Below are positions 1 through 64,000 of a stretch of DNA of 64,000 bases, piece after piece. Source of the stretch: Sulfurimicrobium lacus. Its GTDB lineage: Bacteria > Pseudomonadota > Gammaproteobacteria > Burkholderiales > Sulfuricellaceae. Every line of letters begins with the position of its first letter. Position 1 is the first letter of the stretch. The stretch covers positions 248,001 through 312,000 of the forward strand of contig NZ_AP022853.1 of the NCBI RefSeq assembly GCF_011764585.1, given 5' to 3'. The position numbers were made by a program, and so were the translations under genes. The notes beneath the pieces are model-generated. The model had not been told where the DNA came from, did no database searches, and saw nothing but the letters and a program-made list of their open reading frames with translations.

Positions 1-149
1 AGGTCGGGTTTTTCCTGTTTGGCCTTGACCATGGCTTCTTCGCCATTTTCCGCTAGCACCACCTGATAGCCCTGCTTGCTGAGCAGGCTGTTGAGAAAGT
101 GGCGTTCGGTGGGGGAGTCATCGACGAGCAGAATTTTATGGATTGCCAT
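1..149 (-). CDS. pilH: Twitching motility response regulator PilH (partial)
   Basis: CheY-like single-domain receiver that in the Pil-Chp chemosensory system modulates type IV pilus retraction. Only about 49 N-terminal residues are in the window; the gene runs off the left edge. The visible start reads MAIHKILLVDDSPTERHF, with the paired aspartates of the receiver acidic pocket, followed by a helix and the second strand (YQVVLAENGEEAM). It lies 20 bases downstream of pilG on the same strand, the usual pilG-pilH order, so co-transcription is expected. The phosphorylated aspartate and output face are outside the window, so separation from other CheY-like proteins rests on the neighbour. Confidence 0.85.
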   Translation of the reverse strand, partial: MAIHKILLVDDSPTERHFLNSLLSKQGYQVVLAENGEEAMVKAKQEKPD

Positions 150-169
150 GAGTAACCTCTGTGCGTGAT

Positions 170-571
170 TTATGCGCCGCTTCGGGCGGTTGTGTGTTTG
201 CGGACGGCTTCCAGCAGACTGTCCTTGGTGAAGGGCTTGGTGAGGTATTCGTCCGAGCCGACCATCCTGCCTCGTGCACGGTCGAACAGCCCGTCCTTGC
301 TGGAGAGCATGATGACGGGCGTGTGCTTGAAGCGGGGGTTTTTCTTGATCAGCATTGTGGTTTGATAGCCGTCGAGACGTGGCATCATGATGTCGACGAA
401 GATGATGTCGGGCTGGTAGTCGGTAATCTTGGCCATGGCGTCGAAGCCGTCTTCAGCCAGAATGACTTCGCAACCGGATTTCAACAGGAAGATTTCGGCG
501 CTGCGGCGGATGGTATTGCTGTCGTCAATCACCATTACTTTGGTGCCGGTCAAATTATTTTCCTCGCTCAC
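170..571 (-). CDS. pilG: Twitching motility response regulator PilG
   Basis: Receiver-only response regulator of 133 residues acting in the cytoplasm downstream of the ChpA/PilL kinase to control type IV pilus extension. Acidic pocket D16-D17, phospho-acceptor D60 in the strand FVDIMMP, and the conserved lysine in the TKPF loop near residue 112 are all present, so it should be phosphorylated. The length and the MIDDSNTIRRSAE start are typical of PilG. It is the first gene of a leftward pil operon with pilH just downstream. In many relatives a rubredoxin gene lies upstream of pilG; here that place is taken by about 225 bases of promoter DNA and a divergent periplasmic binding protein gene. Confidence 0.92.
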   Translation of the reverse strand: MSEENNLTGTKVMVIDDSNTIRRSAEIFLLKSGCEVILAEDGFDAMAKITDYQPDIIFVDIMMPRLDGYQTTMLIKKNPRFKHTPVIMLSSKDGLFDRARGRMVGSDEYLTKPFTKDSLLEAVRKHTTARSGA

Positions 572-730
572 TCATCCTCCCAAGTTCCGTGTTCGAAGCC
601 TTCTCAGCCATAGCTGCATGCCATTGTATAGAAAAACCCCGGCAGGTAAAGCACTTCTGGTCTTAATTAAAGCTCTTCAGGTCCTAATATGAACATCATT
701 AAAAGGACACGCGTGACGGTGATTTGAGCG

Positions 731-760
731 AATTGCCGCCTTCGGCAATTATGCTATGAT
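731..760 (+). promoter_or_regulatory. Hairpin-containing probable promoter of the PstS-like gene
   Basis: A perfect 8-base inverted repeat (AATTGCCG at 731-738, CGGCAATT at 743-750, loop CCTT) overlaps a plausible sigma-70 promoter: a -35-like TTGCCG at 733-738, 16 bases, then a -10-like TATGAT at 755-760. The repeat could be an operator or a stem near the 5' end of the transcript. The 572-796 interval separates divergent pilG and the binding protein gene; I see no other gene in it. Confidence 0.45.
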
Positions 761-796
761 GCCGCGAAGAATTTATTGTTAATAAATAAGGGCGAT

Positions 797-1687
797 ATGG
801 CTATGTTACGCAAGTTGCTGACCCTGATTTTCTTGCTGGTAGCCATCACCCCGGCGGCCATGGCGGGTGTTACCTCCGTTGGCTCCAGTGTGCTGGAACC
901 TTTCCTGAAACAGTGGGCGGCCAAAATTGGCGGCGACATCAACATTTCGAGTCCCGGTACCAGCACTGCGCCCAAGGCTCTGATTTCCGGCAAGGCCGAC
1001 CTGGCGGCGATGAACCGTGAAATGACCAACGACGAAAGTGAAGCTTTCATCCGGGTACACGGCTATTACCCTACCGCCATCCCGGTGGCGATCGAGGCGG
1101 TAGCCGTGTATGCGCACCCCGGCAATCCGATCAAAGGCCTGGAATATAAGCAGCTCGACAGCCTTTTTTCCGCCAGCCACGGTTGCGGCTGGAGCGAAAG
1201 CATTGCCACCTGGGGGCAACTGGGGTTGCCGACGCCCTGGGACAAGCAATCCATCGTGTTGCTCGGACACAACAACAAATCTCCAGTGCGCGACTTCTTC
1301 AGCAAAGCGGTGCTGTGCCATGACGACTTCAAGCCCAATATCGAAGAATTGAGCCACGAACAGTTGCTGGCCAAGGTGGCGCAGAACAAGGACGCGCTCG
1401 GATATGGACGCTATCAGCCGAACAGCGGACTGAAAATGGTGCCGCTGAAAAAAGGCGCGGGCGACTTCGTTCCGCTGACGGTGGCGAACCTCTACAACAA
1501 GAGTTACCGCCTGCAGCACTTTCTCTTCCTTTATATCGACAAGCCACATGGCAAACCGGTTTCTCCCGCCGTGATGGATTTTCTCAAGACAGGCTTGTCA
1601 AAGGAAGGTCAGGCTGCGGTGGCTGAAGCAGGGTATGTGCCCCTCCCGGATGAATTGGTCCAGCGCCAGTTGAGCAAACTGAAATAA
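797..1687 (+). CDS. PstS-like periplasmic phosphate-binding protein
   Basis: Secreted substrate-binding protein of the PstS-like family, about 296 residues. The N-terminus MAMLRKLLTLIFLLVAI ending in PAAMA is a typical cleaved signal peptide. The mature protein begins GVTSVGSS and continues with an SSPGTSTAPKAL segment and ADLAAMNREMT, the pattern by which this family shapes its phosphate pocket. I chose the ATG at 797 because AAGGG lies 6 bases upstream and the signal peptide starts there; an in-frame ATG at 776 is also possible. No pstC, pstA or pstB is adjacent, so its partner is unknown. Such orphan proteins may bind phosphate or another oxyanion, or only sense it. Confidence 0.75.
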   Translation: MAMLRKLLTLIFLLVAITPAAMAGVTSVGSSVLEPFLKQWAAKIGGDINISSPGTSTAPKALISGKADLAAMNREMTNDESEAFIRVHGYYPTAIPVAIEAVAVYAHPGNPIKGLEYKQLDSLFSASHGCGWSESIATWGQLGLPTPWDKQSIVLLGHNNKSPVRDFFSKAVLCHDDFKPNIEELSHEQLLAKVAQNKDALGYGRYQPNSGLKMVPLKKGAGDFVPLTVANLYNKSYRLQHFLFLYIDKPHGKPVSPAVMDFLKTGLSKEGQAAVAEAGYVPLPDELVQRQLSKLK

Positions 1688-1752
1688 AACCACGCAAACT
1701 GCCGTAGCGGCACCCCGCTCCGGCGGGAAGCTTTTACGGATGCCGCATCATC

Positions 1753-2574
1753 ATGTCTGATTCGCCCCCTATCGTTCTCACTTTTGCCGCTGCCGACCCC
1801 ACTGGTGGCGCCGGTTTGCAGGCCGACCTGCTGACTTTGTCGAGCATGGGCTGCCACGCCTTGACCGTTATAACTGCCGTCACGGTGCAGGACACCGTGG
1901 GGGTGGAAGACGTGCATGCACTCGATGCCGAACTGGTCGCGGCACAGGCCCGCGCCGTGCTGGAAGACATGCCGGTCGCGGCGTTCAAGATCGGCATGCT
2001 GGGCAGCGTGGAAATCATCGCGGCGATTGCCGAAATCGTAGCGGATTATCCCGACGTGCCACTCATTCTCGATCCCGTGCTGGCTTCCGGGCGCGGCGAC
2101 GAACTTGCTTCGGAAGAGATGCTGGAGGCCATGCTGGACATGCTCATCCCGCAGACCACCATCATCACGCCCAACAGCCTGGAGGCACGTCGCCTTGCCC
2201 AGTACGACAGCGATGAAGAACTCGACCTGACCGGCTGTGCGCGGCGCCTGATCGAATTCGGTTGCGAATACGTGCTGGTCACGGGCACTCACGAAAATAC
2301 GCCCCAGGTGGTCAATGTCCTGCACGGCCAGGAAGGGGTGCTGCGTTCCGACGCCTGGCAGCGACTGCCCGGCAGCTACCATGGCTCAGGCTGTACGCTG
2401 GCCTCGGCGCTGGCCGCTTCAATTGCTCATGGTCTGGACGTGACCGAAGCGGTGCGCGAGGCTCAGGAATATACCTGGCAAACGCTGAAAGCCGGCTTCC
2501 GCCCCGGCATGGGACAATATATTCCTGACCGCTTGTTCTGGGCGCGGGAGGAAGAGGTCGCCGGGGATGATTAG
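1753..2574 (+). CDS. thiD: Hydroxymethylpyrimidine/phosphomethylpyrimidine kinase ThiD
   Basis: Ribokinase-fold enzyme of thiamine synthesis that phosphorylates hydroxymethylpyrimidine and then its monophosphate. The start SPPIVLTFAAADPTGGAGLQ matches the ThiD substrate loop, and near the C-terminus LPGSYHGSGCTLASALAA is the anion hole with the catalytic cysteine and glycines. The 273 residues are normal for the family. The reading frame overlaps thiE by 8 bases, which implies translational coupling, and hemL follows; this thiD-thiE-hemL order is common in betaproteobacteria. I see no TPP riboswitch upstream; only about 65 bases separate it from the preceding gene. Confidence 0.95.
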   Translation: MSDSPPIVLTFAAADPTGGAGLQADLLTLSSMGCHALTVITAVTVQDTVGVEDVHALDAELVAAQARAVLEDMPVAAFKIGMLGSVEIIAAIAEIVADYPDVPLILDPVLASGRGDELASEEMLEAMLDMLIPQTTIITPNSLEARRLAQYDSDEELDLTGCARRLIEFGCEYVLVTGTHENTPQVVNVLHGQEGVLRSDAWQRLPGSYHGSGCTLASALAASIAHGLDVTEAVREAQEYTWQTLKAGFRPGMGQYIPDRLFWAREEEVAGDD

Positions 2575-3208
2575 CGGGCTCTATGCCATTACCCCCGAGC
2601 AGCCGGATACGGAGCGCTTGCTGCAACAGGTGCGCGCCGCCCTGGCGGGAGGCGCGGCGGCGGTGCAGTACCGCAGCAAGAGCGGCGACGTCGCCCTGCT
2701 GCATGAACAAGCCAGCGAACTGCTGACCCTGTGCCATGCCTTCGATGTGTCGTTGATCGTCAACGATAGCCTCCGCCTGGCCGACCTGACCGGTGCCGAC
2801 GGCGTGCACCTGGGGCGCGAGGACGGCTCCCTGCGCCAGGCGCGCATCGTGCTGGGCGCGGAAAAGACCATCGGCGTGTCTTGCTACAATGATCTGGAAC
2901 TGGCGCTTGCGGCGGAAGCCGGGGGCGCGGATTATGTCGCTTTCGGCAGCTTTTTTCCCTCCGTGACGAAACCCGGGGCGGTGCCTGCATCGCTAGAGCT
3001 GTTGCGGGAAGCACGCAGATTGCTGCACGTGCCGATCGTGGCCATTGGCGGTATTACGGTAGAAAATGCACCTGCCCTGATCGAGGCCGGTGCAAATGCG
3101 ATAGCAGTGATATCTGGCTTGTTCGATGCGCCGGATATCGAGCTGGCGGCACGACAATATTCTCAACTTTTCAGCCGCCCGGCTTCGCCTGGGCGCTGGC
3201 TGCATTAG
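2567..3208 (+). CDS. thiE: Thiamine-phosphate synthase ThiE
   Basis: TIM-barrel enzyme of 213 residues that joins hydroxymethylpyrimidine diphosphate to the thiazole phosphate to make thiamine phosphate. Diagnostic pieces are VQYRSKSGD (family YR-K pattern that grips the diphosphate), [41 protein letters not shown] and [13 protein letters not shown], in the expected order. The start overlaps the end of thiD, and the stop lies 7 bases before the hemL start, so all three are probably one transcript. Confidence 0.95.
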
Positions 3209-3215
3209 GACTCTT

Positions 3216-4499
3216 ATGACTTCACGTAACCAGGCTTTATTCGAACAATCCCAACAGCTCATTCCCGGCGGCGTGAACTCCCCGGTGCGCGCCTTCGGCT
3301 CGGTCGGCGGTACGCCGGTGTTCTTCAAGCGCGGCAAGGGCCCCATCCTGTGGGACGAGGATAACAAACCCTACATCGACTATGTCGGTTCCTGGGGGCC
3401 GGCGATCCTCGGCCACGCCTACCCGAAAGTGGTCAAGGCGGTGCAGGAAGCCGCTGCGCGCGGCCTGAGCTTCGGTGCGCCCACCGCGCGCGAACTGGAA
3501 ATGGCCGAACTGCTGTGCAAGCTGGTGCCTTCCATGGAGCAGGTGCGCCTGGTGAGTTCCGGCACCGAGGCCACCATGAGCGCCATCCGTCTGGCGCGCG
3601 GTTTTACCGGGCGGAGCAAAATCATCAAGTTCGAGGGCTGTTACCACGGCCACGCCGATTTCCTGCTGGTGAAGGCCGGCTCCGGTGCGCTGACTTTCGG
3701 TAACCCCAGTTCGGCCGGCGTTCCCGCTGAAGTCGCAGCGCAAACCCTGGTGCTGGACTATAACGATGTCGCAGGATTGACCGAGACCTTCAAGAGCATC
3801 GGCAGCGAGATCGCTGCCGTGATCGTCGAGCCGGTCGCCGGCAACATGAACCTGATTGCGCCCAAGCCGGAATTTCTCCAAGCCATGCGCGACCTGTGCA
3901 CGCAGCACGGCAGCGTGCTGATTTTCGATGAAGTGATGACCGGCTTCCGCGTCGGGCTGGGCTGTGCACAGGGGCTCTACGGCATCAAGCCGGATCTCAC
4001 TACCTTGGGCAAAGTGATCGGCGGCGGGATGCCGGTCGGTGCCTTCGGCGGGCGTCGCGACATCATGGAAAAACTCGCGCCGCTCGGGCCGGTCTACCAG
4101 GCCGGCACCCTGTCCGGCAACCCGGTGGCGGTGGCGGCGGGACTTGCCACCTTGAAATTGCTGCAAGCGCCCGAATTTTATGAGAAGTTAAGCAGCATGA
4201 CGCGCAAGCTCACCGACGGACTGACCTCCGTGGCGAAGGAAATGGGCATTACTTTCTGCGCGCAATCGGTGGGCGGCATGTTCGGCCTGTACTTCAGCGC
4301 CAAGGCGCCGACCAGCTACGCCGAAGTGATGCAGTGCGACAAGGAGAAGTTCAACACCTTCTTCCATGCCATGCTTGACGAGGGGGTGTACCTTGCGCCT
4401 TCCGCGTTCGAGGCCGGATTCGTGTCTGCCGCTCATGGCGATGCGGAGATTACCGCAACGCTGGAAGCCGCGCGGCGCGCTTTTGCCAAAGTAAAATAG
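3216..4499 (+). CDS. hemL: Glutamate-1-semialdehyde 2,1-aminomutase HemL
   Basis: PLP enzyme that converts glutamate-1-semialdehyde to 5-aminolevulinate in the C5 route to haem. The protein is 427 residues from the ATG at 3216, which has AGGA about 6 bases upstream. The start [20 protein letters not shown] is characteristic; PLP contacts include [15 protein letters not shown], the aspartate in [11 protein letters not shown], and the Schiff-base lysine near residue 266 in [17 protein letters not shown]. The open frame extends 90 bases further up, but that would overlap thiE and lacks similarity to HemL. A strong haem supply fits the cytochrome c maturation genes 6 kb away. Confidence 0.97.
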
Positions 4500-4515
4500 T
4501 TCAGGAAACATTTTA

Positions 4516-5562
4516 ATGCGCCCCGCGCAATTGATGACGATATTAGACCGGGAATTCACCAGTGCCAGCGAAGGCACGCACACCCCGGTGATGCTGTGGG
4601 GGCCGCCCGGCGTGGGCAAGTCCGAGATCATTGCCCAGGTTGCCGCGCGCCACGGTGCGCCGGTGGTGGACATCCGCCTGTCGCAGATGGAACCCTCCGA
4701 CCTGCGCGGCATACCCTTCCGCGTCGGCGACCACGTGGAATGGGCCGTGCCGGCGATGTTGCCCGATGCCGAGCGCCACGGACCGGCCGGGGTGCTGTTC
4801 CTCGACGAGATCACCTCGGCGCCGCCGAGTGTCTCGGCCGCAGCATACCAGCTGATTCTCGACCGCCGCCTGGGCAATTACCAGGTGCCGCAGGGCTGGG
4901 CCATTTTTGCCGCAGGCAACCGCCAGGGCGACCGCGGCGTGACCTATACCATGCCCGCGCCGCTGGCCAACCGTTTCTCCCATTTCGAAGTGGAAGCCAA
5001 TCTCGACGACTGGGTGGCCTGGGCCTACGCCAGCGGCATCGACGAGCGCCTGATTGCGTTCCTGCGTTTCCGTCCCGAGTTGTTGTTCGATTTCGACCCG
5101 GCCCACAACCCGGTGGCCTTCCCTTCACCTCGGTCGTGGGAATTCGCCCACCGCGCCTTGCAGAAGTTCGGCGACATGCCGGATCTGCTGCTGGGTTCGT
5201 TGCAGGCCTGTGTCGGCCCCGCTGCCGGGCTGGAGTTGCACGCCTTCGTGGACAACCTGGGAAAAATGCCGGATATCGACGCCATCGTGCGCGGCGAGGC
5301 AGCCGAAGTGCCGCATGAGGTGGATTTGCAGTATGCCGTGGCTTCCGCGCTGGTCGGCAGGGCGATCCGCGTCAAGGGCAGCCCGGACGCGCTGGTGGTG
5401 CATGGCCATATCCTCGATTACGCCGGGCGTTTCCCGCTGCGCGAAATGGGCATCATGCTGGTGTCCGACATGCACCGCGCGGTCGGGCAGCAACTGTTCA
5501 AGGTGCCGCAATTCTCCAACTGGGCGAACGCGGTGGCCGACATCATGCTGTACGAGATGTGA
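4516..5562 (+). CDS. MoxR-type AAA+ ATPase
   Basis: Cytoplasmic AAA+ ATPase of 348 residues in the MoxR/AAA_5 group, whose members act as chaperones that activate metal enzymes or remodel complexes together with a VWA-domain partner. The Walker A motif GPPGVGKS is near residues 29-36, Walker B is VLFLDEI, sensor 1 is FAAGNRQGD, and an arginine-finger-like segment APLANRFSHFE follows. The next gene encodes a VWA protein, 24 bases downstream, the usual MoxR pairing, and a DsrS-like protein follows. The client is not known from sequence. The start has AGGAAA about 8 bases upstream. Confidence 0.85.
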   Translation: MRPAQLMTILDREFTSASEGTHTPVMLWGPPGVGKSEIIAQVAARHGAPVVDIRLSQMEPSDLRGIPFRVGDHVEWAVPAMLPDAERHGPAGVLFLDEITSAPPSVSAAAYQLILDRRLGNYQVPQGWAIFAAGNRQGDRGVTYTMPAPLANRFSHFEVEANLDDWVAWAYASGIDERLIAFLRFRPELLFDFDPAHNPVAFPSPRSWEFAHRALQKFGDMPDLLLGSLQACVGPAAGLELHAFVDNLGKMPDIDAIVRGEAAEVPHEVDLQYAVASALVGRAIRVKGSPDALVVHGHILDYAGRFPLREMGIMLVSDMHRAVGQQLFKVPQFSNWANAVADIMLYEM

Positions 5563-5586
5563 TCCGGCGGTTTGCGTTTGAACGCA

Positions 5587-6840
5587 ATGTTTGACACCTC
5601 AATCGAAACCAAGCTCGCTGCGGCGCGTACCCGGCTGATCCTGGACAAGCCGTTTCTCGGCGCGCTGGCCTTGCGCCTGCCGATGGTGGCAGCGAGCGAG
5701 AAATGGTGTCCAACCTCGGCGACCGATGCGCGTAAGTTTTACTATAATCCCGCCTACATCGCCGCGCTGACGCTGGAAGAAACCCAGTTCGTGCTGGCCC
5801 ACGAGGCGCTGCATTGCGCCCTGTCGCATTTCGCGCGCCGCCAGCATCGCATCAAGCGTCGCTGGGACGTGGCCTGCGATCACGCCATCAACCCCCTGCT
5901 TGTCGCCGATGGCCTCAAGCCGCCGCCCGGCGTGCTGCTGCTGGATGCCTTCGAAGGTATGACGGCGGAAGAAATCTACCCCTGCATCAACGACAACAAC
6001 TCCGACCAGACCATGGATCAGCACCTCTATGACAGCGAAGAGTCCGAAGGGGGGCAGGACGGCGAGGGCGACCAGGAGCCGCAGCAGGATGGTGGCGGAG
6101 GCGGCGGCAAAGAGAAGAATAACGACTCCGACGGCGGCGGGGGGCAGCAACAGCAGCAGGAGACTGCGGGCCAGGGCGGCGCTTCCCAGCCACCGCCGTT
6201 AAACGCCAAGGAACGCGACGAACTCGGCCGCCAGTGGCAGCAGCGCATGGCCGCCGCTGCGCAGCAGGCGATGGCGGCGGGCAAGATGGGCGGTGCGCTG
6301 GCGCGCCTGGTGGATCATCTCCTGCAACCCCAGCTGCCGTGGCGCATGCTGCTGGCGCGCTACCTGTCGCAGGTGGCACGCGACGACTACAGCTACATGC
6401 GCCCGTCGCGCCGCGAAGGCAATGTCATTTTCCCCTCGCTGCGCAGCGGCCAGGTCGACCTGGTGGTGGCGCTCGACACCAGCGGCTCGGTGGGGGAAAA
6501 GGAGCTGGCCCAGTTCCTCTCGGAAGTGGATGCGCTCAAGGGCCAGTTGCGCGCCAGGGTGACGCTGCTCGCTTGCGATACCGGCTTGTCGGAAGGGGCG
6601 CCGTGGGAGTTCGAGCCGTGGGACGAGCTGCGCCTGCCGAAAGACATCAAGGGCGGCGGCGGCACCAGCTTCGTGCCGGTGTTCGACTGGATTGCGCGCC
6701 AGGGGCGCCAGCCCGACCTGCTGCTCTATTTCACCGATGCGGAAGGCGATTTCCCCGCCATCGAACCCAACTACCCCACGCTCTGGCTGGTGAAGGGCAA
6801 GGCTCCGGTGCCGTGGGGGCAGCGGATACAACTCAATTAA
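5587..6840 (+). CDS. VWA-like protein with metallopeptidase-like N-terminal domain (DUF2201)
   Basis: About 417 residues in three parts. The N-terminal 130 residues are a putative metallopeptidase domain with HEALH at 72-76, a zinc-binding HExxH pattern. A low-complexity middle (about 145-210) is rich in Asp, Gly, Gln and Pro. The C-terminal half is a VWA-like domain with the MIDAS sequence VVALDTSGSVG and a later threonine in GGGGTSFVPVF. The partner MoxR ATPase lies directly upstream. The ATG at 5587 is taken; in-frame TTG codons at 5572 and 5578 are possible because the ribosome site is weak. Proteolysis has not been shown for most members, so the HExxH may be structural. Confidence 0.8.
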   Translation: MFDTSIETKLAAARTRLILDKPFLGALALRLPMVAASEKWCPTSATDARKFYYNPAYIAALTLEETQFVLAHEALHCALSHFARRQHRIKRRWDVACDHAINPLLVADGLKPPPGVLLLDAFEGMTAEEIYPCINDNNSDQTMDQHLYDSEESEGGQDGEGDQEPQQDGGGGGGKEKNNDSDGGGGQQQQQETAGQGGASQPPPLNAKERDELGRQWQQRMAAAAQQAMAAGKMGGALARLVDHLLQPQLPWRMLLARYLSQVARDDYSYMRPSRREGNVIFPSLRSGQVDLVVALDTSGSVGEKELAQFLSEVDALKGQLRARVTLLACDTGLSEGAPWEFEPWDELRLPKDIKGGGGTSFVPVFDWIARQGRQPDLLLYFTDAEGDFPAIEPNYPTLWLVKGKAPVPWGQRIQLN

Positions 6841-6843
6841 GCC

Positions 6844-7965
6844 ATGGAACTCTCCAGCGAAGACGCACTGCGCCTCAATGTCCTGCTTACGCATGAACTG
6901 CAGGCGGTGCGCATCAATGAAAACAGTCTCACCCTTTTTGCCCTGACCGGGCGCGGCGAGGCGCGTATCGCGCTGCATCCCACCGGGCGCAAGGAGCAGT
7001 ATCTGCGCCTGGTGCGCGAGATGCTGTCCGGCCATGCCCTGGGTTCGCCCGGCGGCTACCCGCTGTTCATCCAGCGCTGGACGCGCATGGGACAGAACTC
7101 GGGTGACAACATCGACAAGTTGCTGCTGCTGGGCGAGGAGGAGGCCGTGGTGTCGGTGGCCTATTCGCCCAAGCTTACCGACGAGCTGGCGCGGCGCGCC
7201 TGGTGGTGCGTGCAGAGCGGGGACAACGCGCGGCGCATGCTGGAACGGGCAGCGGTGTCGCAGGGAGAGATGGGCCCGGTGCTGGCCGAGTACCTGGTGG
7301 AGCACCTGCCGTTCGAAACCAGCCCGCACGTCGTGATCGACACGGTGCGCATCGTTCTGCAACCGGGGCTGCTCAGCTCGGAGGCTCTGCTGCGGCTATG
7401 GAAGCGCGCCAAGGGCGACAACACCTACTATGTCGGCTTTCTCGAAACCGTACCGGATGCGCTGCCCGGACAGGATGAGGATGCGCAGGTGACGGCGTTG
7501 CCCGGCGCAATGCCGCTCGAGCCATTGGCGGCGGCGGGCAATCCCTATGCGCGCCAGCTGGCGCGCGTGCTCTCGCCCTCCGGCAAGCGTTTTCTGGTGG
7601 CCTGCGAAGACGTGCTGCGCCGTCCGGCGGACCAGGATGTGGCACGGGCCCTGTTTCGTGCCATCGGCGCTTACTTCGGTGTGTCGCGTCAGGACCCGGC
7701 CCAGGAACACCAACTGAAGGCGGCGCTGACCGTGGCTGAGCAGCGCCTCGCCGACCCGGATGCCGACCTGGCGGCGTTGCTTGCCATCGTGCCGCAGTAT
7801 CGCGCTGCGCTGTACGCTTTGCTGGTGCTGGCCGAGGTCGGTGAATTTAGCGTGGCGCCCATCCTGGTGCGCACCACGGCCATCGGCTCGCTCATGCGGC
7901 GCAAGCTTGAGCCGGTGAGCGACCCGTTGCTGGAACAGCTTGCCGTGCTGCGCGCGACTGTCTGA
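6844..7965 (+). CDS. Probable DsrS-like cytoplasmic protein
   Basis: Soluble protein of 373 residues with no signal peptide or membrane segment. The beginning MELSSEDALRLNVLL and the LGSPGGYPLFIQRWTRMGQ stretch recall DsrS, a cytoplasmic protein that affects expression of the reverse dissimilatory sulfite reductase genes in purple sulfur bacteria; I make this link from memory of the family, without an alignment. It starts 3 bases after the VWA gene, so it belongs to the MoxR-VWA operon. The middle is rich in conserved-looking Trp, Arg and Glu (DELARRAWWCVQ), and the C-terminal part is helical. If it is not DsrS, it is an unnamed third partner of MoxR-VWA systems. Confidence 0.55.
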   Translation: MELSSEDALRLNVLLTHELQAVRINENSLTLFALTGRGEARIALHPTGRKEQYLRLVREMLSGHALGSPGGYPLFIQRWTRMGQNSGDNIDKLLLLGEEEAVVSVAYSPKLTDELARRAWWCVQSGDNARRMLERAAVSQGEMGPVLAEYLVEHLPFETSPHVVIDTVRIVLQPGLLSSEALLRLWKRAKGDNTYYVGFLETVPDALPGQDEDAQVTALPGAMPLEPLAAAGNPYARQLARVLSPSGKRFLVACEDVLRRPADQDVARALFRAIGAYFGVSRQDPAQEHQLKAALTVAEQRLADPDADLAALLAIVPQYRAALYALLVLAEVGEFSVAPILVRTTAIGSLMRRKLEPVSDPLLEQLAVLRATV

Positions 7966-8022
7966 GAGAAGTATCCGGAAGGCCTTGAAATCAGGCTAAC
8001 GAAAAATCTGGCTTTTGCTCGC

Positions 8023-10218
8023 TTACAAAGCGCCGCTACGCACTGCGGCTGCCCCTTGCCCAGGGGAGCTTGGCTTCTCACGGGCTGCGAAGCTGGCGTC
8101 GGCATCCAATAGACTGACCTCGTCCCCAAGTATATGAATCGCTTCGTTCAGCAAGATGTCTTTGGCGTCCTTGCGTGCTTTTTCATCCGCTAGTTCCGTG
8201 GCGAGATTGCGTTCGTTAGCCTGGAGGCCATCGTCCTGTAGCGCCCTGCTCTTTGCTGGCGCGCTTTGGCTGGCAACATCGCCATGGGCATTCTTGCCGG
8301 CACTTTCGCAGGACTTCAGTTGAGCCTCCTGGATATTCCGTTCCTGGCGTCTTTCCGCTTCGTTTAACGAGACCTGGTTTTTCTTGCGCCGAAGCTTGGA
8401 TTCGGCGATGTCTTCCTGCAGGCAAATGAAGTCCTTGTCGTTCATCTCGCGGGCTTCATTACGTGTCAGGATAATGGGCGCCAGCGTTTTCAAGTTATCT
8501 GCCGGCGTATAGTCGGCGGCTTTCACCTGCATCCAGGGGAGTGCGTTGTCGAAAGTCGATTCGCCAAAATCTTCCGGGTCGGAAACGGTGGGAAAGGCGA
8601 TATCCGGCGTTACGCCGCGCAATTGCGTCGTGCCTCCATCGATGCGGAAAAACTGGGCGATGGTCATTTTCAGTTCGCCGAATTTCGGCTTGTCGTTTCT
8701 GGCAAGCCGATCAAGATTGAAAATGCTTTGCACGGTGCCTTTGCCAAAACTTGGTTCGCCGATTACCAATCCGCGACCATAGTCCTGAATCGCAGCAGCA
8801 AAAATCTCCGACGCCGATGCCGAGCCCCGGTTGATCAGCACGCCAAGGGGGCCACTCCAGGCGACATCGCTCGTGGTATTGCGCAACACCTTAACCGCAC
8901 CATTGGCGTCACGCTGTTGCACTACGGGCCCCTTGCCGATGAACAAGCCGGTGAGCTCTATCGATTCCGTTAATGAACCACCGCTGTTATTGCGCAAGTC
9001 GATCAGTACGGCGTCGACTTTTTCCTGTTTCAATTCACCCAACAGGCGTGCCACATCGCGGGCCGCGCTCTTGAAGTCCTGGTTGCCTTTTTGTCTCGCC
9101 TCGAAATCCTCATAAAAAGAGGGGAGGGATATCAACCCGATGTGGCGAGTTGTATTGCCTTCCTTTAGGGTGAGCACAGCTTTCTTGGCGGACTGCTCTT
9201 CCAGAGTAATTCTTTTCCGAATGAGTGAAACCAGCTTGTGTTTTCCATCCGGGCCTGCTTTCGCAGGGAGAACGTCGAGCAAGACGGTCGATTCGGCCGC
9301 GCCGCGAATCAAAGCAACGGTGTCGTCCAGGCGCCAACCCAGAACGTCCGTTATGACGCCACCTTGGCCTTGGGAAACACCGACGATACGATCCCCAATT
9401 TCCAATTTGCCTGAGAGCGCGGCGGGTCCGCCTGGCACGAGTTCCCTGATCGTGGTGTAGTCATCCTTCTCCGCCAGCGTCGCACCTATGCCGACCAGGG
9501 AAAGTTTCATCGAGATGTCGAAATCCTGCGCGGCCCGAAGCCCAAGGTAGTTGCTGTGGGGGTCGATAGCCATGGTGTAGGCGTTCATGAATATCTGAAA
9601 CACATCTTCGCTTTTCAGCCGGTCGATGCGTCTCTGGGAATGGCCATAGCGTTTGTCCAGAATTTCGACGATGTTCTTGTCGGTTTTCCCCGCCAGCTTG
9701 AGGCGAAGCCAGTCGTTCTTCACCCGCTTTCGCCACACCTCGCGCATTACATTCTCGGATTTAGACCAGGGATCCTTTTCTCTCTCATATTGAAAGACTT
9801 CTTTTTTCGTGAAATCAAACCCTTCCTTGAGCAAGGCGCGGGCGTATCCAAAGCGCTCGTGTACCCTTCGCGCGTAAAGATTGAAGACGGCAAAGGGAGC
9901 GGTAAGGTCTTCCGCAAAGATGGCATCGTCGAGAGTGGTTCGAAGGCCGCTCATCTGGTCGATGTCGGTTTGAACGAAAAACATTTTCTCGGGATCAAGC
10001 GATTTCAGATATTGGTTGAATATCTTTTCCGACATCGCGTCGTCGAGTGGCATCGGTTTGTAGTGGTAACGGGCCAGCACCTCTGCCGCCAAGTGTGCCG
10101 CTTGGGACTGTTGCTGCAATGGTTTCAACCCGGAAGTAAGTGGCGTTCCAACGTCGAACGAGGCAGCGTGTGCTGCCGTTGCCAACGCAAAAACCATCCA
10201 AAGCAGTTTCTTTATCAT
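8023..10218 (-). CDS. prc: Tail-specific protease Prc (C-terminal processing peptidase)
   Basis: Periplasmic serine protease of 731 residues in peptidase family S41, which degrades proteins by their nonpolar C-termini and in other bacteria trims lipoproteins and cell-wall enzymes. A signal peptide (MIKKLLWMVFALATAAHAA) is followed by the long N-terminal domain of Tsp/Prc, a PDZ domain near 230-310 (GIGATLAEKDDY, LVPGGPA), and the catalytic core: serine in NRGSASASEIFAAA and the general-base lysine in GEPSFGKGTVQ. The C-terminal 200 residues are charged and helical, also typical. The start has GGAG 6 bases upstream. Its gene converges on the DsrS-like gene with 57 bases between them. A second S41 protease lies at 25.7-27.1 kb. 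Confidence 0.93.
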   Translation of the reverse strand: MIKKLLWMVFALATAAHAASFDVGTPLTSGLKPLQQQSQAAHLAAEVLARYHYKPMPLDDAMSEKIFNQYLKSLDPEKMFFVQTDIDQMSGLRTTLDDAIFAEDLTAPFAVFNLYARRVHERFGYARALLKEGFDFTKKEVFQYEREKDPWSKSENVMREVWRKRVKNDWLRLKLAGKTDKNIVEILDKRYGHSQRRIDRLKSEDVFQIFMNAYTMAIDPHSNYLGLRAAQDFDISMKLSLVGIGATLAEKDDYTTIRELVPGGPAALSGKLEIGDRIVGVSQGQGGVITDVLGWRLDDTVALIRGAAESTVLLDVLPAKAGPDGKHKLVSLIRKRITLEEQSAKKAVLTLKEGNTTRHIGLISLPSFYEDFEARQKGNQDFKSAARDVARLLGELKQEKVDAVLIDLRNNSGGSLTESIELTGLFIGKGPVVQQRDANGAVKVLRNTTSDVAWSGPLGVLINRGSASASEIFAAAIQDYGRGLVIGEPSFGKGTVQSIFNLDRLARNDKPKFGELKMTIAQFFRIDGGTTQLRGVTPDIAFPTVSDPEDFGESTFDNALPWMQVKAADYTPADNLKTLAPIILTRNEAREMNDKDFICLQEDIAESKLRRKKNQVSLNEAERRQERNIQEAQLKSCESAGKNAHGDVASQSAPAKSRALQDDGLQANERNLATELADEKARKDAKDILLNEAIHILGDEVSLLDADASFAAREKPSSPGQGAAAVRSGAL

Positions 10219-10369
10219 TTGTACTCCATCACAAAGCGGATTGTTTGCATTGGATAACAGGCAATCTGGGTGTCGGCACTAATGCCGGATTTGACTCGTG
10301 AGCCCGGATTTGGTTGCCAAGGGATCAAGTTTGTAACATGCGGCGGCGAGAAAATCGACTGGACAGTCA

Positions 10370-10395
10370 GGTATTGAAAGCCGCGTTTCAATACC
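10370..10395. repeat. Perfect 10-base inverted repeat between prc and ccsB
   Basis: GGTATTGAAA at 10370-10379 and TTTCAATACC at 10386-10395 are exact inverted copies around a 6-base GC loop. It lies just past the ccsB stop in the 199-base gap before prc. It has no run of T on the minus strand, so it is not a classic intrinsic terminator; it may stabilise the 3' end or be a short dispersed palindrome. I see nothing else in the gap. Confidence 0.6.
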
Positions 10396-10417
10396 CGTTC
10401 CTGATTCTTACCGGGGG

Positions 10418-11563
10418 CTATAACGTACCGTAGGAATGCAATCCGGAGAGGAACATGTTGACGCCGAGGAAGGCGAAGGCGGTCACGAACAGGCCGATCA
10501 CCGCCCACCACGCCAGCATCGGGCCGCGCAGGCCTTTCACCAGGCGCAGGTGCAACCAGGCGGCGTAATTCAGCCACACGATCAGCGCCCAGGTTTCCTT
10601 GGGATCCCACGACCAGTAACCGCCCCACGCTTCCGCCGCCCACATGGCGCCGAGGATGGTGGCGATGGTGAAGAAGGCGAAGCCGATGGCGATGGACTTG
10701 TACATCAGGTCGTCGAGCATTTCGACGGCGGGCAGGCGGCTGGCCAGGATGCCCTTGTTGACCAGCAGGTAGGCCACCCCGACCATGGCGGCCAGCGCGA
10801 AGGCGCCGTAGCCGATGAAGTTGGCCGGCACGTGGATTTTCATCCAATAGGACTGCAGAGCCGGGACCAGGGGCTGGATTTCATTGGCCTGGCGCCCGAA
10901 GGTGTACCACAGCAGGAAGCCGACGGCGGCGCTGATGACCAGCAGCACGAAGGCGCCCAGCTGGCGGTTCTGGTAGCGCAGTTCGTAAAACAGGTAGAGC
11001 AGCGCGGTAAGAATGGAGAAGAGGATGAAGACTTCGTACAGGTTGCTGAGCGGGATGTGTCCGACGTCCGGGCTGATCAGGTAGGACTCGTACCAGCGCG
11101 TCATCAGCCCGACCAGGCCCATCACCACGGCGCTCCAGGTAATGGCACTGGAAACCCGGGCGGTAAACTCGGAGCGGCTCAGCAGGGCCAGCCAGTAGCT
11201 GCCGGTGGCGATCACGAACAGCGCGCTCATCCACATGATGGCGGTCTGGCTGCCGAAAAAGAATTTGAGGAAGAAGGCCTGCTCTGCCCGTGCCAGCTGG
11301 CCGTGATACTGGCTGATGCCGAACAGGCTCAGGCATCCGACCACCAGCACCAGCGCGCGGAACGGCTTCCAGAACCAGCCCTGGCCGATGAGTCCGGCGG
11401 CGGACAGGAACAGGATGCCCTTTTCGTACTCGTCCATGTTGCTGCCATAAAGATTGAGGGCGTAAATGCTCCCGCCGGCCAGAATCAGGGCGTAGAGCCA
11501 GTCGAACCAGGACAGGGTTTTAAAGAAGGCAGGGCGGGCGCCGTAGTTTTCAGTCAATTCCAT
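10418..11563 (-). CDS. ccsB: Cytochrome c biogenesis protein CcsB (CcsA/ResC family)
   Basis: Integral membrane component of system II cytochrome c maturation; with ResB it carries haem across the membrane and ligates it to CxxCH apocytochromes. The 381-residue protein has at least eight hydrophobic helices. The WWD signature is clear: WGGYWSWDPKETWALIVW, followed by HLRL, and conserved histidines flank it. The start is 4 bases after the resB stop with AAAGGA upstream, so the pair is co-translated. The cytochrome c4 gene upstream is a natural client. Naming between CcsA, CcsB and ResC varies; the role is not in doubt. Confidence 0.93.
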   Translation of the reverse strand: MELTENYGARPAFFKTLSWFDWLYALILAGGSIYALNLYGSNMDEYEKGILFLSAAGLIGQGWFWKPFRALVLVVGCLSLFGISQYHGQLARAEQAFFLKFFFGSQTAIMWMSALFVIATGSYWLALLSRSEFTARVSSAITWSAVVMGLVGLMTRWYESYLISPDVGHIPLSNLYEVFILFSILTALLYLFYELRYQNRQLGAFVLLVISAAVGFLLWYTFGRQANEIQPLVPALQSYWMKIHVPANFIGYGAFALAAMVGVAYLLVNKGILASRLPAVEMLDDLMYKSIAIGFAFFTIATILGAMWAAEAWGGYWSWDPKETWALIVWLNYAAWLHLRLVKGLRGPMLAWWAVIGLFVTAFAFLGVNMFLSGLHSYGTL

Positions 11564-11567
11564 TGGT

Positions 11568-13616
11568 TTATTCCTTTAGCAGGCGCGCGAGCTGTTCCTT
11601 GTGGCGATTGAATTCCTGTTCGAAATCCATCGTCTTGCGGTTGGTGGACATGGCGAACAATACGGTTTCGGACTGCGGTTTGACCAGCAACCAGATGCGG
11701 CGTTCCCTGACGTAGAACATGAAGAACACGCCCAGCACCAGGAGCAGGGAGCCGCCGTAGACGATGTTCTTGCCCGGGGAGCGGGTGAGCTGCAGCCCGC
11801 TCGCCATCACTTCGTCGAATTCGGATAGCTGCAGGTAGACCGGCGCGCCATAGGAGAACAGGTCGCTCGTCGTGTTGAGGCTGTCGCGCACGAAGCGCAG
11901 GGTGCTGTCATTCATCGTTGCCGGCTGGCCGGCTTTTGCCTGGGCAATGCGGTAGGCGGAAACGGCCGCGCTTTCGAGGACCTTGATATAGGTTTGCGCG
12001 GCTTTTTCCTGCTCGGCGGCGGGCACGGATTTTTCGATGAACTTGGCCAGGGCTTCAAAGCCGCCGGCAGCGAAAATATCCAGCACCTTGACGGTGCTTG
12101 CCTCCAGCTTGCCCATCATGGACGGACTGATCTTTTCGCCTTGCAGCGCGAATTCGGCGAAATGGCGGGCGATCTCCGGGTGGGCCTGCTTGTCCAGCAG
12201 TATGGCGTGCAGGCGCATGAAGCCGTCGATGCGGCTTTGTTCGTCCAGCGGGATGCGAATGTAGCGGAACGGTTCATTGGGTGCCTGGCGCATGCCCGAA
12301 AGGATGTACCAGCGGTCGTCAAGGAAGATCGGCAGCATGTAGTTGAAATATTCGCGCGCCTGGCCCTGGGCGTCGCGGATCTTGTACTGGAAGCTCGGGC
12401 CCACGTTGCGCAAGTCCTTCTTCGCCGCCTTGGTGGTCCCGGTTTGCATGTACTTGAGCAGGTTCTGCCAGCCGCTTGCCATGTCGCCATTCTCGTTGGC
12501 GAAGTTCTCGATGTTGAACTTGCGGAACTCGGTGAATTCGACGCTGTAAGTCGCGTTGCCATTGGACATCTGCGATGCCTGCTTGACTACGCCGTGCATG
12601 GTGAAAGGCGCTTGGGCGGGGCTGAACAGGTTCCACCCCTTCATGGTCAGCTTGGTGCCGCCATCGCCGAAGCTGGCCTGATAAATGGCGATGCCCTTGT
12701 AAATCAGGGGATGATTGACCCGGATGGTCTGGGATACCGTTTCGTGCGTTGCCTTGTCGGTGATGGTGATGTCGCTTTCGAACGACTTGGGCTGGCCGGT
12801 GGGGTAATGCTCAACGCGGAATTTTTTCAGCTTGATGTCGAACGGCAGGTCCTGCACCAGGTAGCCGTCGCCGATGTTGAGAAACACCACATCGGCCGAA
12901 CTGCCCTCGGGGATCGTCACGCCGCCACGGAAGGAGAGGTTGGCGGGCGAGAGGCGGCTTGCAGCGGGGACATCGCTTTGCGGCAGGTCGCGGGTCTCGA
13001 TTTTTTTCCAGCCGACGAGCTGTTCAACCTTGAGCGGGATGTTGCCGTCGATCAGGCCGCCCAGGCAGATGACGACGATCGCAGTGTGGGTGAGCGTGTA
13101 GCCGATGCGGTGGTAGCTGCCGGCCTTAGCGGCGACGAGCATGTCGCCCGCTTCGTTGGGCGCGCCTATCCTGGCGCGGAAGCCTTGCCCCTGCAGATAC
13201 TGGCTCAGACGAACCCGCAAGGTGTCGGGTGGCACGGTGCTGGCAAACTCCGCCTGGTGCGAAAAGGCGCGCAGCGAGACTTCCGTGGCGTGTTCGCGGA
13301 ACGAGCGCATCTCGCGCAGCATCAAGGGCGTGTTGCGGAAAATGCACATGCCGGTGGAGAGGATCAGGAACGCCAGGATGGTGAGGAACCAGCCGGAATG
13401 GTAAACGTCGTAGAGCCCCAAAGACTCGAATACCTGGAACCAGAATTGTCCGAACTGGATGACGTAATTCGAGTAAGGCTCGTTCTGCTTGAGTACCGTG
13501 CCGATTACGGAGGCGATCGCCAGCACGGTAAGCAGACTGATGGCCAGGCGCATCGAGCTCAACAGCTCGAAAATATTTTGCGACAGACGGCGGTGAAAGG
13601 CGTTTGGAGTGTTCAC
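11568..13616 (-). CDS. resB: Cytochrome c biogenesis protein ResB
   Basis: System II haem-ligation partner of CcsB, 682 residues. It begins with a membrane helix in SSMRLAISLLTVLAIAS followed by NYVIQFGQFWFQVFESLGLYD, the ResB signature, and has further helices near residues 75-95 and 165-190. A large periplasmic domain follows, and a final helix (NIVYGGSLLLVLGVFFMF) ends with a cytoplasmic tail. The initiating codon appears to be GTG with a weak ribosome site. The gene is leftward, between cytochrome c4 and ccsB. Together these three form a haem-handling unit. Confidence 0.92.
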   Translation of the reverse strand: MNTPNAFHRRLSQNIFELLSSMRLAISLLTVLAIASVIGTVLKQNEPYSNYVIQFGQFWFQVFESLGLYDVYHSGWFLTILAFLILSTGMCIFRNTPLMLREMRSFREHATEVSLRAFSHQAEFASTVPPDTLRVRLSQYLQGQGFRARIGAPNEAGDMLVAAKAGSYHRIGYTLTHTAIVVICLGGLIDGNIPLKVEQLVGWKKIETRDLPQSDVPAASRLSPANLSFRGGVTIPEGSSADVVFLNIGDGYLVQDLPFDIKLKKFRVEHYPTGQPKSFESDITITDKATHETVSQTIRVNHPLIYKGIAIYQASFGDGGTKLTMKGWNLFSPAQAPFTMHGVVKQASQMSNGNATYSVEFTEFRKFNIENFANENGDMASGWQNLLKYMQTGTTKAAKKDLRNVGPSFQYKIRDAQGQAREYFNYMLPIFLDDRWYILSGMRQAPNEPFRYIRIPLDEQSRIDGFMRLHAILLDKQAHPEIARHFAEFALQGEKISPSMMGKLEASTVKVLDIFAAGGFEALAKFIEKSVPAAEQEKAAQTYIKVLESAAVSAYRIAQAKAGQPATMNDSTLRFVRDSLNTTSDLFSYGAPVYLQLSEFDEVMASGLQLTRSPGKNIVYGGSLLLVLGVFFMFYVRERRIWLLVKPQSETVLFAMSTNRKTMDFEQEFNRHKEQLARLLKE

Positions 13617-13647
13617 GTTTTAATCAGTAGTAGAACAGGTACGGACA

Positions 13648-13677
13648 AAAAAGGGTGACATCACTGTCACCCTTTTT
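13648..13677 (-). terminator. Intrinsic terminator after cytochrome c4
   Basis: A 13-base perfect inverted repeat (AAAAAGGGTGACA, loop TCAC, TGTCACCCTTTTT) ends in a T run on either strand. It lies between the cytochrome c4 stop and the ResB start on the minus strand, so c4 is probably transcribed mainly alone, with only partial read-through into resB-ccsB. Confidence 0.85.
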
Positions 13678-13702
13678 GGTTGCTGCCATCAGCCGTGCGA
13701 TA

Positions 13703-14323
13703 TTAGTTGAGGCCGGAGATGTATTCCGAGACAGCCTTCATTTCCTGGTCGGTCATCTTGGAGGCGATCACACGCATCATCTTGGCGCCATCGTTGGCAC
13801 GCTCGCCGCTGCGGAAAGTCGTCAACTGAGCCAGGATGTAGTCGGCGTGCTGGCCAGCCAGGCGGGGGAACTGCGCCGGGATGCCGGAGCCGCTCGGGCC
13901 ATGGCATGCGGCACATGCAGGCACGCCGCTGGACTGGTTGCCACCTTTGAACAGTTTTTGTCCGGCAGCTGCCAAAGCGGGGTCTTTTGCGCTACCGGAA
14001 GCAGCTTTTTTCTCGCCGAAGAATGCGCCGAGGTTTTTCATGTCTTCCGGCGACAGGGCAGCGGCCATGCCGAACATGATGGGGTTCTTGCGAGCACCGG
14101 ATTTGAAATCAGTCAGCTGCTTGGCGATGTATTCGGGGATCTGTCCGGCCAGTTTCGGATTGGCGGGAACGACACTGTTGCCATCAGCGGCGTGACAGGC
14201 GACGCAAACTGTCGTAACGATCTGTTGCGCCTTGGCAGGATCTCCCTTGGCGGCAGTTTCTGCCAGCGCCGAAGACGCGGTCATCACACCCGCTATCGCC
14301 ACCATCGCCATGGTTTGTTTCAT
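13703..14323 (-). CDS. Cytochrome c4 (dihaem)
   Basis: Periplasmic dihaem electron carrier of 206 residues, normally passing electrons from the bc1 complex to terminal oxidases. There is a signal peptide ([21 protein letters not shown]). Two haem sites, CVACH and CAACH, occupy two similar cytochrome c lobes, each with a downstream methionine ligand candidate (in KNPIMFGMA and in GAKMMRVIA). The start codon has AGGAGT upstream. Divergent engB begins 93 bases away. The cytochrome c maturation genes resB and ccsB lie downstream on the same strand. Confidence 0.92.
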
Positions 14324-14416
14324 TCTTTGGACTCCTTGACAAGTTCTTCTGACTTAAAAAACGGCAATTCTATACCAAGACTAAGCTATCATGCCACTTT
14401 GAACGAAAAATTTTCC

Positions 14417-15043
14417 ATGGCACTTTTTCAACACGCTGAGTTTTATATTTCCGCGCATGACCTACGCGATTTGCCGCTGCCCATGGGCATGGAAGTGGCT
14501 TTCGCCGGCCGTTCCAACTCGGGCAAATCGAGCGCGATCAACACCCTGACCAATCGTACCAGGCTTGCTTTCGTCAGCAAGACGCCGGGCCGTACCCAGT
14601 TGATCAATTTCTTCAGGCTTGGCGAAGAAGGCGACCAACGTTACCTGGTCGACTTGCCCGGTTATGGCTATGCCGCCGTCCCGGAAAAAATTCGTCTCCA
14701 CTGGCGCGGGGTGCTGAGCACTTATTTGCAGACACGCTCCTCGCTGCGCGGACTGGTGCTGATCATGGATATCCGGCGTCCCCTGACCGATCTGGACCGG
14801 CAGATGCTGGAGTGGTTCAAGTACACCGGCAACCCGGTGCACGTGCTGCTGACCAAGTCCGACAAGCTAAACCGACAGCAGGCCATGGCGACGCTGCGCG
14901 CGGTGGAAAAGGAACTGGCGGTGATTTATCCCGGCGCGACCGCCCAGCTGTTCTCCACCCCCAAACATCAAGGCATGGAAGAAGCCGAGCGCGTGATCGC
15001 CAAGTGGTTCGAGCCTGACCCGGAATCGCCAGCGCAGGCATAA
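14417..15043 (+). CDS. engB: Ribosome biogenesis GTPase EngB (YihA/YsxC)
   Basis: Essential small GTPase assisting large ribosomal subunit assembly, about 208 residues. G1 is [10 protein letters not shown]2 lies around [12 protein letters not shown]3 is DLPGYGYA and G4 is TKSDKL; these and the lack of extra domains define EngB. I use the ATG at 14417 ([12 protein letters not shown]) because it gives the family length; the frame stays open far upstream only as an antisense shadow of cytochrome c4. The stop lies inside the flank of a hairpin that ends the converging trpB2-like transcript. Confidence 0.93.
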
Positions 15044-15052
15044 AAAGAAAAA

Positions 15053-15083
15053 GCCCCCGGCTAAAGGGGAAAAAGCCGGGGGC
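15053..15083 (-). terminator. Intrinsic terminator for the trpB2-like gene
   Basis: GCCCCCGGCT at 15053-15062 and AGCCGGGGGC at 15074-15083 form a 10-base GC stem. Read on the minus strand it is followed by a T-rich tract (TTTTTCTTTTTA), the shape of an intrinsic terminator for leftward transcription. It sits directly behind the engB stop. Confidence 0.75.
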
Positions 15084-15087
15084 AGAA

Positions 15088-15151
15088 GCCTTAACTAGCA
15101 TTAAGGCGCCCGCTCAGGGAGGAGAAGCGGGCGACGGTTTTTCAGGCCGTC
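15088..15151. repeat. Three more tandem hairpins between engB and trpB2
   Basis: Directly next to the terminator hairpin lie GCCTTAA/TTAAGGC (15088-15094 and 15101-15107), GCCCGCT/AGCGGGC (15108-15114 and 15126-15132) and GACGG/CCGTC (15133-15137 and 15147-15151). Together with the terminator they fill the first 100 bases of the 180-base convergent gap. Nothing else is seen up to the trpB2 stop at 15224. Confidence 0.6.
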
Positions 15152-15223
15152 TGCAATCTCAGAGCGGGACAGGAATAAATTAGTTCCCGCTAATATGAAA
15201 AATCCTGCTGTTCGCCACTTTCC

Positions 15224-16579
15224 TTACCCGCCCACCTTCGGCAGGCGCTCCAGTGCCGCCTCGATCGCCTCCTCCGGATAAGCATAGTCTTCCAGCTTGC
15301 CGCTGAAATAACTGTCATATGCGCCCATGTCGAAGTGTCCGTGGCCGGAAAGGTTGAAAAACAGCGTTTTAGCCTCGCCACTTTCCTTGCAGCGCAGCGC
15401 CTCGTCTATGCAGGCGGCGATGGCGTGGTTCGACTCCGGTGCCGGGATGATGCCTTCGGAGCGGGCGAAGGTAACGCCGGCCTGAAAAGTGGCGAGCTGG
15501 GGCACCGCCACAGCTTCGATCAGTTTTTCGTGGTAGAGCTGCGATACCAGCGCCGAATCGCCGTGGTAGCGTAAACCGCCGGCGTGGATGCCGGGTGGCA
15601 TGAAGTCGTGACCGAGGGTGTACATCAGCATCATCGGCGTGAGTTTTGCCGTGTCGCCGAAATCGTAAGCGTAGTGGCCGCGCGTCAGGGTCGGGCAGGA
15701 TGTGGGCTCCACCGCCACCAAGCGCACGTTCTTGCCCGCCGCTTTGTCGGCGAAGAAGGGGAAGGCCGCGCCGCCGAAGTTGGAGCCGCCGCCGCAGGGG
15801 GCGAAGATCATGTCCGGATAGTCGCCCGCTTTCTCGAATTGCTTCTTGGCTTCCAGTCCGATTACGGTCTGGTGCAGCAGTACGTGGTTCAGTACCGAGC
15901 CCAGGGCGTAATTGGTATCGGAACGCGAGGCCGCATCTTCCACCGCTTCGGAAATCGCCAGGCCCAGCGAGCCCTGATTGTCCGGGTCCTGTGCCAGGGC
16001 GGCGCGCCCGCTATTGGTTTCCATGCTCGGGCTGGCGAACACTTTCGCTCCCCAGGTCTGCATCATCGAGCGGCGGTAGGGTTTCTGGCCGTAGCTCACC
16101 TTCACCATATATACCTGCACCTCGAGCCCGAACATCTGGCCCGCCAGCGCCATGGAACAGCCCCATTGTCCGGCGCCGGTTTCGGTGGCGATGCGTTTGA
16201 TGCCGGCCTCCTTGTTGTAATAGGCCTGGGCGATGGCGGTGTTGGGTTTGTGCGAACCGGCCGGGGAAACGCCTTCGTATTTGTAGTAAATCTTGGCCGG
16301 CGTGCCGAGCGCCGCTTCCAGACGGTGCGCGCGGAACAGTGGCGAGGGCCGCCACAGCTGATAAATTTCGCGCACCTTCTCGGGGATTTCGATCCAGCGC
16401 TGGGCGGACATCTCCTGCTCGATCAGGCTCATGGGGAAGATGGCGGTCAGCGCTTCCGGCCCGATCGGCTTGCCGTCCGGGCCCAGCGGAGGGGCCGGCG
16501 GATTGGGCATGTCGGCGACGACGTTGTACCAGTGGGTGGGGATTTCGGATTCGTCCAGCAGGAATTTGGTGCGCGACAT
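15224..16579 (-). CDS. TrpB2-type tryptophan synthase beta chain
   Basis: PLP enzyme of about 451 residues in the TrpB2 group, which makes tryptophan from indole and serine but does not pair tightly with TrpA. It is longer than TrpB1 and begins [20 protein letters not shown], the TrpB2 hallmark. The PLP lysine is in [14 protein letters not shown], the glycine-rich phosphate loop is [11 protein letters not shown], and [13 protein letters not shown] gives the conserved glutamate. The ATG at 16579 is chosen over one 39 bases upstream because AAAGGA precedes it. No trpA or other trp gene is near, so it may be an indole-salvage enzyme rather than the main synthase. Confidence 0.9.
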
Positions 16580-16660
16580 GGGCCGGTCCTTTTGCGGGGA
16601 GAGGAGAAAGGCCATCATATCCCCTTTAATTTTTGGCTGCCAAGCTCTTGGCCTATAAGC

Positions 16661-16666
16661 TATAAT
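16661..16666 (+). promoter_or_regulatory. Possible -10 box of the fbp promoter
   Basis: A TATAAT hexamer lies 39 bases before the fbp start in an AT-rich stretch between divergent trpB2 and fbp. No good -35 box stands at the right distance, so the promoter may need an activator or an extended -10. Confidence 0.35.
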
Positions 16667-16704
16667 ATTAGAATTAGTTTATATTCTTAACTTAGGACAG
16701 AAAC

Positions 16705-17709
16705 ATGCACAACGGCACCACCATTACCCAATTCATCATCGAAGAACAGCGCCACATCCAAGGCGCGACGGGCGATTTCACTTCGCTCCTCAACGACATC
16801 GTCACCGCGATCAAGGTGATTTCCAACGCCGTGAACAAGGGTGCGCTGATTGGCGTGATGGGTTCGGCCGGTTCCGAAAACGTGCAGGGCGAGACGCAGA
16901 AGGAACTGGACGTCATCACCAACGAGATCTTCATCAAGTCCAACGAATGGGCGGGCCACCTTGCAGCCATGGCGTCGGAAGAGATGGACGACATCTACCC
17001 CATTCCGGCGCAATACCCGCGCGGCAAGTACCTGCTGGTGTTCGACCCGCTCGACGGCTCCAGCAACGTCGACGTGAACATTTCCGTAGGCACCATCTTC
17101 TCCATCCTGCGTTGCCCCGGCGAAGGCGACGCGCCTTCCGCGCAGGCCTTCATGCAGCCCGGCACCAAGCAGGTGTGCGCCGGTTACGCGCTGTACGGTT
17201 CCTCCACCATGCTGGTGCTGACCAGCGGGCATGGCGTCAACGGCTTCACGCTGGATCGCGATATCGGCGAATTCGTCCTCACCCATCCCAACATGACCAT
17301 TCCTGAAGATACCAAGGAATTCGCCATCAACGCTTCCAACCAGCGCTTCTGGGAAAAACCGGTGCAGCGCTACGTGGAAGAGGCGCTGGCCGGCAAGACC
17401 GGGCCGCGCGGCAAGGACTTCAACATGCGCTGGGTGGCCTCGATGGTCGCGGAAGTGCACCGTATCCTGATGCGCGGCGGCATCTTCATGTATCCCAAGG
17501 ACACCAAGGACCCCACCCGGGCCGGCAAGCTGCGCTTGCTGTACGAAGCCAACCCCATGTCTTTCATCGTGGAACAGGCCGGCGGCGCTTCCAGCACCGG
17601 GCGCGAACGTATCCTCGAAGTGCAGCCCGACGGACTGCACCAGCGCGTGCCGGTGATCCTGGGTTCGAAGAATGAAGTCGAGACCGTGATTTCGTACCAC
17701 CAGGCATAA
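16705..17709 (+). CDS. fbp: Class I fructose-1,6-bisphosphatase
   Basis: Cytoplasmic enzyme of gluconeogenesis and of the Calvin cycle that removes the 1-phosphate from fructose-1,6-bisphosphate. The metal site is [20 protein letters not shown], with further ligands in GSENVQGE upstream; substrate contacts include [14 protein letters not shown] and GGIFMYP. At 334 residues it has the bacterial class I length. It is monocistronic: divergent from the trpB2-like gene and closed by a strong terminator. An autotroph would use it for carbon fixation, but no other Calvin-cycle gene is in the window. Confidence 0.96.
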
Positions 17710-17732
17710 GTAACTGGTTACGAATCAAATCG

Positions 17733-17764
17733 AAGGCCTGCAGCGATGCAGGCCTTTTTGTTTT
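17733..17764 (+). terminator. Intrinsic terminator of fbp
   Basis: AAGGCCTGCA, loop GCGA, TGCAGGCCTT forms a perfect 10-base stem followed by a T-rich run; it starts 24 bases after the fbp stop. Confidence 0.92.
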
Positions 17765-17800
17765 ATGCTGTGGTGTGACGGTATTTTCGCGGAGATGGAA

Positions 17801-18130
17801 ATGGCAGGATTCGAGTTCTACAACGAAGAAACCGCGACACTGGAGAAAGAGATCGAACGTCTGGGCATGGCGCTCGATATCGACTGGTCCGACGATGTTC
17901 AGGTCAGGGCGCTGGCACGGGAAGCCCTGTCTCATGGCGCCAGCGAATTGCGGGCGGCGGCAAATCGTGCCGGCGATTACCGGCTGCGCGCCAAGGCCGA
18001 ACTGTTCGGTCTCGCCGCCGTGATGCTCAGGATTATGGAGAAAAGTGCCGGCGAAGGCGTTTTGACGCACGGCGGCCCGGCGTGGAAATCGTTCGGACGC
18101 GCCCTTTGGGAAGAGTCCTCCGGCGCCTGA
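17801..18130 (+). CDS. Small uncharacterised acidic helical protein
   Basis: About 109 residues, with no signal peptide, membrane segment or cysteine cluster. I do not recognise the family. It looks mostly helical ([20 protein letters not shown], then an Ala- and Arg-rich middle, [15 protein letters not shown]) and ends [15 protein letters not shown]. The ATG at 17801 is chosen because GGAG lies 6 bases upstream; starts at 17765 and 17795 are possible. It lies between the fbp terminator and yqgE, 40 bases before the latter, on the same strand. Codon use is like that of its neighbours, so it is probably a real gene. Confidence 0.65.
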
Positions 18131-18170
18131 CACAGCGCTACTCACTGGCGAATATGCCATAATAACGCCC

Positions 18171-18731
18171 ATGAAAAGCGTCGATCTCACCCACCATTTC
18201 CTCATTGCCATGCCGGCGATGACGGACCCTTATTTCGCCAAGACGCTGACCTATATCTGCGAGCACAACGAGCAGGGTGCGCTGGGTATCGTGCTCAACC
18301 GGCGCATCGACCTGGATTTTCAGGCGCTGTTCGAACAGATAAAGATTCCACTCGAAAATCAGGCGTTGGCCGCAATGCCCGTGCACTACGGCGGGCCGGT
18401 GCAGATGGACCGGGGTTTCGTGCTGCATCAGCCGGCGGGAGAATGGCAGTCGAGCCTGCAGGTGGCGGAGGATATTGCACTGACCACATCGAAAGATATT
18501 CTCGAAGCGGTGGGGCGCGGCGAAGGGCCGGCCAAGCTCTTCGTCTCGCTCGGCTATGCCGGTTGGGAGGCCGGACAGTTGGAGCACGAGCTGGCGCAGA
18601 ATGCCTGGCTCACCGTGCCCGCCACGCCCGCCCTGATTTTCGACGAACCGGAAGAAACGCGCCTCGCGGCAGCGATGCAAATGCTCGGCGTGGATTTCGC
18701 ATTTCTGGCAGAGGACGCGGGGCATGCTTGA
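18171..18731 (+). CDS. yqgE: YqgE/AlgH family protein (DUF179)
   Basis: Conserved 186-residue protein of unknown biochemical role, named AlgH in Pseudomonas. It starts [14 protein letters not shown], continues [23 protein letters not shown], and has the [16 protein letters not shown] block, all signatures of this family. It is usually next to yqgF/ruvX, as here, where 42 bases and a heptamer inverted repeat separate them. pyrR and pyrB follow, so yqgE-ruvX-pyrR-pyrB-pyrC' is a probable operon. Confidence 0.93.
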
Positions 18732-18735
18732 GGCC

Positions 18736-18815
18736 GTGAGGGGTGAGGGGTTAGGGGTTAGGCGAGTGCGGTGATGGCGACCTCTACTCCTCACCCCTCA
18801 CCCCTCACCCCTCAC
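18736..18815. repeat. Inverted heptamer repeat (GTGAGGG units) at the yqgE-ruvX junction
   Basis: The left arm at 18736-18762 is a run of GTGAGGG/GTTAGGG heptamers. The right arm at 18789-18815 is the reverse complement of the same unit, matching at 25 of 27 positions. The 26-base loop between them holds the likely ATG of ruvX, and the right arm is translated as the N-terminus of RuvX. The arrangement of short-unit arms around a small loop matches the repeats at 39.63, 60.33 and 62.54 kb, though the unit differs. Confidence 0.85.
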
Positions 18816-19232
18816 CGAACCACCGTGCTTTGCTTCGACTTCGGCCTCCAGCGCATCGGCGTGGCGGTGGGGGATGTGACGATAGGCGTGGCGCATCCGC
18901 TGGAAACCATACACGGCGAAAGCAACGAGCAGAAGTTTGGCGCGATCGCCATTTTGATTCAGGAATGGCAGCCGGGGGCGCTGGTGGTGGGTCTGCCGCT
19001 GCACCTCGATGGTACGGAACATGAAATGACGTTGCGCTGCCGCAAGTTCTCCCGGCAACTGGAGGGGCGGTTCAATTTGCCTGTCGCGCTGGTGGATGAG
19101 CGCCTGACTTCCGAGGCGGCCAGCCAGGACTTGCGCGCCATGGGCATCGGCGGGCGCCGCCAGAAGGCGATGCTGGACCAGGTTGCCGCGCAGCTGATTT
19201 TGCAGACTTATCTGGACGAGAACAAAATTTAG
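18774..19232 (+). CDS. ruvX: RuvX/YqgF putative pre-16S rRNA nuclease (Holliday junction resolvase-like)
   Basis: RNase H-fold nuclease of about 152 residues thought to process pre-16S rRNA or resolve DNA junctions. Acidic metal ligands lie in CFDFGLQRIGVAVGD and in LVDERLTSEAA; GLPLHLDGTEHEM is the family middle motif. The frame opens at ATG 18774 inside a heptamer repeat, so residues 2-15 (ATSTPHPSPLTPHR) are repeat-derived and absent from typical RuvX. A GTG at 18825 would give a normal N-terminus but has no ribosome site. The gene is followed by pyrR after 10 bases. Confidence 0.88.
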   Translation: MATSTPHPSPLTPHRTTVLCFDFGLQRIGVAVGDVTIGVAHPLETIHGESNEQKFGAIAILIQEWQPGALVVGLPLHLDGTEHEMTLRCRKFSRQLEGRFNLPVALVDERLTSEAASQDLRAMGIGGRRQKAMLDQVAAQLILQTYLDENKI

Positions 19233-19242
19233 AGGTTCCAAC

Positions 19243-19740
19243 ATGCATCTACCTGACGCCGAAGTGCTGCTCCAGCACATGGCGCAACAGCTTAAACCTT
19301 TCATTACGGCGCGCAGCGCCCTGGTCGGAATTCACACCGGCGGCGTGTGGCTGGCGGAAAAGCTCCATCCCTTGCTGGATCAAGGCATGCCCATGGGAAC
19401 GCTGGATGTGTCCTTTTACCGCGACGATTTCGGTCAGGCAGGTTTGCACCCCAACATCGAGCCTTCCTCCATCCCATTCGACGTGGAAGGCCGCGACGTT
19501 ATTCTGGTCGACGATGTCCTCTACACCGGGCGCAGCGTGCGCGCGGCGATGAACGAGTTGTTCGACTACGGGCGTCCCGCCAGCATCATCCTGGCGGTCC
19601 TGATCGACCGCGGCGGACGCGAGTTGCCGATCGCCGCCCAGGTGGTCGGCGCCACGCTCGCCCTGGAGGCCAGGCAGAATATTCAGTTGAACCGCGATGA
19701 GCAGGGAACGCTTGGTCTTAGCCTGCATGAAAAGAATTAA
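19243..19740 (+). CDS. pyrR: PyrR: pyrimidine regulator/uracil phosphoribosyltransferase
   Basis: Phosphoribosyltransferase-fold protein of 165 residues. In Gram-positives PyrR binds pyr mRNA to attenuate transcription and also makes UMP from uracil; in proteobacteria its role is less clear. The PRPP loop is VILVDDVLYTGRSVRAAM, and GIHTGGVWLAEKL and LDVSFYRDDF match PyrR closely. It directly precedes pyrB by 21 bases. I see no PyrR-binding anti-antiterminator in that short gap, so regulation by attenuation is not evident here. Confidence 0.92.
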   Translation: MHLPDAEVLLQHMAQQLKPFITARSALVGIHTGGVWLAEKLHPLLDQGMPMGTLDVSFYRDDFGQAGLHPNIEPSSIPFDVEGRDVILVDDVLYTGRSVRAAMNELFDYGRPASIILAVLIDRGGRELPIAAQVVGATLALEARQNIQLNRDEQGTLGLSLHEKN

Positions 19741-19761
19741 AAGAATAAACGGAGTACGCCC

Positions 19762-20721
19762 ATGGCATTTCTGAGTAACAACCCGCAGCTCAGCCAGAAC
19801 GGCGAGTTGCAGCATCTGCTGACGATCGAAGGTTTGAATGCGGGAATGCTGCGGCATATCCTCGATACGGCCGAGTCATTCGTCGGGGTATCCGAGCGCG
19901 ACGTGAAGAAAGTGCCGCTGTTGCGCGGCAAGGCGATATTCAACCTGTTCTTCGAACCCAGCACGCGCACCCGCACCACCTTCGAGATCGCCGCCAAGCG
20001 TCTTTCCGCGGACGTGTTCAACCTCAACATCAGTGCCTCCTCCCAGTCCAAGGGCGAAACAGTGCTGGACACGGTGGACAACCTGGCTGCGATGCAGGCC
20101 GACATGTTCATCGTGCGCCACGCCCAGTCCGGTGCGGCGCACTTCATCGCGCGCCACGTCGCGCCGCACATCCACGTCATCAATGCCGGCGACGGGCGCC
20201 ATGCCCACCCCACCCAGGGCCTGCTGGACATGTACACCATCCGCCACTACAAGAAGGAGTTCCACAACCTGCGCGTGGCCATCGTCGGCGACGTGCTGCA
20301 TTCGCGCGTGGCGCGCTCGCAGATTCATGCGCTGACCACGCTGGGCGTGCCCGAGGTGCGGGTGATCGCCCCCAAGACGCTGCTGCCGGCCCAGGTCGAG
20401 CGCATGGGCGTGCAGGTTTACCACGACATGAAGCAGGGTCTGAAGGACGTCGACGTGGTGATCATGCTGCGTCTGCAGAACGAGCGCATGCGCGGCGCGC
20501 TGCTGCCTTCGGCGCAGGAATACTTCAAGTCCTACGGGCTGACCCAGGAAAAACTGGCGCTGGCCAAGCCGGACGCCATCGTGATGCACCCCGGTCCGAT
20601 GAACCGCGGGGTGGAAATCGACTCCAACGTGGCCGACGGCAAGCAGTCGGTGATCCTGCCCCAGGTGACGTTCGGCATCGCGGTGCGCATGGCGGTGATG
20701 AGCATTCTGGCGGGGAATTGA
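19762..20721 (+). CDS. pyrB: Aspartate carbamoyltransferase catalytic chain
   Basis: Second step of pyrimidine synthesis: carbamoyl phosphate plus aspartate gives carbamoyl aspartate. The 319-residue chain carries the carbamoyl phosphate motif [13 protein letters not shown] and the aspartate-side segments [17 protein letters not shown] and MLRLQNERM. No pyrI is adjacent. The following gene encodes an inactive dihydroorotase homologue, which matches the Pseudomonas-type enzyme where PyrB assembles with PyrC'. The pyrC' start lies 5 bases after the pyrB stop. Confidence 0.96.
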
Positions 20722-20726
20722 GACAT

Positions 20727-22001
20727 ATGAAGATACACATTAAAAACGGCCGTCTGATCGACCCGAAAAACAATATCGATGCGCTGCACGACGTGTTCAT
20801 CGCCGCCGGCAAGGTGGTGGGGAACGGCTCGGCGCCGGAAGGCTTCCATGCCAACCGGGTGATCGACGCCACCGGCATGGTGGTGTGTCCCGGCCTGATC
20901 GACCTTTCCGCCCGCTTGCGCGAGCCCGGCTTCGAATACATGGCCACGCTGGAGTCGGAAATGGATGCGGCGGTGGCCGGCGGCGTGACCAGCCTGGTGT
21001 GCCCGCCCGACACCGACCCGCCGCTGGACGAGCCGGGCCTGGTGGAGATGCTCAAGCATCGCGCCAAGAGCCTTAACCAGGCGCGGGTCTATCCGCTCGG
21101 TGCCCTGACGCAGAAACTGGAAGGCCAGCGCCTGACCGAAATGGCGGAATTGCATGACGCCGGTTGCGTGGCGTTTTCCCAGGCCGACGCGCCGCTGACC
21201 GACAGCAACGTGCTGTTCCGCGCCCTGCAGTACGCCTCGACCTTCGATTTCACGGTGTGGCTGCGTCCGCAGGACGCCTTTCTCGGCAAGGACGGCGTGG
21301 CGCACGATGGCGAAGTGGCGTCCCGTCTTGGTCTGGCCGGCATACCGGCGTGCGCCGAAACCATCGCGATTGCCAGAATCCTGCTCCTGATGAAAGAGAC
21401 CGCCGCCAGGGTCCACCTGTGCCGGCTGTCCACGCGCGACGGCGTGGAAATGGTGCGCCAGGCCAAGCGCGACGGACTGCCCCTGACTTGCGACATCGGG
21501 GTGCATCATGCGCATCTGTCCGAAATGGATATCGGCTTTTTCGACCCCAATTGCCACCTGGTGCCGCCGTTGCGCAGCCTGCGCGACCGCGATGCGCTGC
21601 GCGAGGGGGTGAAAAGCGGCGTCATCGACGCCCTGTGTTCCGACCATACGCCGGTGGATGACGATGCCAAGTTGCTGCCCTTCGCCGAAGCGGAAGCCGG
21701 CGTCACCGGCCTGGAACTGCTGCTGCCGCTGACGCTGAAATGGGCGGCGGAAATGGGCGTGGGTTTGTCCAAGGCGATTGCCATCATCACCACCGAGCCG
21801 GCGCGCATCCTGGCGCTCGACGCCGGCCACCTGACGCCCGGCCATAGCGCGGACATCTGCATTTTCGCGCCCGACGAATATTGGCAGGTGACGCCTGCCG
21901 CCCTGAAAAGCCAAGGCAAGAACACCCCGTTCCACAATATGGAGCTGGCGGGGAAGGTGAAATACACACTGGTGGACGGTAGCGTGGTTTACGAAGGCTA
22001 G
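20727..22001 (+). CDS. Non-catalytic dihydroorotase-like subunit PyrC' (PyrX)
   Basis: Amidohydrolase-fold protein of 424 residues, homologous to type I dihydroorotase. The metal-binding HxH of active enzymes (pattern DxHxHxR after PGLI) is replaced: here residues 59-65 read DLSARLR, with S61 and R63 in place of the histidines. A later ligand region reads HLCRLST where active enzymes have a second histidine. The C-terminal SDHTP motif is kept. Such degenerate proteins in Pseudomonas are required to assemble aspartate carbamoyltransferase, and the gene follows pyrB directly. An active dihydroorotase must be encoded elsewhere. ATG 20727 is favoured over the TTG at 20718. Confidence 0.88.
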   Translation: MKIHIKNGRLIDPKNNIDALHDVFIAAGKVVGNGSAPEGFHANRVIDATGMVVCPGLIDLSARLREPGFEYMATLESEMDAAVAGGVTSLVCPPDTDPPLDEPGLVEMLKHRAKSLNQARVYPLGALTQKLEGQRLTEMAELHDAGCVAFSQADAPLTDSNVLFRALQYASTFDFTVWLRPQDAFLGKDGVAHDGEVASRLGLAGIPACAETIAIARILLLMKETAARVHLCRLSTRDGVEMVRQAKRDGLPLTCDIGVHHAHLSEMDIGFFDPNCHLVPPLRSLRDRDALREGVKSGVIDALCSDHTPVDDDAKLLPFAEAEAGVTGLELLLPLTLKWAAEMGVGLSKAIAIITTEPARILALDAGHLTPGHSADICIFAPDEYWQVTPAALKSQGKNTPFHNMELAGKVKYTLVDGSVVYEG

Positions 22002-22005
22002 AGTA

Positions 22006-22034
22006 TTGCAAAACGGGCGGTGATTCCCCATATT
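22006..22034 (+). promoter_or_regulatory. Sigma-32-like heat-shock promoter of hsp20
   Basis: TTGCAA at 22006-22011, 14 bases, then CCCCATATT at 22026-22034. The -10 element matches the sigma-32 consensus CCCCATnT well and the spacing is right; the -35 is only partial. A short stem (GGCGG at 22043-22047, CCGCC at 22053-22057) follows in the leader. The target is the small heat-shock protein gene at 22093. Confidence 0.7.
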
Positions 22035-22092
22035 GGTTTTGTGGCGGCATTTCCGCCGTCCTTCGTGAACTCGCTAAATAAGGAGATAAATC

Positions 22093-22536
22093 ATGGCCGG
22101 TATTACCCGTTACGATCCCTTCAACCTTTCCCGCGTGGATCCGTTCAGTGACATCGACGATCTGTTCAAAGGCTTTTTCGTGCGCCCGATGGCCCTCGAA
22201 GGGCAGCCCCAGATGCAGATCAAGATGGACGTCAAGGAGGCTGACGGCGCCTATACCGTGCATGCCGACATACCCGGCGTGAAAAAAGAGGATATACACG
22301 TCACCATCGAAGGTAACCAGGTTTCGATCAGCGCCGAAGTGAAGAAGGAAAAGGAAGAAAAGCAGGGCGAGAAAGTGCTGCGTTCCGAACGTTACTACGG
22401 CAAGGTGGCGCGCAGTTTCACCCTGGCCCAGGACGTGGATGAAGCCAAGGCCCAGGCGAAATACGCCGATGGCGTGCTGGAACTGACGCTGCCGAAAAAA
22501 GCGGTCAGTTCCGCGAAGAAGCTGGCGATACAGTAA
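22093..22536 (+). CDS. Small heat-shock protein Hsp20/alpha-crystallin
   Basis: ATP-independent chaperone of 147 residues that holds unfolding proteins for later refolding. The alpha-crystallin domain spans about 40-140 and includes VHADIPGVKKEDIHVTIEGN and the ADGVLELTLPKK strand pair; a short N-terminal arm has the DPFSDIDDLFKGFF helix, and the C-terminus ends KKLAIQ. AAGGAGA stands before the ATG. A sigma-32-like promoter upstream and a strong terminator downstream make it a single-gene heat-shock unit. Confidence 0.95.
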   Translation: MAGITRYDPFNLSRVDPFSDIDDLFKGFFVRPMALEGQPQMQIKMDVKEADGAYTVHADIPGVKKEDIHVTIEGNQVSISAEVKKEKEEKQGEKVLRSERYYGKVARSFTLAQDVDEAKAQAKYADGVLELTLPKKAVSSAKKLAIQ

Positions 22537-22552
22537 ATCTGACCCGTGTGCC

Positions 22553-22589
22553 AAAGGCGGCGTCCCGAAACAGGGGTGCCGCCTTTTTT
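22553..22589 (+). terminator. Intrinsic terminator of hsp20
   Basis: AAAGGCGGC at 22553-22561 pairs with GCCGCCTTT at 22578-22586 and ends in a run of T; the 16-base loop itself holds CCC/GGGG that can extend the stem. It starts 17 bases after the hsp20 stop. Confidence 0.9.
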
Positions 22590-22633
22590 GTTTGCGCTCA
22601 CTTTCGCCGATTGACTCGCGTAGCGGCACATTG

Positions 22634-23608
<975 letters not shown>

Positions 23609-23620
23609 GCGCCGGAACGT

Positions 23621-24277
23621 ATGGCGAAACGCTCCAGCGGCGCGCTGACCTGGGTGTTCGACCTGGACAACACCCTGCACAACGCCTCGCCGCATATCTT
23701 CCCGCATCTCAACCGCGCCATGACGCAGTACGTGCAGGATCATCTGGCGCTGGATGAGAGCGCCGCGGACGAGTTGCGCGATCGCTACTGGCGGCGTTAC
23801 GGGGCGACCCTGCAGGGGCTGGTGCGGCATCACGGCACCGATCCAGGGCATTTTTTATGGCATACCCACCAGTTTCCCGCGCTGGAACGCATGGTGTTGC
23901 GCGAGCGCGGCCTGCGCACAGCGTTGCAGCGGCTGCGCGGGCGCAAGATCGTCTACACCAACGCACCGGATTTTTATGCGCGGGCGGTGCTGCGTCTGCT
24001 GCAGATCGACGATTTGTTCGATGCGGTATTTTCCATCGAAGGCGCGGGCTTCTGCCCCAAACCTGATGCGCAGGGCTTTTATCGCCTGTTTCACGCGCAG
24101 CGGCTCATGCCGGCGCGTTGCGTGATGGTGGAGGATTCGCTGGGCAATCTCAAGACGGCGAAACGGCTGGGAATGAAAACGGTATTGATCGGGCCGGCAC
24201 CCATGCGGGTTGCCGGCGTGGATGTAAGCCTGCGCTCGGTGCTGCAATTGCCGCGGATGCAGGAAAAACTAAAATAA
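23621..24277 (+). CDS. HAD-family pyrimidine 5'-nucleotidase
   Basis: HAD phosphatase of 218 residues resembling the yeast Sdt1/Phm8 pyrimidine nucleotidases, which dephosphorylate UMP and CMP. HAD motif I is FDLDNTLHN (nucleophile and acid aspartates), motif II lies in KIVYTNAP, the motif III lysine is in FCPKPDAQGF and motif IV is MVEDSLGNL. The helical cap between about residues 20 and 95 (YWRRYGATLQGL) is typical of this subfamily. Co-transcription with argB and slmA is likely. Substrate is assigned from family only. Confidence 0.88.
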   Translation: MAKRSSGALTWVFDLDNTLHNASPHIFPHLNRAMTQYVQDHLALDESAADELRDRYWRRYGATLQGLVRHHGTDPGHFLWHTHQFPALERMVLRERGLRTALQRLRGRKIVYTNAPDFYARAVLRLLQIDDLFDAVFSIEGAGFCPKPDAQGFYRLFHAQRLMPARCVMVEDSLGNLKTAKRLGMKTVLIGPAPMRVAGVDVSLRSVLQLPRMQEKLK

Positions 24278-24295
24278 ACAGCAAGGGAGAATCGA

Positions 24296-24871
24296 ATGGC
24301 GAGCAAACCGGGTGAGCGCAAGATGCAGATCCTGCAAGTGCTGGCAGAAATGCTGCAGCACCCGCAGGGGGAGAAAATAACCACCGCAGCACTGGCGGCC
24401 AGGCTGGAAGTTTCAGAAGCGGCGCTCTACCGCCATTTCGCCAGCAAGGCGCAAATGTTCGAGGGGCTGATCGAATTCATCGAGCAGAGCCTGTTCGGCA
24501 TCATCAACAAGGTCACCAGCGAGGAGCAGAACGGGGTCAAGCAGCTCGAAACCATGCTGTCCCTGCTGCTCGGCTTTGCCCAGAAAAACCCGGGCATGGT
24601 GCGCGTGCTGATCGGCGATGCGCTAGTCAATGAAAACGAGCGCTTGCAGGCCCGTATCAACCAGATTCACGACCGCCTCGAAGCGACCATCAAGCAATCC
24701 CTGCGCATCGCCGCGAGCCAGGACGGCCTGGGCGTTAGCGCAGACCCGGCGGCGCATGCCAACCTGATCATGAGTTTCATCGTGGGCCGCTGGCACCAGT
24801 TCGCCAAGAGCGGCTTCAAGCGCGAGCCGATGGAATATCTGCAGGCTCAGGCCAAGATTCTGCTGGGGTGA
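24296..24871 (+). CDS. slmA: Nucleoid occlusion factor SlmA (TetR family)
   Basis: TetR-fold DNA-binding protein of 191 residues that prevents FtsZ ring assembly over the nucleoid. The helix-turn-helix ITTAALAARLEVSEAALYRH near residues 29-48 and LIEFIEQSLFGIINKV closely resemble SlmA rather than ligand-responsive TetR proteins. Clear start with AAGGGAGA upstream. Its last 25 bases overlap the end of moeB on the other strand. SlmA binding sites are spread over a chromosome; I did not find one with certainty here. Confidence 0.92.
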   Translation: MASKPGERKMQILQVLAEMLQHPQGEKITTAALAARLEVSEAALYRHFASKAQMFEGLIEFIEQSLFGIINKVTSEEQNGVKQLETMLSLLLGFAQKNPGMVRVLIGDALVNENERLQARINQIHDRLEATIKQSLRIAASQDGLGVSADPAAHANLIMSFIVGRWHQFAKSGFKREPMEYLQAQAKILLG

Positions 24872-25608
24872 CACACCGGGCAAGCCGGGTCTTTCTTCAG
24901 GCGGACCTGGCGCCATTCCATGCTCAGTCCGTCGAGCAATTGCAGCTTGCCGGTTAGCGACTGGCCGATCCCGGCCAGCAGTTTGAGCGCCTCGGCCGCC
25001 TGGACTGCGCCGATGATGCCGACCAGGGGGGCGAACACGCCCATCACCGCGCAACGCTCCCCTTCTTCCTCTGCGCTTTCCGGGAACAGGCAGCTGTAAC
25101 AGGGGCTGTCCGGGTGACGCAGGTCGAACACCGTGACCTGCCCGTCGAAGCGAATCGCGGCGCCGGAAACCAGCGGTTTGGCATGCCGGACGCAGGCCTG
25201 GTTAATGGCGTGGCGGGTAGCGAAGTTGTCGCTGGCATCGAGTACCACGTCCGCCTGTCCCACCAGTTGCGCCAGTTCGTCGCCCGCGATGCGATGCGGA
25301 ATGGCGGTAACGCGAATTTCCGGGTTGATCGCTGCCAGGGTGCGCTGCGCGGAGTGCGCCTTGTTGCTGCCGAGGGAATGGGTGAAGTGGGCGATCTGGC
25401 GCTGCAGGTTGGTGAGGTCCACCGTGTCGCCGTCGCAGATCGTGATGTGGCCGACTCCGGCGGCGGCAAGATATAGCGCAATGGGTGAACCCAGCCCGCC
25501 GGCCCCGATGATCAGTGCATGGGCGGCAAGAAGCTTTTCCTGGCCTTCGACACCGAGCTGCGGCAGAAGGATGTGGCGGCTGTAGCGCAGGAGCTGGTTG
25601 TCGTCCAT
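24847..25608 (-). CDS. moeB: MoeB/ThiF family sulfur-carrier adenylyltransferase
   Basis: E1-like enzyme of 253 residues that adenylates the C-terminus of MoaD or ThiS for molybdopterin or thiazole synthesis. The start RYSRHILLPQLGVEGQ and the nucleotide loop IIGAGGLGSPIALYLAAAGV are classic. Zinc cysteines are in PCYSCLFP and CPVCHPS, and a further candidate catalytic cysteine is in GERCAVMGVFAP. MoeB and ThiF are hard to tell apart by sequence; no moaD or thiS is adjacent. It is the last gene of a leftward series gpmI-envC-ctpA-moeB, a known betaproteobacterial order. Confidence 0.9.
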   Translation of the reverse strand: MDDNQLLRYSRHILLPQLGVEGQEKLLAAHALIIGAGGLGSPIALYLAAAGVGHITICDGDTVDLTNLQRQIAHFTHSLGSNKAHSAQRTLAAINPEIRVTAIPHRIAGDELAQLVGQADVVLDASDNFATRHAINQACVRHAKPLVSGAAIRFDGQVTVFDLRHPDSPCYSCLFPESAEEEGERCAVMGVFAPLVGIIGAVQAAEALKLLAGIGQSLTGKLQLLDGLSMEWRQVRLKKDPACPVCHPSRILA

Positions 25609-25668
25609 CGGTACCCTTGCCGGCCTCCCCGGGTCAGGGAGGCGGTTTGGCGCAAACCCTGTCGTGGA

Positions 25669-27102
25669 TTAACGGTTCTTCAGGATTTGCAAACCCTTGA
25701 GCAGGTTTACCGCCTGATTCAATTGGTAGTCGTTTTTCGATACCACTTCGCGTTCCCCGCTAGTGGCATCGCTCTTGCTATCGCCTTTGCCTTTGGCAGG
25801 CGCTTCCTGATTTGGTGCGGGAGCCTTGACTGGCGCGGCCTCGGGCTTGTTTCCATCCTGGCCGTTGATCAGGTGGCGCTCCAGGTCCGCTTCGCGCAGA
25901 TTGAACAAGGAGTCCTTGTCCACGCCATTGACTGTCGCTTCTTCCGCCACGATATCCGGCGTGATGCCTTTGGCCTGGATTGAACGCCCGTTAGGCGTGA
26001 AGTAGCGCGCGGTGGTCAGCTTGATCGCGGTGCCGTTGCCGAGCGGCAGCACGGTTTGCACCGAACCTTTGCCGAAGGACTGGGTGCCGATGATGATGGC
26101 ACGCTTGTGGTCCTGCAATGCGCCGGCGACGATTTCGGACGCCGAGGCTGAGCCGCCGTTGATCAGTACCGCCAGCGGCACGCTCTTTACGCTTGCCGGC
26201 AGGTTCTTGAGGTAATCGCTTTCCTTCGGTCCGCGCAGGTAATTTTCCTTGTTCGCGGTGAGTTTCATTTTGGCCTCTTCGGTGCGGCCTTCGGTGTAAA
26301 CCACCAGCGAATTTTCCGGCAGGAATGCGGCGGCAACGCCGACCGCGCCGTTGAGCAGGCCGCCGGGGTCGTTCCTCAGGTCCAGCACCAAACCCTTGAG
26401 CGGTCCCTTGTTCTGTTTGATGAGATCCTCGAGCGCCTTGGCGAGATTTTCTCCGGTGTGCTCCTGGAATTGGGTTACCCGCACGTAGCCGTAGCCGGAT
26501 TCGAGCAGCTTGGATTTCACGCTCTTGATCTTGATGATGGCGCGCGTGATGGTGAAAACAAGTGGCTTGTTCTGCCCTTTGCGCATCACGGTCAGGATGA
26601 TCTGGGTGTTGGGCTTGCCGCGCATGCGTTTGACCGCATCGTTGATGGTCATGCCTTTGACGGGCGTGTCGTCCAGCTTGATGATGAGGTCGCCGCTCTT
26701 GATGCCGGCGTTGAAGGCCGGAGTGTCCTCGATGGGGGAGACCACCTTGACGAAGCCGTCTTCCATGCCCACTTCGATCCCCAGGCCGCCGAATTCGCCC
26801 TGGGTTCCCACCTGCAATTCCTTGAATGCATCGGTATCGAGATAGGCGGAGTGCGGGTCGAGGCCGGAGAGCATGCCGTTGATGGCCTCGTTGATGAGCT
26901 TCTTGTCTTCCACCGGTTCGACGTAATCGCTTTTGATCTTGCCGAATACTTCTGCAAAGGCGCGCAACTCCTCAACCGGGAGGGGGCTATCGACCTTCTT
27001 GTCGGCCACGGCTGAATAATTCAGGCTCAGCATTACACCGAGCAGGGCGCCCATGGCGATCAGGCCGAATTTTTGCATTTTGCCGCGCATCTGTTTCTCC
27101 AA
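25669..27102 (-). CDS. Carboxy-terminal processing protease CtpA (S41)
   Basis: Periplasmic S41 serine protease of 477 residues. The N-terminal hydrophobic segment (GLIAMGALLGVMLSLNY) is a signal peptide or anchor. The PDZ domain spans about 95-180 (EFGGLGIEVGMEDGFVKVVS). The catalytic serine is in NGGSASASEIVAGALQD and lysine in IGTQSFGKGSVQT. The C-terminal tail is Pro- and Lys-rich. It follows envC by 15 bases; in other bacteria CtpA-type enzymes trim cell-wall hydrolases or their activators, so action on the EnvC-dependent pathway is plausible. It differs from Prc at 8.0 kb by its shorter length and lack of the large N-terminal domain. Confidence 0.92.
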   Translation of the reverse strand: MEKQMRGKMQKFGLIAMGALLGVMLSLNYSAVADKKVDSPLPVEELRAFAEVFGKIKSDYVEPVEDKKLINEAINGMLSGLDPHSAYLDTDAFKELQVGTQGEFGGLGIEVGMEDGFVKVVSPIEDTPAFNAGIKSGDLIIKLDDTPVKGMTINDAVKRMRGKPNTQIILTVMRKGQNKPLVFTITRAIIKIKSVKSKLLESGYGYVRVTQFQEHTGENLAKALEDLIKQNKGPLKGLVLDLRNDPGGLLNGAVGVAAAFLPENSLVVYTEGRTEEAKMKLTANKENYLRGPKESDYLKNLPASVKSVPLAVLINGGSASASEIVAGALQDHKRAIIIGTQSFGKGSVQTVLPLGNGTAIKLTTARYFTPNGRSIQAKGITPDIVAEEATVNGVDKDSLFNLREADLERHLINGQDGNKPEAAPVKAPAPNQEAPAKGKGDSKSDATSGEREVVSKNDYQLNQAVNLLKGLQILKNR

Positions 27103-27117
27103 CTCAATCTTGTAATG

Positions 27118-28338
27118 TTAGCCCGCCCTGCACCATGTCAGGGGGTCGAAAGGCCTGCTCTGGAACCGAAGTTCGAAGTATAAACCGGTTTCCGGGTTGC
27201 CGCCGCTGTTTCCCGTGCTGGCGATGACGTCGCCGCTCCGGACGTTGTCCCCCACATGCTTGAAGAGGGATTCGTTGTTGCCGTAGAGGCTCATGTAACC
27301 GTTGCCGTGGTCGATTATGATCAGGTTGCCGAAGCCGCGCAGCCAGTCCGCGAAAACCACGCGCCCTTCGGCGATGTTGTGGACTTCCTGCCCTGCGGCG
27401 GTACGGATGAACACGCCGCGCCACGGCGCCCCGCTGTCCTGACGTGGACTGCCGAAACGTCCCGCGAGTTCCCCGCGCACCGGCAAAGGCAACTTGCCTT
27501 TCTGAGTTTGCGCCAGCGCGCTGGGCTGGGGGGCGACCGGCTGTTCCGCGGCAGGCTCGCGGGCGTTGCGCCGGGGGGTGCGTTCCGGCTTTTTGCGCGC
27601 TTGCTGTTTGGCCAGGCGTTCGATCAGTTGCGTGAGCTGTTTTTCGTTGCGCTGCAACTGGCTCAGTTCCGTGCGCTGGCGTCCGATTTGCTGGGCCAGT
27701 TGTGCCACCAGTTTCTTTTTTGCCTGCTGCTGTGCCACCAGTTGCTGCTTTTGCTGGTCCTGTTCGGCGCGGATTCGTGCCAATTCGGCCTGTTTGGATT
27801 CGGTGGCCTGCGAGAGCTGCTGCAACTTTGCGAGATTGTCGCGCAGATTCTCCAGCATCTCATTGCGGGCGCGGGCCAGGTAGCCGTAATAACGCAGTTG
27901 GCGCGCGGCCTGATTGGGGTTTTGCTGGTTAAGCAGGATTTTGAACTGGTCCTGCTGGCCTGACAGGTACTGCTGGTATAGCAGCTTGCCCAGCGACACC
28001 TGTTCCGCCGCTATCCTCTGTTGCCGGTTTCCTTTCTGTTGCTCCAGGCTGGACAGGGTGGCGCTGGTGCCCTGCTGTTGTGTAGACAGGTCGCGCAGCC
28101 GGTAATTGATGTCGCTGATGGCCCGTTCCGAGGTCTTGAGCGCATCGCTGGCGTCGGCCTTAGCGCCTTCCTTGCTGTCGAGTTCTTTTTGCAGGGCATC
28201 GATGCGGCCGCGCAGCTCCTTCAGTTCGGGTTTAGGCGCGGCGGAAGCGGGAAAGGGCAGGCTGGACAGCAAAATTGCGCCGGCAAATATGGCGAGTACA
28301 GCTTTTATAACTGAGGTCCCAGACAGCTTCGCAGTCAC
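27118..28338 (-). CDS. envC: Murein hydrolase activator EnvC
   Basis: Periplasmic activator of division amidases AmiA/AmiB, 406 residues. A signal peptide (AVLAIFAGAILLSSLPFPASA) precedes a long coiled coil (about 35-245, Gln- and Lys-rich, ELRGRIDALQKELDSKEG). A LytM-type domain covers about 290-406. That domain lacks the zinc ligands of active enzymes: GVFIRTAAG has no histidine and the usual HxH near the end is replaced by YFELRF, as expected for an EnvC-type activator. It overlaps gpmI by 4 bases, the same pairing as in Escherichia coli. Confidence 0.93.
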   Translation of the reverse strand: MTAKLSGTSVIKAVLAIFAGAILLSSLPFPASAAPKPELKELRGRIDALQKELDSKEGAKADASDALKTSERAISDINYRLRDLSTQQQGTSATLSSLEQQKGNRQQRIAAEQVSLGKLLYQQYLSGQQDQFKILLNQQNPNQAARQLRYYGYLARARNEMLENLRDNLAKLQQLSQATESKQAELARIRAEQDQQKQQLVAQQQAKKKLVAQLAQQIGRQRTELSQLQRNEKQLTQLIERLAKQQARKKPERTPRRNAREPAAEQPVAPQPSALAQTQKGKLPLPVRGELAGRFGSPRQDSGAPWRGVFIRTAAGQEVHNIAEGRVVFADWLRGFGNLIIIDHGNGYMSLYGNNESLFKHVGDNVRSGDVIASTGNSGGNPETGLYFELRFQSRPFDPLTWCRAG

Positions 28339-29861
28339 TCGAACTCGATCAGCGGGTGCCCGGACATTTCACGCGGTTTGGGCAGCCCCATCATCTTCAG
28401 CAGGCTCGGTGCGACATCTTCCAGCGCGCCGGTTTCCGCAACCCTGGCGGCTCTTCCGATGTAGAGGAAGGGCACCAGGTTGAGGGTGTGGGCGGTATGG
28501 GAATTGCGGGTGACTTCGTCCAGCATCTTTTCGGCGTTGCCGTGGTCGGCGATGATCAGGACTTCGCCGCCGATTGCCTGCATGGCCGGGACGACACGGG
28601 CGAGGCACTCGTCGATGACTTCGATGGCCTGGACGGCGGCCGCGAGGTTGCCGGTGTGGCCAACCATGTCGGGGTTGGCATAGTTGCAGATAATGGCGTC
28701 GTATTTCTGGGCGGCGATAGCTTCCACCAGCTTGTCGGTGACTTCGCGGGCGCTCATTTCCGGTTTGAGGTCGTAAGTAGGCACATCGGGCGAAGGCACC
28801 ATGATGCGGTCTTCTCCAGCGTAGCGGGTTTCCTCCCCGCCGTTGAAGAAAAATGTGACGTGTGCATATTTCTCGGTTTCTGCGATGCGCAGCTGCGTCA
28901 GGCCCATCTGGGCAATGTATTCGCCGAAGCTGTTTTTGATGCGCTCCTGCGGGAAGGCTACCGGGATGTTGAAGTCGGCGCTGTAGCAGGTGAGGGTGCA
29001 GTAAGTGCTGAGTTTGGGCACGTGCTCGCGCTCGAAAGCGTCGAAGTCCGGCTCGATGAAAGTACGGGTGAGTTCGCGCGCGCGGTCCGAGCGGAAGTTC
29101 ATGAAGATGACGCCGTCGCCGTCCTGCATCTTCACCGGGGCGCCGATGACCGTGGGCTTGACGAACTCGTCCGTTTCGTCCCGGGCATAGGCATTGTGCA
29201 GGCCTTCGATGGCGGTTTGGGCGGTGAATTCCGCCTTGCCCTGGGTGAGCAGGTCGTAGGCGGTTTTTACCCGCAGCCAGCGGTGATCGCGATCCATTGC
29301 GTAATAGCGGCCGACGATCGAGGCGATCTTGCCGATTTTCAAGGCGTCGATCTTGTTTTGCAGACATTCCAGGTAGATCTCTGCGCTTTTCGGCGGCGTG
29401 TCGCGTCCGTCCAGGAAGGCATGCAGGTAGACCTTGTCCAGGCCGAATTTGGCCGCCATTTCGATCATGGCGTGAATGTGGTTTTCGTGGCTGTGGACGC
29501 CGCCGTCCGACACCAGTCCGAAGATGTGCAGGGCGCCGTGGTTCTTTTTGATGGCTTCAAGCGCGGCGGACAGTTCGTGGTTGGAGAAAAAGCTGCCGCT
29601 GGCGATGGCGTTGTTGATGCGCGATATTTCCTGGTAGATCACGCGCCCGGCGCCGATGTTCAGGTGCCCCACTTCGGAGTTGCCCATCTGGCCAGCGGGC
29701 AGGCCGACAGCGGCTTCTGAGGCATGGATGGTGGTGTGCGGGTGGGCTTCCCAGAGCTTGTCCCAGTAGGGTTTCTTCGCCAGGGTGATGGCGTTGTCAG
29801 GGCCTGCCGGGCTGCAGCCGAACCCGTCCAGAATCATCAGTAGAACCGGTGTGACCTTCAT
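28335..29861 (-). CDS. gpmI: 2,3-bisphosphoglycerate-independent phosphoglycerate mutase
   Basis: Glycolytic and gluconeogenic enzyme of the alkaline phosphatase fold, 508 residues, interconverting 3- and 2-phosphoglycerate with two manganese ions. The phosphorylated serine is in GQMGNSEVGHLNIGAGR near residue 62; metal ligands appear in VSDGGVHSHENHIHA, NYANPDMVGHTGNL and IIADHGNAEKM. It is the first gene of the leftward gpmI-envC-ctpA-moeB group. Its start is 130 bases from the divergent ArsR-type regulator, and the AT-rich gap holds palindromes. Confidence 0.96.
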   Translation of the reverse strand: MKVTPVLLMILDGFGCSPAGPDNAITLAKKPYWDKLWEAHPHTTIHASEAAVGLPAGQMGNSEVGHLNIGAGRVIYQEISRINNAIASGSFFSNHELSAALEAIKKNHGALHIFGLVSDGGVHSHENHIHAMIEMAAKFGLDKVYLHAFLDGRDTPPKSAEIYLECLQNKIDALKIGKIASIVGRYYAMDRDHRWLRVKTAYDLLTQGKAEFTAQTAIEGLHNAYARDETDEFVKPTVIGAPVKMQDGDGVIFMNFRSDRARELTRTFIEPDFDAFEREHVPKLSTYCTLTCYSADFNIPVAFPQERIKNSFGEYIAQMGLTQLRIAETEKYAHVTFFFNGGEETRYAGEDRIMVPSPDVPTYDLKPEMSAREVTDKLVEAIAAQKYDAIICNYANPDMVGHTGNLAAAVQAIEVIDECLARVVPAMQAIGGEVLIIADHGNAEKMLDEVTRNSHTAHTLNLVPFLYIGRAARVAETGALEDVAPSLLKMMGLPKPREMSGHPLIEFE

Positions 29862-29894
29862 ACAATATGGACTTTATTTTTCGTTCGTTATCTC

Positions 29895-29926
29895 AAATGA
29901 TGTATCATTTTATTATGTTTTAATAA
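29895..29926. promoter_or_regulatory. AT-rich palindromes: likely operator region of the ArsR-type regulator
   Basis: Two perfect inverted repeats lie in the gpmI-arsR gap: AAATGA-TGTA-TCATTT (29895-29910) and TTATTA-TGTTT-TAATAA (29910-29926). AT-rich dyads of this size are typical of ArsR/SmtB operators, and the divergent position would allow autoregulation. Which of the two is bound cannot be told from sequence. Confidence 0.55.
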
Positions 29927-29991
29927 TGTACGCATTAAACTTATTCTAAACTTTCTGATTCCCATTTTGTTGCAAGGCGGTGACTTTTTCC

Positions 29992-30312
29992 ATGTTGAAT
30001 TTTGATCACGTCGAGTTGATCGACAAGGACGAACATATCGAGCAGGCGTCGCGGGCGATGAAGGCCATGTCGCATCCGTTGCGCCTGAAGATACTGTGCG
30101 TGCTGGGCGACCGCGAGATCAGCGTGCAGGAAATCGTCGAAAACGTCGGCACTTCGCAAAGCAACATCTCGCAGCACCTCGCCATCCTGCGCGACAAGGG
30201 CGTACTGCGCACGCGCAAGGACGCCAACCGGGTGTATTACCGGGTAGGAGATACCCGCACTCTCCAGTTGATCAGCATGATGCGCGATGTTTTCTGCGGT
30301 TTCGCCAAATAA
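29992..30312 (+). CDS. ArsR/SmtB regulator, probable persulfide sensor (SqrR/BigR type)
   Basis: Winged-helix repressor of 106 residues. The recognition helix region is VQEIVENVGTSQSNISQHLA and the wing RTRKDANRVYYRV. Only two cysteines occur, C36 (in LKILCVLGD, helix 2) and C102 (in RDVFCGFAK, last helix), 66 residues apart. In SqrR, which forms a tetrasulfide bridge when reactive sulfur species rise, the pair is C41 and C107, also 66 apart. There is no ELCVCDL metal motif of arsenic or zinc sensors. The start ATG 29992 has AAGGCGG upstream. It likely controls the efflux, YgaP-like and rhodanese genes downstream. Confidence 0.85.
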   Translation: MLNFDHVELIDKDEHIEQASRAMKAMSHPLRLKILCVLGDREISVQEIVENVGTSQSNISQHLAILRDKGVLRTRKDANRVYYRVGDTRTLQLISMMRDVFCGFAK

Positions 30313-30377
30313 CTTTTTACCCGCACTGCCGTTTCTGTCATTCTGTGTTTAAAAAACCAGATTCCCTCTTGGTATAT

Positions 30378-30399
30378 TATAATTCGCTAATATATAGCG
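30378..30399 (+). promoter_or_regulatory. Promoter/operator before the TolC-HlyD-RND operon
   Basis: A perfect TATAAT -10 box at 30378-30383 is followed at once by the dyad CGCTA-ATATA-TAGCG (30385-30399), placed where a bound repressor would block RNA polymerase. The -35 region is poor. It lies in the 163-base gap between the ArsR-type gene and the outer membrane protein gene, so the regulator may act here as well as at its own promoter. Confidence 0.55.
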
Positions 30400-30475
30400 T
30401 TTGATGTTTAATATACGTCCGGCGTGCCGTGCTTAACGGTTGCCGGATCAGAACAATACAATAGAGGTCGAACGT

Positions 30476-31879
30476 ATGAAATCGTTCCCGTTGCGCTTAC
30501 ACGGCGGACAGTTCAGGACGGTATGGGGGGTATTGGCCCTGACGCTGGTTCATGCTGCGCCCGCCGATACCTTGAGTTTCGCCCAGTGCGTCGATACTGC
30601 GCTCAGGCAGAACCCCGGTTTGTCCGCCAGCCGGGCGCAATTGCAGCAGGCCGAAGCGGGGCTCGCGCAGGCGCAGGGCGGGCGCCTGCCCAAAGTGACG
30701 GTGTCGCTGAATGCGGTGCGCACCAACGATGCCCTGAGTGCCTTCGGGCTCAAACTCTCCCAGCGCGGCGCCACCTTCGGCGATTTCGGCGCGGGCCAGT
30801 TCGATCCGACCAATCCCAACGTGCTGTCGGTCGCGCCGGACAATCTCAATCACCCCGCCGCGGTCAACAACTTCAATACCCGCATCGAGGCGCAGCTTCC
30901 GCTTTATACCGGGGGGATGATCGAGGGCTACGTCGAGCAGGCGCAGGCCTACATCAAGGCGGCCCAGCAGGGCGACAACTCCGCGCGTCAGCAGGTCATC
31001 TTCCAGGTGCTGCAGGCCTATGAGGGCGTGCATGCCGCGCGTGCTTACGTGAACGTGGCGAAGCAGGGCGAAATCGCCGCCGTGTCCTATGTCAAGACCA
31101 TCGACAACCTGCTCAAGCAGGGCGTGGTGGTGAAAAGCGACCTGCTGTCCGCGCGTATTCATCTCGAGGATGTACGGGTCAAGCTCGCCCAGGCGCAGAA
31201 CACCGAGGCTGCAGCGCTGGATCAGCTGCACATGCTGCTCGGCCTGCCGCTGTCGCAGCCGCTGGAGGTGGGGGCTCAGGTAACGCCCGCTCCGTTGCCT
31301 GGCAAGATCGAAGAACTGCGCGTGCAGGCGTTGACCGACAACCCCGGCCTCAATGCCATGCGCAACCAGTTGCAGGCAGCCCAGGCCAACGTAAAAGTGG
31401 CGAAATCGGGGCTTTACCCCCAGCTCGGCCTGATGGCGCGGCAGGACTGGAACGACAAAAATGCCGGATTGAATGCCAGTTCCTACACGGTGGGCGGGAT
31501 GATGTCCTGGAACGTGTTCGACGGCGGCACGGTGCGTGGCGCCGTCGATCGCGCGGCAGCGGGCAAGGCCGAACTGGCCGCGCGACTGCAGCAGGCCGAA
31601 AGCGGCGTGGCCTTTCAGGTCGCGGATGCCTGGCGCAAGGCTGACGAAGCCGAACGGCGCGTGGCGTTGCGCGAGCTGGCCGTCACCCACGCCGAGGAGG
31701 CGCTCGGCCTGGTCGAAAAACGCTATAACAACGGCGTGACGACCATCACCGAGTTGCTCGCCGCGCGCGCGCAACTCGACAATGCCCGCGCCGACGTGGT
31801 GGCGGCGAAATATGACCTTGCCGTACAGCGCGCCGGACTCAGGCTCGCTGTGGGCAAACTTGAACCTGAGATGAAGTAG
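30476..31879 (+). CDS. TolC-family outer membrane efflux protein
   Basis: Outer membrane channel of 467 residues for a tripartite efflux pump. The signal region lies in VWGVLALTLVHAAPADT. Two repeated helical hairpins are visible: EAGLAQAQGGRLPKVTVS in the first half and AQANVKVAKSGLYPQLGL in the second, as in TolC and CusC. The last part, NGVTTITELLAARAQLDNAR, is the conserved equatorial helix. AGAGG precedes the ATG. The HlyD gene follows after 14 bases, so the operon is tolC-hlyD-RND. The substrate is not evident. Confidence 0.9.
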   Translation: MKSFPLRLHGGQFRTVWGVLALTLVHAAPADTLSFAQCVDTALRQNPGLSASRAQLQQAEAGLAQAQGGRLPKVTVSLNAVRTNDALSAFGLKLSQRGATFGDFGAGQFDPTNPNVLSVAPDNLNHPAAVNNFNTRIEAQLPLYTGGMIEGYVEQAQAYIKAAQQGDNSARQQVIFQVLQAYEGVHAARAYVNVAKQGEIAAVSYVKTIDNLLKQGVVVKSDLLSARIHLEDVRVKLAQAQNTEAAALDQLHMLLGLPLSQPLEVGAQVTPAPLPGKIEELRVQALTDNPGLNAMRNQLQAAQANVKVAKSGLYPQLGLMARQDWNDKNAGLNASSYTVGGMMSWNVFDGGTVRGAVDRAAAGKAELAARLQQAESGVAFQVADAWRKADEAERRVALRELAVTHAEEALGLVEKRYNNGVTTITELLAARAQLDNARADVVAAKYDLAVQRAGLRLAVGKLEPEMK

Positions 31880-31893
31880 CGGAGTTGATCGTG

Positions 31894-32991
31894 ATGAATT
31901 TTAAATCCCCAGTTTTGCCCGCCGTTATCGCCGCGTCGGTCGTGCTTGCCCTGCTGGGCGGTTGCGGGGAAAAGTCCAGCGACAAACCGGCGGCGGTTCC
32001 TGGCGCAACGATAAAAGCCGAGGTCGTCACGGTGCAAAAAGCCGTTCTGCCCATCGTCTCTACTTCGCCCGCCAGCGTCGTTGCCGGACAGCAGGCGCAA
32101 ATCGCCTCGCGCCTGACGGGCTACATCCGCGAAATAAACGTGCAGGAAGGGCAGACCGTCGCTGCCGGCCAGCGTCTGTTCACGGTCGACCCCACCGATA
32201 TCCAGGGGCAGATGAACATGGCCCGTGCCGGGGTGGCCCAGTCCGAAGCTGCGCTGGCCGATGCCAAAACCGATTACGAGCGTTTCGGCAACCTCTACAA
32301 GGAAGAAGCCATTCCCAAGATGCAATGGGACAAGATTCGCCTCCAGTACCAGGTGAGCCAACAGCAGGCGGCAGCGGCGCGCGCGGCTTTCGATACTGCT
32401 TCCGCGCAGATGAAATATGCCACGGTGCAGGCGCCGTTCGCCGGCGTCATCACCCAGAAAATGGCCAATGCCGGCGATCTGGCGGCGCCCGGCCGGCCGG
32501 TGCTGGTGCTGGAAAACCCGGCCACCCTGCAGGTGCAGACCGGCGTGGCGCGCGACGTCTTCTCCCAACTCAAGCTGGGCTCCCCGGTGTCCATCCAGGT
32601 GGACGGTCGGACCAGCGATCTGGTAGGCAAAGTGACGCACCTGGTGCCTGCCGCCGACCCGGTTACCCACAGCTACCTGGTCAAGATCGACCTGCCCGAG
32701 GGACACGGGCTGCGCAGCGGCAACTTCGTTCGCGTTGCTTTCGCTCTCGGTTCGCGCGAAGGCATTCGCGTGCCGGTCGGCGCGCTGCTGGAGCGTGCCG
32801 GGATCAGCGGGGTGTTCGTGGTGGACACGCAGGGCATCGTCCACTACCGCATGGTGCGCGCCGGGGCCGCAAGCGGGGGCAATGTGGAAATCCAGGCTGG
32901 ACTCAATCCGGGCGAGCGCGTGGTGACTTCGGCCACGACCAACATGCAATCCGGGGACAAGGTGGTGAGCCAGGGGAACGGTAATGGCTGA
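31894..32991 (+). CDS. RND efflux periplasmic adaptor (HlyD/MFP family)
   Basis: Membrane fusion protein of about 365 residues linking the RND pump to the outer membrane channel. A lipoprotein signal ends LALLGGC with C24 as lipid site. The barrel-sandwich lipoyl halves are IREINVQEGQTVAAGQRLF and QAPFAGVITQKMANAGD; the helical hairpin lies between, with YERFGNLYKEEAIPKMQWDK. ATG 31894 is used; GTG 31891 and TTG 31885 are possible. The stop overlaps the RND start by 8 bases. Confidence 0.92.
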   Translation: MNFKSPVLPAVIAASVVLALLGGCGEKSSDKPAAVPGATIKAEVVTVQKAVLPIVSTSPASVVAGQQAQIASRLTGYIREINVQEGQTVAAGQRLFTVDPTDIQGQMNMARAGVAQSEAALADAKTDYERFGNLYKEEAIPKMQWDKIRLQYQVSQQQAAAARAAFDTASAQMKYATVQAPFAGVITQKMANAGDLAAPGRPVLVLENPATLQVQTGVARDVFSQLKLGSPVSIQVDGRTSDLVGKVTHLVPAADPVTHSYLVKIDLPEGHGLRSGNFVRVAFALGSREGIRVPVGALLERAGISGVFVVDTQGIVHYRMVRAGAASGGNVEIQAGLNPGERVVTSATTNMQSGDKVVSQGNGNG

Positions 32992-35900
32992 AACGCACGA
33001 AGAGACGCCACTTAACAGCGCAGGCAAGATCGCCCGCCTGTTCCTGGAATCGAAAATCACCGCCATGTTGATGCTGGCGGTGACGCTGGCGGGCATCATG
33101 GCGCTGTTCGTCACCGCGCGTGAATACAACCCGCAGATCGTGGTGCCCGCCGCCAACATTATTGTTGCCAAGCCGGGTGCCAGCGCAGAGGAGATACACA
33201 ACCTGGTGGTGAAGCCGCTGGAGGCGGTCATGAATGCCCAGTCGGGCGTCAAGCATACCTTTGGCTACGCGGTTGCCGACTACGGGGTGGTGACGGTGCA
33301 ATTCGATGTGGGTGAAGACCAGGAAAAAAGTCTGGTCAAGCTCTACAACCAGTTGATGCAGAACATGGACCGCATGCCCGCCGGGGCGATGCAGCCGATG
33401 GTCAAGCCCATCAACGTGGACGACGTGCCGATCATGACGCTGACCCTGAGTTCGTCGCACATGGACGATTACCAGTTGCGGCAGGTCGCGGCGCGGGTGC
33501 TGGAGCAGTTGCGCAACGTGCCGGGCGTTTCCTTCACGCAGCTGGTGGGCGGCGCGCAGCGCGCCGTCAACGTGTGGATTTCGCCTGACAGGCTGGCCGC
33601 TGCCGGTCTGTCCCTGGACCAAGTGGACCGCATGATCGGCGGCGCCAACGTGTCTGTCCCTGCAGGCCAGCTGGTCGATCAGAACCGTAATCATCCGCTG
33701 CGCATGTCCGGCTTCATCGGCGATGCACGCGAGATCGGGCAGATCATCGTGGGCGCGCCGCAAGGCCGCCCGGTGTTCCTGAAAGACGTCGCCACCATCG
33801 AGGACGGTCCGGCGGAAAGCGACGAGCTGTCGCGCTTTGCCTATGGTCCGGCGGCACGCGCAGGGGCGTCCGTTCACCGCGGCGAGGCGCCGGCGGTCAC
33901 CATCGCCATTGCGAAAAAGGCCGGCACCAACGCCGTGGTGGTGACTTCTTCCGTGCTTGCCAAGCTGGATGCCCTGAAGCGCCAGGCCATTCCGCAGGGG
34001 GTCGACGTGGCCGTCACGCGCGACGACGGCGCCAAGGCCAACGACGCGGTGAACACCCTGGTGGAGCACCTCGGCATCGCCATCGGCTCGGTGGTGGTGA
34101 TCCTGGTGTTTTTCCTCGGCTGGCGCGAAGCGGCCATCGTCACCCTGACGGTGCCGCTGATCCTGTTCGTGGTGCTGACCGTGGGGCTGATCGCCGGCCA
34201 GACCATCAACCGCATCACGCTGTTCGCGCTGATCCTGTCGCTCGGCCTGCTGGTGGACGCGGCTATCGTGGTGGTGGAAAACATCCATCGCCACATGCAT
34301 CACGGCGGCGCGAAGAATTTCAAGGAAGCCCTGGTGGAAGCCACCAACGAGATCGGCAACCCGACCAACATCGCTACCGTCGCGGTGATCCTGGCGTTCA
34401 TCCCGATGGCGTTCGTCACCGGCATGATGGGGCCGTTCATGCGGCCGATCCCGTTCAACGTGCCGGTGGCGATGATCGCCTCGCTGGTCATCGCCTACAT
34501 GGTGGTGCCCTGGGCGGCCAACCGCTGGCTGGCCGGCAAGGCGGCCAAATCCCTGGCGGAGCGGCCGACGCTGGAGGAAAAGGCGGCAGACCCGAAAGAT
34601 CCTTTGCACCGCGCCTATGTGGCGGTGATCACCCCGCTGATCCGGCATGCCCACCGCCGTAACATGTTGTTCCTGCTGGTGGTCGTGCTGCTCGTGGCGG
34701 CCATGATCCAGCCGGCCTGGCAATTCGTGCGGCCGTCCGGTATGAACGGCCCACTCTCGGCCATGGGCGTGGAGCTGAAGATGTTGCCCAACGACAATAC
34801 CAATACCTTCCTGGTGCAGGTGGACACGCCCGCCGGCACCACCCTGGCCGGGACCGACCAGGTGGCGCGCGCGGTCGGCGAGGTGTTGGCGAAAACCGCT
34901 TATGTCACCGATTACCAGACCTTTCTCGGCATGACCGCGCCGGTGGATTTCGCGGCCCTGGTGCGCGGCGATATGCTCAAACGCGGCGACAACCTGGCGC
35001 AACTGCGCGTCAACCTCACCGACAAGCATCACCGTTCAGCCTCTTCCCACGAGATCGTGAACCGCTTCGATGCTTCCCTGGCGCAGTTGCGCGCGGCTTT
35101 CCCGCAAGCCCGGATCAAGCTTTACGAGACCCCGCCCGGCCCGCCGGTGCAGTCGCAGGTACTGGCCGAGCTGTACGGGCCGGACTACCGCAAGCTGCGC
35201 GCTGCCGCGGCGGATGTGAACAAGGCGTTTACCCAGGTTTACGGCATCGTCAACGTGGACGATTCGGTGACCGCAACGGTCGATACCTTCCACATCAATG
35301 TGGATCGCGAGAAGGCCATCCTTTCCGGCGTTGCCCCCGGACAGGTGGGCAAGCTGCTGCACGATTACGTCTCGGGTTTCTCCATCGGCACCCTGCACGT
35401 CGACGACGCGCGCGAACCGGTCAACATCACCGTGCGTTTGCCCCGCAGCGAACGCCAGACGCCGCAGCAGATCATGTCCATCCGCGTTGTCAGCATGACT
35501 GGACAGCAGGTGCCGTTGTCGGCCATCGCCAGCGTCGAACGGGCCACACAGGACAAGCCCTTCTACGACCGCGACCAGCATCCCACGGTCATGATCGGCG
35601 GCGAGCTGCTCAAGTCCAGCCCGGTTTATGCGGTGCTGGCCCTGGACAAGATGCTGGACGGCAAGATGCTCACGCCGGGTATCGCCTTCAAGACCGGCAA
35701 CCTCGGCTTCACCGAAGCCCAGCCCGACGACGTGATGAACTACCACTTGCTGTGGGGCGGCGAGATGCGCCTGACGCTCGACGTGTTCCGCGACCTCGGG
35801 TCGGCCTTCATTGTGGCGCTGGTGTTTATCTACCTGATGCTGGTGGGCTATTACAAGTCCTTCATGATGCCGCTGATCGTGATGGGCGCGATCCCGCTCA

Positions 35901-36277
35901 CCCTGGTCGGCGTGTTCCCCGGCCACTGGATCACCCAGCAGGCATTCACCGCCACCTCCATGATCGGCGTCATCGCCCTGGCCGGCATCGTGGTGCGCAA
36001 CTCGCTGCTGCTTATCGACTTCATCGTCGATTACCGCAAGCGCGGCTATGCCCTCGACGAAGCCGTGATCGAAGCCGGCGCGGTGCGTTTCCGCCCCATC
36101 ATGCTAACCGCGCTGGCCATCATCCTCGGCTCGGCCATCATGATTACCGACCCGGTGTTCGGCGGTCTGGCGGTGTCGCTGATATTCGGTACCTTCGCTT
36201 CCACCGTGCTTACGCTGGTGGTGATCCCGCTGATGTATTACCTGTGGGAGCGGCGTCAGAGCCGGAACGCCGCTTGA
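32984..36277 (+). CDS. RND efflux transporter permease
   Basis: Inner membrane proton-driven pump of 1097 residues with the duplicated AcrB layout: one helix, a large periplasmic loop, six helices, and the same again. In transmembrane helix 4 the proton-relay segment reads LGLLVDAAIVVVENIH: the first aspartate of the AcrB DD pair is present and the second is alanine, as in several heavy-metal and unassigned RND groups. The end of helix 6 and the GG-rich PLTLVGVFPGHW loop are standard. Its place with a persulfide-sensor-like regulator, a YgaP-like membrane protein and a rhodanese suggests export of a sulfur-related toxicant, which is inference. Confidence 0.93.
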   Translation: MAETHEETPLNSAGKIARLFLESKITAMLMLAVTLAGIMALFVTAREYNPQIVVPAANIIVAKPGASAEEIHNLVVKPLEAVMNAQSGVKHTFGYAVADYGVVTVQFDVGEDQEKSLVKLYNQLMQNMDRMPAGAMQPMVKPINVDDVPIMTLTLSSSHMDDYQLRQVAARVLEQLRNVPGVSFTQLVGGAQRAVNVWISPDRLAAAGLSLDQVDRMIGGANVSVPAGQLVDQNRNHPLRMSGFIGDAREIGQIIVGAPQGRPVFLKDVATIEDGPAESDELSRFAYGPAARAGASVHRGEAPAVTIAIAKKAGTNAVVVTSSVLAKLDALKRQAIPQGVDVAVTRDDGAKANDAVNTLVEHLGIAIGSVVVILVFFLGWREAAIVTLTVPLILFVVLTVGLIAGQTINRITLFALILSLGLLVDAAIVVVENIHRHMHHGGAKNFKEALVEATNEIGNPTNIATVAVILAFIPMAFVTGMMGPFMRPIPFNVPVAMIASLVIAYMVVPWAANRWLAGKAAKSLAERPTLEEKAADPKDPLHRAYVAVITPLIRHAHRRNMLFLLVVVLLVAAMIQPAWQFVRPSGMNGPLSAMGVELKMLPNDNTNTFLVQVDTPAGTTLAGTDQVARAVGEVLAKTAYVTDYQTFLGMTAPVDFAALVRGDMLKRGDNLAQLRVNLTDKHHRSASSHEIVNRFDASLAQLRAAFPQARIKLYETPPGPPVQSQVLAELYGPDYRKLRAAAADVNKAFTQVYGIVNVDDSVTATVDTFHINVDREKAILSGVAPGQVGKLLHDYVSGFSIGTLHVDDAREPVNITVRLPRSERQTPQQIMSIRVVSMTGQQVPLSAIASVERATQDKPFYDRDQHPTVMIGGELLKSSPVYAVLALDKMLDGKMLTPGIAFKTGNLGFTEAQPDDVMNYHLLWGGEMRLTLDVFRDLGSAFIVALVFIYLMLVGYYKSFMMPLIVMGAIPLTLVGVFPGHWITQQAFTATSMIGVIALAGIVVRNSLLLIDFIVDYRKRGYALDEAVIEAGAVRFRPIMLTALAIILGSAIMITDPVFGGLAVSLIFGTFASTVLTLVVIPLMYYLWERRQSRNAA

Positions 36278-36329
36278 TTTCGCGCGCGGCAACCCCAATT
36301 TTGTTTAACCTTAATTCAGGAGTTTGTTC

Positions 36330-36539
36330 ATGACTGTCAATCGCATGGTTCGTATCATTGCCGGCTTTTTCGTTCTGCTTTCGCTGTCTCTGGGCGTGCA
36401 GGCGAGCCCCGTATTTCATAATGTAAACTGGCTGTGGTTTACTGCCTTTGTCGGTTTCAACCTGTTTCAAAGCGGGTTCACCAGTTTTTGCCCGATGGAC
36501 ACCATTCTGAAAAAGCTGGGTTTCAAGGAATCCTGCTGA
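36330..36539 (+). CDS. YgaP-like membrane protein (DUF2892)
   Basis: Small protein of 69 residues with two hydrophobic segments ([15 protein letters not shown] and [15 protein letters not shown]) and the DUF2892 end signature [18 protein letters not shown]. In YgaP this membrane domain is fused to a rhodanese; here the rhodanese is a separate gene starting 25 bases later. AGGAG precedes the ATG. The conserved cysteines at the cytoplasmic end could accept persulfide sulfur, but no role is proven. Confidence 0.88.
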
Positions 36540-36564
36540 ACTACTGAAAAAGAGGATAAGCACA

Positions 36565-36978
36565 GTGCAATTCATTCAAAACAATCTGGGGCTGGTGGCC
36601 CTGGTCGTGGTCAGCGGCCTGATGATTTTCTGGCCCATGGTGAATCGCCGCATCACGGGCATCAAGGAAGTCGGCGTCGTGGAAGCGACCCAGCTCATCA
36701 ACCATCACGATGCACTGGTGCTCGACGTGCGCGAAGACCAGGAATATAGCCAGGGCAGGGTTCCCCACTCCAAGCATATTCCCCTGCGCCAGTTGATCGA
36801 CCGCCTGCACGAGCTGGAAAAGTACAAGAACAAGCCGATCATCGCGATCTGCCGCAGCGGCGCACGTTCCGGACATAGCTGCAGCGTGTTGCGCAAGAAC
36901 GGTTTCGAGCAGGTTTATAATCTGAACGGCGGCATGACGTCCTGGCAGCAGGCCAACATGCCGGTCGAGCACAAGTGA
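36565..36978 (+). CDS. Membrane-anchored rhodanese (YibN-like)
   Basis: Single-domain sulfurtransferase of 137 residues. An N-terminal helix (LGLVALVVVSGLMIFW) anchors it, and the rhodanese domain spans about 35-130. The active-site loop is CRSGARSG with C96 as the persulfide-carrying cysteine; LDVRE and GRVPHSKHIPL are the other family marks. The start is probably GTG. Downstream grxC, trxC, secB and gpsA give the same neighbourhood as yibN-grxC-secB-gpsA in Escherichia coli, while upstream lies the DUF2892 gene, so it could also serve the efflux cassette. Confidence 0.9.
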   Translation: MQFIQNNLGLVALVVVSGLMIFWPMVNRRITGIKEVGVVEATQLINHHDALVLDVREDQEYSQGRVPHSKHIPLRQLIDRLHELEKYKNKPIIAICRSGARSGHSCSVLRKNGFEQVYNLNGGMTSWQQANMPVEHK

Positions 36979-36994
36979 GCGATAGAGGACTTAA

Positions 36995-37252
36995 ATGGCA
37001 AACGTAACGATGTACTGCACCGGTGTGTGCCCTTACTGCACCATGGCGGAAAAGCTGCTGAACAAGAAAGGTGTGACGGAAATCAACAAGATCCGCATCG
37101 ACGTCGAGGCGGGTCGCAAGGAAGAAATGATGGAGAGAACCGGCCGTCGCACCGTGCCGCAAATCTACATCGACGATTTCCATGTCGGCGGTTTCGACGA
37201 TCTTTCCGCGCTGGACATGGAAGGCAAGCTGGAACCCCTGCTGACGAAATAA
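36995..37252 (+). CDS. grxC: Glutaredoxin 3
   Basis: Cytoplasmic dithiol glutaredoxin of 85 residues that reduces disulfides with glutathione. The active site CPYC is at about residues 12-15 (GVCPYCTMAEKLL), the cis-proline is in RTVPQIYID and the glutathione loop is HVGGFDDL. It starts 17 bases after the rhodanese gene and is followed by trxC 15 bases later, so three redox proteins lie together. Confidence 0.95.
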   Translation: MANVTMYCTGVCPYCTMAEKLLNKKGVTEINKIRIDVEAGRKEEMMERTGRRTVPQIYIDDFHVGGFDDLSALDMEGKLEPLLTK

Positions 37253-37266
37253 ATGGAGTAACGGCC

Positions 37267-37686
37267 GTGAATATCGTTTGTCCCGATTGCCAGGCGATCA
37301 ATCGCGTTCCCGATGAGCGTCTGGGCCAGAACCCGAAATGCGGCAAGTGCGGCGCAGCGTTGCTTGGCGGTGCGCCGCTGGAACTGGGTGCGGCGAATTT
37401 TTCCCGCTTCATCGGCAAGAACGAGATCCCCGTGGTGGTCGATTTCTGGGCGCCCTGGTGCGGGCCCTGCAAGATGATGGCGCCGGTGTTCGCGCAGGTC
37501 GCCGCTGAGCTCGGGACACGCTTCCGTTTCGTCAAGGTGAATACCGAAGCGGAACAGGCATTGGCGCAACAGTTCGCCATCCGCAGCATTCCCACCCTGG
37601 CGCTGTTCCGCAACGGCGCCGAAGTGGACCGCGTTGCCGGAGCCATGGATGCCGGCAATCTGAGGAACTGGTTGCAGCGACACTAA
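37267..37686 (+). CDS. trxC: Thioredoxin 2 (zinc-binding)
   Basis: Thioredoxin of 139 residues with an N-terminal zinc-ribbon (CPDC then CGKC, about residues 5-29) that marks TrxC. The active site is WCGPCK near residue 64 and the cis-proline is in RSIPTLALF. The start is the GTG at 37267; no ATG exists in frame after the grxC stop. TrxC in other bacteria resists oxidative stress; here it stands in a probable transcript with grxC. Confidence 0.93.
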   Translation: MNIVCPDCQAINRVPDERLGQNPKCGKCGAALLGGAPLELGAANFSRFIGKNEIPVVVDFWAPWCGPCKMMAPVFAQVAAELGTRFRFVKVNTEAEQALAQQFAIRSIPTLALFRNGAEVDRVAGAMDAGNLRNWLQRH

Positions 37687-37733
37687 TTCTCGCCGCTTCG
37701 CGTTACAATCCCCCTTTTTTAGAGATTTTTCCC

Positions 37734-38195
37734 ATGAGCGAAGAACAAAAACAGCCCGTTTTCGGTATCGAGAAGGTGTACGTCAAAGGCATATCTCTTG
37801 AGCTTCCTAACGCCCCGCAGATTTTCCTTGAGCAAGGCACGCCCGTGATTAACGTGGAAGTGCATACCGCTGCCGCGCAGCTCGACGCGGGGGTCTTCGA
37901 GGCCGTCCTGACGGTCACGGTGACTTCCAAGCTGGAAAACGACAAGACGGTATTCCTGGTGGAAGCTGCTCAGGCCGGTATTTTCCGCATCAGCGATGTG
38001 CCGCAGGAAGACATCGAGCCATTGCTCGGTATCGCCTGCCCCAACATCCTTTACCCCTATGTGCGCGAAGTGATTTCGGACATGGTGGTACGTGCAGGCT
38101 TACCGCCGGTGGTGCTCCAGCCGATGAATTTCGAAAACGCTTACCAGCAGCAGAAACAGATGCAGGCCGCACAACAACCTGCGACAACGCACTGA
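37734..38195 (+). CDS. secB: Protein-export chaperone SecB
   Basis: Tetrameric cytosolic chaperone of 153 residues that keeps precursors unfolded and hands them to SecA. Signature pieces are FGIEKVYVKGISLELPNAP, the acidic SecA-contact strand region, and CPNILYPYVREVISD, with PPVVLQPMNFENAY near the end. gpsA follows after a small SH3-like gene, so the secB-gpsA link known from enteric bacteria is kept with one insertion. Confidence 0.96.
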   Translation: MSEEQKQPVFGIEKVYVKGISLELPNAPQIFLEQGTPVINVEVHTAAAQLDAGVFEAVLTVTVTSKLENDKTVFLVEAAQAGIFRISDVPQEDIEPLLGIACPNILYPYVREVISDMVVRAGLPPVVLQPMNFENAYQQQKQMQAAQQPATTH

Positions 38196-38209
38196 ACGAG
38201 GCGCGGGGA

Positions 38210-38650
38210 GTGAGCGCCTGGCGTGCCATCCTGTTGCTAGCTGCGCTTTTCCCCCTGGCTTCATGGGCGCTGGAGTACCGCTCCATCGCGGCCGACCGCA
38301 CGGTGATGTACGACGCCCCTTCGCTGCACGGCAAGAAGCTCTATCTGGCCAGCCGTTTTTATCCCGTCGAGGTGATTGTGGACCTTGAGTCTTTCGCCAA
38401 GGTGCGCGACGTTGCCGGCGATCTGGCCTGGGTGGAGAAGAAAAATCTTTCCGCCAAGCATACGGTGCTGGTCAACGTACCTCTCGCCGATGTGCGCAAG
38501 ACCCCGGACGCCAATGCAGCGCTGGCGTTCCAGGCAGAACGCAGCGTGGTGCTGGAAGTGATCGAGAATGCCGCTGGCGGCTGGATCAAGGTGCGCCATG
38601 CGGACGGTGCGGTGGGATACGTGCGCGTATCCCAGGTGTGGGGCTCATGA
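38210..38650 (+). CDS. Periplasmic protein with two bacterial SH3-like domains
   Basis: Secreted protein of 146 residues. The signal peptide is about 20 residues ([15 protein letters not shown]). Two SH3-like stretches follow: [20 protein letters not shown] with WVEKKNLS, and [18 protein letters not shown] ending [11 protein letters not shown]. Such domains often bind cell-wall peptides. GTG is the only sensible start. Its stop codon overlaps the gpsA start (ATGA), implying translational coupling. The role is unknown; the position between secB and gpsA recurs in betaproteobacteria as far as I recall. Confidence 0.82.
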
Positions 38651-39642
38651 AGCTTGCCGTGCTCGGTGCCGGAGCCTGGGGGACGGCATTGGCGGCCAGC
38701 CTGAGCGCACATCACGATGTCACCCTGTGGGCGCGCAATGCTTCTCAGGCAGCCGAGATGGATTCGCAGCGCTGCAATTCACGCTATTTGCCCGATATTA
38801 CCCTTTCCGCTGAGCTGCATTTCTCGTCCGACCTTGCGCAGACTCTGCATGGCGCGGAGCTGATGCTGGCGGTCGTGCCCAGTGGCGCATTGCGGCCGCT
38901 GTTGCGCGAAGTGGCGAGGCTTGCGCCGGGCGTGCCGGTGATCTGGGCATGCAAGGGCTTCGAGGTCGGCAGCCGCAAACTGCCCCACGAGGTCGCGAGC
39001 GAGGAATTGCTGGAGCAAACTCCGTGCGGCGCGCTTTCCGGTCCCAGCTTCGCGCGCGAGGTGGCGCTCGGTTTGCCCACTGCCCTGACTCTGGCTTCCC
39101 TGAATGAAGCGTTTGCGCGCCAAAGCGCCTTGGCGCTGCACAGCAACCGCTTGCGAGTCTATGCCAGCAGCGATGTCATGGGCGTGGAGCTGGGTGGGGC
39201 GGTGAAGAACGTTCTTGCCATTGCCGCCGGCATCTCCGACGGCATGGGGTTCGGTCACAATGCCCGTGCCGCCCTGATCACGCGCGGCCTGGCGGAAATC
39301 ACCAGGCTGGGACTGGCCCTTGGCGGGCGTCAGGAGACCTTCATGGGCCTGACCGGCATGGGGGACCTGATCCTGACCTGTACCGGTGACCTGTCACGCA
39401 ATCGCCAGGTGGGCCTCAAACTGGCGCAGGGCAAGTCGCTGGAAGCCATTCTGCGCGATCTTGGCCATGTGGCGGAGGGCGTCAACACGGCGCGCGAGGT
39501 GCTCGAGCTGGCCCGCCAGTTCCAGGTCGACATGCCGATCACGCAAGCGGTTTACCAGGTTCTGTTCGAGAGCGTTGCGCCCAAGGCTGCGGTGGAAGAC
39601 CTGCTGAGCCGCGAACCCGGATCTGAAGCTATCAGCCGTTAG
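38647..39642 (+). CDS. gpsA: Glycerol-3-phosphate dehydrogenase [NAD(P)+]
   Basis: Cytoplasmic enzyme that makes sn-glycerol-3-phosphate for phospholipids, 331 residues. The dinucleotide fold is [26 protein letters not shown], the catalytic lysine in [13 protein letters not shown] and [18 protein letters not shown] are diagnostic. The ATG at 38647 gives the normal N-terminus. The last five codons and the stop lie inside an AGCTATCAGC inverted repeat, so the tail EAISR is repeat-derived. Confidence 0.95.
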
Positions 39643-39658
39643 CCGTCAGCTGATAGCT
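39627..39658. repeat. AGCTATCAGC inverted repeat between gpsA and the diguanylate cyclase gene
   Basis: AGCTATCAGC at 39627-39636 and GCTGATAGCT at 39649-39658 are exact inverted copies around a 12-base loop. The gpsA stop codon (39640-39642) is in the loop, and the stop codon of the converging cyclase gene overlaps the right arm. The unit is the same as at 44.0, 44.4 and 60.3 kb. It may also act as a bidirectional terminator, though there is no T run. Confidence 0.85.
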
Positions 39659-41663
39659 ATTCCGCAATACAGACCCGGTTGCGCCCTGCCTGCTTTGCCG
39701 CATAGAGCGCTTGGTCCGCCGCCCGCAGCACGGCTTCGGAACTGGTGCCGTGTTGCGGCATGGAAGCGATGCCCGCAGATATGGTTATCGCCGGCAAAAC
39801 CTTGTCTCCCCATGCAATGTTGAGATTCTGCAAGCGCGCAGCGATTTCCACCATGCGCTTTGCCGCTTCCCCTGCCTCGGAAGCGGGCATGACGATCAAA
39901 ATTTCCTCGCCGCCATAGCGGTAGGCAATATCGCTCTGGCGCAGACTGGCGCGAATGCAGAGTGAAACTTCCGTCAGTACGCGGTCGCCAGCCTCGTGTC
40001 CGTGGGTGTCGTTGAATTTCTTGAAGTGGTCGATATCCAGCATCGCCGCGGCGAAGGGCTTCTTCTCGCGCGACGCGCGCAGGATTTCGCGCTCCAGCGT
40101 TTCATCGAGATAGCGCCGGTTGAACAAACCGGTCAGCGCGTCATGCGTGGCCTGCTCGCGCAGCGCCTCGCGCAGGCGGATGTTGGACAGCGCCAGGGTC
40201 AACGCCTCTCCCACCGTCACGCTGAGTTGAGTCAGGCGCATTTTCCGGTCCGGACTGCATCCGGGGGCGGCATGGATGTGCAGCAATCCCAGCGCTTCGC
40301 CCCGCACGATCAGGGGAAGCCCCATGTAGCCGCTGGTCGGGCGCTCCTGGAAATGTTCGCAAGCCATATCCTTGGAAGGATCGGGAACCTCGTGACGCTG
40401 TCCGCGCCGCATGGCCCAGCAGCTGTCGATATCGAACACGTCGAGGATATGCACGTCCTTGCCCCAGCGCGCCACGGTTTCGAGAAAGCGGCCTTTGTGC
40501 GACACGATCGCCAGCGCGCCGCCCGCACCGAGTTCCATTTCCGCAGCCTTGAGGGCAAACACGCGATAGGCCTCTTCTTCCGTCAGGCAGGTCTGCAGCA
40601 ATTCGTTCATCTGGTTCAGCAGCGTAAGATCCTTGGCCTGGCTCCGCAGCTCGGAGAGAGATTCTGCAAGCTGAACGTGGTACTGCTGAAGTTTGTCCTC
40701 GGCCTGCTTGTCCTCGGTAATGTCTTCCAGCATGCCGAGGTAGTGGGTGATGAAGCCATTCGAATCGGCGATCGGGGAAATGGAAGCCTTCTCCCAAAAA
40801 AGCTCGCCATTTTTCTTCCGGTTATGGAATTCGCCGACCCATTCATGGCCGCGGCTGATGGTCGTCCAGAGCTGCTGGTAGATGTCGTCCCGAGTCTCGC
40901 CGGATTTGAGGATGCGAGGTGTTTCCCCCTTTACTTCCGGCAATCTGTAACCGGTAACCTCGGTGAATTTCGGGTTGACATATTCGATCAGGCCGCCGGC
41001 GTCGGTAATGATGATCGAGACCGGGCTGAATTCCACTGCGCGGGAGAGCTTGCGCAATTCGTTTTCCGTTTGCTTGCGGATTTCTATTTCCCGCTGCAGG
41101 AGATGGTTGGCGTGCCAGAAATCCTGGGTGCGCGCAGCAAGGCTGTCATAGATCTCGTTCATGGCCTTGAGCAGGATTTCGTTTGAGTCGGCCATATAGG
41201 CGACAGCCTGGTTTCTGGCTTCCGCCGGCGGCATGCCTGATTCGAGGGCGAGGATTTCCTTCGCCATGCGCATGTCGGTGCCGAGGATATGCGAAATCAG
41301 CCACCTGGTAAGGAAAGTGAGCGCCTTCCCGGTCACTTCGCCGGGGTTGTCATTTGCGGCTACCCTGGCGTCGAGCGCTTGCTGAACAAAGAGTACGTGG
41401 GATTTTACGTGCGAGGCTTCGAACTCGGCGTCGATCTGATAACGCTGCATCAGATCTTCTTCGGTTTTGAAATGATAGATGGCGTAGTCGGCCAGCTCGT
41501 CGAATACCTTGAGCAATTCGCCTGAATCCTCTTGCTCCGCCTGCATCCGGGCGAGGGAATTGATGAGGCCCACCAGTTTCTTGTGCTGCTGATCCACCTC
41601 CGGGATGCCGGTTTCGTATTTGGCGCCCCAGGCAAAAATTTCAGATTTTGAAGTGGTGGTCAT
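39657..41663 (-). CDS. Hemerythrin-PAS-GAF diguanylate cyclase
   Basis: Cytoplasmic signalling protein of 668 residues. Residues 1-140 are a bacteriohemerythrin domain with di-iron ligands in DQQHKKL, HFKTEEDL, HVKSH and HILGTDMRM, so it probably senses oxygen. A coiled helix leads to a PAS domain (about 205-330, LSRAVEFSPVSIIITD), a GAF-like domain (about 345-490) and a GGDEF domain (about 510-668). The active signature is YGGEEI and the inhibitory RxxD site is RQSD five residues before it, so it should make cyclic-di-GMP and be feedback-inhibited. The MSHA ATPase with a cyclic-di-GMP motif lies 640 bases beyond its start. Confidence 0.92.
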   Translation of the reverse strand: MTTTSKSEIFAWGAKYETGIPEVDQQHKKLVGLINSLARMQAEQEDSGELLKVFDELADYAIYHFKTEEDLMQRYQIDAEFEASHVKSHVLFVQQALDARVAANDNPGEVTGKALTFLTRWLISHILGTDMRMAKEILALESGMPPAEARNQAVAYMADSNEILLKAMNEIYDSLAARTQDFWHANHLLQREIEIRKQTENELRKLSRAVEFSPVSIIITDAGGLIEYVNPKFTEVTGYRLPEVKGETPRILKSGETRDDIYQQLWTTISRGHEWVGEFHNRKKNGELFWEKASISPIADSNGFITHYLGMLEDITEDKQAEDKLQQYHVQLAESLSELRSQAKDLTLLNQMNELLQTCLTEEEAYRVFALKAAEMELGAGGALAIVSHKGRFLETVARWGKDVHILDVFDIDSCWAMRRGQRHEVPDPSKDMACEHFQERPTSGYMGLPLIVRGEALGLLHIHAAPGCSPDRKMRLTQLSVTVGEALTLALSNIRLREALREQATHDALTGLFNRRYLDETLEREILRASREKKPFAAAMLDIDHFKKFNDTHGHEAGDRVLTEVSLCIRASLRQSDIAYRYGGEEILIVMPASEAGEAAKRMVEIAARLQNLNIAWGDKVLPAITISAGIASMPQHGTSSEAVLRAADQALYAAKQAGRNRVCIAE

Positions 41664-41743
41664 GGATTTTTGTGCCTATGAGGGGTGCACTTAAAATAAC
41701 GGCACCTTGCTATTGAATTTTACCGCACTGTTTTACTGCAAGG

Positions 41744-42208
41744 CTAATTACCTCCAGCGAAACCTGCTTGCCGCCAGGCTTCAAAAATCACCACCGCCGC
41801 GGCGTTGGATAGATTCAGGCTGCGGCTGCTGGGCTGCATGGGGAGGCGAATGCGACTCTCGGCAGGGAACGTTGCCAGCAATTCGGCCGGCAGGCCGCGG
41901 CTTTCCGGCCCGAACACGAACACATCCCCCTCTGTGAATGCCACGTCGGTGTAGCGCCTGGAACCCTTGGTGGTGGCGGCAAACAAGCGGCGTCCGGCGA
42001 AATGTGCCAGGCACGCCTGCCAGTTCGGGTGAACCTTGAGCGTGGCATATTCGTGGTAATCCAGGCCCGCGCGCTGCAACTGTTTGTCCTCCAGGGTGAA
42101 ACCGAGCGGCTCCACCAGATGCAGCGCCGTGCCGGTATTGGCGCAAAGGCGGATGATATTGCCGGTATTGGGCGGAATTTCAGGCTCGAAAAGCACGATT
42201 TCAAACAA
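41744..42208 (-). CDS. trmL: tRNA (cytidine(34)-2'-O)-methyltransferase TrmL
   Basis: SPOUT methyltransferase of about 154 residues that methylates the wobble base of leucine tRNAs. The start FEIVLFEPEIPPNTGNIIRL, the knot regions FVFGPESRGLP and RSLNLSNAAAVVIFEAWRQ are characteristic. The TTG at 42208 gives the usual family length; in-frame ATGs up to 42289 would add an atypical N-terminus. It is divergent from mshE with about 90 bases between starts. Confidence 0.9.
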   Translation of the reverse strand: MFEIVLFEPEIPPNTGNIIRLCANTGTALHLVEPLGFTLEDKQLQRAGLDYHEYATLKVHPNWQACLAHFAGRRLFAATTKGSRRYTDVAFTEGDVFVFGPESRGLPAELLATFPAESRIRLPMQPSSRSLNLSNAAAVVIFEAWRQAGFAGGN

Positions 42209-42300
42209 TTTCTTGTATCCAGATGGGAAAAGCGTTAATTTAACACTATCAATGAGATGTGTTTTACTTATGACAAACAACATGAGCAAGCAGGGCGACG

Positions 42301-44004
42301 ATGGCCAAACCTGAAAAAATCCGGTTGGGCGAGGTACTGATCCAGCAGAATCTGCTCACCGAAGACCAGCTGAAACAGGCACTGGCCGAGCAGAAAAGCA
42401 GCGGACGCAAGCTGGGCCGCATCTTCATCGAAAATGGCTTCGTCACCGAGGAAGGGATCGCCGAGGCTATCGCACGCCAGCTGCAGATCCCTTTCATCAA
42501 TCTCAAGTTTTACAATACCAACGCCGACCTGGTCAACAAGCTGCCGGAAACCCAGGCGCGCCGCTTCCGCGCGCTGGTGCTGGAAGACCGGGGTGAAACG
42601 CTGCTGGTCGGCATGGCCGACCCCTCCGACCTGTTTGCCTACGACGAGCTGGCCCGCGCGCTCAAACGCGACATCGACCTGGCCGCGGTGGCGGAAAGCC
42701 AGTTGCTGCAAACCATCGATCGCGTCTATCGCCGCACCGACCAGATCAGCGGCCTGGCCCAGGCGCTGGAACAGGAACTGGGCGACACAGTGGTGGATTT
42801 CGGCGGCGTCGGGGTCACCACCAACCTGGAAGAAGCACCAGTCGTCAAGTTGCTGCAGACCATGTTCGAGGATGCCACCCAGGTGCGGGCCTCCGACGTA
42901 CATATCGAGCCGCAGGAAACCAAGCTGCAAATCCGCTTCCGTATCGACGGCGTACTCCACCTGCAAACGGAGGCCGACAACAAGATCGCCGCGGCGCTGG
43001 TGCTGCGCCTCAAGCTCATGTCCGGCCTCGATATTTCGGAAAAGCGCGTGCCGCAGGACGGTCGTTTCAACGTCAAGATTCGCGGCCAGGCGGTGGATGT
43101 GCGTATTTCCAGCATGCCGACCCAGTACGGCGAGTCGGTGGTGATGCGTCTGCTTAACCAGAGCGGCGGGATTCCTACCCTCGACAAGCTGGGTATGCCG
43201 CCGGACATGCTGGAAAAATTCCGCAAGATCCTGCGCCGCCCCAACGGCATGGTGCTGGTTACCGGCCCGACCGGCAGCGGCAAGACCACCACGCTGTATT
43301 CGGCACTCGCCGAACTGAACTCGATCGAATCCAAGATCATCACCGTGGAAGACCCGGTGGAATACCGCTTGCCCGGCATCAACCAGGTGCAGGTGAACGA
43401 GAAAATCGATCTTTCCTTCGCCCGCGTGCTGCGCTCCACCTTGCGCCAGGACCCGGACATTATCCTGGTGGGCGAAATCCGCGACCAGGAAACCGCGCAA
43501 ATCGGCCTGCGTGCCGCCATGACCGGCCACATGGTGCTGTCCACCCTGCATACCAACGATGCCATCAGCACCCCGATCCGCCTGATCGACATGGGCGTGC
43601 CGCGTTTCATGGTGGCGACCTCGCTGCAAGTCGTGCTGGCCCAGCGCCTGGTGCGACTGGTATGCGAAAGTTGCTCCGAAACCTATGCGCTCAAGCCATT
43701 CGAACATGAATGGCTGCGCCTCGAGTTGAAAGATCAGGTCGACCAGCACCATTACGTGCATGGTCGCGGCTGTACCAACTGCAACGGCACCGGCTACCAG
43801 GGTCGCATGGGTATCTATGAAATGCTGGAAATGGATTTCGACATGGTTGAAGCCGCCAACCACCACGACCCGGCCCATTTCATGAAAATGGCGCGCCAGC
43901 AGATGGCGGGCAAAACCCTGCGTACCCAGGCGGTGGGAGAGGTGCTAAAGGGACGGACCACGGTTGGTGAAGCGATGCGCATCAGCAATCAGTTTGATGA
44001 GTAG
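42301..44004 (+). CDS. mshE: MSHA pilus assembly ATPase MshE
   Basis: Cytoplasmic hexameric ATPase of 567 residues driving pilus extension, in the PilB/GspE family. The N-terminal domain has two cyclic-di-GMP-binding 24-residue motifs: RLGEVLIQQNLL...LAEQ (residues 8-31) and KLGRIFIENGFV...IARQ (37-60), both fitting the MshEN pattern. Walker A is GPTGSGKTT, the Asp box region is DPDIILVGEIRDQETA, and a four-cysteine zinc site (CESC and CTNC) lies near the C-terminus. The mshG gene normally follows directly; here a four-helix-bundle element intervenes. Confidence 0.93.
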   Translation: MAKPEKIRLGEVLIQQNLLTEDQLKQALAEQKSSGRKLGRIFIENGFVTEEGIAEAIARQLQIPFINLKFYNTNADLVNKLPETQARRFRALVLEDRGETLLVGMADPSDLFAYDELARALKRDIDLAAVAESQLLQTIDRVYRRTDQISGLAQALEQELGDTVVDFGGVGVTTNLEEAPVVKLLQTMFEDATQVRASDVHIEPQETKLQIRFRIDGVLHLQTEADNKIAAALVLRLKLMSGLDISEKRVPQDGRFNVKIRGQAVDVRISSMPTQYGESVVMRLLNQSGGIPTLDKLGMPPDMLEKFRKILRRPNGMVLVTGPTGSGKTTTLYSALAELNSIESKIITVEDPVEYRLPGINQVQVNEKIDLSFARVLRSTLRQDPDIILVGEIRDQETAQIGLRAAMTGHMVLSTLHTNDAISTPIRLIDMGVPRFMVATSLQVVLAQRLVRLVCESCSETYALKPFEHEWLRLELKDQVDQHHYVHGRGCTNCNGTGYQGRMGIYEMLEMDFDMVEAANHHDPAHFMKMARQQMAGKTLRTQAVGEVLKGRTTVGEAMRISNQFDE

Positions 44005-44009
44005 GGATC

Positions 44010-44421
44010 AGCTATCAGCTTTCAGCGGTCAGCTTTGGGTGGAAGCTGCGTGAGGGACTTTCGTGATCTTGCGGTTTGGGCTAAAGCGCATCAGTTGACG
44101 CTGGCGGTGTATCGGGAAACGAGCAATTTCCCTGTTGCCGAGTTATATGGTTTGACCAGCCAGATGCGGCGTGCGGTTGCTTCTGTTCCGGCGAATATTG
44201 CCGAGGGTTGCGGAAGAAATGGAGGCGCCGATTTTGCGCGATTTCTCCAAATTGCTTTGGGTTCAGCAAGTGAACTCGAATACCATTTATTGCTGGCACG
44301 TGACCTGGGATACTTGAATTCTGTATTTCACGAAACCATGCAGATTGATACTGTGGAAGTGAAGAAAATGCTTACGTCCTTGATTCAAAAGCTGAGAACT
44401 GACCGCTGATGGCTGAAAGCT
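44010..44421 (+). mobile_element. Putative mobile element: four-helix-bundle gene between inverted arms
   Basis: The left arm at 44010-44033 (AGCTATCAGC, TTTCAGC, GGTCAGC) and the right arm at 44399-44421 are inverted, imperfect copies; over about 24 positions some 21 agree. Between them is one gene for a four-helix-bundle protein. The left arm begins 5 bases after the mshE stop and the right arm ends 4 bases before the mshG start, so the unit fills the whole mshE-mshG junction. Related arms with loops of only 12 and 18 bases stand at 39627-39658 and 60332-60397. No target-site duplication is obvious. Mobility is inference. Confidence 0.6.
44050..44409 (+). CDS. Four-helix-bundle protein (S23/IVP family)
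   Basis: Protein of 119 residues in the family first seen in 23S rRNA intervening sequences and related to Avd, the accessory protein of diversity-generating retroelements. Hallmarks are RDFRDLAVWAKAHQLTLAVY, LTSQMRRAVASVPANIAEG and FLQIALGSASELEYHLLLARDL. Biochemical role is unknown; Avd binds nucleic acid and a reverse transcriptase. I use GTG 44050 (V-RDFRDL) as the start, with GGAAG upstream. The stop is inside the right inverted arm. It has no link to pilus function, and its insertion between mshE and mshG points to transfer. Confidence 0.88.
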   Translation: MRDFRDLAVWAKAHQLTLAVYRETSNFPVAELYGLTSQMRRAVASVPANIAEGCGRNGGADFARFLQIALGSASELEYHLLLARDLGYLNSVFHETMQIDTVEVKKMLTSLIQKLRTDR

Positions 44422-44425
44422 AAAT

Positions 44426-45655
44426 ATGCCTTTTTTTGCCTATAAAGCCCGCAATGCCCGCGGCGATCTGATCGAGGGCATCCAGGAGGGGGCCGACAGC
44501 GCGGCGGTGGCGGACATGCTGTTCAATAACGGCGTGACGCCGGTCGAAATCGCCGTTTCTGCGAAAGGTCCGGGCACGCAGGGTGAAAGCCTGCTGGAGC
44601 GCATGCAGCGGCAGAGAATCACCTCCGTAGACGTGATGTTGTTTTCGCGCCAGATGTATACCCTGCTTAAGGCGGGTGTGCCGATCATGCGCGCCCTGGG
44701 CGGGTTACAGGAATCCACCCACAATAATTCCATGAAAAAAGTATTGCAGGATACCCGCGAGAGCCTGGACAGCGGGCGCGAATTATCCGCCGCCCTGCGC
44801 CGCCATCCGGAAGTGTTCAGTTCCTTCTACGTCAGCATGCTGCGCGTGGGCGAGGCCACCGGTATGCTGGAGGAAATCTTCCTGCGGCTTTTTTACTACC
44901 TGGAATTCGAAAAAAGCACCCGCGACCAGATCAAGGCGGCGATGCGGTATCCCACCTTCGTCGTCATTGCGATGACGGTGGCGATCATGGTTATCAACCT
45001 GTTCGTGATTCCGGCCTTTGCCAAGGTCTACAAAGGGTTCAATGCGGAACTGCCGCTAATGACCCGGATTTTGATCGGCGCATCGGACTTTACCGTCCAC
45101 TACTGGCCGCTCATGGTGGCGGTCGTGGTGGGAGCGGCGTTTGCCATTCGCGCTTATCTCCGCACGCCGGTGGGAAAATATCAATGGGACAGGATCAAGC
45201 TGCGCTTGCCGGTGGTCGGCAGCATTATCGAGAAAGCGACCCTGGCCCGCTTCGCCCGCAGCTTCGCCCTTGCCAGCCGCAGCGGGGTGCCAATCGTGCA
45301 AGGCATGGGCGTGGTGGCACAGGTGGTGGACAACGATTTTATTGCGAGAAAAGTTGATGACATGCGCGAGGGCGTGGAGCGCGGCGACAGCATCCTGCGC
45401 ACGGCGGTGGCAACGGGTGTATTTACCCCGGTGGTGCTGCAGATGATCGCGGTAGGCGAGGAAACGGGCTCGATCGATGACCTGATGCAGGAAATCGCCG
45501 AAATGTACGAACGCGAAGTGGCATACGAGGTCGCCAATCTGTCCGCCAAGATCGAGCCGATCCTGATCGTCGGCCTGGGTATTCTGGTCCTGATCCTGGC
45601 GCTGGGCGTATTCCTGCCGATATGGGATCTGGGGAAAGTGGCGCTGCACAAGTGA
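44426..45655 (+). CDS. mshG: MSHA inner membrane platform protein MshG
   Basis: Polytopic PilC/GspF family protein of 409 residues that couples MshE to pilin assembly. It has two homologous cytoplasmic helical domains (SRQMYTLLKAGVPIMRALGGL and FARSFALASRSGVPIVQGMG) and three membrane helices (about 172-192, 222-242, 373-395). The start ATG lies only 4 bases after the right arm of the inserted element and has no clear ribosome site, so translation may depend on the upstream four-helix-bundle frame. The GTGA overlap with mshF couples those two. Confidence 0.92.
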   Translation: MPFFAYKARNARGDLIEGIQEGADSAAVADMLFNNGVTPVEIAVSAKGPGTQGESLLERMQRQRITSVDVMLFSRQMYTLLKAGVPIMRALGGLQESTHNNSMKKVLQDTRESLDSGRELSAALRRHPEVFSSFYVSMLRVGEATGMLEEIFLRLFYYLEFEKSTRDQIKAAMRYPTFVVIAMTVAIMVINLFVIPAFAKVYKGFNAELPLMTRILIGASDFTVHYWPLMVAVVVGAAFAIRAYLRTPVGKYQWDRIKLRLPVVGSIIEKATLARFARSFALASRSGVPIVQGMGVVAQVVDNDFIARKVDDMREGVERGDSILRTAVATGVFTPVVLQMIAVGEETGSIDDLMQEIAEMYEREVAYEVANLSAKIEPILIVGLGILVLILALGVFLPIWDLGKVALHK

Positions 45656-46158
45656 GGCGCCGGGAAAGGGGCTTCACCCTGCTGGAATTTGGGGTGGCAG
45701 GCGTGATCCTGAGTGTGCTGGCATTTATATTGCTTGATCGTCTTGCCTACTATCAGGACTTTGCTGAGAAGACAGCAGTGGAAATGACCATCATGAATAT
45801 GCGCTCGGGTTTGCGCTATAGGGTGGCGGAAATGTTGCTACATGGGCAAGAAGCCGAGCTTCCTGGTCTGGCTAGTGAGAATCCAGTCAAATGGCTGGAG
45901 AAACACCCGCCTCAATATGTGGGGGAGAGCAATGTTCTTCATTGGTCTGACTTGCCTCCTGGAAGTTGGGGTTTTGACAAAAATAGACGAGAACTCATCT
46001 ATCGCGTCAAGGGGCGGCAAGACTTTGTATCGGCGAAAAGCGATGAGCAGGGCTTGCGGCTTCATGTTCGGTTGTTAAAAGGCACGCCGTCCCAAAGCGG
46101 GCAAGAGAGAGTGGTGGGGGCGGAATTGGTGCTGGTGGAAAACTACCGCTGGTTTTGA
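45652..46158 (+). CDS. mshF: MshF-like pseudopilin
   Basis: About 168 residues with a type IV prepilin signature: RRRERG before cleavage and FTLLEFGVAGVILSVLAFIL after, including glutamate at +5. The rest has no recognised domain. GTG 45652 overlaps the mshG stop and gives a short leader; ATG 45622 would add ten residues. Assignment as MshF rests on position (after mshG, before the pilins) and size; MshF sequences vary greatly. Base composition looks more AT-rich than in mshE or mshG. Confidence 0.7.
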   Translation: MRRRERGFTLLEFGVAGVILSVLAFILLDRLAYYQDFAEKTAVEMTIMNMRSGLRYRVAEMLLHGQEAELPGLASENPVKWLEKHPPQYVGESNVLHWSDLPPGSWGFDKNRRELIYRVKGRQDFVSAKSDEQGLRLHVRLLKGTPSQSGQERVVGAELVLVENYRWF

Positions 46159-46239
46159 GTGCCTTAATAGGCAGCATAAAGATTAAAATTTTAGTAGCAA
46201 AGATTTTTGCCGATATATCTGATAGACAAAGGAAATAAA

Positions 46240-46719
46240 ATGAAATACAAGCAAACAGGCTTCACCTTGATTGAGCTGATCGTAGTGATCCTGATTCTTG
46301 GCATCCTCGCTGCGACGGCCTTGCCAAGGTTTATCAATGCGCAACAGGATGCGCGCATTGCTAAAGCGCAGGGAATATATGGCGCGGTTCGCTCTGCGGC
46401 TGCGCTGGGCAAGGCACGCTGCGAGCTTGATCTGGGGCGTGGGCTGGTTGCTGCCGGAACATGCGGAAACGCTGCACCACAGGTGAATATGGACGGCACG
46501 CTGGTCAATATCGTGAACCGCTACCCGGCAGCCACAGCTGCGGGGATTATCGCTGCGGCACAGCTTGGCGCGGCAACGGATGGCCTTACGATTGTGGCCG
46601 GCAACCCAATTCTGATTGAAGTGAATGGGGCGACAACAGTGGCGACCTGTAGTGTTTCCTATACAGCTGCGACGGCTGCACTCGCTCCGGTAATTACAGT
46701 AAATACTGCAGGATGTTGA
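46240..46719 (+). CDS. mshB: MSHA pilin, MshB-like
   Basis: Type IV prepilin of 159 residues: MKYKQTG then [20 protein letters not shown] with glutamate at +5. The globular part has four cysteines (ARCELD, GTCGNA, ATCSVS, final AGC) that can form disulfides. AAAGGA stands before the ATG. It lies directly before the likely major pilin; whether this or the next is the main subunit is not certain from sequence. Confidence 0.82.
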
Positions 46720-46757
46720 TGTATAGGTTTTTTTAATTTTTTATAGTGGAGCAAGTG

Positions 46758-47168
46758 ATGAACAAGATACAAAACGGTTTTACCCTGATTGAACTGGTGG
46801 TGGTGATCGTGATCCTCGGCATTTTGGCCGCGACGGCGTTGCCGAAATTCGTTGATTTGTCGTCAGATGCCAAAACTGCGGCTGCAGCCGGCATTGCAGG
46901 TGGCATTTCTTCCGCCGCTTCGATTAATTATGCGGCACGGAAGGCGAATCCTTTGAAGGGTGTTGCATATAAATCCGCAACTGCTTGTGCATCGGCACAA
47001 ATTCAAACGATTATGCAGTCAACACTCGATACGGCCAACTATACCTACGCTGCAGTTGGCGCTCAAGATTGCTCGGCCGTCGCAAGTGACGGTACTGTCA
47101 TTAGCTGTGCCGTAACTCCGACGACTAGTGGCACGGCAGCAACTGCTACTGTGATCTGTGCCCAATAA
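46758..47168 (+). CDS. mshA: MSHA major pilin MshA-like
   Basis: Short type IV prepilin of 136 residues: leader MNKIQNG, then [20 protein letters not shown]. The pattern VDLSSDAKTAAAAGIAGGISSAASINYAAR is typical of MshA. Four cysteines lie in the C-terminal half. GGAG precedes the ATG by 8 bases. A terminator 70 bases downstream would keep pilin transcripts abundant relative to the minor pilin genes, which fits the major subunit. Confidence 0.85.
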   Translation: MNKIQNGFTLIELVVVIVILGILAATALPKFVDLSSDAKTAAAAGIAGGISSAASINYAARKANPLKGVAYKSATACASAQIQTIMQSTLDTANYTYAAVGAQDCSAVASDGTVISCAVTPTTSGTAATATVICAQ

Positions 47169-47184
47169 GATGCTTGGGCTCATG

Positions 47185-47218
47185 AGAATCAAAAAGGGTC
47201 AGAGACCAGTTTGATTCT
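47185..47218. repeat. REP-like palindrome after mshA
   Basis: AGAATCAAA at 47185-47193 and TTTGATTCT at 47210-47218 are exact inverted copies; inside is GGTC-AGA-GACC. The GGGTCAGAGACC core resembles repeats accompanying RAYT-type transposases in other genomes. No such transposase is in the window. Confidence 0.6.
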
Positions 47219-47241
47219 ACGATGCTGGATTGTCATGCGAT

Positions 47242-47268
47242 AAAAGGGGTGCGAAAGCGCTCCTTTTT
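47242..47268 (+). terminator. Intrinsic terminator downstream of the pilin genes
   Basis: AAAAGGGGTGC, loop GAAA, GCGCTCCTTTTT makes an imperfect stem followed by T. The rest of the 257-base gap up to mshC holds no gene that I can support. Confidence 0.75.
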
Positions 47269-47425
47269 CGCTTTGATCAACACAGCCGGTTTGTTGTTCA
47301 GAATGAGATAAAAGTGATGCGACATTCCTGTCTGCTTGGTCAGAGTATCGGCGGTTATCTGAGCGGTGAGGCAACCAGTGACATTCGTCGCGAGTACTTG
47401 AGTGCCTAGACGGGCAAGGGGCGGA

Positions 47426-47956
47426 ATGAGGTTTGAGACAAATCATCTGATGCGTGGGCCGTGCTCCTTGCCGAGATGCGCTGGCGGTTTGTCCTCAAGT
47501 GTTGTGGCCGAGGGGTTCACCCTGATTGAACTGGTTGTTATCCTGATCATTGTCGGGGTGCTGGCCATGGCGGCGCTCCCGCGTTTTTTTGACCGGCAGT
47601 CGTTTGATGCGCGCGGTTTCTACGATCAGGCGCTGTCTATGGCGCGCTACGGCCAGAAGGTGGCGATTGCTCAACATACGGATGTATTTTTTAATGCTGA
47701 TGCGGCGAGTAATACCATTTGCCTGACTTATGTGGCCGACGCCGGCTGCACCAACCTCGGGGGAGTTGCCAATCCGGCCGACGGGAAAAAATTCAGCAAA
47801 ACCGCCCCTACCGGTGTGACGCTGTCAGCATCGACTTCGTTCTCGTTTTCCGCCTTGGGTAAACCCAATCCCGATGCTGCCGTATCGTTTGGCATCGTGG
47901 GCGACGGCATGACACGCACTGTTACCGTGGAACGCGAGACCGGTTATGTCCACTAG
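47426..47956 (+). CDS. mshC: MSHA minor pilin MshC-like
   Basis: Prepilin-like protein of about 176 residues. A longer leader (about 30 residues from ATG 47426, which has GGGGCGG upstream) ends AEG before FTLIELVVILIIVGVLAMAALPRFF. The body resembles GspH/MshC: SFDARGFYDQALSMARYGQKVAIAQ. An ATG at 47450 would shorten the leader. The end overlaps the mshD start by 11 bases. Confidence 0.82.
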   Translation: MRFETNHLMRGPCSLPRCAGGLSSSVVAEGFTLIELVVILIIVGVLAMAALPRFFDRQSFDARGFYDQALSMARYGQKVAIAQHTDVFFNADAASNTICLTYVADAGCTNLGGVANPADGKKFSKTAPTGVTLSASTSFSFSALGKPNPDAAVSFGIVGDGMTRTVTVERETGYVH

Positions 47957-48542
47957 AGCGTTTCAGGTTGGCATCTCCCTGATCGAGCTGGTGATATTTA
48001 TCGTCATCGTCTCGGTCGGGGTGGCGGGCATCCTGTCCGTGATGAACGTGACTGTATTGCATAGCGCCGATCCAATCATCCAGAAGCAGGCGGTGTCCAT
48101 CGCCGAATCGCTGCTGGAGGAAATCGAGTTGCAGCCGATCACCTGGTGCGACCCCAACGACGACAATGCGACTACCGCCACCAGCGCTGCCGGCTGCGCC
48201 GCCATGCCAGAGGGGATGGGTCCGGAGGCGGCTTTCGGCGTCAATCAGCTCCATGCCGAGAGCCGTTATCAGGATATCAACGGTGGCGATTCGCCATTCG
48301 ACAATGTCAACGATTACAACGGCTTTTCCATGGTCGGCATTCGCGGCATCGACGCCAACGCCACCGTGCTGCCGGGGCTCGGCGCATACAGCGCCAACGT
48401 GGCCATCACCGCGGCTGGCGCGGCTTTCGGCCTTGCGGCTGATGATGCGCTGCGAATCGATGTGCGGGTGACCGGGCCGGGCAACACCGATATCACATTG
48501 ACGGGCTACCGCTTCCGCTACGCCCCGAATGCCGCCGGATGA
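47946..48542 (+). CDS. mshD: MSHA minor pilin MshD-like
   Basis: Prepilin-like protein of 198 residues: leader MSTRAFQVG, then ISLIELVIFIVIVSVGVAGIL with glutamate at +5. AVSIAESLLEEIELQPITWC is a typical MshD/PilV segment. It sits within a run of minor pilin genes with overlapping ends, so the set is likely translated together. Confidence 0.85.
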   Translation: MSTRAFQVGISLIELVIFIVIVSVGVAGILSVMNVTVLHSADPIIQKQAVSIAESLLEEIELQPITWCDPNDDNATTATSAAGCAAMPEGMGPEAAFGVNQLHAESRYQDINGGDSPFDNVNDYNGFSMVGIRGIDANATVLPGLGAYSANVAITAAGAAFGLAADDALRIDVRVTGPGNTDITLTGYRFRYAPNAAG

Positions 48543-48558
48543 CGAAATCTTGACGAAA

Positions 48559-49416
48559 ATGGCGAAATTCCAGAGCGGGTTCACTCTCGTCGAAGCGGTG
48601 ATGGTGATCGTGATCACCGGCATCGTTGCCTCTATGGTGGCGGTGTTCATCAAAACACCGGTGGATGCCTACTTCGATTCTGCACGTCGCGCCGGGCTGA
48701 CGGACGCCGCCGACACTGCGCTGCGACGCATCGGGCGCGACGTGCGCCTCTCCCTGCCCAACAGCATGCGTCCGCACGGGGCTGGCGTGACGGCGATCGA
48801 GTTTCTGCAAACCACCGCCGGCGGCCGCTACGATGCGGATGCGGCCGATAGCGGCAACTGCTTTACCACCGGTTGTACCGGTATCACCACGTTCGGCGAC
48901 CTCGTCCCTGCCACTGCAATTGCTGCCGGAGCCGACCGCCTGGTGATCTACAACCAGTACAACAACGAAGGCGGTGACTGTGCGGCAGCCACCAACCCCA
49001 GCGCTTATTGTGGTCATAACGCACCGTTCATCACGGGTGCTGCGGATGGCGGCACTCAGGACGCCGTGTCGTTTGCCGCCACCGTTTTCACCCCGCCGGG
49101 CGGCTCGCCGGGCAGGCGTTTCCAGATCGTATCCGGGCCGGTGAGCTACGTCTGCGCTGGCGCTGGCCTGGACCCCGGCGGCAACGGTACCGGCACGCTG
49201 CGGCGCTACTGGGGCTACCCGTTGGCTGCCGTGCAGGCAGTGCCGCCTGTAGGTGGAAACAACGCCTTGCTGGCACAGAATGTCAGCAGCTGCGGTTTTA
49301 CTTACCAGGCCGGCACCTCGGAACGCTACGCCCTGGTGGGCATCAACCTGCAACTGACCCAGAGCAACGAAACGGTGAGCCTGTATTATGAAGTGCATGT
49401 CAACAATATCCCCTGA
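48559..49416 (+). CDS. mshO: MSHA minor pilin MshO-like
   Basis: Prepilin-like protein of about 285 residues: MAKFQSG, then FTLVEAVMVIVITGIVASMV. The downstream YFDSARRAGLTDAADTALRRIGRDVR helix is the PilW/MshO pattern, and the body is Gly- and Asp-rich with several cysteine pairs. ATG 48559 is used; TTG 48550 and ATG 48529 are also in frame and ribosome sites are weak for all. Confidence 0.83.
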   Translation: MAKFQSGFTLVEAVMVIVITGIVASMVAVFIKTPVDAYFDSARRAGLTDAADTALRRIGRDVRLSLPNSMRPHGAGVTAIEFLQTTAGGRYDADAADSGNCFTTGCTGITTFGDLVPATAIAAGADRLVIYNQYNNEGGDCAAATNPSAYCGHNAPFITGAADGGTQDAVSFAATVFTPPGGSPGRRFQIVSGPVSYVCAGAGLDPGGNGTGTLRRYWGYPLAAVQAVPPVGGNNALLAQNVSSCGFTYQAGTSERYALVGINLQLTQSNETVSLYYEVHVNNIP

Positions 49417-49912
49417 GGGCGCAGCAGTGCCGGTGTCCAGGCAACAGGGCTTCACCATGGTATCGGCGATTTTTCTGCTGGTTGTCCTGGCGGCGCTGGG
49501 CGCATTCATGCTGACTTTTTCCTCGGTGCAGCACACTACGGCGACGACCGACATCCAGGGTTCCCGCGCCTATCAGGCGGCGCGCGCAGGCATCGAATGG
49601 GCCGCCTTCCAGGTGCTCGATCCGGCAGGCGCTTCCGTGGTGGCCCCCACAAACCCGGCCTGGCCGAACTTCCCGGCCTGCCCGGCGGGGCCATTCCCGG
49701 TGGCAGGCTTCGCCGGCACGAATCTGGCTGGGTTCGCCGTGACAGTGGCCTGTGTGCGTTCCGACCATACCGAAGGGAGCATGAATGTGGTGGTCTATCA
49801 GCTCACTTCGACTGCTACCGGTGGTGCCGGGAGTTATGCGGTGACACGGGTAATCAATACCTCGGTCAGCAAATGCCGCAATCCCGACGCGCCGGCGCCG
49901 TATGAGTGCTGA
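49388..49912 (+). CDS. mshP: MSHA biogenesis protein MshP
   Basis: Protein of 174 residues with a PilX-like N-terminal segment SRQQG then FTMVSAIFLLVVLAALGAFML; it lacks glutamate at +5, as expected for MshP. The SRAYQAARAGIEWAAFQVL helix is conserved in PilX/MshP. The start overlaps mshO by 29 bases; a second ATG at 49397 is possible. It ends with cysteines in SKCRNPDAPAPYEC. Confidence 0.85.
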   Translation: MKCMSTISPEGAAVPVSRQQGFTMVSAIFLLVVLAALGAFMLTFSSVQHTTATTDIQGSRAYQAARAGIEWAAFQVLDPAGASVVAPTNPAWPNFPACPAGPFPVAGFAGTNLAGFAVTVACVRSDHTEGSMNVVVYQLTSTATGGAGSYAVTRVINTSVSKCRNPDAPAPYEC

Positions 49913-49959
49913 GCATATGCGTCTGAACGGGAACATCGCTTGTTATGTGGAGAGTCGGG

Positions 49960-52900
49960 ATGTTTGAATTTGCCAGGAATCACGGTCTGACCGGGAGGCG
50001 TATCCCTCGTTGTTTTCGCTGGCAGGTGCTGTGTTTGGCGCTGATCTGGAGCGGGCAGGCCAGCGCGGCGACGCAGACGATGAGCCCGACTACGTGCTCG
50101 AACGTAACAGGAACAGGGTCGCTGGCCTGGGGCAGCCCGGGCAATGCGCTGGCCAACGACACCAGCTACGCGACCGTGTCGCTTAATGATTCTCAGGTCA
50201 GCAATTATCTGCAGTGTACAGGCTATGGATTTACCATCCCGGCAGGCGCGACGATCAATGGCGTGACCGTCAATGTCGAGCGCATGGCTACCAATTCAGG
50301 TATTCAGGATGCGGCCATGCGGCTGGTCAGGGCCGGCACCATTCAGTCAACCGATCGCTCAACCACCACCGCGTACCCGACTACCTCGGCTTACGAGGCC
50401 CACGGTGGCGCGGCCGATTTATGGGGGGGGAGTTGGACGGTTGCCGATATTAATAACGCCAACTTTGGCGCGGCTATGGCTGCGGCAAAGCCAGGGTCCA
50501 CGGGAGGGGCGCGTACCGCCAGCGTGGATCATATCGAGATAACGGTCACCTATACGCCGCCGGCCGCGCCTTTTTCCTGTACTCCGCCTCCCAATACCCC
50601 GGCCGGGCTCAGCCTGACCTGCGTGTGCGACACCTTCGGTCGCGCCAGCCTCAATCCTTCCACCATATTCGGCGCCAACTGGATCGTGTCCACCAGCGAT
50701 AGCACCGGCATCCTGCCAAGCATCGTGAACTCCGGCTATCTGCGCCTGACCAACAATACCGGCAACAACGCCAAGGCGGCCACCGTGCCGGGTATTTTCC
50801 CGGCGGCCGGCAACTATATCTCGGTCGAGTTTCAGCAATATGCCTACAACGGCAGCGGGGCCGACGGGATCGCCGTGACCCTGTCAGATTATTCCGTGCC
50901 GGCCGTGCCAGGCGCTTACGGCGGTTCGCTGGGTTATGCGCAGAAAACAGGGATTGTTGGGTTTGCCGGGGGATGGATTGGCGTCGCGCTGGATGAATAT
51001 GGCAACTACCAGAATCCAACCGAGGGGCGTATCGGCGGGCCGGGGTTTAGGGTGGATTCGGTGGGAATGCGCGGCTCGGGCTCGGGCATGCTCGGCTACA
51101 ACTGGCTTGGCGGCACCGCCACCCTGAACCCGCAGATAGATAACAATACCTCCAGCACACCTTCGCTGGGTTATTACTATCAGGTGGTTGTCGATGCCCG
51201 CAATGAACCCGCCAGCACGGCGGTTGCCGTCAACCGCGATACCGGCGCCGGCTATGCCTCGTTGATCAGCATTCCAAACGTGTATGCCGCCGCTACGGCC
51301 CAGGGGTTCACACAGGCGCCGGTCCCGAGCAACTGGCAGATATCTTTCACCGGCTCCACCGGCGGCTCAACAAACATCCACGAGATCGGCAGCCTGCGCA
51401 TCTGCGCCTCGACCATCTGGCCGCCTTCTGGCGGCACGGCCAGCGGATTCAATGCCATCGACGAGGCCTATGGCAACGCTTCTGTGTCTCCGCGCGTTCC
51501 GGTGCAGAACTACCTGAACGGCCACATTTATATGAAAGTGGTCGGGACGCCCTTCAAGCTTAACGTGGCCGCGCTTGCCAACAACCAGATACAGACGGCC
51601 TATGTGGTCTCCGGCAGCAAATCGGTGACCGTCAAGCTGGTGGACAACAGCGACGGCGCATGCGTTCTCGACAGTACCCAGCCCAACTACTGCAGTGCCG
51701 CCTGCACCAGCAAGACGGCGGTCACTGGCGGCAGTCAGACGCTCACTTTCACTTCCGCTTATCTGGGGCAGCAACAGTCGGGCGACTTTACGCTCAATAC
51801 GGCTTACAAGAACCTGGCCGCCATCATCAGCGACGGAACCGTCACCGCCTGTTCGACCGATGCGTTTTCGGTGCGTCCGCTGGGCATCACGCCGGTAACT
51901 TCGGCCAACGCGACCAACGCCGGAACCAGCGGTCTCCCGATTTTCAAGGCAGGAAGCGACAGTTTTTCGCTGACCGCAACTACAACCGGCATCGCCGGCA
52001 ACCCCAGCGGTTACACCGGCGTTCTGAAGGTCAATAACTCGACAATTCAGGCGATTTCCCCAGCCACAGTGGCCGGCACAGTCGCGGGTACTTTCCCGGC
52101 GGCCACCCCCGGCACGCCATCCTCCGTTGCCACGGGCAACTTCACCTACAGCGAAGTGGGCGCCTTCCTGCTGCCCGGCTACAACCCGGCCACTGATGTC
52201 ACCTCGCCGCGCGGCGTTTTCGATGGCGTGGCCACGGCGAGCGAATGCGCGACACCCGTGACGCCGGCGCAGTGCGATGCCTTCCGGGCGGCCACCTGGA
52301 CCGGTGTGGACAGCGTCAGCAGCAAGGGAGACTGCATTCTGGACAGCTACCGTAACACACGGGATACCAGCGGCAGCTTCAGCACCAACCCCAATTATGG
52401 AAAATTCGGTTGCAGTTTCGGTTTGACCACCACGACCGCGGGATTCGGCCGCTTCGTTCCCGATCACTTTTCGCTCATTTCCGCGCAAACCAGGCAGCGC
52501 AGCGACATTGCTTCCGCCTACGCGATGACCCGCGAAACGACGGGCACCGTTGTGGCCGGCATGTCCCAGCTGACGGTTGCGGATATGACCGATTTCGTCG
52601 TGGGGGACGCGGTCGTGGTGTTCGGTGCCGGTACCGGGGGCAAAGATCTGCTCGCCAGCGTGACGGCAGCAGCCGGCAACTTGCTGACCTTGAGTACGCC
52701 CGCCAGCATCGGCGTCACTGCTGCCCCGGTATTCAAACGCCTCGGTTTCACCTACATGGACGAGCCATTGCAACTGGTGCTTGCCCTGGAGGCGCGCAAC
52801 GCTGCCGGCGGCAAGACCCAGAACTACGCCACCTCCACCGGTCTGGCGAAACTGGACAACTCCAGCCTGACAGGCACGGCCAACAATTCCTGGGGCTTGT

Positions 52901-53790
52901 CCGGTGTCGTCAACAACCTTTACGGGCTGGCCGGTTGCCGTGCCTTGTTCAGCGGCGTCACTACCGCCTACAGCAGCGGTTGCGCTGCACTGCCTGCCAG
53001 CGTGCCGACAGCACCCTATGCCGCGAGCGCTGCCCGCGTATCCCCGTCAAATACCGGTGCGGTGATCTGGACCGCAGGGGCGACATCCCTGGCCACGAAC
53101 GTAACCCTGAAACGGGCCAGCAAACCCGATGGCGCGTTCAATTTCACCAACGGTACCTTCGCCCTCGGCATCTGGCCCAAGGACGGCGACGGCATCACGC
53201 TCCTCAGCGCCAACGATGGCAGCAGCCTGCAGGGCGCGGCGAAGAGTCTCGATGTGGATGCCGCTGCCGGGGCCGATGTAGTGGCGGTGGGCGTGGCCGA
53301 CATGCGCTTCGGCCGGATGCGTTTCTCGAACGCTTACGGCTCGGAACTGCTGGATCTGTCGCTGCCGATGGAAGTGCAGTACTGGAACTGGAACTCGAAC
53401 GGCGGCGCTTTTGCCAGGAATACGCTGGATTCCAGCACGTTCCTGGTCAACACCGCGGCCGCCGCGACCAATTTCAGCCTGTCCAATTACCGTCGCGGCC
53501 TGGCAGCGGGCGAAACCAGCTTGCTGCCTGCGGCAATCGTCACGTTCAGCCAGGGAGCCGCAAGCATGCGCCTTGCGCGACCCGGTGCCGGAAACAGCGG
53601 CAGCGTGAAAGTTTGCGCGGACCTCGATGCGGCAGCGGGGTCGGGCGATACCACTTGCGCGGCAGCGGGTGCCGTTGCCAACCTGCCCTACCTGCAGGGT
53701 GGCGCAGGTTTCAATGTGGATCCTTCCGCCGATGCAACTTTCGGAACGTTCAAGAGCGGGCCCGTGATTTATCTGCGCGAAGGCTATTGA
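49960..53790 (+). CDS. mshQ: Large secreted MSHA-associated protein MshQ
   Basis: About 1276 residues, the largest protein here. A signal peptide (WQVLCLALIWSGQASA) is followed by a beta-rich region to about 190, a lectin-like region (about 210-490, CDTFGRASLNPSTIFGANWIV, GADGIAVTLSD, GYAQKTGIVGFAGGWIGVAL), and a C-terminal half that matches the DUF6701 domain of MshQ (SNAYGSELLDLSLPMEVQYWN). It is rich in Thr, Ser, Gly and Ala. It may sit at the pilus tip or cell surface as an adhesin; its exact role in MSHA is not settled. ATG 49960 has GGAG upstream. Confidence 0.87.
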   Translation: MFEFARNHGLTGRRIPRCFRWQVLCLALIWSGQASAATQTMSPTTCSNVTGTGSLAWGSPGNALANDTSYATVSLNDSQVSNYLQCTGYGFTIPAGATINGVTVNVERMATNSGIQDAAMRLVRAGTIQSTDRSTTTAYPTTSAYEAHGGAADLWGGSWTVADINNANFGAAMAAAKPGSTGGARTASVDHIEITVTYTPPAAPFSCTPPPNTPAGLSLTCVCDTFGRASLNPSTIFGANWIVSTSDSTGILPSIVNSGYLRLTNNTGNNAKAATVPGIFPAAGNYISVEFQQYAYNGSGADGIAVTLSDYSVPAVPGAYGGSLGYAQKTGIVGFAGGWIGVALDEYGNYQNPTEGRIGGPGFRVDSVGMRGSGSGMLGYNWLGGTATLNPQIDNNTSSTPSLGYYYQVVVDARNEPASTAVAVNRDTGAGYASLISIPNVYAAATAQGFTQAPVPSNWQISFTGSTGGSTNIHEIGSLRICASTIWPPSGGTASGFNAIDEAYGNASVSPRVPVQNYLNGHIYMKVVGTPFKLNVAALANNQIQTAYVVSGSKSVTVKLVDNSDGACVLDSTQPNYCSAACTSKTAVTGGSQTLTFTSAYLGQQQSGDFTLNTAYKNLAAIISDGTVTACSTDAFSVRPLGITPVTSANATNAGTSGLPIFKAGSDSFSLTATTTGIAGNPSGYTGVLKVNNSTIQAISPATVAGTVAGTFPAATPGTPSSVATGNFTYSEVGAFLLPGYNPATDVTSPRGVFDGVATASECATPVTPAQCDAFRAATWTGVDSVSSKGDCILDSYRNTRDTSGSFSTNPNYGKFGCSFGLTTTTAGFGRFVPDHFSLISAQTRQRSDIASAYAMTRETTGTVVAGMSQLTVADMTDFVVGDAVVVFGAGTGGKDLLASVTAAAGNLLTLSTPASIGVTAAPVFKRLGFTYMDEPLQLVLALEARNAAGGKTQNYATSTGLAKLDNSSLTGTANNSWGLSGVVNNLYGLAGCRALFSGVTTAYSSGCAALPASVPTAPYAASAARVSPSNTGAVIWTAGATSLATNVTLKRASKPDGAFNFTNGTFALGIWPKDGDGITLLSANDGSSLQGAAKSLDVDAAAGADVVAVGVADMRFGRMRFSNAYGSELLDLSLPMEVQYWNWNSNGGAFARNTLDSSTFLVNTAAAATNFSLSNYRRGLAAGETSLLPAAIVTFSQGAASMRLARPGAGNSGSVKVCADLDAAAGSGDTTCAAAGAVANLPYLQGGAGFNVDPSADATFGTFKSGPVIYLREGY

Positions 53791-53853
53791 AAACCAATTG
53801 ACAACAATGACTTATTCGTTTAACTTCGAGCCGGTTATCTGATCGGCCCATTT

Positions 53854-54795
53854 ATGCCATTTTTCACCAAGAAAAAACAAGAACCCGGCTGGATGGCTAT
53901 TCAGTTCACGCCCGAGGGCACATGCCTGGCTCATGTGCGCCAGGTCACCGACAGCAAACCCCTGGTTACGTTTTGCGCCATTCAGCAAGGCGACTCAGCG
54001 GATGTCCATGTGCTGGATCGACTTGGAAAAGACACCCATCTCAATCGCTACCGCTGTACGTTCATGCTGAATCCCGGCGAGTATCAAATGCTGGTTGTCG
54101 AAGCGCCCAATGTTCCCGCGGCAGAGCTGAAAACAGCGGTGCGCTGGCGCATGAAGGACATGCTGGATTTTCCCGTGAGCGATGCCACGGTCGATGTGCT
54201 GGATATCCCCGCCGATAAAAATGCCCCTTCCCGCGCTCGCTCCCTGTTCGCCGTAGCTGCGCGCAATGAAATCATCCGCCACCGCATTGAGTCATTCGCT
54301 GCTGCGAAGTTGCCGGTTTCCGTGATCGATGTGCCCGAACTGGCGCAGCGCAACATCGCCGCCCTGCTGGAAGAACCGGGGCGCGGCCTGGCCCTGCTGT
54401 CGTTCGCCGAGGATGGCGGCTTGCTGACCTTTACCCGCGGCGGTGAGCTGTATTCCTCGCGCCATATCGAAATCCCGCTTTCCCAACTGATCCAGGCCGA
54501 CAGCGAGCAGCGCCAGCGCTATTTCGATCGCATTACGCTGGAGTTGCAGCGTTCGATGGACAGCTTCGAGCGCCAGTTCAGTTTCATTACCATCAGCAAG
54601 CTGGTGCTCGCGCCCTTGCCGCCCGAAGTCAATCTGGAAGCGTATCTGGCGTCCAACCTGTATTTGCCGGTGTCCACCATGAACCTGGACGAGGTGTTCG
54701 ACTTTTCCGCCGTTTCCGGCGTCGGGCCAGTGCAGCGGCAGCAGTGTTTCCTCGCTTTGGGTGCCGCATTGCGCACTGAGGAAGGCGCGCAATGA
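53854..54795 (+). CDS. mshI: MSHA biogenesis protein MshI (PilM-like)
   Basis: Actin-fold PilM-like cytoplasmic protein of 313 residues that forms part of the assembly platform. WMAIQFTPEGTCLAHV starts the fold; LNPGEYQMLVVEAPNVPAAEL is the MshI/PilM conserved region. The stop overlaps the following PilN-like gene by 4 bases. In Vibrio mshI heads the biogenesis half of the cluster, which here follows the pilin half. Confidence 0.85.
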   Translation: MPFFTKKKQEPGWMAIQFTPEGTCLAHVRQVTDSKPLVTFCAIQQGDSADVHVLDRLGKDTHLNRYRCTFMLNPGEYQMLVVEAPNVPAAELKTAVRWRMKDMLDFPVSDATVDVLDIPADKNAPSRARSLFAVAARNEIIRHRIESFAAAKLPVSVIDVPELAQRNIAALLEEPGRGLALLSFAEDGGLLTFTRGGELYSSRHIEIPLSQLIQADSEQRQRYFDRITLELQRSMDSFERQFSFITISKLVLAPLPPEVNLEAYLASNLYLPVSTMNLDEVFDFSAVSGVGPVQRQQCFLALGAALRTEEGAQ

Positions 54796-55430
54796 GCCAG
54801 CAGATCAATCTGTTCAACCCCGATTTCCGCAAGAAGCGCGAACTCTTTACCGCGCTCATGCTGCTCCAGGCGCTGGCCGTTTTGCTGGTTGTCATGGGCG
54901 GCGTATATGCCTATCAACTCCGCCAGACGCAGCAGTTGAACAAGCAGGCCAGGGATGGCGTTATCCAGCTCGAGCAGGAGCGCGTCCACCTGCTTAAAGT
55001 GGCGGCGGAATATGCGCCACGCGCCAAAAGCCAGGTACTGGAAAAGCGCGTGACCGAACTGGAGCTGCAGCTCAAGGGCGAGGAGGCGGTGCTGGAAGTG
55101 CTGCAAGGCGGCAGCCTGGGGAACACCGAGGGATATTCCGGCTATATGCGTGCCTTTGCGCGTCAGACTGTGAGCGGGCTGTGGCTGACAGGATTCAGTA
55201 TCCAGGGCGCAGGAAAAGACATGGCGATTGGCGGACGCACGTTACGGCCCGAACTGGTGCCTGCCTATATCCTGCGCCTGAATCAGGAGGCGGTGACCCA
55301 GGGGCGCGTTTTCTCCGCGCTGGAGATTCAGCAGCCGAAGGAAGAGCCGGCTACCAAGGATAAGCCGGCACAGACGCCGAATTATCTTGAATTCAACCTG
55401 CATTCGAATACGGCGGAGGGTGCCAAGTGA
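54792..55430 (+). CDS. PilN-like inner membrane protein of the MSHA platform
   Basis: Bitopic protein of 212 residues. The short cytoplasmic start QQINLFNPDFRKK is the PilN motif that contacts PilM-type proteins. A membrane helix (ALMLLQALAVLLVVMGGVYAY) is followed by a coiled coil (to about 105) and a small periplasmic domain. It overlaps mshI and mshJ by 4 bases each. Some genomes call this MshI2 or fuse it to MshI. Confidence 0.85.
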   Translation: MSQQINLFNPDFRKKRELFTALMLLQALAVLLVVMGGVYAYQLRQTQQLNKQARDGVIQLEQERVHLLKVAAEYAPRAKSQVLEKRVTELELQLKGEEAVLEVLQGGSLGNTEGYSGYMRAFARQTVSGLWLTGFSIQGAGKDMAIGGRTLRPELVPAYILRLNQEAVTQGRVFSALEIQQPKEEPATKDKPAQTPNYLEFNLHSNTAEGAK

Positions 55431-56131
55431 AACAGCAATGGCAGCGCCTTGCTGCAAAACTCGATGCACGCAACCAGCGCGAGCGGGCATTGATTTTCGT
55501 CATGGTGCTGGTGGTGGTGGCGAGCCTGCTCGATACCCTGCTGCTCACGCCGATGCGGGCCAAAAAGAAAGCGGCCATGCAGGAAGTCGCAACGCAGCAG
55601 GAACAGTTGCAGACCTTGCGCAGCCAGATTCAGGCAGCCATGAGCGGGGGGAAGATCGACCCCGATGCGTCCACCCGCGTTCAACTGGCGGGGCTGGAAC
55701 AGAAGCTGGCGCAGAGTCGTGGCGCTTTGCAAAGCGTGCAGCAAGGCCTGGTCCCGCCGGACAAGATGGCGCGCTTGCTGCAGGATGTGCTGACGCAAAA
55801 CCACGGCTTGAAGCTGGTGTCGCTCAAGACGCTGCCGGTGAGCAATGTGGTGGAGATCGCTGAAAGCGCGCCAGCGGCAGCAACCCAGGCTTCCCAGGGC
55901 AAGGCTGTTGAACCGCCCAAGGCAAGCGGCCCAGCCATTTACAAGCATGGGGTGGAAATTTCCGTCAGCGGCAGCTATGCCGAGTTGACGCAATATCTGG
56001 ATACCCTGGAAAAACTCCCCTGGCGGATGTTCTGGGGCAAAGCCGAGATGCGGGTTGAAGCCTACCCGCGCATTACCCTGACGATTACCCTCTATACGCT
56101 GAGCATGGACAAGACATGGCTAAGCGTCTGA
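55427..56131 (+). CDS. mshJ: MSHA biogenesis protein MshJ (PilO-like)
   Basis: Bitopic protein of 234 residues: short cytoplasmic segment (QRLAAKLDARNQRER), one helix (ALIFVMVLVVVASLLDTLLL), a coiled coil and a PilO-like ferredoxin fold (GVEISVSGSYAELTQYLDTLEKLPWRMFW). It pairs with the PilN-like protein in the inner membrane. It overlaps mshK by 16 bases. Confidence 0.85.
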   Translation: MKQQWQRLAAKLDARNQRERALIFVMVLVVVASLLDTLLLTPMRAKKKAAMQEVATQQEQLQTLRSQIQAAMSGGKIDPDASTRVQLAGLEQKLAQSRGALQSVQQGLVPPDKMARLLQDVLTQNHGLKLVSLKTLPVSNVVEIAESAPAAATQASQGKAVEPPKASGPAIYKHGVEISVSGSYAELTQYLDTLEKLPWRMFWGKAEMRVEAYPRITLTITLYTLSMDKTWLSV

Positions 56132-56529
56132 TTCAAAAGATTATCGCTGCCGCGCTGGGATGGGCGGCAATACAAGTGGCAGTGGCAGAAGGCCTGCCCG
56201 ATCCCACGCGTCCGGCGCAGGAGGCCGGGTTTTCCGCGGGCGGCAACGCTGCTCCGGATGCCGGTCCCGTGCTGCAATCGGTCAAGATCGCCGCTGGTCG
56301 CAGGACGGCAGTGATCAGCGGGCAAGTGGTGGCGGAAGGCGAACGCTTCGGCACGGCGAAGGTGGTTGGCATCAGCGAAAGCGAAGTGGTTCTGCTGGGG
56401 CCGGAAGGACGGCAGACGCTCAAGCTCTTCCCCGGCGTGGAAAAGCGTGCCGCCCAGCCAAAGCAGGAGCCGCATCCCGCGCGCAGCAAGCACAAATCAA
56501 AACGACACACTGAGCAAAAGGCACCATGA
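56116..56529 (+). CDS. mshK: MSHA biogenesis protein MshK
   Basis: Periplasmic protein of 137 residues with a signal peptide (IIAAALGWAAIQVAVAEG) and the DPTRPAQ segment found in MshK and in the GspC/PilP-like homology region, followed by LQSVKIAAGRRTAVISG. It should link the inner membrane platform to the secretin MshL. The tail is Lys- and His-rich. The end overlaps mshL by 4 bases. Confidence 0.82.
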   Translation: MAKRLIQKIIAAALGWAAIQVAVAEGLPDPTRPAQEAGFSAGGNAAPDAGPVLQSVKIAAGRRTAVISGQVVAEGERFGTAKVVGISESEVVLLGPEGRQTLKLFPGVEKRAAQPKQEPHPARSKHKSKRHTEQKAP

Positions 56530-58400
56530 TGCGCAATGCATATTTAGCGGTACTTGTTATTCTTGTTCTGGCCGGATGTTCGGCAACGCCGCCAAAGCAC
56601 GGTACGACTTTCGACCAGATCAGCGCCGAAATGAACAAGGCTGGCCAGGACCGGGTCAAGCCGGCACAGGCCGACGTCGTAGGGGCCGCGCTGCTGCCCC
56701 CACTCAAGGTCGAGATGCCCAAGGCCGGCGGGAAGCCGCTCGAGCAGCGCTTCGACCTGGTGGTCAGCAACGCGCCCGCCGGGCAGGTGTTCATGGGCAT
56801 CGTGAACGGCACGCGCTACAGCATGCTGGTGCACCCGGACGTGATCGGCACCATCTCCGTCCACTTGAAGGATGTCACGGTATTCGAAGCGCTCGACGCG
56901 ATCCGCGAAATTTACGGCTACGATTACAAGGTCGAGGGCACCCGCATCTACATCGAGCCGCTGTCCATGCAGACGCGGATTTACAAGGTCAATTACCTGA
57001 TCGGGCGCCGCAGCGGTACCTCGGACACGCGAGTGTATTCCGGTTCCGTCAGTAGCGCGCCAGCGCCCAGCACCAGTACCGGGACGACTTCGACAACCAG
57101 CGGCGGCACATCATCGCCGCAGGATGGCAGTTCGATCTATACCACCACGCGCAACGATTTCTGGGCGGACCTGGAGGACTCGGTGCGCACGGTTGTCGGC
57201 TGCAAAATGCCCACGCGTTCGATGGGCGGCGGGGCTTCTCCAGCCGGAATGACGGGTGGCGCGGCTGCCCAGCGAAATGTGGAAACTGTCTCCGGCCGCG
57301 GTGTCGAGGGTTGCGACGGCGGGCGCAGCGTGGTCGTGAGCCCGCAGTCCGGCATGGTGGTGGTGCGCGCCGAACCGGCGCAACTGCGCGACGTGTCGGC
57401 ATTCCTCAGCGCTTCGCAGATTTCGGTGGAGCGCCAGGTGATCCTGGAAGCCAAGATTATCGAGGTGACGTTGAGCGACGGCTACCAGGCCGGCGTTAAC
57501 TGGGGCGCCTTCCGCACCGGCTCGAATACGCGTCTCAGCACAGGTAGCGCGAATCCCGGAACGGTCTTGCAGACCAATGGTTCTCTCGCTACCGGCGCGT
57601 CCGCGATTGATACGGTTGCGGGGACCTTTACGAACCCATCGTTGAGCGCATTGCCCGGCACCAATCTCGTGACCAACCCGACTAATGTCGCGGGTTTGTT
57701 CGGCCTTGCGTTCCAGACCAGCAATTTTGCCGCGTTGATCCAGTTCCTCGAAACCCAGGGTAATGTGCAGGTGCTTTCCAGTCCGCGTATCGCTACCTTG
57801 AACAACCAGAAGGCGGTGTTGAAAGTCGGTGTGGACGAGTTTTTCGTGACAAACGTGACTACCACGACCACCACCGGAACTGCCACCACCAGCACTCCTT
57901 CGGTGACCTTGCAGCCCTTCTTTTCCGGCATCGCCCTGGACGTGACGCCACAGATCGATGAAAACAACAACATCACTTTGCATATCCACCCCACTGTGAG
58001 CAAGGTGACTACCGTCAACAAGACCGTGGATCTCGGCACGGCCGGCTCCATGAATTTGCCGCTGGCCTCCAGCAACGTATCGGAAACCGACAGCATCGTG
58101 CGCGCCCAGGACGGCCAGATCGTGGCGATCGGCGGCCTGATGAAGCAAACCATGAACGAGGATCGCTCCCAGGTGCCGGGTGCGGGTGACGCGCCCTTCC
58201 TCGGTGCACTGTTCCGCCACACGAATCAAAGTTCGGTCAAAACCGAACTGGTGATCCTGCTCAAGCCCACCGTGATTCAGGACGACAACAGCTGGCAACG
58301 CGATATCCTGGAAAGCCAGCGCCGCATCCAGAAGATGAATCGCGGTTTCTCCTACGGTGGCAAGGCTGAAGTCTTTGGGGTCGGAGCAGAAAAGCAGTGA
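56526..58400 (+). CDS. mshL: MSHA secretin MshL
   Basis: Outer membrane ring-forming secretin of 624 residues. A lipoprotein signal ends LVLAGC (C18). N-domains are at about 60-160, a Ser/Thr/Gly-rich loop follows (about 175-215), and the secretin core lies at about 300-595 with VQVLSSPRIATLNNQKAVLKVG and DGQIVAIGGLMKQ. The insert SVTLQPFFSGIALDVTPQIDEN is the conserved barrel strand. It is the exit pore for the pilus. Confidence 0.93.
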   Translation: MMRNAYLAVLVILVLAGCSATPPKHGTTFDQISAEMNKAGQDRVKPAQADVVGAALLPPLKVEMPKAGGKPLEQRFDLVVSNAPAGQVFMGIVNGTRYSMLVHPDVIGTISVHLKDVTVFEALDAIREIYGYDYKVEGTRIYIEPLSMQTRIYKVNYLIGRRSGTSDTRVYSGSVSSAPAPSTSTGTTSTTSGGTSSPQDGSSIYTTTRNDFWADLEDSVRTVVGCKMPTRSMGGGASPAGMTGGAAAQRNVETVSGRGVEGCDGGRSVVVSPQSGMVVVRAEPAQLRDVSAFLSASQISVERQVILEAKIIEVTLSDGYQAGVNWGAFRTGSNTRLSTGSANPGTVLQTNGSLATGASAIDTVAGTFTNPSLSALPGTNLVTNPTNVAGLFGLAFQTSNFAALIQFLETQGNVQVLSSPRIATLNNQKAVLKVGVDEFFVTNVTTTTTTGTATTSTPSVTLQPFFSGIALDVTPQIDENNNITLHIHPTVSKVTTVNKTVDLGTAGSMNLPLASSNVSETDSIVRAQDGQIVAIGGLMKQTMNEDRSQVPGAGDAPFLGALFRHTNQSSVKTELVILLKPTVIQDDNSWQRDILESQRRIQKMNRGFSYGGKAEVFGVGAEKQ

Positions 58401-58427
58401 TAGTGGCGCTCGTTAACGAGCATTAAC

Positions 58428-59258
58428 ATGTATCAGGAATTCTTCGGCCTGCACGAACTTCCCTTCGGTATCACCCCCGATACCAGTTTTTTCTTCGCCT
58501 TCAGCAGTTACCAGGAAGCGCTCAATACCCTCCTGGTAGCGGCGCGCACCGGTGAAGGCTTCATCAAGATTACCGGCGAAGTGGGTACCGGAAAGACGCT
58601 GCTGTGCCGCAAGTTCATGGCCAGCCTCGGCGGCGATTTCGTGACCGCCTATATCCCCAATCCCTATCTCGAACCGCGTACGCTGCTGCTGGCCGTGGCA
58701 GAGGACCTGCGCATCCATTTGGCACCCGGAATTGACCAGCATCATTTACTCAAGGCGCTGACTTTGGGGCTGCTCAATTTTGCGCGCGATGGGAAGCGCG
58801 TGCTGCTGTGCCTCGACGAGGTCCAGGCCATGCCGCTGGAGACCATGGAGGCATTGCGGCTGCTCACCAACCTGGAAACGGAAAAGCGCAAATTGCTGCA
58901 GATCGTGCTGTTCGGCCAACCGGAACTGGACGACAAGCTGGATCAGGAGTCGGTCCGCCAGCTCAAGCAACGTATCACTTTTCATTATCGGCTCGGTGCC
59001 TTGAGGCGCGACGAACTTGACAGTTACGTCGCGCACCGGCTTGCCATGGCGGGCAATCGCGGAGCGCAACTGTTCAGCCGGGCCGCCTTGAGTCAGCTGC
59101 ACCGCGCCAGCGGCGGCGTGCCACGGCTGGTGAACATTCTCGCCCACAAGGCGCTGTTGCTGACTTATGGCGAAGGCAGGGGGCAGGCCGAGAAAAAGCA
59201 TGTGCGTGCGGCCATAGCGGACACGCCGGCCGCGAAGCAAACCCGTTGGTGGTGGTAA
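58428..59258 (+). CDS. mshM: MSHA ATPase MshM (ExeA-like AAA)
   Basis: AAA ATPase of 276 residues. MYQEFFGLHELPFGITPDTSFFF starts ExeA/MshM proteins; Walker A is GEVGTGKT, Walker B is VLLCLDEVQAMP and the C-terminal ASGGVPRLVNILAHKALLLTYGEG is the sensor-2 lid. ExeA-type proteins help secretin assembly through peptidoglycan; here the peptidoglycan-binding part is absent, as is usual for MshM. Confidence 0.9.
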   Translation: MYQEFFGLHELPFGITPDTSFFFAFSSYQEALNTLLVAARTGEGFIKITGEVGTGKTLLCRKFMASLGGDFVTAYIPNPYLEPRTLLLAVAEDLRIHLAPGIDQHHLLKALTLGLLNFARDGKRVLLCLDEVQAMPLETMEALRLLTNLETEKRKLLQIVLFGQPELDDKLDQESVRQLKQRITFHYRLGALRRDELDSYVAHRLAMAGNRGAQLFSRAALSQLHRASGGVPRLVNILAHKALLLTYGEGRGQAEKKHVRAAIADTPAAKQTRWWW

Positions 59259-59268
59259 GGAAAAAGCG

Positions 59269-60324
59269 ATGAGCGTAATCAATCAAATGCTGCAGGAACT
59301 GGAGCAGCGTCGTGCCGACGCCGGCACGTCGGCAGCGCAGGTGCGCGCGGTGGCGGGGCAGCGGCGGCATAACACGGTGCGATGGATTGCGCTGGCAACA
59401 GGTGTGGTTGTCATCGCCGTGCTTGGCTATTGGATGCTCGGCCGACAGGAGGTGAAAATGCCTGTGCCACCTCCGGCGCCGGTTACTGCGCGTCCTTCAG
59501 CGCCGCCGTCCTTGCCGCCGCATGAACAAATGCCGCAGGTACTGCAACTGGCGGGAGAGCTTGGCCACTTGCCGGCGGTGAGCGACGCGCCGGCTAGTCG
59601 TCCTGTACCGGCGCCTCGCCCTCCAGTCGAGGGAAAGGCTCTCGTCGCCGCAGTTGCGGAGAATCCACCCAGGACGACAGCTGACTTACCGAAACCGGCG
59701 AAGGTGGCGGACCCCGTGCAGCCGGTAGAAATCAGCAAGGAAATCAAGCAGATCAGCCCCCAGCAGCGCGCCGAGAACGCTTACCGCACGGCCTACGCCA
59801 GCCTGCAGCAGGGACGCATGGGCGAAGCGGAAGATAGTCTGCGGCAGGCCCTGCAGTTCGATCCGCGTCATGCTGCGGCAAGGCAGGCGCTGGCGGCGCT
59901 GCTGGTGGAGGCTAAGCAGCTTGGCCGTGCGGAGCAGTTGCTGCAGCAAGGGCTGGAACTCCAGCCCGGCCATTCAGGGTATGCCATGACCCTGGCCAGA
60001 TTGCAGGTGGAGCGCGGCGATGTCCCCGCGGCGCTGGCGACCTTGCAGCGCAATCCGCCAAGCGGCGAAAATGCCGAGTACCATGGCTTCATGGCGGCGC
60101 TGCTGCAGCGGGTCGAGCGCCACAAGGAGGCCATCGAGCAATACCAGGCCGCGCTGCGCTCGAACCCGGGCGCGGGGCCGTGGCTATTGGGGCTGGGCAT
60201 CTCGCTCCAGGCTGACAATCAGCCAGCCAAGGCGGCCGACGCGTTTCGCCGCGCCAAATCCAGCGCTTCGCTGAGTCCGGAACTGCAGGCTTTCGCCGAG
60301 CAACGCTTGAGGCAGGTGCAGTAG
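59269..60324 (+). CDS. mshN: MSHA biogenesis TPR protein MshN
   Basis: Membrane-anchored protein of 351 residues: MSVINQMLQELEQRRAD start typical of MshN, one helix (IALATGVVVIAVLGYWML), a Pro-rich linker, then several TPR repeats from about 165 (NAYRTAYASLQQGRMGEAEDSL). It ends the pilus cluster; an AGCTATCAGC inverted repeat follows. Confidence 0.88.
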   Translation: MSVINQMLQELEQRRADAGTSAAQVRAVAGQRRHNTVRWIALATGVVVIAVLGYWMLGRQEVKMPVPPPAPVTARPSAPPSLPPHEQMPQVLQLAGELGHLPAVSDAPASRPVPAPRPPVEGKALVAAVAENPPRTTADLPKPAKVADPVQPVEISKEIKQISPQQRAENAYRTAYASLQQGRMGEAEDSLRQALQFDPRHAAARQALAALLVEAKQLGRAEQLLQQGLELQPGHSGYAMTLARLQVERGDVPAALATLQRNPPSGENAEYHGFMAALLQRVERHKEAIEQYQAALRSNPGAGPWLLGLGISLQADNQPAKAADAFRRAKSSASLSPELQAFAEQRLRQVQ

Positions 60325-60331
60325 AGCAGTC

Positions 60332-60397
60332 AGCCATCAGCTATCAGCTTTCAGCTAAACCGGTTCTGCTCTTGCTGATAGCTGATAGCTGATAGCT
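60332..60397. repeat. AGCTATCAGC inverted repeat between mshN and comF
   Basis: The left arm at 60332-60355 and right arm at 60374-60397 each contain three copies of an 8-base unit (AGCTATC-type) and are inverted copies at 22 of 24 positions, with an 18-base loop. The comF stop codon overlaps the end of the right arm. It is the longest empty copy of the repeat seen here. Confidence 0.85.
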
Positions 60398-61109
60398 ATT
60401 TCCCCACCGTCCTTGCCACTACCCACGCACTGATTTCCCTCGCCCCTTGTCGGCGCAGCGTCAGCGCCAGTTCACGCAGACTGGCGCCGGTGGTCATGAC
60501 ATCATCCAGGATCGCCACATGCTTGCCCTGCAAATCCAGCGAACAGGTAAATGCGCCGCGCAGATTGCCCGCGCGCTTCTTTAACGGCAAACCGACTTGT
60601 GGGACGGTGGCGCGAATGCGTTCGGCGCCATGCGTCAGGAGCGGGATATCCAGACGTCGTGCCACGATTTTCGCCAGTTCCAGCGCCTGGTTGAAGCCGC
60701 GCTCCCTGAGCCGCAACGGGTGCAGCGGCATGGCGATCAGGACATCGGGGCGCGGGGCGGCAGATACCTGCTGTGCCAGCGCCGTCGCGAGCGGCACGAG
60801 GACGGCGAGCTGGTGCCCGTACTTGAGCGCCTGAATCAGGGTGTCGAGCGGAAAGTCGTAAGTGAACGCTGCCAGGGTCCGCTCGAATGCCGGAGTCTGC
60901 TGCAGGCAATGGCCGCAAAGCGTTCCCCCTGTGGTGGGTAGGGCGCAACGCGGACATTGCGGGGTCCGGTGCCAGGGCAGGTCGGCGTGGCACGCCGGAC
61001 AAAGCGCCTCCCGGCCACTCGGTGCTCCGCATAGCAGGCAGTCGTGAGGCAGGATGATGTGATTAAAATATGCGCAGCCGTTTAAAATCGTGCTGCTATA
61101 ATTTGACAA
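60396..61109 (-). CDS. comF: ComF/GntX family phosphoribosyltransferase-like protein
   Basis: Protein of up to 237 residues. A zinc-ribbon-like N-terminus has CLLCG, CPAC, CPRC and CGHC; a phosphoribosyltransferase domain follows with VAILDDVMTTGASLRE. ComF proteins act in DNA uptake or carbon metabolism, role unsettled. The only start upstream of the first zinc cysteines is TTG at 61109; no ATG or GTG is found in frame, so the true start could be a rare codon. The stop is repeat-derived. Confidence 0.87.
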   Translation of the reverse strand: MSNYSSTILNGCAYFNHIILPHDCLLCGAPSGREALCPACHADLPWHRTPQCPRCALPTTGGTLCGHCLQQTPAFERTLAAFTYDFPLDTLIQALKYGHQLAVLVPLATALAQQVSAAPRPDVLIAMPLHPLRLRERGFNQALELAKIVARRLDIPLLTHGAERIRATVPQVGLPLKKRAGNLRGAFTCSLDLQGKHVAILDDVMTTGASLRELALTLRRQGAREISAWVVARTVGK

Positions 61110-61137
61110 CTTCAGCGCAATCCTTAATGATTGCGCT
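61097..61137 (+). promoter_or_regulatory. -10 box and inverted repeat in the leader of the biotin operon
   Basis: TATAAT at 61097-61102 is followed by a 9-base perfect inverted repeat (AGCGCAATC at 61114-61122, GATTGCGCT at 61129-61137) just before the first gene. The stem precedes a TTTT stretch and could act as an attenuator or operator. It does not match the BirA operator of enteric bacteria. No good -35 is seen. Confidence 0.5.
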
Positions 61138-61167
61138 CGATTTTATCACTGGCGCAGCCCTTGAAAC

Positions 61168-61557
61168 ATGGAACAGAAAAAACACCTCAGCGCCAATAGC
61201 CAGCGCTTCTCCGCTCGGATTTTCAACATCGCCAGCATGGTGGCAAGCGCCATCCCGCCGCTGCTGATGATCTGGATCGCGGCGTCGATTTTCGTCTACG
61301 CATCGGTGGCCCATCATCCGAATCCTCGGGTAGTGCATTACAACCGCATCGCGGGCTATCGTTTTTATGGCGTGGCGGGCTCCATGGTCGTTTTTGGACA
61401 GCCGATCTACGGCCTGTTCGGCAACTGGCATGGGCTGGTTGCAGTGTGGGGAATTATTGCACTGGTGGTTATTCCTTTGGGACTCCGCGACTTGGTCAGG
61501 GTGCAGCGGGAAGATTGGCAGGACATGGATATCAGCGAGGCGAAAACACATGAATAA
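61168..61557 (+). CDS. Small membrane protein at the head of the biotin operon
   Basis: Protein of 129 residues with two membrane helices ([20 protein letters not shown] and [17 protein letters not shown]) and a charged tail. I do not recognise the family. It overlaps bioB by 8 bases, so its translation is coupled to biotin synthesis; a transport or regulatory role is a guess. ATG 61168 lies 30 bases after the leader stem. Confidence 0.7.
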
Positions 61558-62521
61558 CGCAACAGCCCTTAAGCAGGTTACCAATTCACCCTGGACGGTG
61601 GCGCAGATCGAGACGCTTTTCGCCATGCCCTTCAGCGACCTGATTTTCAAGGCGCAGACGGTGCATCGCGAGCATTTCGACCCCAACGAGGTGCAGGTCA
61701 GCACGTTGCTGTCGATCAAGACCGGCGGCTGTTCCGAAGATTGCGGCTACTGCTCGCAGTCCGCGCACCACGACACGCCGGTGGAACGCGAACCGCTGCT
61801 GAAGCTCGACGAGGTCGTTTCCGCCGCCGCCAAGGCCAAGGAAAGTGGCGCCACCCGTTTCTGCATGGGCGCCGCCTGGCGCGGCCCGCAGCAGAAGGAC
61901 CTGGTGTCGGTGCTGGAAATGGTGCGCGCGGTCAAGGCGATGGGGCTGGAAACCTGCGTCACCCTCGGCATGCTCAAGGAAGAGCAGGCGGCCCAGCTCA
62001 AGGACGCCGGACTCGACTACTACAACCACAATCTGGACACCGCCCCCGAGTTCTACGGCCAGGTGATCACCACACACACGCACCAGGACCGTCTCGACAC
62101 CCTGGGCCGGGTGCGCAAGGCCGGCATCAAGGTGTGCAGCGGCGGCATCGTCGGCATGGGCGAATCGCGCACCCAGCGCGCGGCGCTCATCGCCCAGCTG
62201 GCCAATCTCGACCCGGTCCCCGAGTCGGTGCCAATCAACATGCTGGTGCAGGTCGAAGGCACGCCGCTGAAGAACGCGGAGACACTTGATCCGCTGGAGT
62301 TCGTGCGCACCGTCGCGGTGGCGCGCATCACCATGCCCTCCAGCCTGGTGCGGCTTTCCGCGGGGCGAGGCGAGATGGCGGAAAGCCTGCAGGCGCTGTG
62401 CTTCCTGGCCGGCGCGAACTCCATTTTCTACGGCGAGAAGCTGCTCACCACCGGCAACCCCGATACCGACGCAGACCAGGCCCTGTTCGACAAGCTCGGC
62501 ATTCGTGCCATGGCGGCGTGA
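61550..62521 (+). CDS. bioB: Biotin synthase
   Basis: Radical SAM enzyme of 323 residues inserting sulfur into dethiobiotin. The cluster-binding CxxxCxxC is [49 protein letters not shown] and RLSAGRGEM follow in order. The ATG at 61550 overlaps the upstream gene. The bioF gene lies 112 bases downstream, the gap filled by an inverted repeat. Confidence 0.96.
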
Positions 62522-62542
62522 GCGGATCGTTACTCACCCATT

Positions 62543-62601
62543 AAGGACGCGAAGGTGCGCGAAGTAGTGAATTTGCTTCCCTTGCGTACCTTCGCGTCCT
62601 T
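62543..62601. repeat. Inverted repeat (AAGGACGCGAAGG type) between bioB and bioF
   Basis: The left arm at 62543-62564 and right arm at 62581-62601 are inverted copies with one extra base and one or two changes; the loop is 16 bases. The arms are built of GCGAAGG/GCGCGAAG short units. It has the same layout as the AGCTATCAGC and GTGAGGG repeats but its own sequence. Transcription from bioB must read through it to reach bioF. Confidence 0.85.
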
Positions 62602-62633
62602 TGCGGTGAAAGACTCTTCCCAACCTGACTACT

Positions 62634-63860
62634 ATGCCATTTTCATGCCTTGCCGATGAGCTGAAACAAAGGGATGCGGACGGCCTGCTGCGCCGCCGCC
62701 GCGTGCTGCAGAGCCCGCAGGGCGCACGGGTGCGGGTGGACGGCGAAGATGTCCTGTCCTTCTGCAGCAACGACTACCTCGGCCTCGCCAACCACCCTGC
62801 ATTGGTCGAGGCCGCCTGCGCCGGCGCGCAGCGCTTCGGCGTGGGTGCCGGTGCCTCGCACCTGGTGACAGGGCACACTGCAGTTCACCATGAGCTGGAG
62901 CAAAAACTGGCTGAATTTACCGGCCTGCCGGAAGCGTTGCTGTTTTCCACCGGCTACATGGCCAATCTCGGCGTCGTCACCGCCCTGCTCGGGCGCTGTG
63001 ACGCGCTGTTCGCCGACAAGCTCAACCACGCTTCGCTCAACGATGCGGCGCTGCTGTCGCGCGCCACGATGACGCGCTATCCGCACGCCGACCTGGCGGT
63101 GCTGGAGCGCCAGCTCGCCGCCTCCACAGCGAGGCGCAAGCTGGTGGTGAGCGACGCGGTGTTCAGCATGGACGGCGACATCGCCCCCGTGCCCGAGCTG
63201 CTCGCACTGTGCGAGAAATACGATGCCTGGCTGCTGCTCGACGATGCTCACGGCTTCGGCGTGCTGGGGAAAACCGGCCGCGGCGTACTGGAACACTTCT
63301 CCTCACGCCTAACTCCTCATCCCTCATATACGACCTTTCACGCGACAAGTCGCGTAGAAAGTCGGAATCCCCCGCAGGTGGGACGAATTATCTACATGGC
63401 CACGCTCGGCAAGGTAGCCGGCGTATTCGGTGCCTTTGTCGCCGGTGCGCCGGAGCTGGTTGCCTGGCTGGTGCAGGCCGCGCGCAGCTATGTCTACACC
63501 ACCGCCACGCCGCCGCTGCTGGCGGCGGCCTTGCTGGCAAGCCTGCGCGTGATCGAGGCCGAAGCCTGGCGCCGCGAACGCCTGGCCGAACTGGTGGGCG
63601 TCTTGCGCCAGGGGCTGCAATTGCAGCGCTGGCAGCTGATGCCGTCCGAAACGCCCATCCAGCCGCTGTTGATCGGCTCCAGCCAGGACGCGGTCAGGGT
63701 AAGCGAAAGCCTGCGCCAGCGCGGCATCCTGGTGCCGGCGATTCGTCCTCCCACCGTGCCGCAGGGAACGGCGCGCTTGCGCATCACGCTTTCCGCGGCC
63801 CACAGCGTGGTGGACGTGCAGCAGTTGGTTGACGCTCTGCGGCAACTGGAGAATGAATGA
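62634..63860 (+). CDS. bioF: 8-amino-7-oxononanoate synthase, with in-frame insertion
   Basis: PLP enzyme of biotin synthesis joining pimeloyl-ACP and alanine; 408 residues, about 24 longer than usual. The N-terminal FCSNDYLGLANHPALV, GAGASHLVTGHTAVHHELE, DDAHGFGVLG and PLP lysine in MATLGKVAGVFGAF are intact. Between GRGVLEHF and RIIYMATLGK lies an extra block starting SSRLTPHPS, encoded by a repeat. There is no frameshift or stop, so the protein may still work. The bioH start overlaps the bioF stop. Confidence 0.93.
   Translation: MPFSCLADELKQRDADGLLRRRRVLQSPQGARVRVDGEDVLSFCSNDYLGLANHPALVEAACAGAQRFGVGAGASHLVTGHTAVHHELEQKLAEFTGLPEALLFSTGYMANLGVVTALLGRCDALFADKLNHASLNDAALLSRATMTRYPHADLAVLERQLAASTARRKLVVSDAVFSMDGDIAPVPELLALCEKYDAWLLLDDAHGFGVLGKTGRGVLEHFSSRLTPHPSYTTFHATSRVESRNPPQVGRIIYMATLGKVAGVFGAFVAGAPELVAWLVQAARSYVYTTATPPLLAAALLASLRVIEAEAWRRERLAELVGVLRQGLQLQRWQLMPSETPIQPLLIGSSQDAVRVSESLRQRGILVPAIRPPTVPQGTARLRITLSAAHSVVDVQQLVDALRQLENE
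63300..63384 (+). repeat. Palindromic repeat inserted in frame in bioF
   Basis: The first 30 bases (CCTCACGCC, CTAACTCC, TCATCCCTCA) resemble the heptamer repeat of ruvX and encode LTPHPS in the same frame. Then CGACCTTTCACGCGAC (63332-63347) faces GTCGCGTAGAAAGTCG (63350-63365), an inverted repeat with 13 of 16 matches. The insert ends near 63384, just before the PLP-lysine loop is encoded. Confidence 0.75.
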
Positions 63861-64000
63861 GCCTGCACGTCGATGTTCGCGGTACTGGGCCTGATCTCGT
63901 CCTGCTCCACGGCTGGGGCATGCACAGCGGCATCTGGGGCGGCGTGCACGACGAGCTGGCGCGGGATTTCCGCGTCCATGCCGTGGATTTGCCGGGTTAC
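63857..64000 (+). CDS. bioH: Pimeloyl-ACP methyl ester carboxylesterase BioH (partial)
   Basis: Alpha/beta hydrolase that frees pimeloyl-ACP from its methyl ester. Only 48 residues are visible before the right edge. LVLLHGWGMHSGIWGGV is the oxyanion region of BioH, and the fragment ends AVDLPGY. The start overlaps the bioF stop by 4 bases. The catalytic triad is outside the window. Confidence 0.88.
   Translation, partial: MSLHVDVRGTGPDLVLLHGWGMHSGIWGGVHDELARDFRVHAVDLPGY

Follow-up and report, generated by a model that had tools for sequence, protein, structure and literature searches.

A four-helix-bundle gene between inverted heptad arrays is a likely small mobile element at the mshE-mshG junction of Sulfurimicrobium lacus

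Our analysis of a 64,000-nucleotide stretch of the Sulfurimicrobium lacus genome (here referred to as the window) indicated that positions 44003-44425 likely constitute a small single-gene mobile element, in which a protein of the four-helix-bundle (FHB; S23/IVP) family, inferred to recognise 7-bp repeats (heptads), is encoded between inverted arms. Over-represented 7-bp repeats have been known in bacteria since 1990 and were assigned to slippage or regulation, and the S23/FHB family has solved structures and no function. We show the anatomy of the element, its generality across phyla, the 7-bp period, the covariation of protein and heptad, matched copies, empty sites, one 5-bp target duplication and discordant divergence. 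The mobility of the window element is well supported; no transposition was observed.

Results

Anatomy of the window element

The element is located between mshE and mshG, and not inside a 23S rRNA gene. The window contains the following features:

42301-44004, plus strand: mshE-like pilus/secretion ATPase gene, left neighbour, host gene (PF00437, E 3e-134; MshEN, PF05157)
44003-44033, plus strand: left arm, tandem heptads AGGGATC AGCTATC AGCTTTC AGCGGTC AGC, core TCAGCNN
44050-44409, plus strand: FHB (S23/IVP) gene, 119 amino acids, GTG start (PF05635, TIGR02436)
44390-44421, minus strand: right arm, inverted heptads, minus-strand reading AGCTTTC AGCCATC AGCGGTC AGTTCTC AGCT
44426-45655, plus strand: mshG-like T2SSF gene, right neighbour, host gene (PF00482, E 2e-55)
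39627-39658, no strand assigned: arm-only copy, short TCAGC-type hairpin between convergent genes
60325-60397, no strand assigned: arm-only copy, four heptads, loop TAAACCGGTTCTGCTCTT, three inverted heptads

The inverted arms at 44010-44032 and 44399-44421 are 23 nt long and 87% complementary, and each is a tandem array of 7-bp repeats consisting of a TCAGC core and two variable bases. The right arm supplies the TGA stop codon of the FHB gene and ends 4 bp before the start of mshG. The GTG at 44050 is the likely start codon, because relatives have ATG at the same codon; the TTG at 44035 is a possible alternative. The FHB gene is the only supported gene-size frame in the element, and its product passed the cut-offs of both PF05635 (129 bits [129.3], cut-off 33.8, E 8e-38) and TIGR02436 (130 bits [129.7], cut-off 24). 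When treated as RNA, the element folds with its arms paired (z -2.8). The window contained eight occurrences of AGCNNTCAGCNNTCAGC, whereas 100 shuffles yielded none, which ruled out chance as the origin of the arms.

The original prediction, made from the sequence alone, placed an FHB gene within inverted arms between mshE and mshG and reported two further empty copies of the arms in the window; both claims held, the coordinates were right, and the copies correspond to 39627-39658 and 60325-60397. It overlooked that the arms are 7-bp tandem arrays, which is true of FHB genes generally. Its statement that no reverse transcriptase or transposase is present also held within the element, where neither was found among the open reading frames examined. 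An HUH Y1 transposase was likewise not found in the element, the enclosed protein matching PF05635 only, and there was no reverse transcriptase with template and variable repeats within it, the rest of the genome being outside this search.

Arm-only copies in the host genome

Pattern searches of the host genome yielded 212 matches to TCAGCNNTCAGC and 4 to the reversed pattern. Of the 34 TCAGC sites inspected, 31 were located outside genes, and approximately 29 of these 31 were convergent arrays, i.e., hairpins (partly recounted by eye). The possibility that the arms are peculiar to one locus was ruled out by these genome-wide matches together with the armed FHB genes found elsewhere. A loop motif, AACC, was common to 11 of 25 TCAGC hairpins compared with 1.7 in shuffles, so that the arm-only copies may be copies of a defined short element. 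In the relatives, the junction corresponding to 60325 carried a TCAGC hairpin, a doubled hairpin, another type of repeat or none. The hairpin at 39627-39658 was not found at the corresponding junction in the relatives, but their downstream gene differs, which precludes a comparison.

Several further observations concern the hairpins and arrays themselves. The longer form of the loop motif, (A/G)AACC, was present in 10 of 25 loops of the host's TCAGC hairpins (e.g., window positions 60355-60374), compared with 0.9 in shuffles, and a similar loop was found with a different heptad at another locus (L249). In the 60325-type hairpin of one relative (L246 of G018), the loop of the TCAGC hairpin contains another palindromic sequence (AACGATCATGGCGATTCGCC...) that is also found in the mshE-mshG insert of the same genome (L059); this common palindrome raises the possibility of nested small elements. 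Heptad arrays are capable of great expansion, as demonstrated by a stretch of over 20 TCAGCAC heptads (G003:C1:2732932-2733097) and by more than 20 TCCTGAG units beside an FHB gene (L037).

The mshE-mshG junction in relatives

An intact FHB element at the mshE-mshG junction was present in the window and in two relatives (G017 and G020), while it was decayed in a third (G015). Two members of the same genus, G019 and G016, have the junction without any insert. Between the window and G017, the synonymous divergence (dS) of the FHB gene was 0.32 compared with 0.89 for mshE and 1.00 for mshG, and between the window and G020 the relation was reversed (1.84 compared with 0.50 and 0.72, respectively). 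The dS of the FHB gene is discordant with that of both flanking genes, and therefore the copies found there cannot be regarded as simple orthologues; simple vertical inheritance was ruled out by this discordant divergence.

The original prediction was open to refutation in two ways, by an armless gene at this junction in all relatives or by arms unrelated to other copies in the genome. Neither was met: the gene is not universal and is armed where present, junctions without the element occur in the same genus, other FHB genes with similar arms were found, and the window arms match approximately 30 further sites examined in the host genome.

At the same junction, G018 and G021 (loci L059 and L062) carry a GxxExxY gene instead, with arms of longer repeats, CACGGGGNN. 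Among GxxExxY (PF13366) genes (including loci L195-L224), inverted arms with a score of ≥30 were observed in 27 of 32, which is more often than among FHB genes, and their cores, for example CGCAGAGT or CACGGGG, have a period of 9-10 bp and not 7. These units look like a parallel second class of one-gene elements that share the insertion sites of the FHB elements.

Armed FHB genes in many phyla

Inverted 7-bp arms flank nearly all FHB genes in the family of the host, the heptad varying by locus, and the second FHB gene of the host genome has inverted arms of a related heptad, GTGAGCN. Among FHB loci gathered from the host's phylum and from 80 contigs of many phyla, inverted arms (score ≥30) accompanied 83 of 150 FHB genes but only 4 of the 175 non-FHB genes at these loci (Fisher p 3e-30). 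A flank with a 7-bp period was seen for 79 of 150 FHB genes compared with 17 of 175 other genes (p 8e-18), and this contrast is conservative because array-rich genomes give the control genes a lag-7 signal of 9.7%. Shifted positions in the same loci showed inverted arms in 0.6% of cases. The two control sets, shifted positions and neighbouring genes, ruled out that FHB genes are unlinked passengers. The autocorrelation of the arms was 0.57 at lag 7, 0.52 at lag 14 and 0.48 at lag 21, against a background of approximately 0.26. At least 55% of the FHB genes are armed, this value being a lower bound because some loci scored as armless carry imperfect heptads; in fact, most of them do.

A second sample, obtained by a search seeded with a different FHB sequence, comprised 23 further FHB loci, of which 78% had inverted arms and 78% a lag of 7, with no other lags. 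Nearly all of 15 FHB genes on named cyanobacterial plasmids had heptads on both sides, including TAGGGAG (Nostoc edaphicum) and TAGGGTG (Calothrix). Elsewhere, FHB elements adjoin unrelated genes (nrd, cas, tra, integrase). No rRNA match was found around 20 other FHB loci, and the phage collection contained no FHB match.

Among the individual loci, the CRISPR operons of cyanobacterial plasmids contain FHB elements (L300, L301 and L299), in the order cas6-FHB-cas4 in Anabaena sp. 90 and Pseudanabaena galeata and cas10-FHB-cmr3 in Picosynechococcus. One FHB pseudogene (L287 of G166, a genome from the class to which Xanthomonas belongs), carrying a frameshift and a stop, is located between inverted GGGAATC arms, a heptad reported to be enriched in Xanthomonas.

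Insertions with empty sites in cyanobacterial plasmids

On plasmid C of Trichormus variabilis, the FHB unit accounts for exactly 428 bp of inserted sequence when compared with six plasmids whose site is empty and whose flanks are 97-98% identical. The sequence GTAAT flanks the insert on both sides and occurs once in the empty site, revealing a 5-bp target duplication. One of the empty plasmids belongs to Tolypothrix PCC 7601, reportedly the strain where the STRR repeats were described. In Aulosira, the same element (83% identity over 410 bp) occupies a different site. Paralogous A-B-C operons are present on two plasmids of Nostoc ATCC 53789; their FHB elements differ in heptad and are located at A-B on one plasmid and at B-C on the other, so that the two plasmids provide reciprocal empty sites; a 5-bp repeat, TTCTA, is a likely duplication at the A-B site, although it needs a one-base indel. 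In four of the six filled/empty comparisons the flanks were too diverged for a target duplication to be read, and the unambiguous duplication rests on one insertion only (GTAAT), in a cyanobacterial relative and not in the window copy. Arms without an FHB gene were also encountered (L320, L321).

The heptad follows the protein, and the copies follow the gene

In 69 elements, the heptads read on the inward strand have an AG dinucleotide in common (3.26 bits; shuffled columns gave 2.53 and random strands 2.23). The similarity of the proteins was correlated with the similarity of the heptads (Mantel rho 0.24, p 5e-4), also among FHB pairs of <60% identity (rho 0.19) and in a cross-species FHB set (rho 0.18, p 0.007). 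When 158 FHB genes were ranked by similarity to the window FHB, TCAGC arms occurred at ranks 0-9, 15, 18, 22, 26, 36 and 82 (p 2e-9). These close relatives with TCAGC arms represent six or more phyla and include Methylobacillus, Nitrospinota, Acidobacteria, Planctomycetota, Deltaproteobacteria, an actinobacterial contig and a Dehalococcoidia contig. It should be noted that such covariation is predicted by recognition and also by joint descent of the whole element, and the relation between FHB relatedness and heptad similarity could in part reflect common descent and not recognition.

Dispersed copies accompanied the matching gene. Six genomes with a TAGGCAG-armed FHB gene contained 37, 55, 25, 11, 4 and 16 TAGGCAG dimers. 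Counts were 0-3 in the 19 genomes carrying other FHB genes, three of these genomes sharing a genus with five of the six, and 0 in the 13 genomes lacking a detected FHB gene. These counts partly represent the element's own arms, but every matched genome also has TAGGCAG dimers away from the element, and all 15 TAGGCAG sites inspected were intergenic, 10 of the 15 being convergent. Within the host genus, genomes possessing a GTGAG-type FHB gene contained 104, 106 and 81 GTGAGG dimers, and the others 1, 6, 26, 11 and 14. The relation was weaker for TCAGC dimers, of which there were 212, 238 and 63 in genomes with an intact TCAGC element and 14-124 in those without. Genomes without a detected FHB gene can contain many (124 in G021 and 111 in G019); possibly these assemblies are incomplete or have lost the gene.

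The FHB protein

The FHB gene is under purifying selection, with dN/dS values of 0.10-0.21 (0.16-0.21 against same-site relatives), which would also be expected for a mobile element's own protein. None of R41, S45 and N49 varies across 158 diverse FHB domains, and conservation reaches 99% at Q38, E52 and E75. This conserved polar set might form a binding or active site, an inference for which there are no binding or catalysis data; no catalytic motif was recognised in the protein. The PDB relatives of the window FHB are 2GSC, the S23 protein of Xanthomonas campestris, and 2RLD. The former has five chains and has been described as a homopentamer (PMC4990558); a pentamer is assigned to the window FHB by relation only.

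Discussion

We propose that the element inserts as one unit, mostly into the short stop-to-start gap between genes. In this model, the FHB protein, a pentamer in a solved relative, would recognise the heptads of its own element and would act in trans on arm-only copies, leading to their dispersal as intergenic hairpins, while the arrays would grow and shrink by slippage; all of these steps are inferred, and there are no binding data. The protein may drive insertion itself, via its invariant Q/R/S/N/E/E residues, or may guide a borrowed host or resident enzyme. The original prediction of a small element with mobilised arms is supported by the 428-bp insertion, the 5-bp duplication and the discordant divergence. 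Its suggestion that the protein perhaps helps mobilisation is backed by the covariation of protein and heptad and remains an inference, without binding or catalysis data.

A bolder reading is that FHB (S23) proteins are the sequence-specific factors, and possibly the catalysts, of a class of DNA mobile elements that is very widespread and has so far gone unrecognised, in which each protein would recognise its own 7-bp repeat. The STRR, TAACTGA, GGGAATC and TCAGC repeats and the 23S intervening sequences (IVS) would then be products of this class, and the GxxExxY units with their 9-10-bp repeats a parallel class. We consider the case for and against this reading to be evenly balanced.

Three other explanations deserve consideration. 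The unit might move, or mainly act, as a folded RNA like the S23-encoding IVS; the FHB protein would bind the RNA stem, and DNA would be restored by recombination or by a reverse transcriptase acting in trans. The similar anatomy of the Coxiella 23S IVS and its excision by RNase III (PMC4990558), as well as the predicted RNA fold with paired arms (z -2.8), speak for this possibility, and the related Avd protein works with a reverse transcriptase in diversity-generating retroelements. However, DNA must be cut to produce a 5-bp target duplication and to place the unit in protein-coding operons, the element lacks a reverse transcriptase, and the arm hairpins form equally well in DNA, so that we regard an RNA-level element as unlikely.

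Even less credit can be given to the remaining two, both of which we judge very unlikely. According to one, the arrays arise from replication slippage, and the FHB protein is an unlinked DNA- or RNA-binding protein (a regulator, nucleoid or RNA-processing factor) lodged in arrays that it binds. The highly variable length of the arrays (e.g., more than 20 units in G003) fits this view, and polymerase slippage is the earlier attribution of heptameric repeats (reviewed in PMC4679880). Nevertheless, slippage leaves unexplained the inverted pairs, the joint insertion of arms and gene as a 428-bp block with a target duplication, the same combination of protein and heptad in several phyla and the AACC loop motif (11 of 25 hairpins against 1.7 in shuffles). 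According to the other, the element is a pilus-operon module that benefits the host by separating or tuning the mshE and mshG mRNA via an arm hairpin, with the FHB protein as a regulator. Its position inside the operon and the purifying selection on the protein (dN/dS 0.10-0.21) would agree with such a role, but most relatives lack the element at this junction or have a decayed copy or another gene in its place, and FHB elements elsewhere lie beside unrelated genes (nrd, cas, tra, integrase).

If the proposed mobile element is accepted, two orphans, the S23/FHB family and the 7-bp repeats, would explain each other. The DNA target of each FHB protein could be read from its own arms, and the repeat content of a genome would become predictable. 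It would also mean that a mobile element can consist of one protein of approximately 120 residues without a known transposase fold and still generate a target-site duplication, and it would offer an origin for the IVS that fragment 23S rRNA.

Comparison with known systems

No paper connecting FHB proteins with heptameric repeats was found in the open-access literature searched (open-licence only, no preprints); the FHB-heptad element is real and general and, as far as this search reached, undescribed. Heptameric repeats themselves are well documented but of unexplained origin: TAACTGA repeats were described in one paper (PMC4679880), and GGGAATC repeats are found in Xanthomonas and Nostoc, with 70 inverted pairs in X. 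campestris (PMC4692102). These papers proposed slippage, G-quadruplex or translational roles; a text search revealed no mention of FHB or S23 in the former and none of S23 or four helix in the latter. Like the STRR of Calothrix and Nostoc, these repeats are 7-bp tandem arrays, intergenic and often in inverted pairs, and the TCAGC and TAGGCAG units are likewise tandem, dispersed and mostly intergenic. TAACTGA read backwards is TCAGTTA, which corresponds to the TCAGTNN arm of another FHB gene (L034), and GGGAATC is the arm heptad of the FHB pseudogene of L287, so that these two loci connect the described repeats to FHB genes. The heptameric repeats scattered through bacterial genomes likely derive from FHB-type elements.

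Among mobile elements, REP/RAYT (TnpA-REP) systems similarly combine a single protein gene between palindromic repeats with many intergenic arm-only hairpins. RAYT, however, is an HUH-type Y1 transposase, to which the four-helix bundle is unrelated, and heptad arrays are not a feature of REPs. MITEs and small DDE insertion sequences have inverted ends, short target duplications and non-autonomous copies in common with the FHB elements, but the window element has no DDE transposase, and FHB elements end in 7-bp tandem arrays that differ between elements. As in DNA transposons generally, insertion is precise and accompanied by a short target duplication (GTAAT clean, TTCTA probable, both in cyanobacterial relatives), while no recognised transposase is encoded in the element. 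Avd of the diversity-generating retroelements is a related four-helix-bundle pentamer; in contrast, the FHB element lacks a reverse transcriptase and template or variable repeats.

The closest likeness is to the S23 IVS of 23S rRNA (Leptospira, Coxiella and others), in which an S23/FHB gene is located between inverted ends in a unit of approximately 430 bp; the Coxiella IVS has 28-bp inverted ends and, adjacent to its S23 gene, GACAGAT heptameric repeats, and is excised by RNase III (PMC4990558). The ends of the window element can likewise pair in RNA. IVS are, however, defined by their location in 23S rRNA and by RNase III excision, and the window element, lying between protein genes and thus outside rRNA, is by definition not an IVS. 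Heptad arms, dispersed copies and target duplication are not described for IVS in the literature examined. Despite these differences, the S23 IVS and the window-type elements likely belong to one superfamily.
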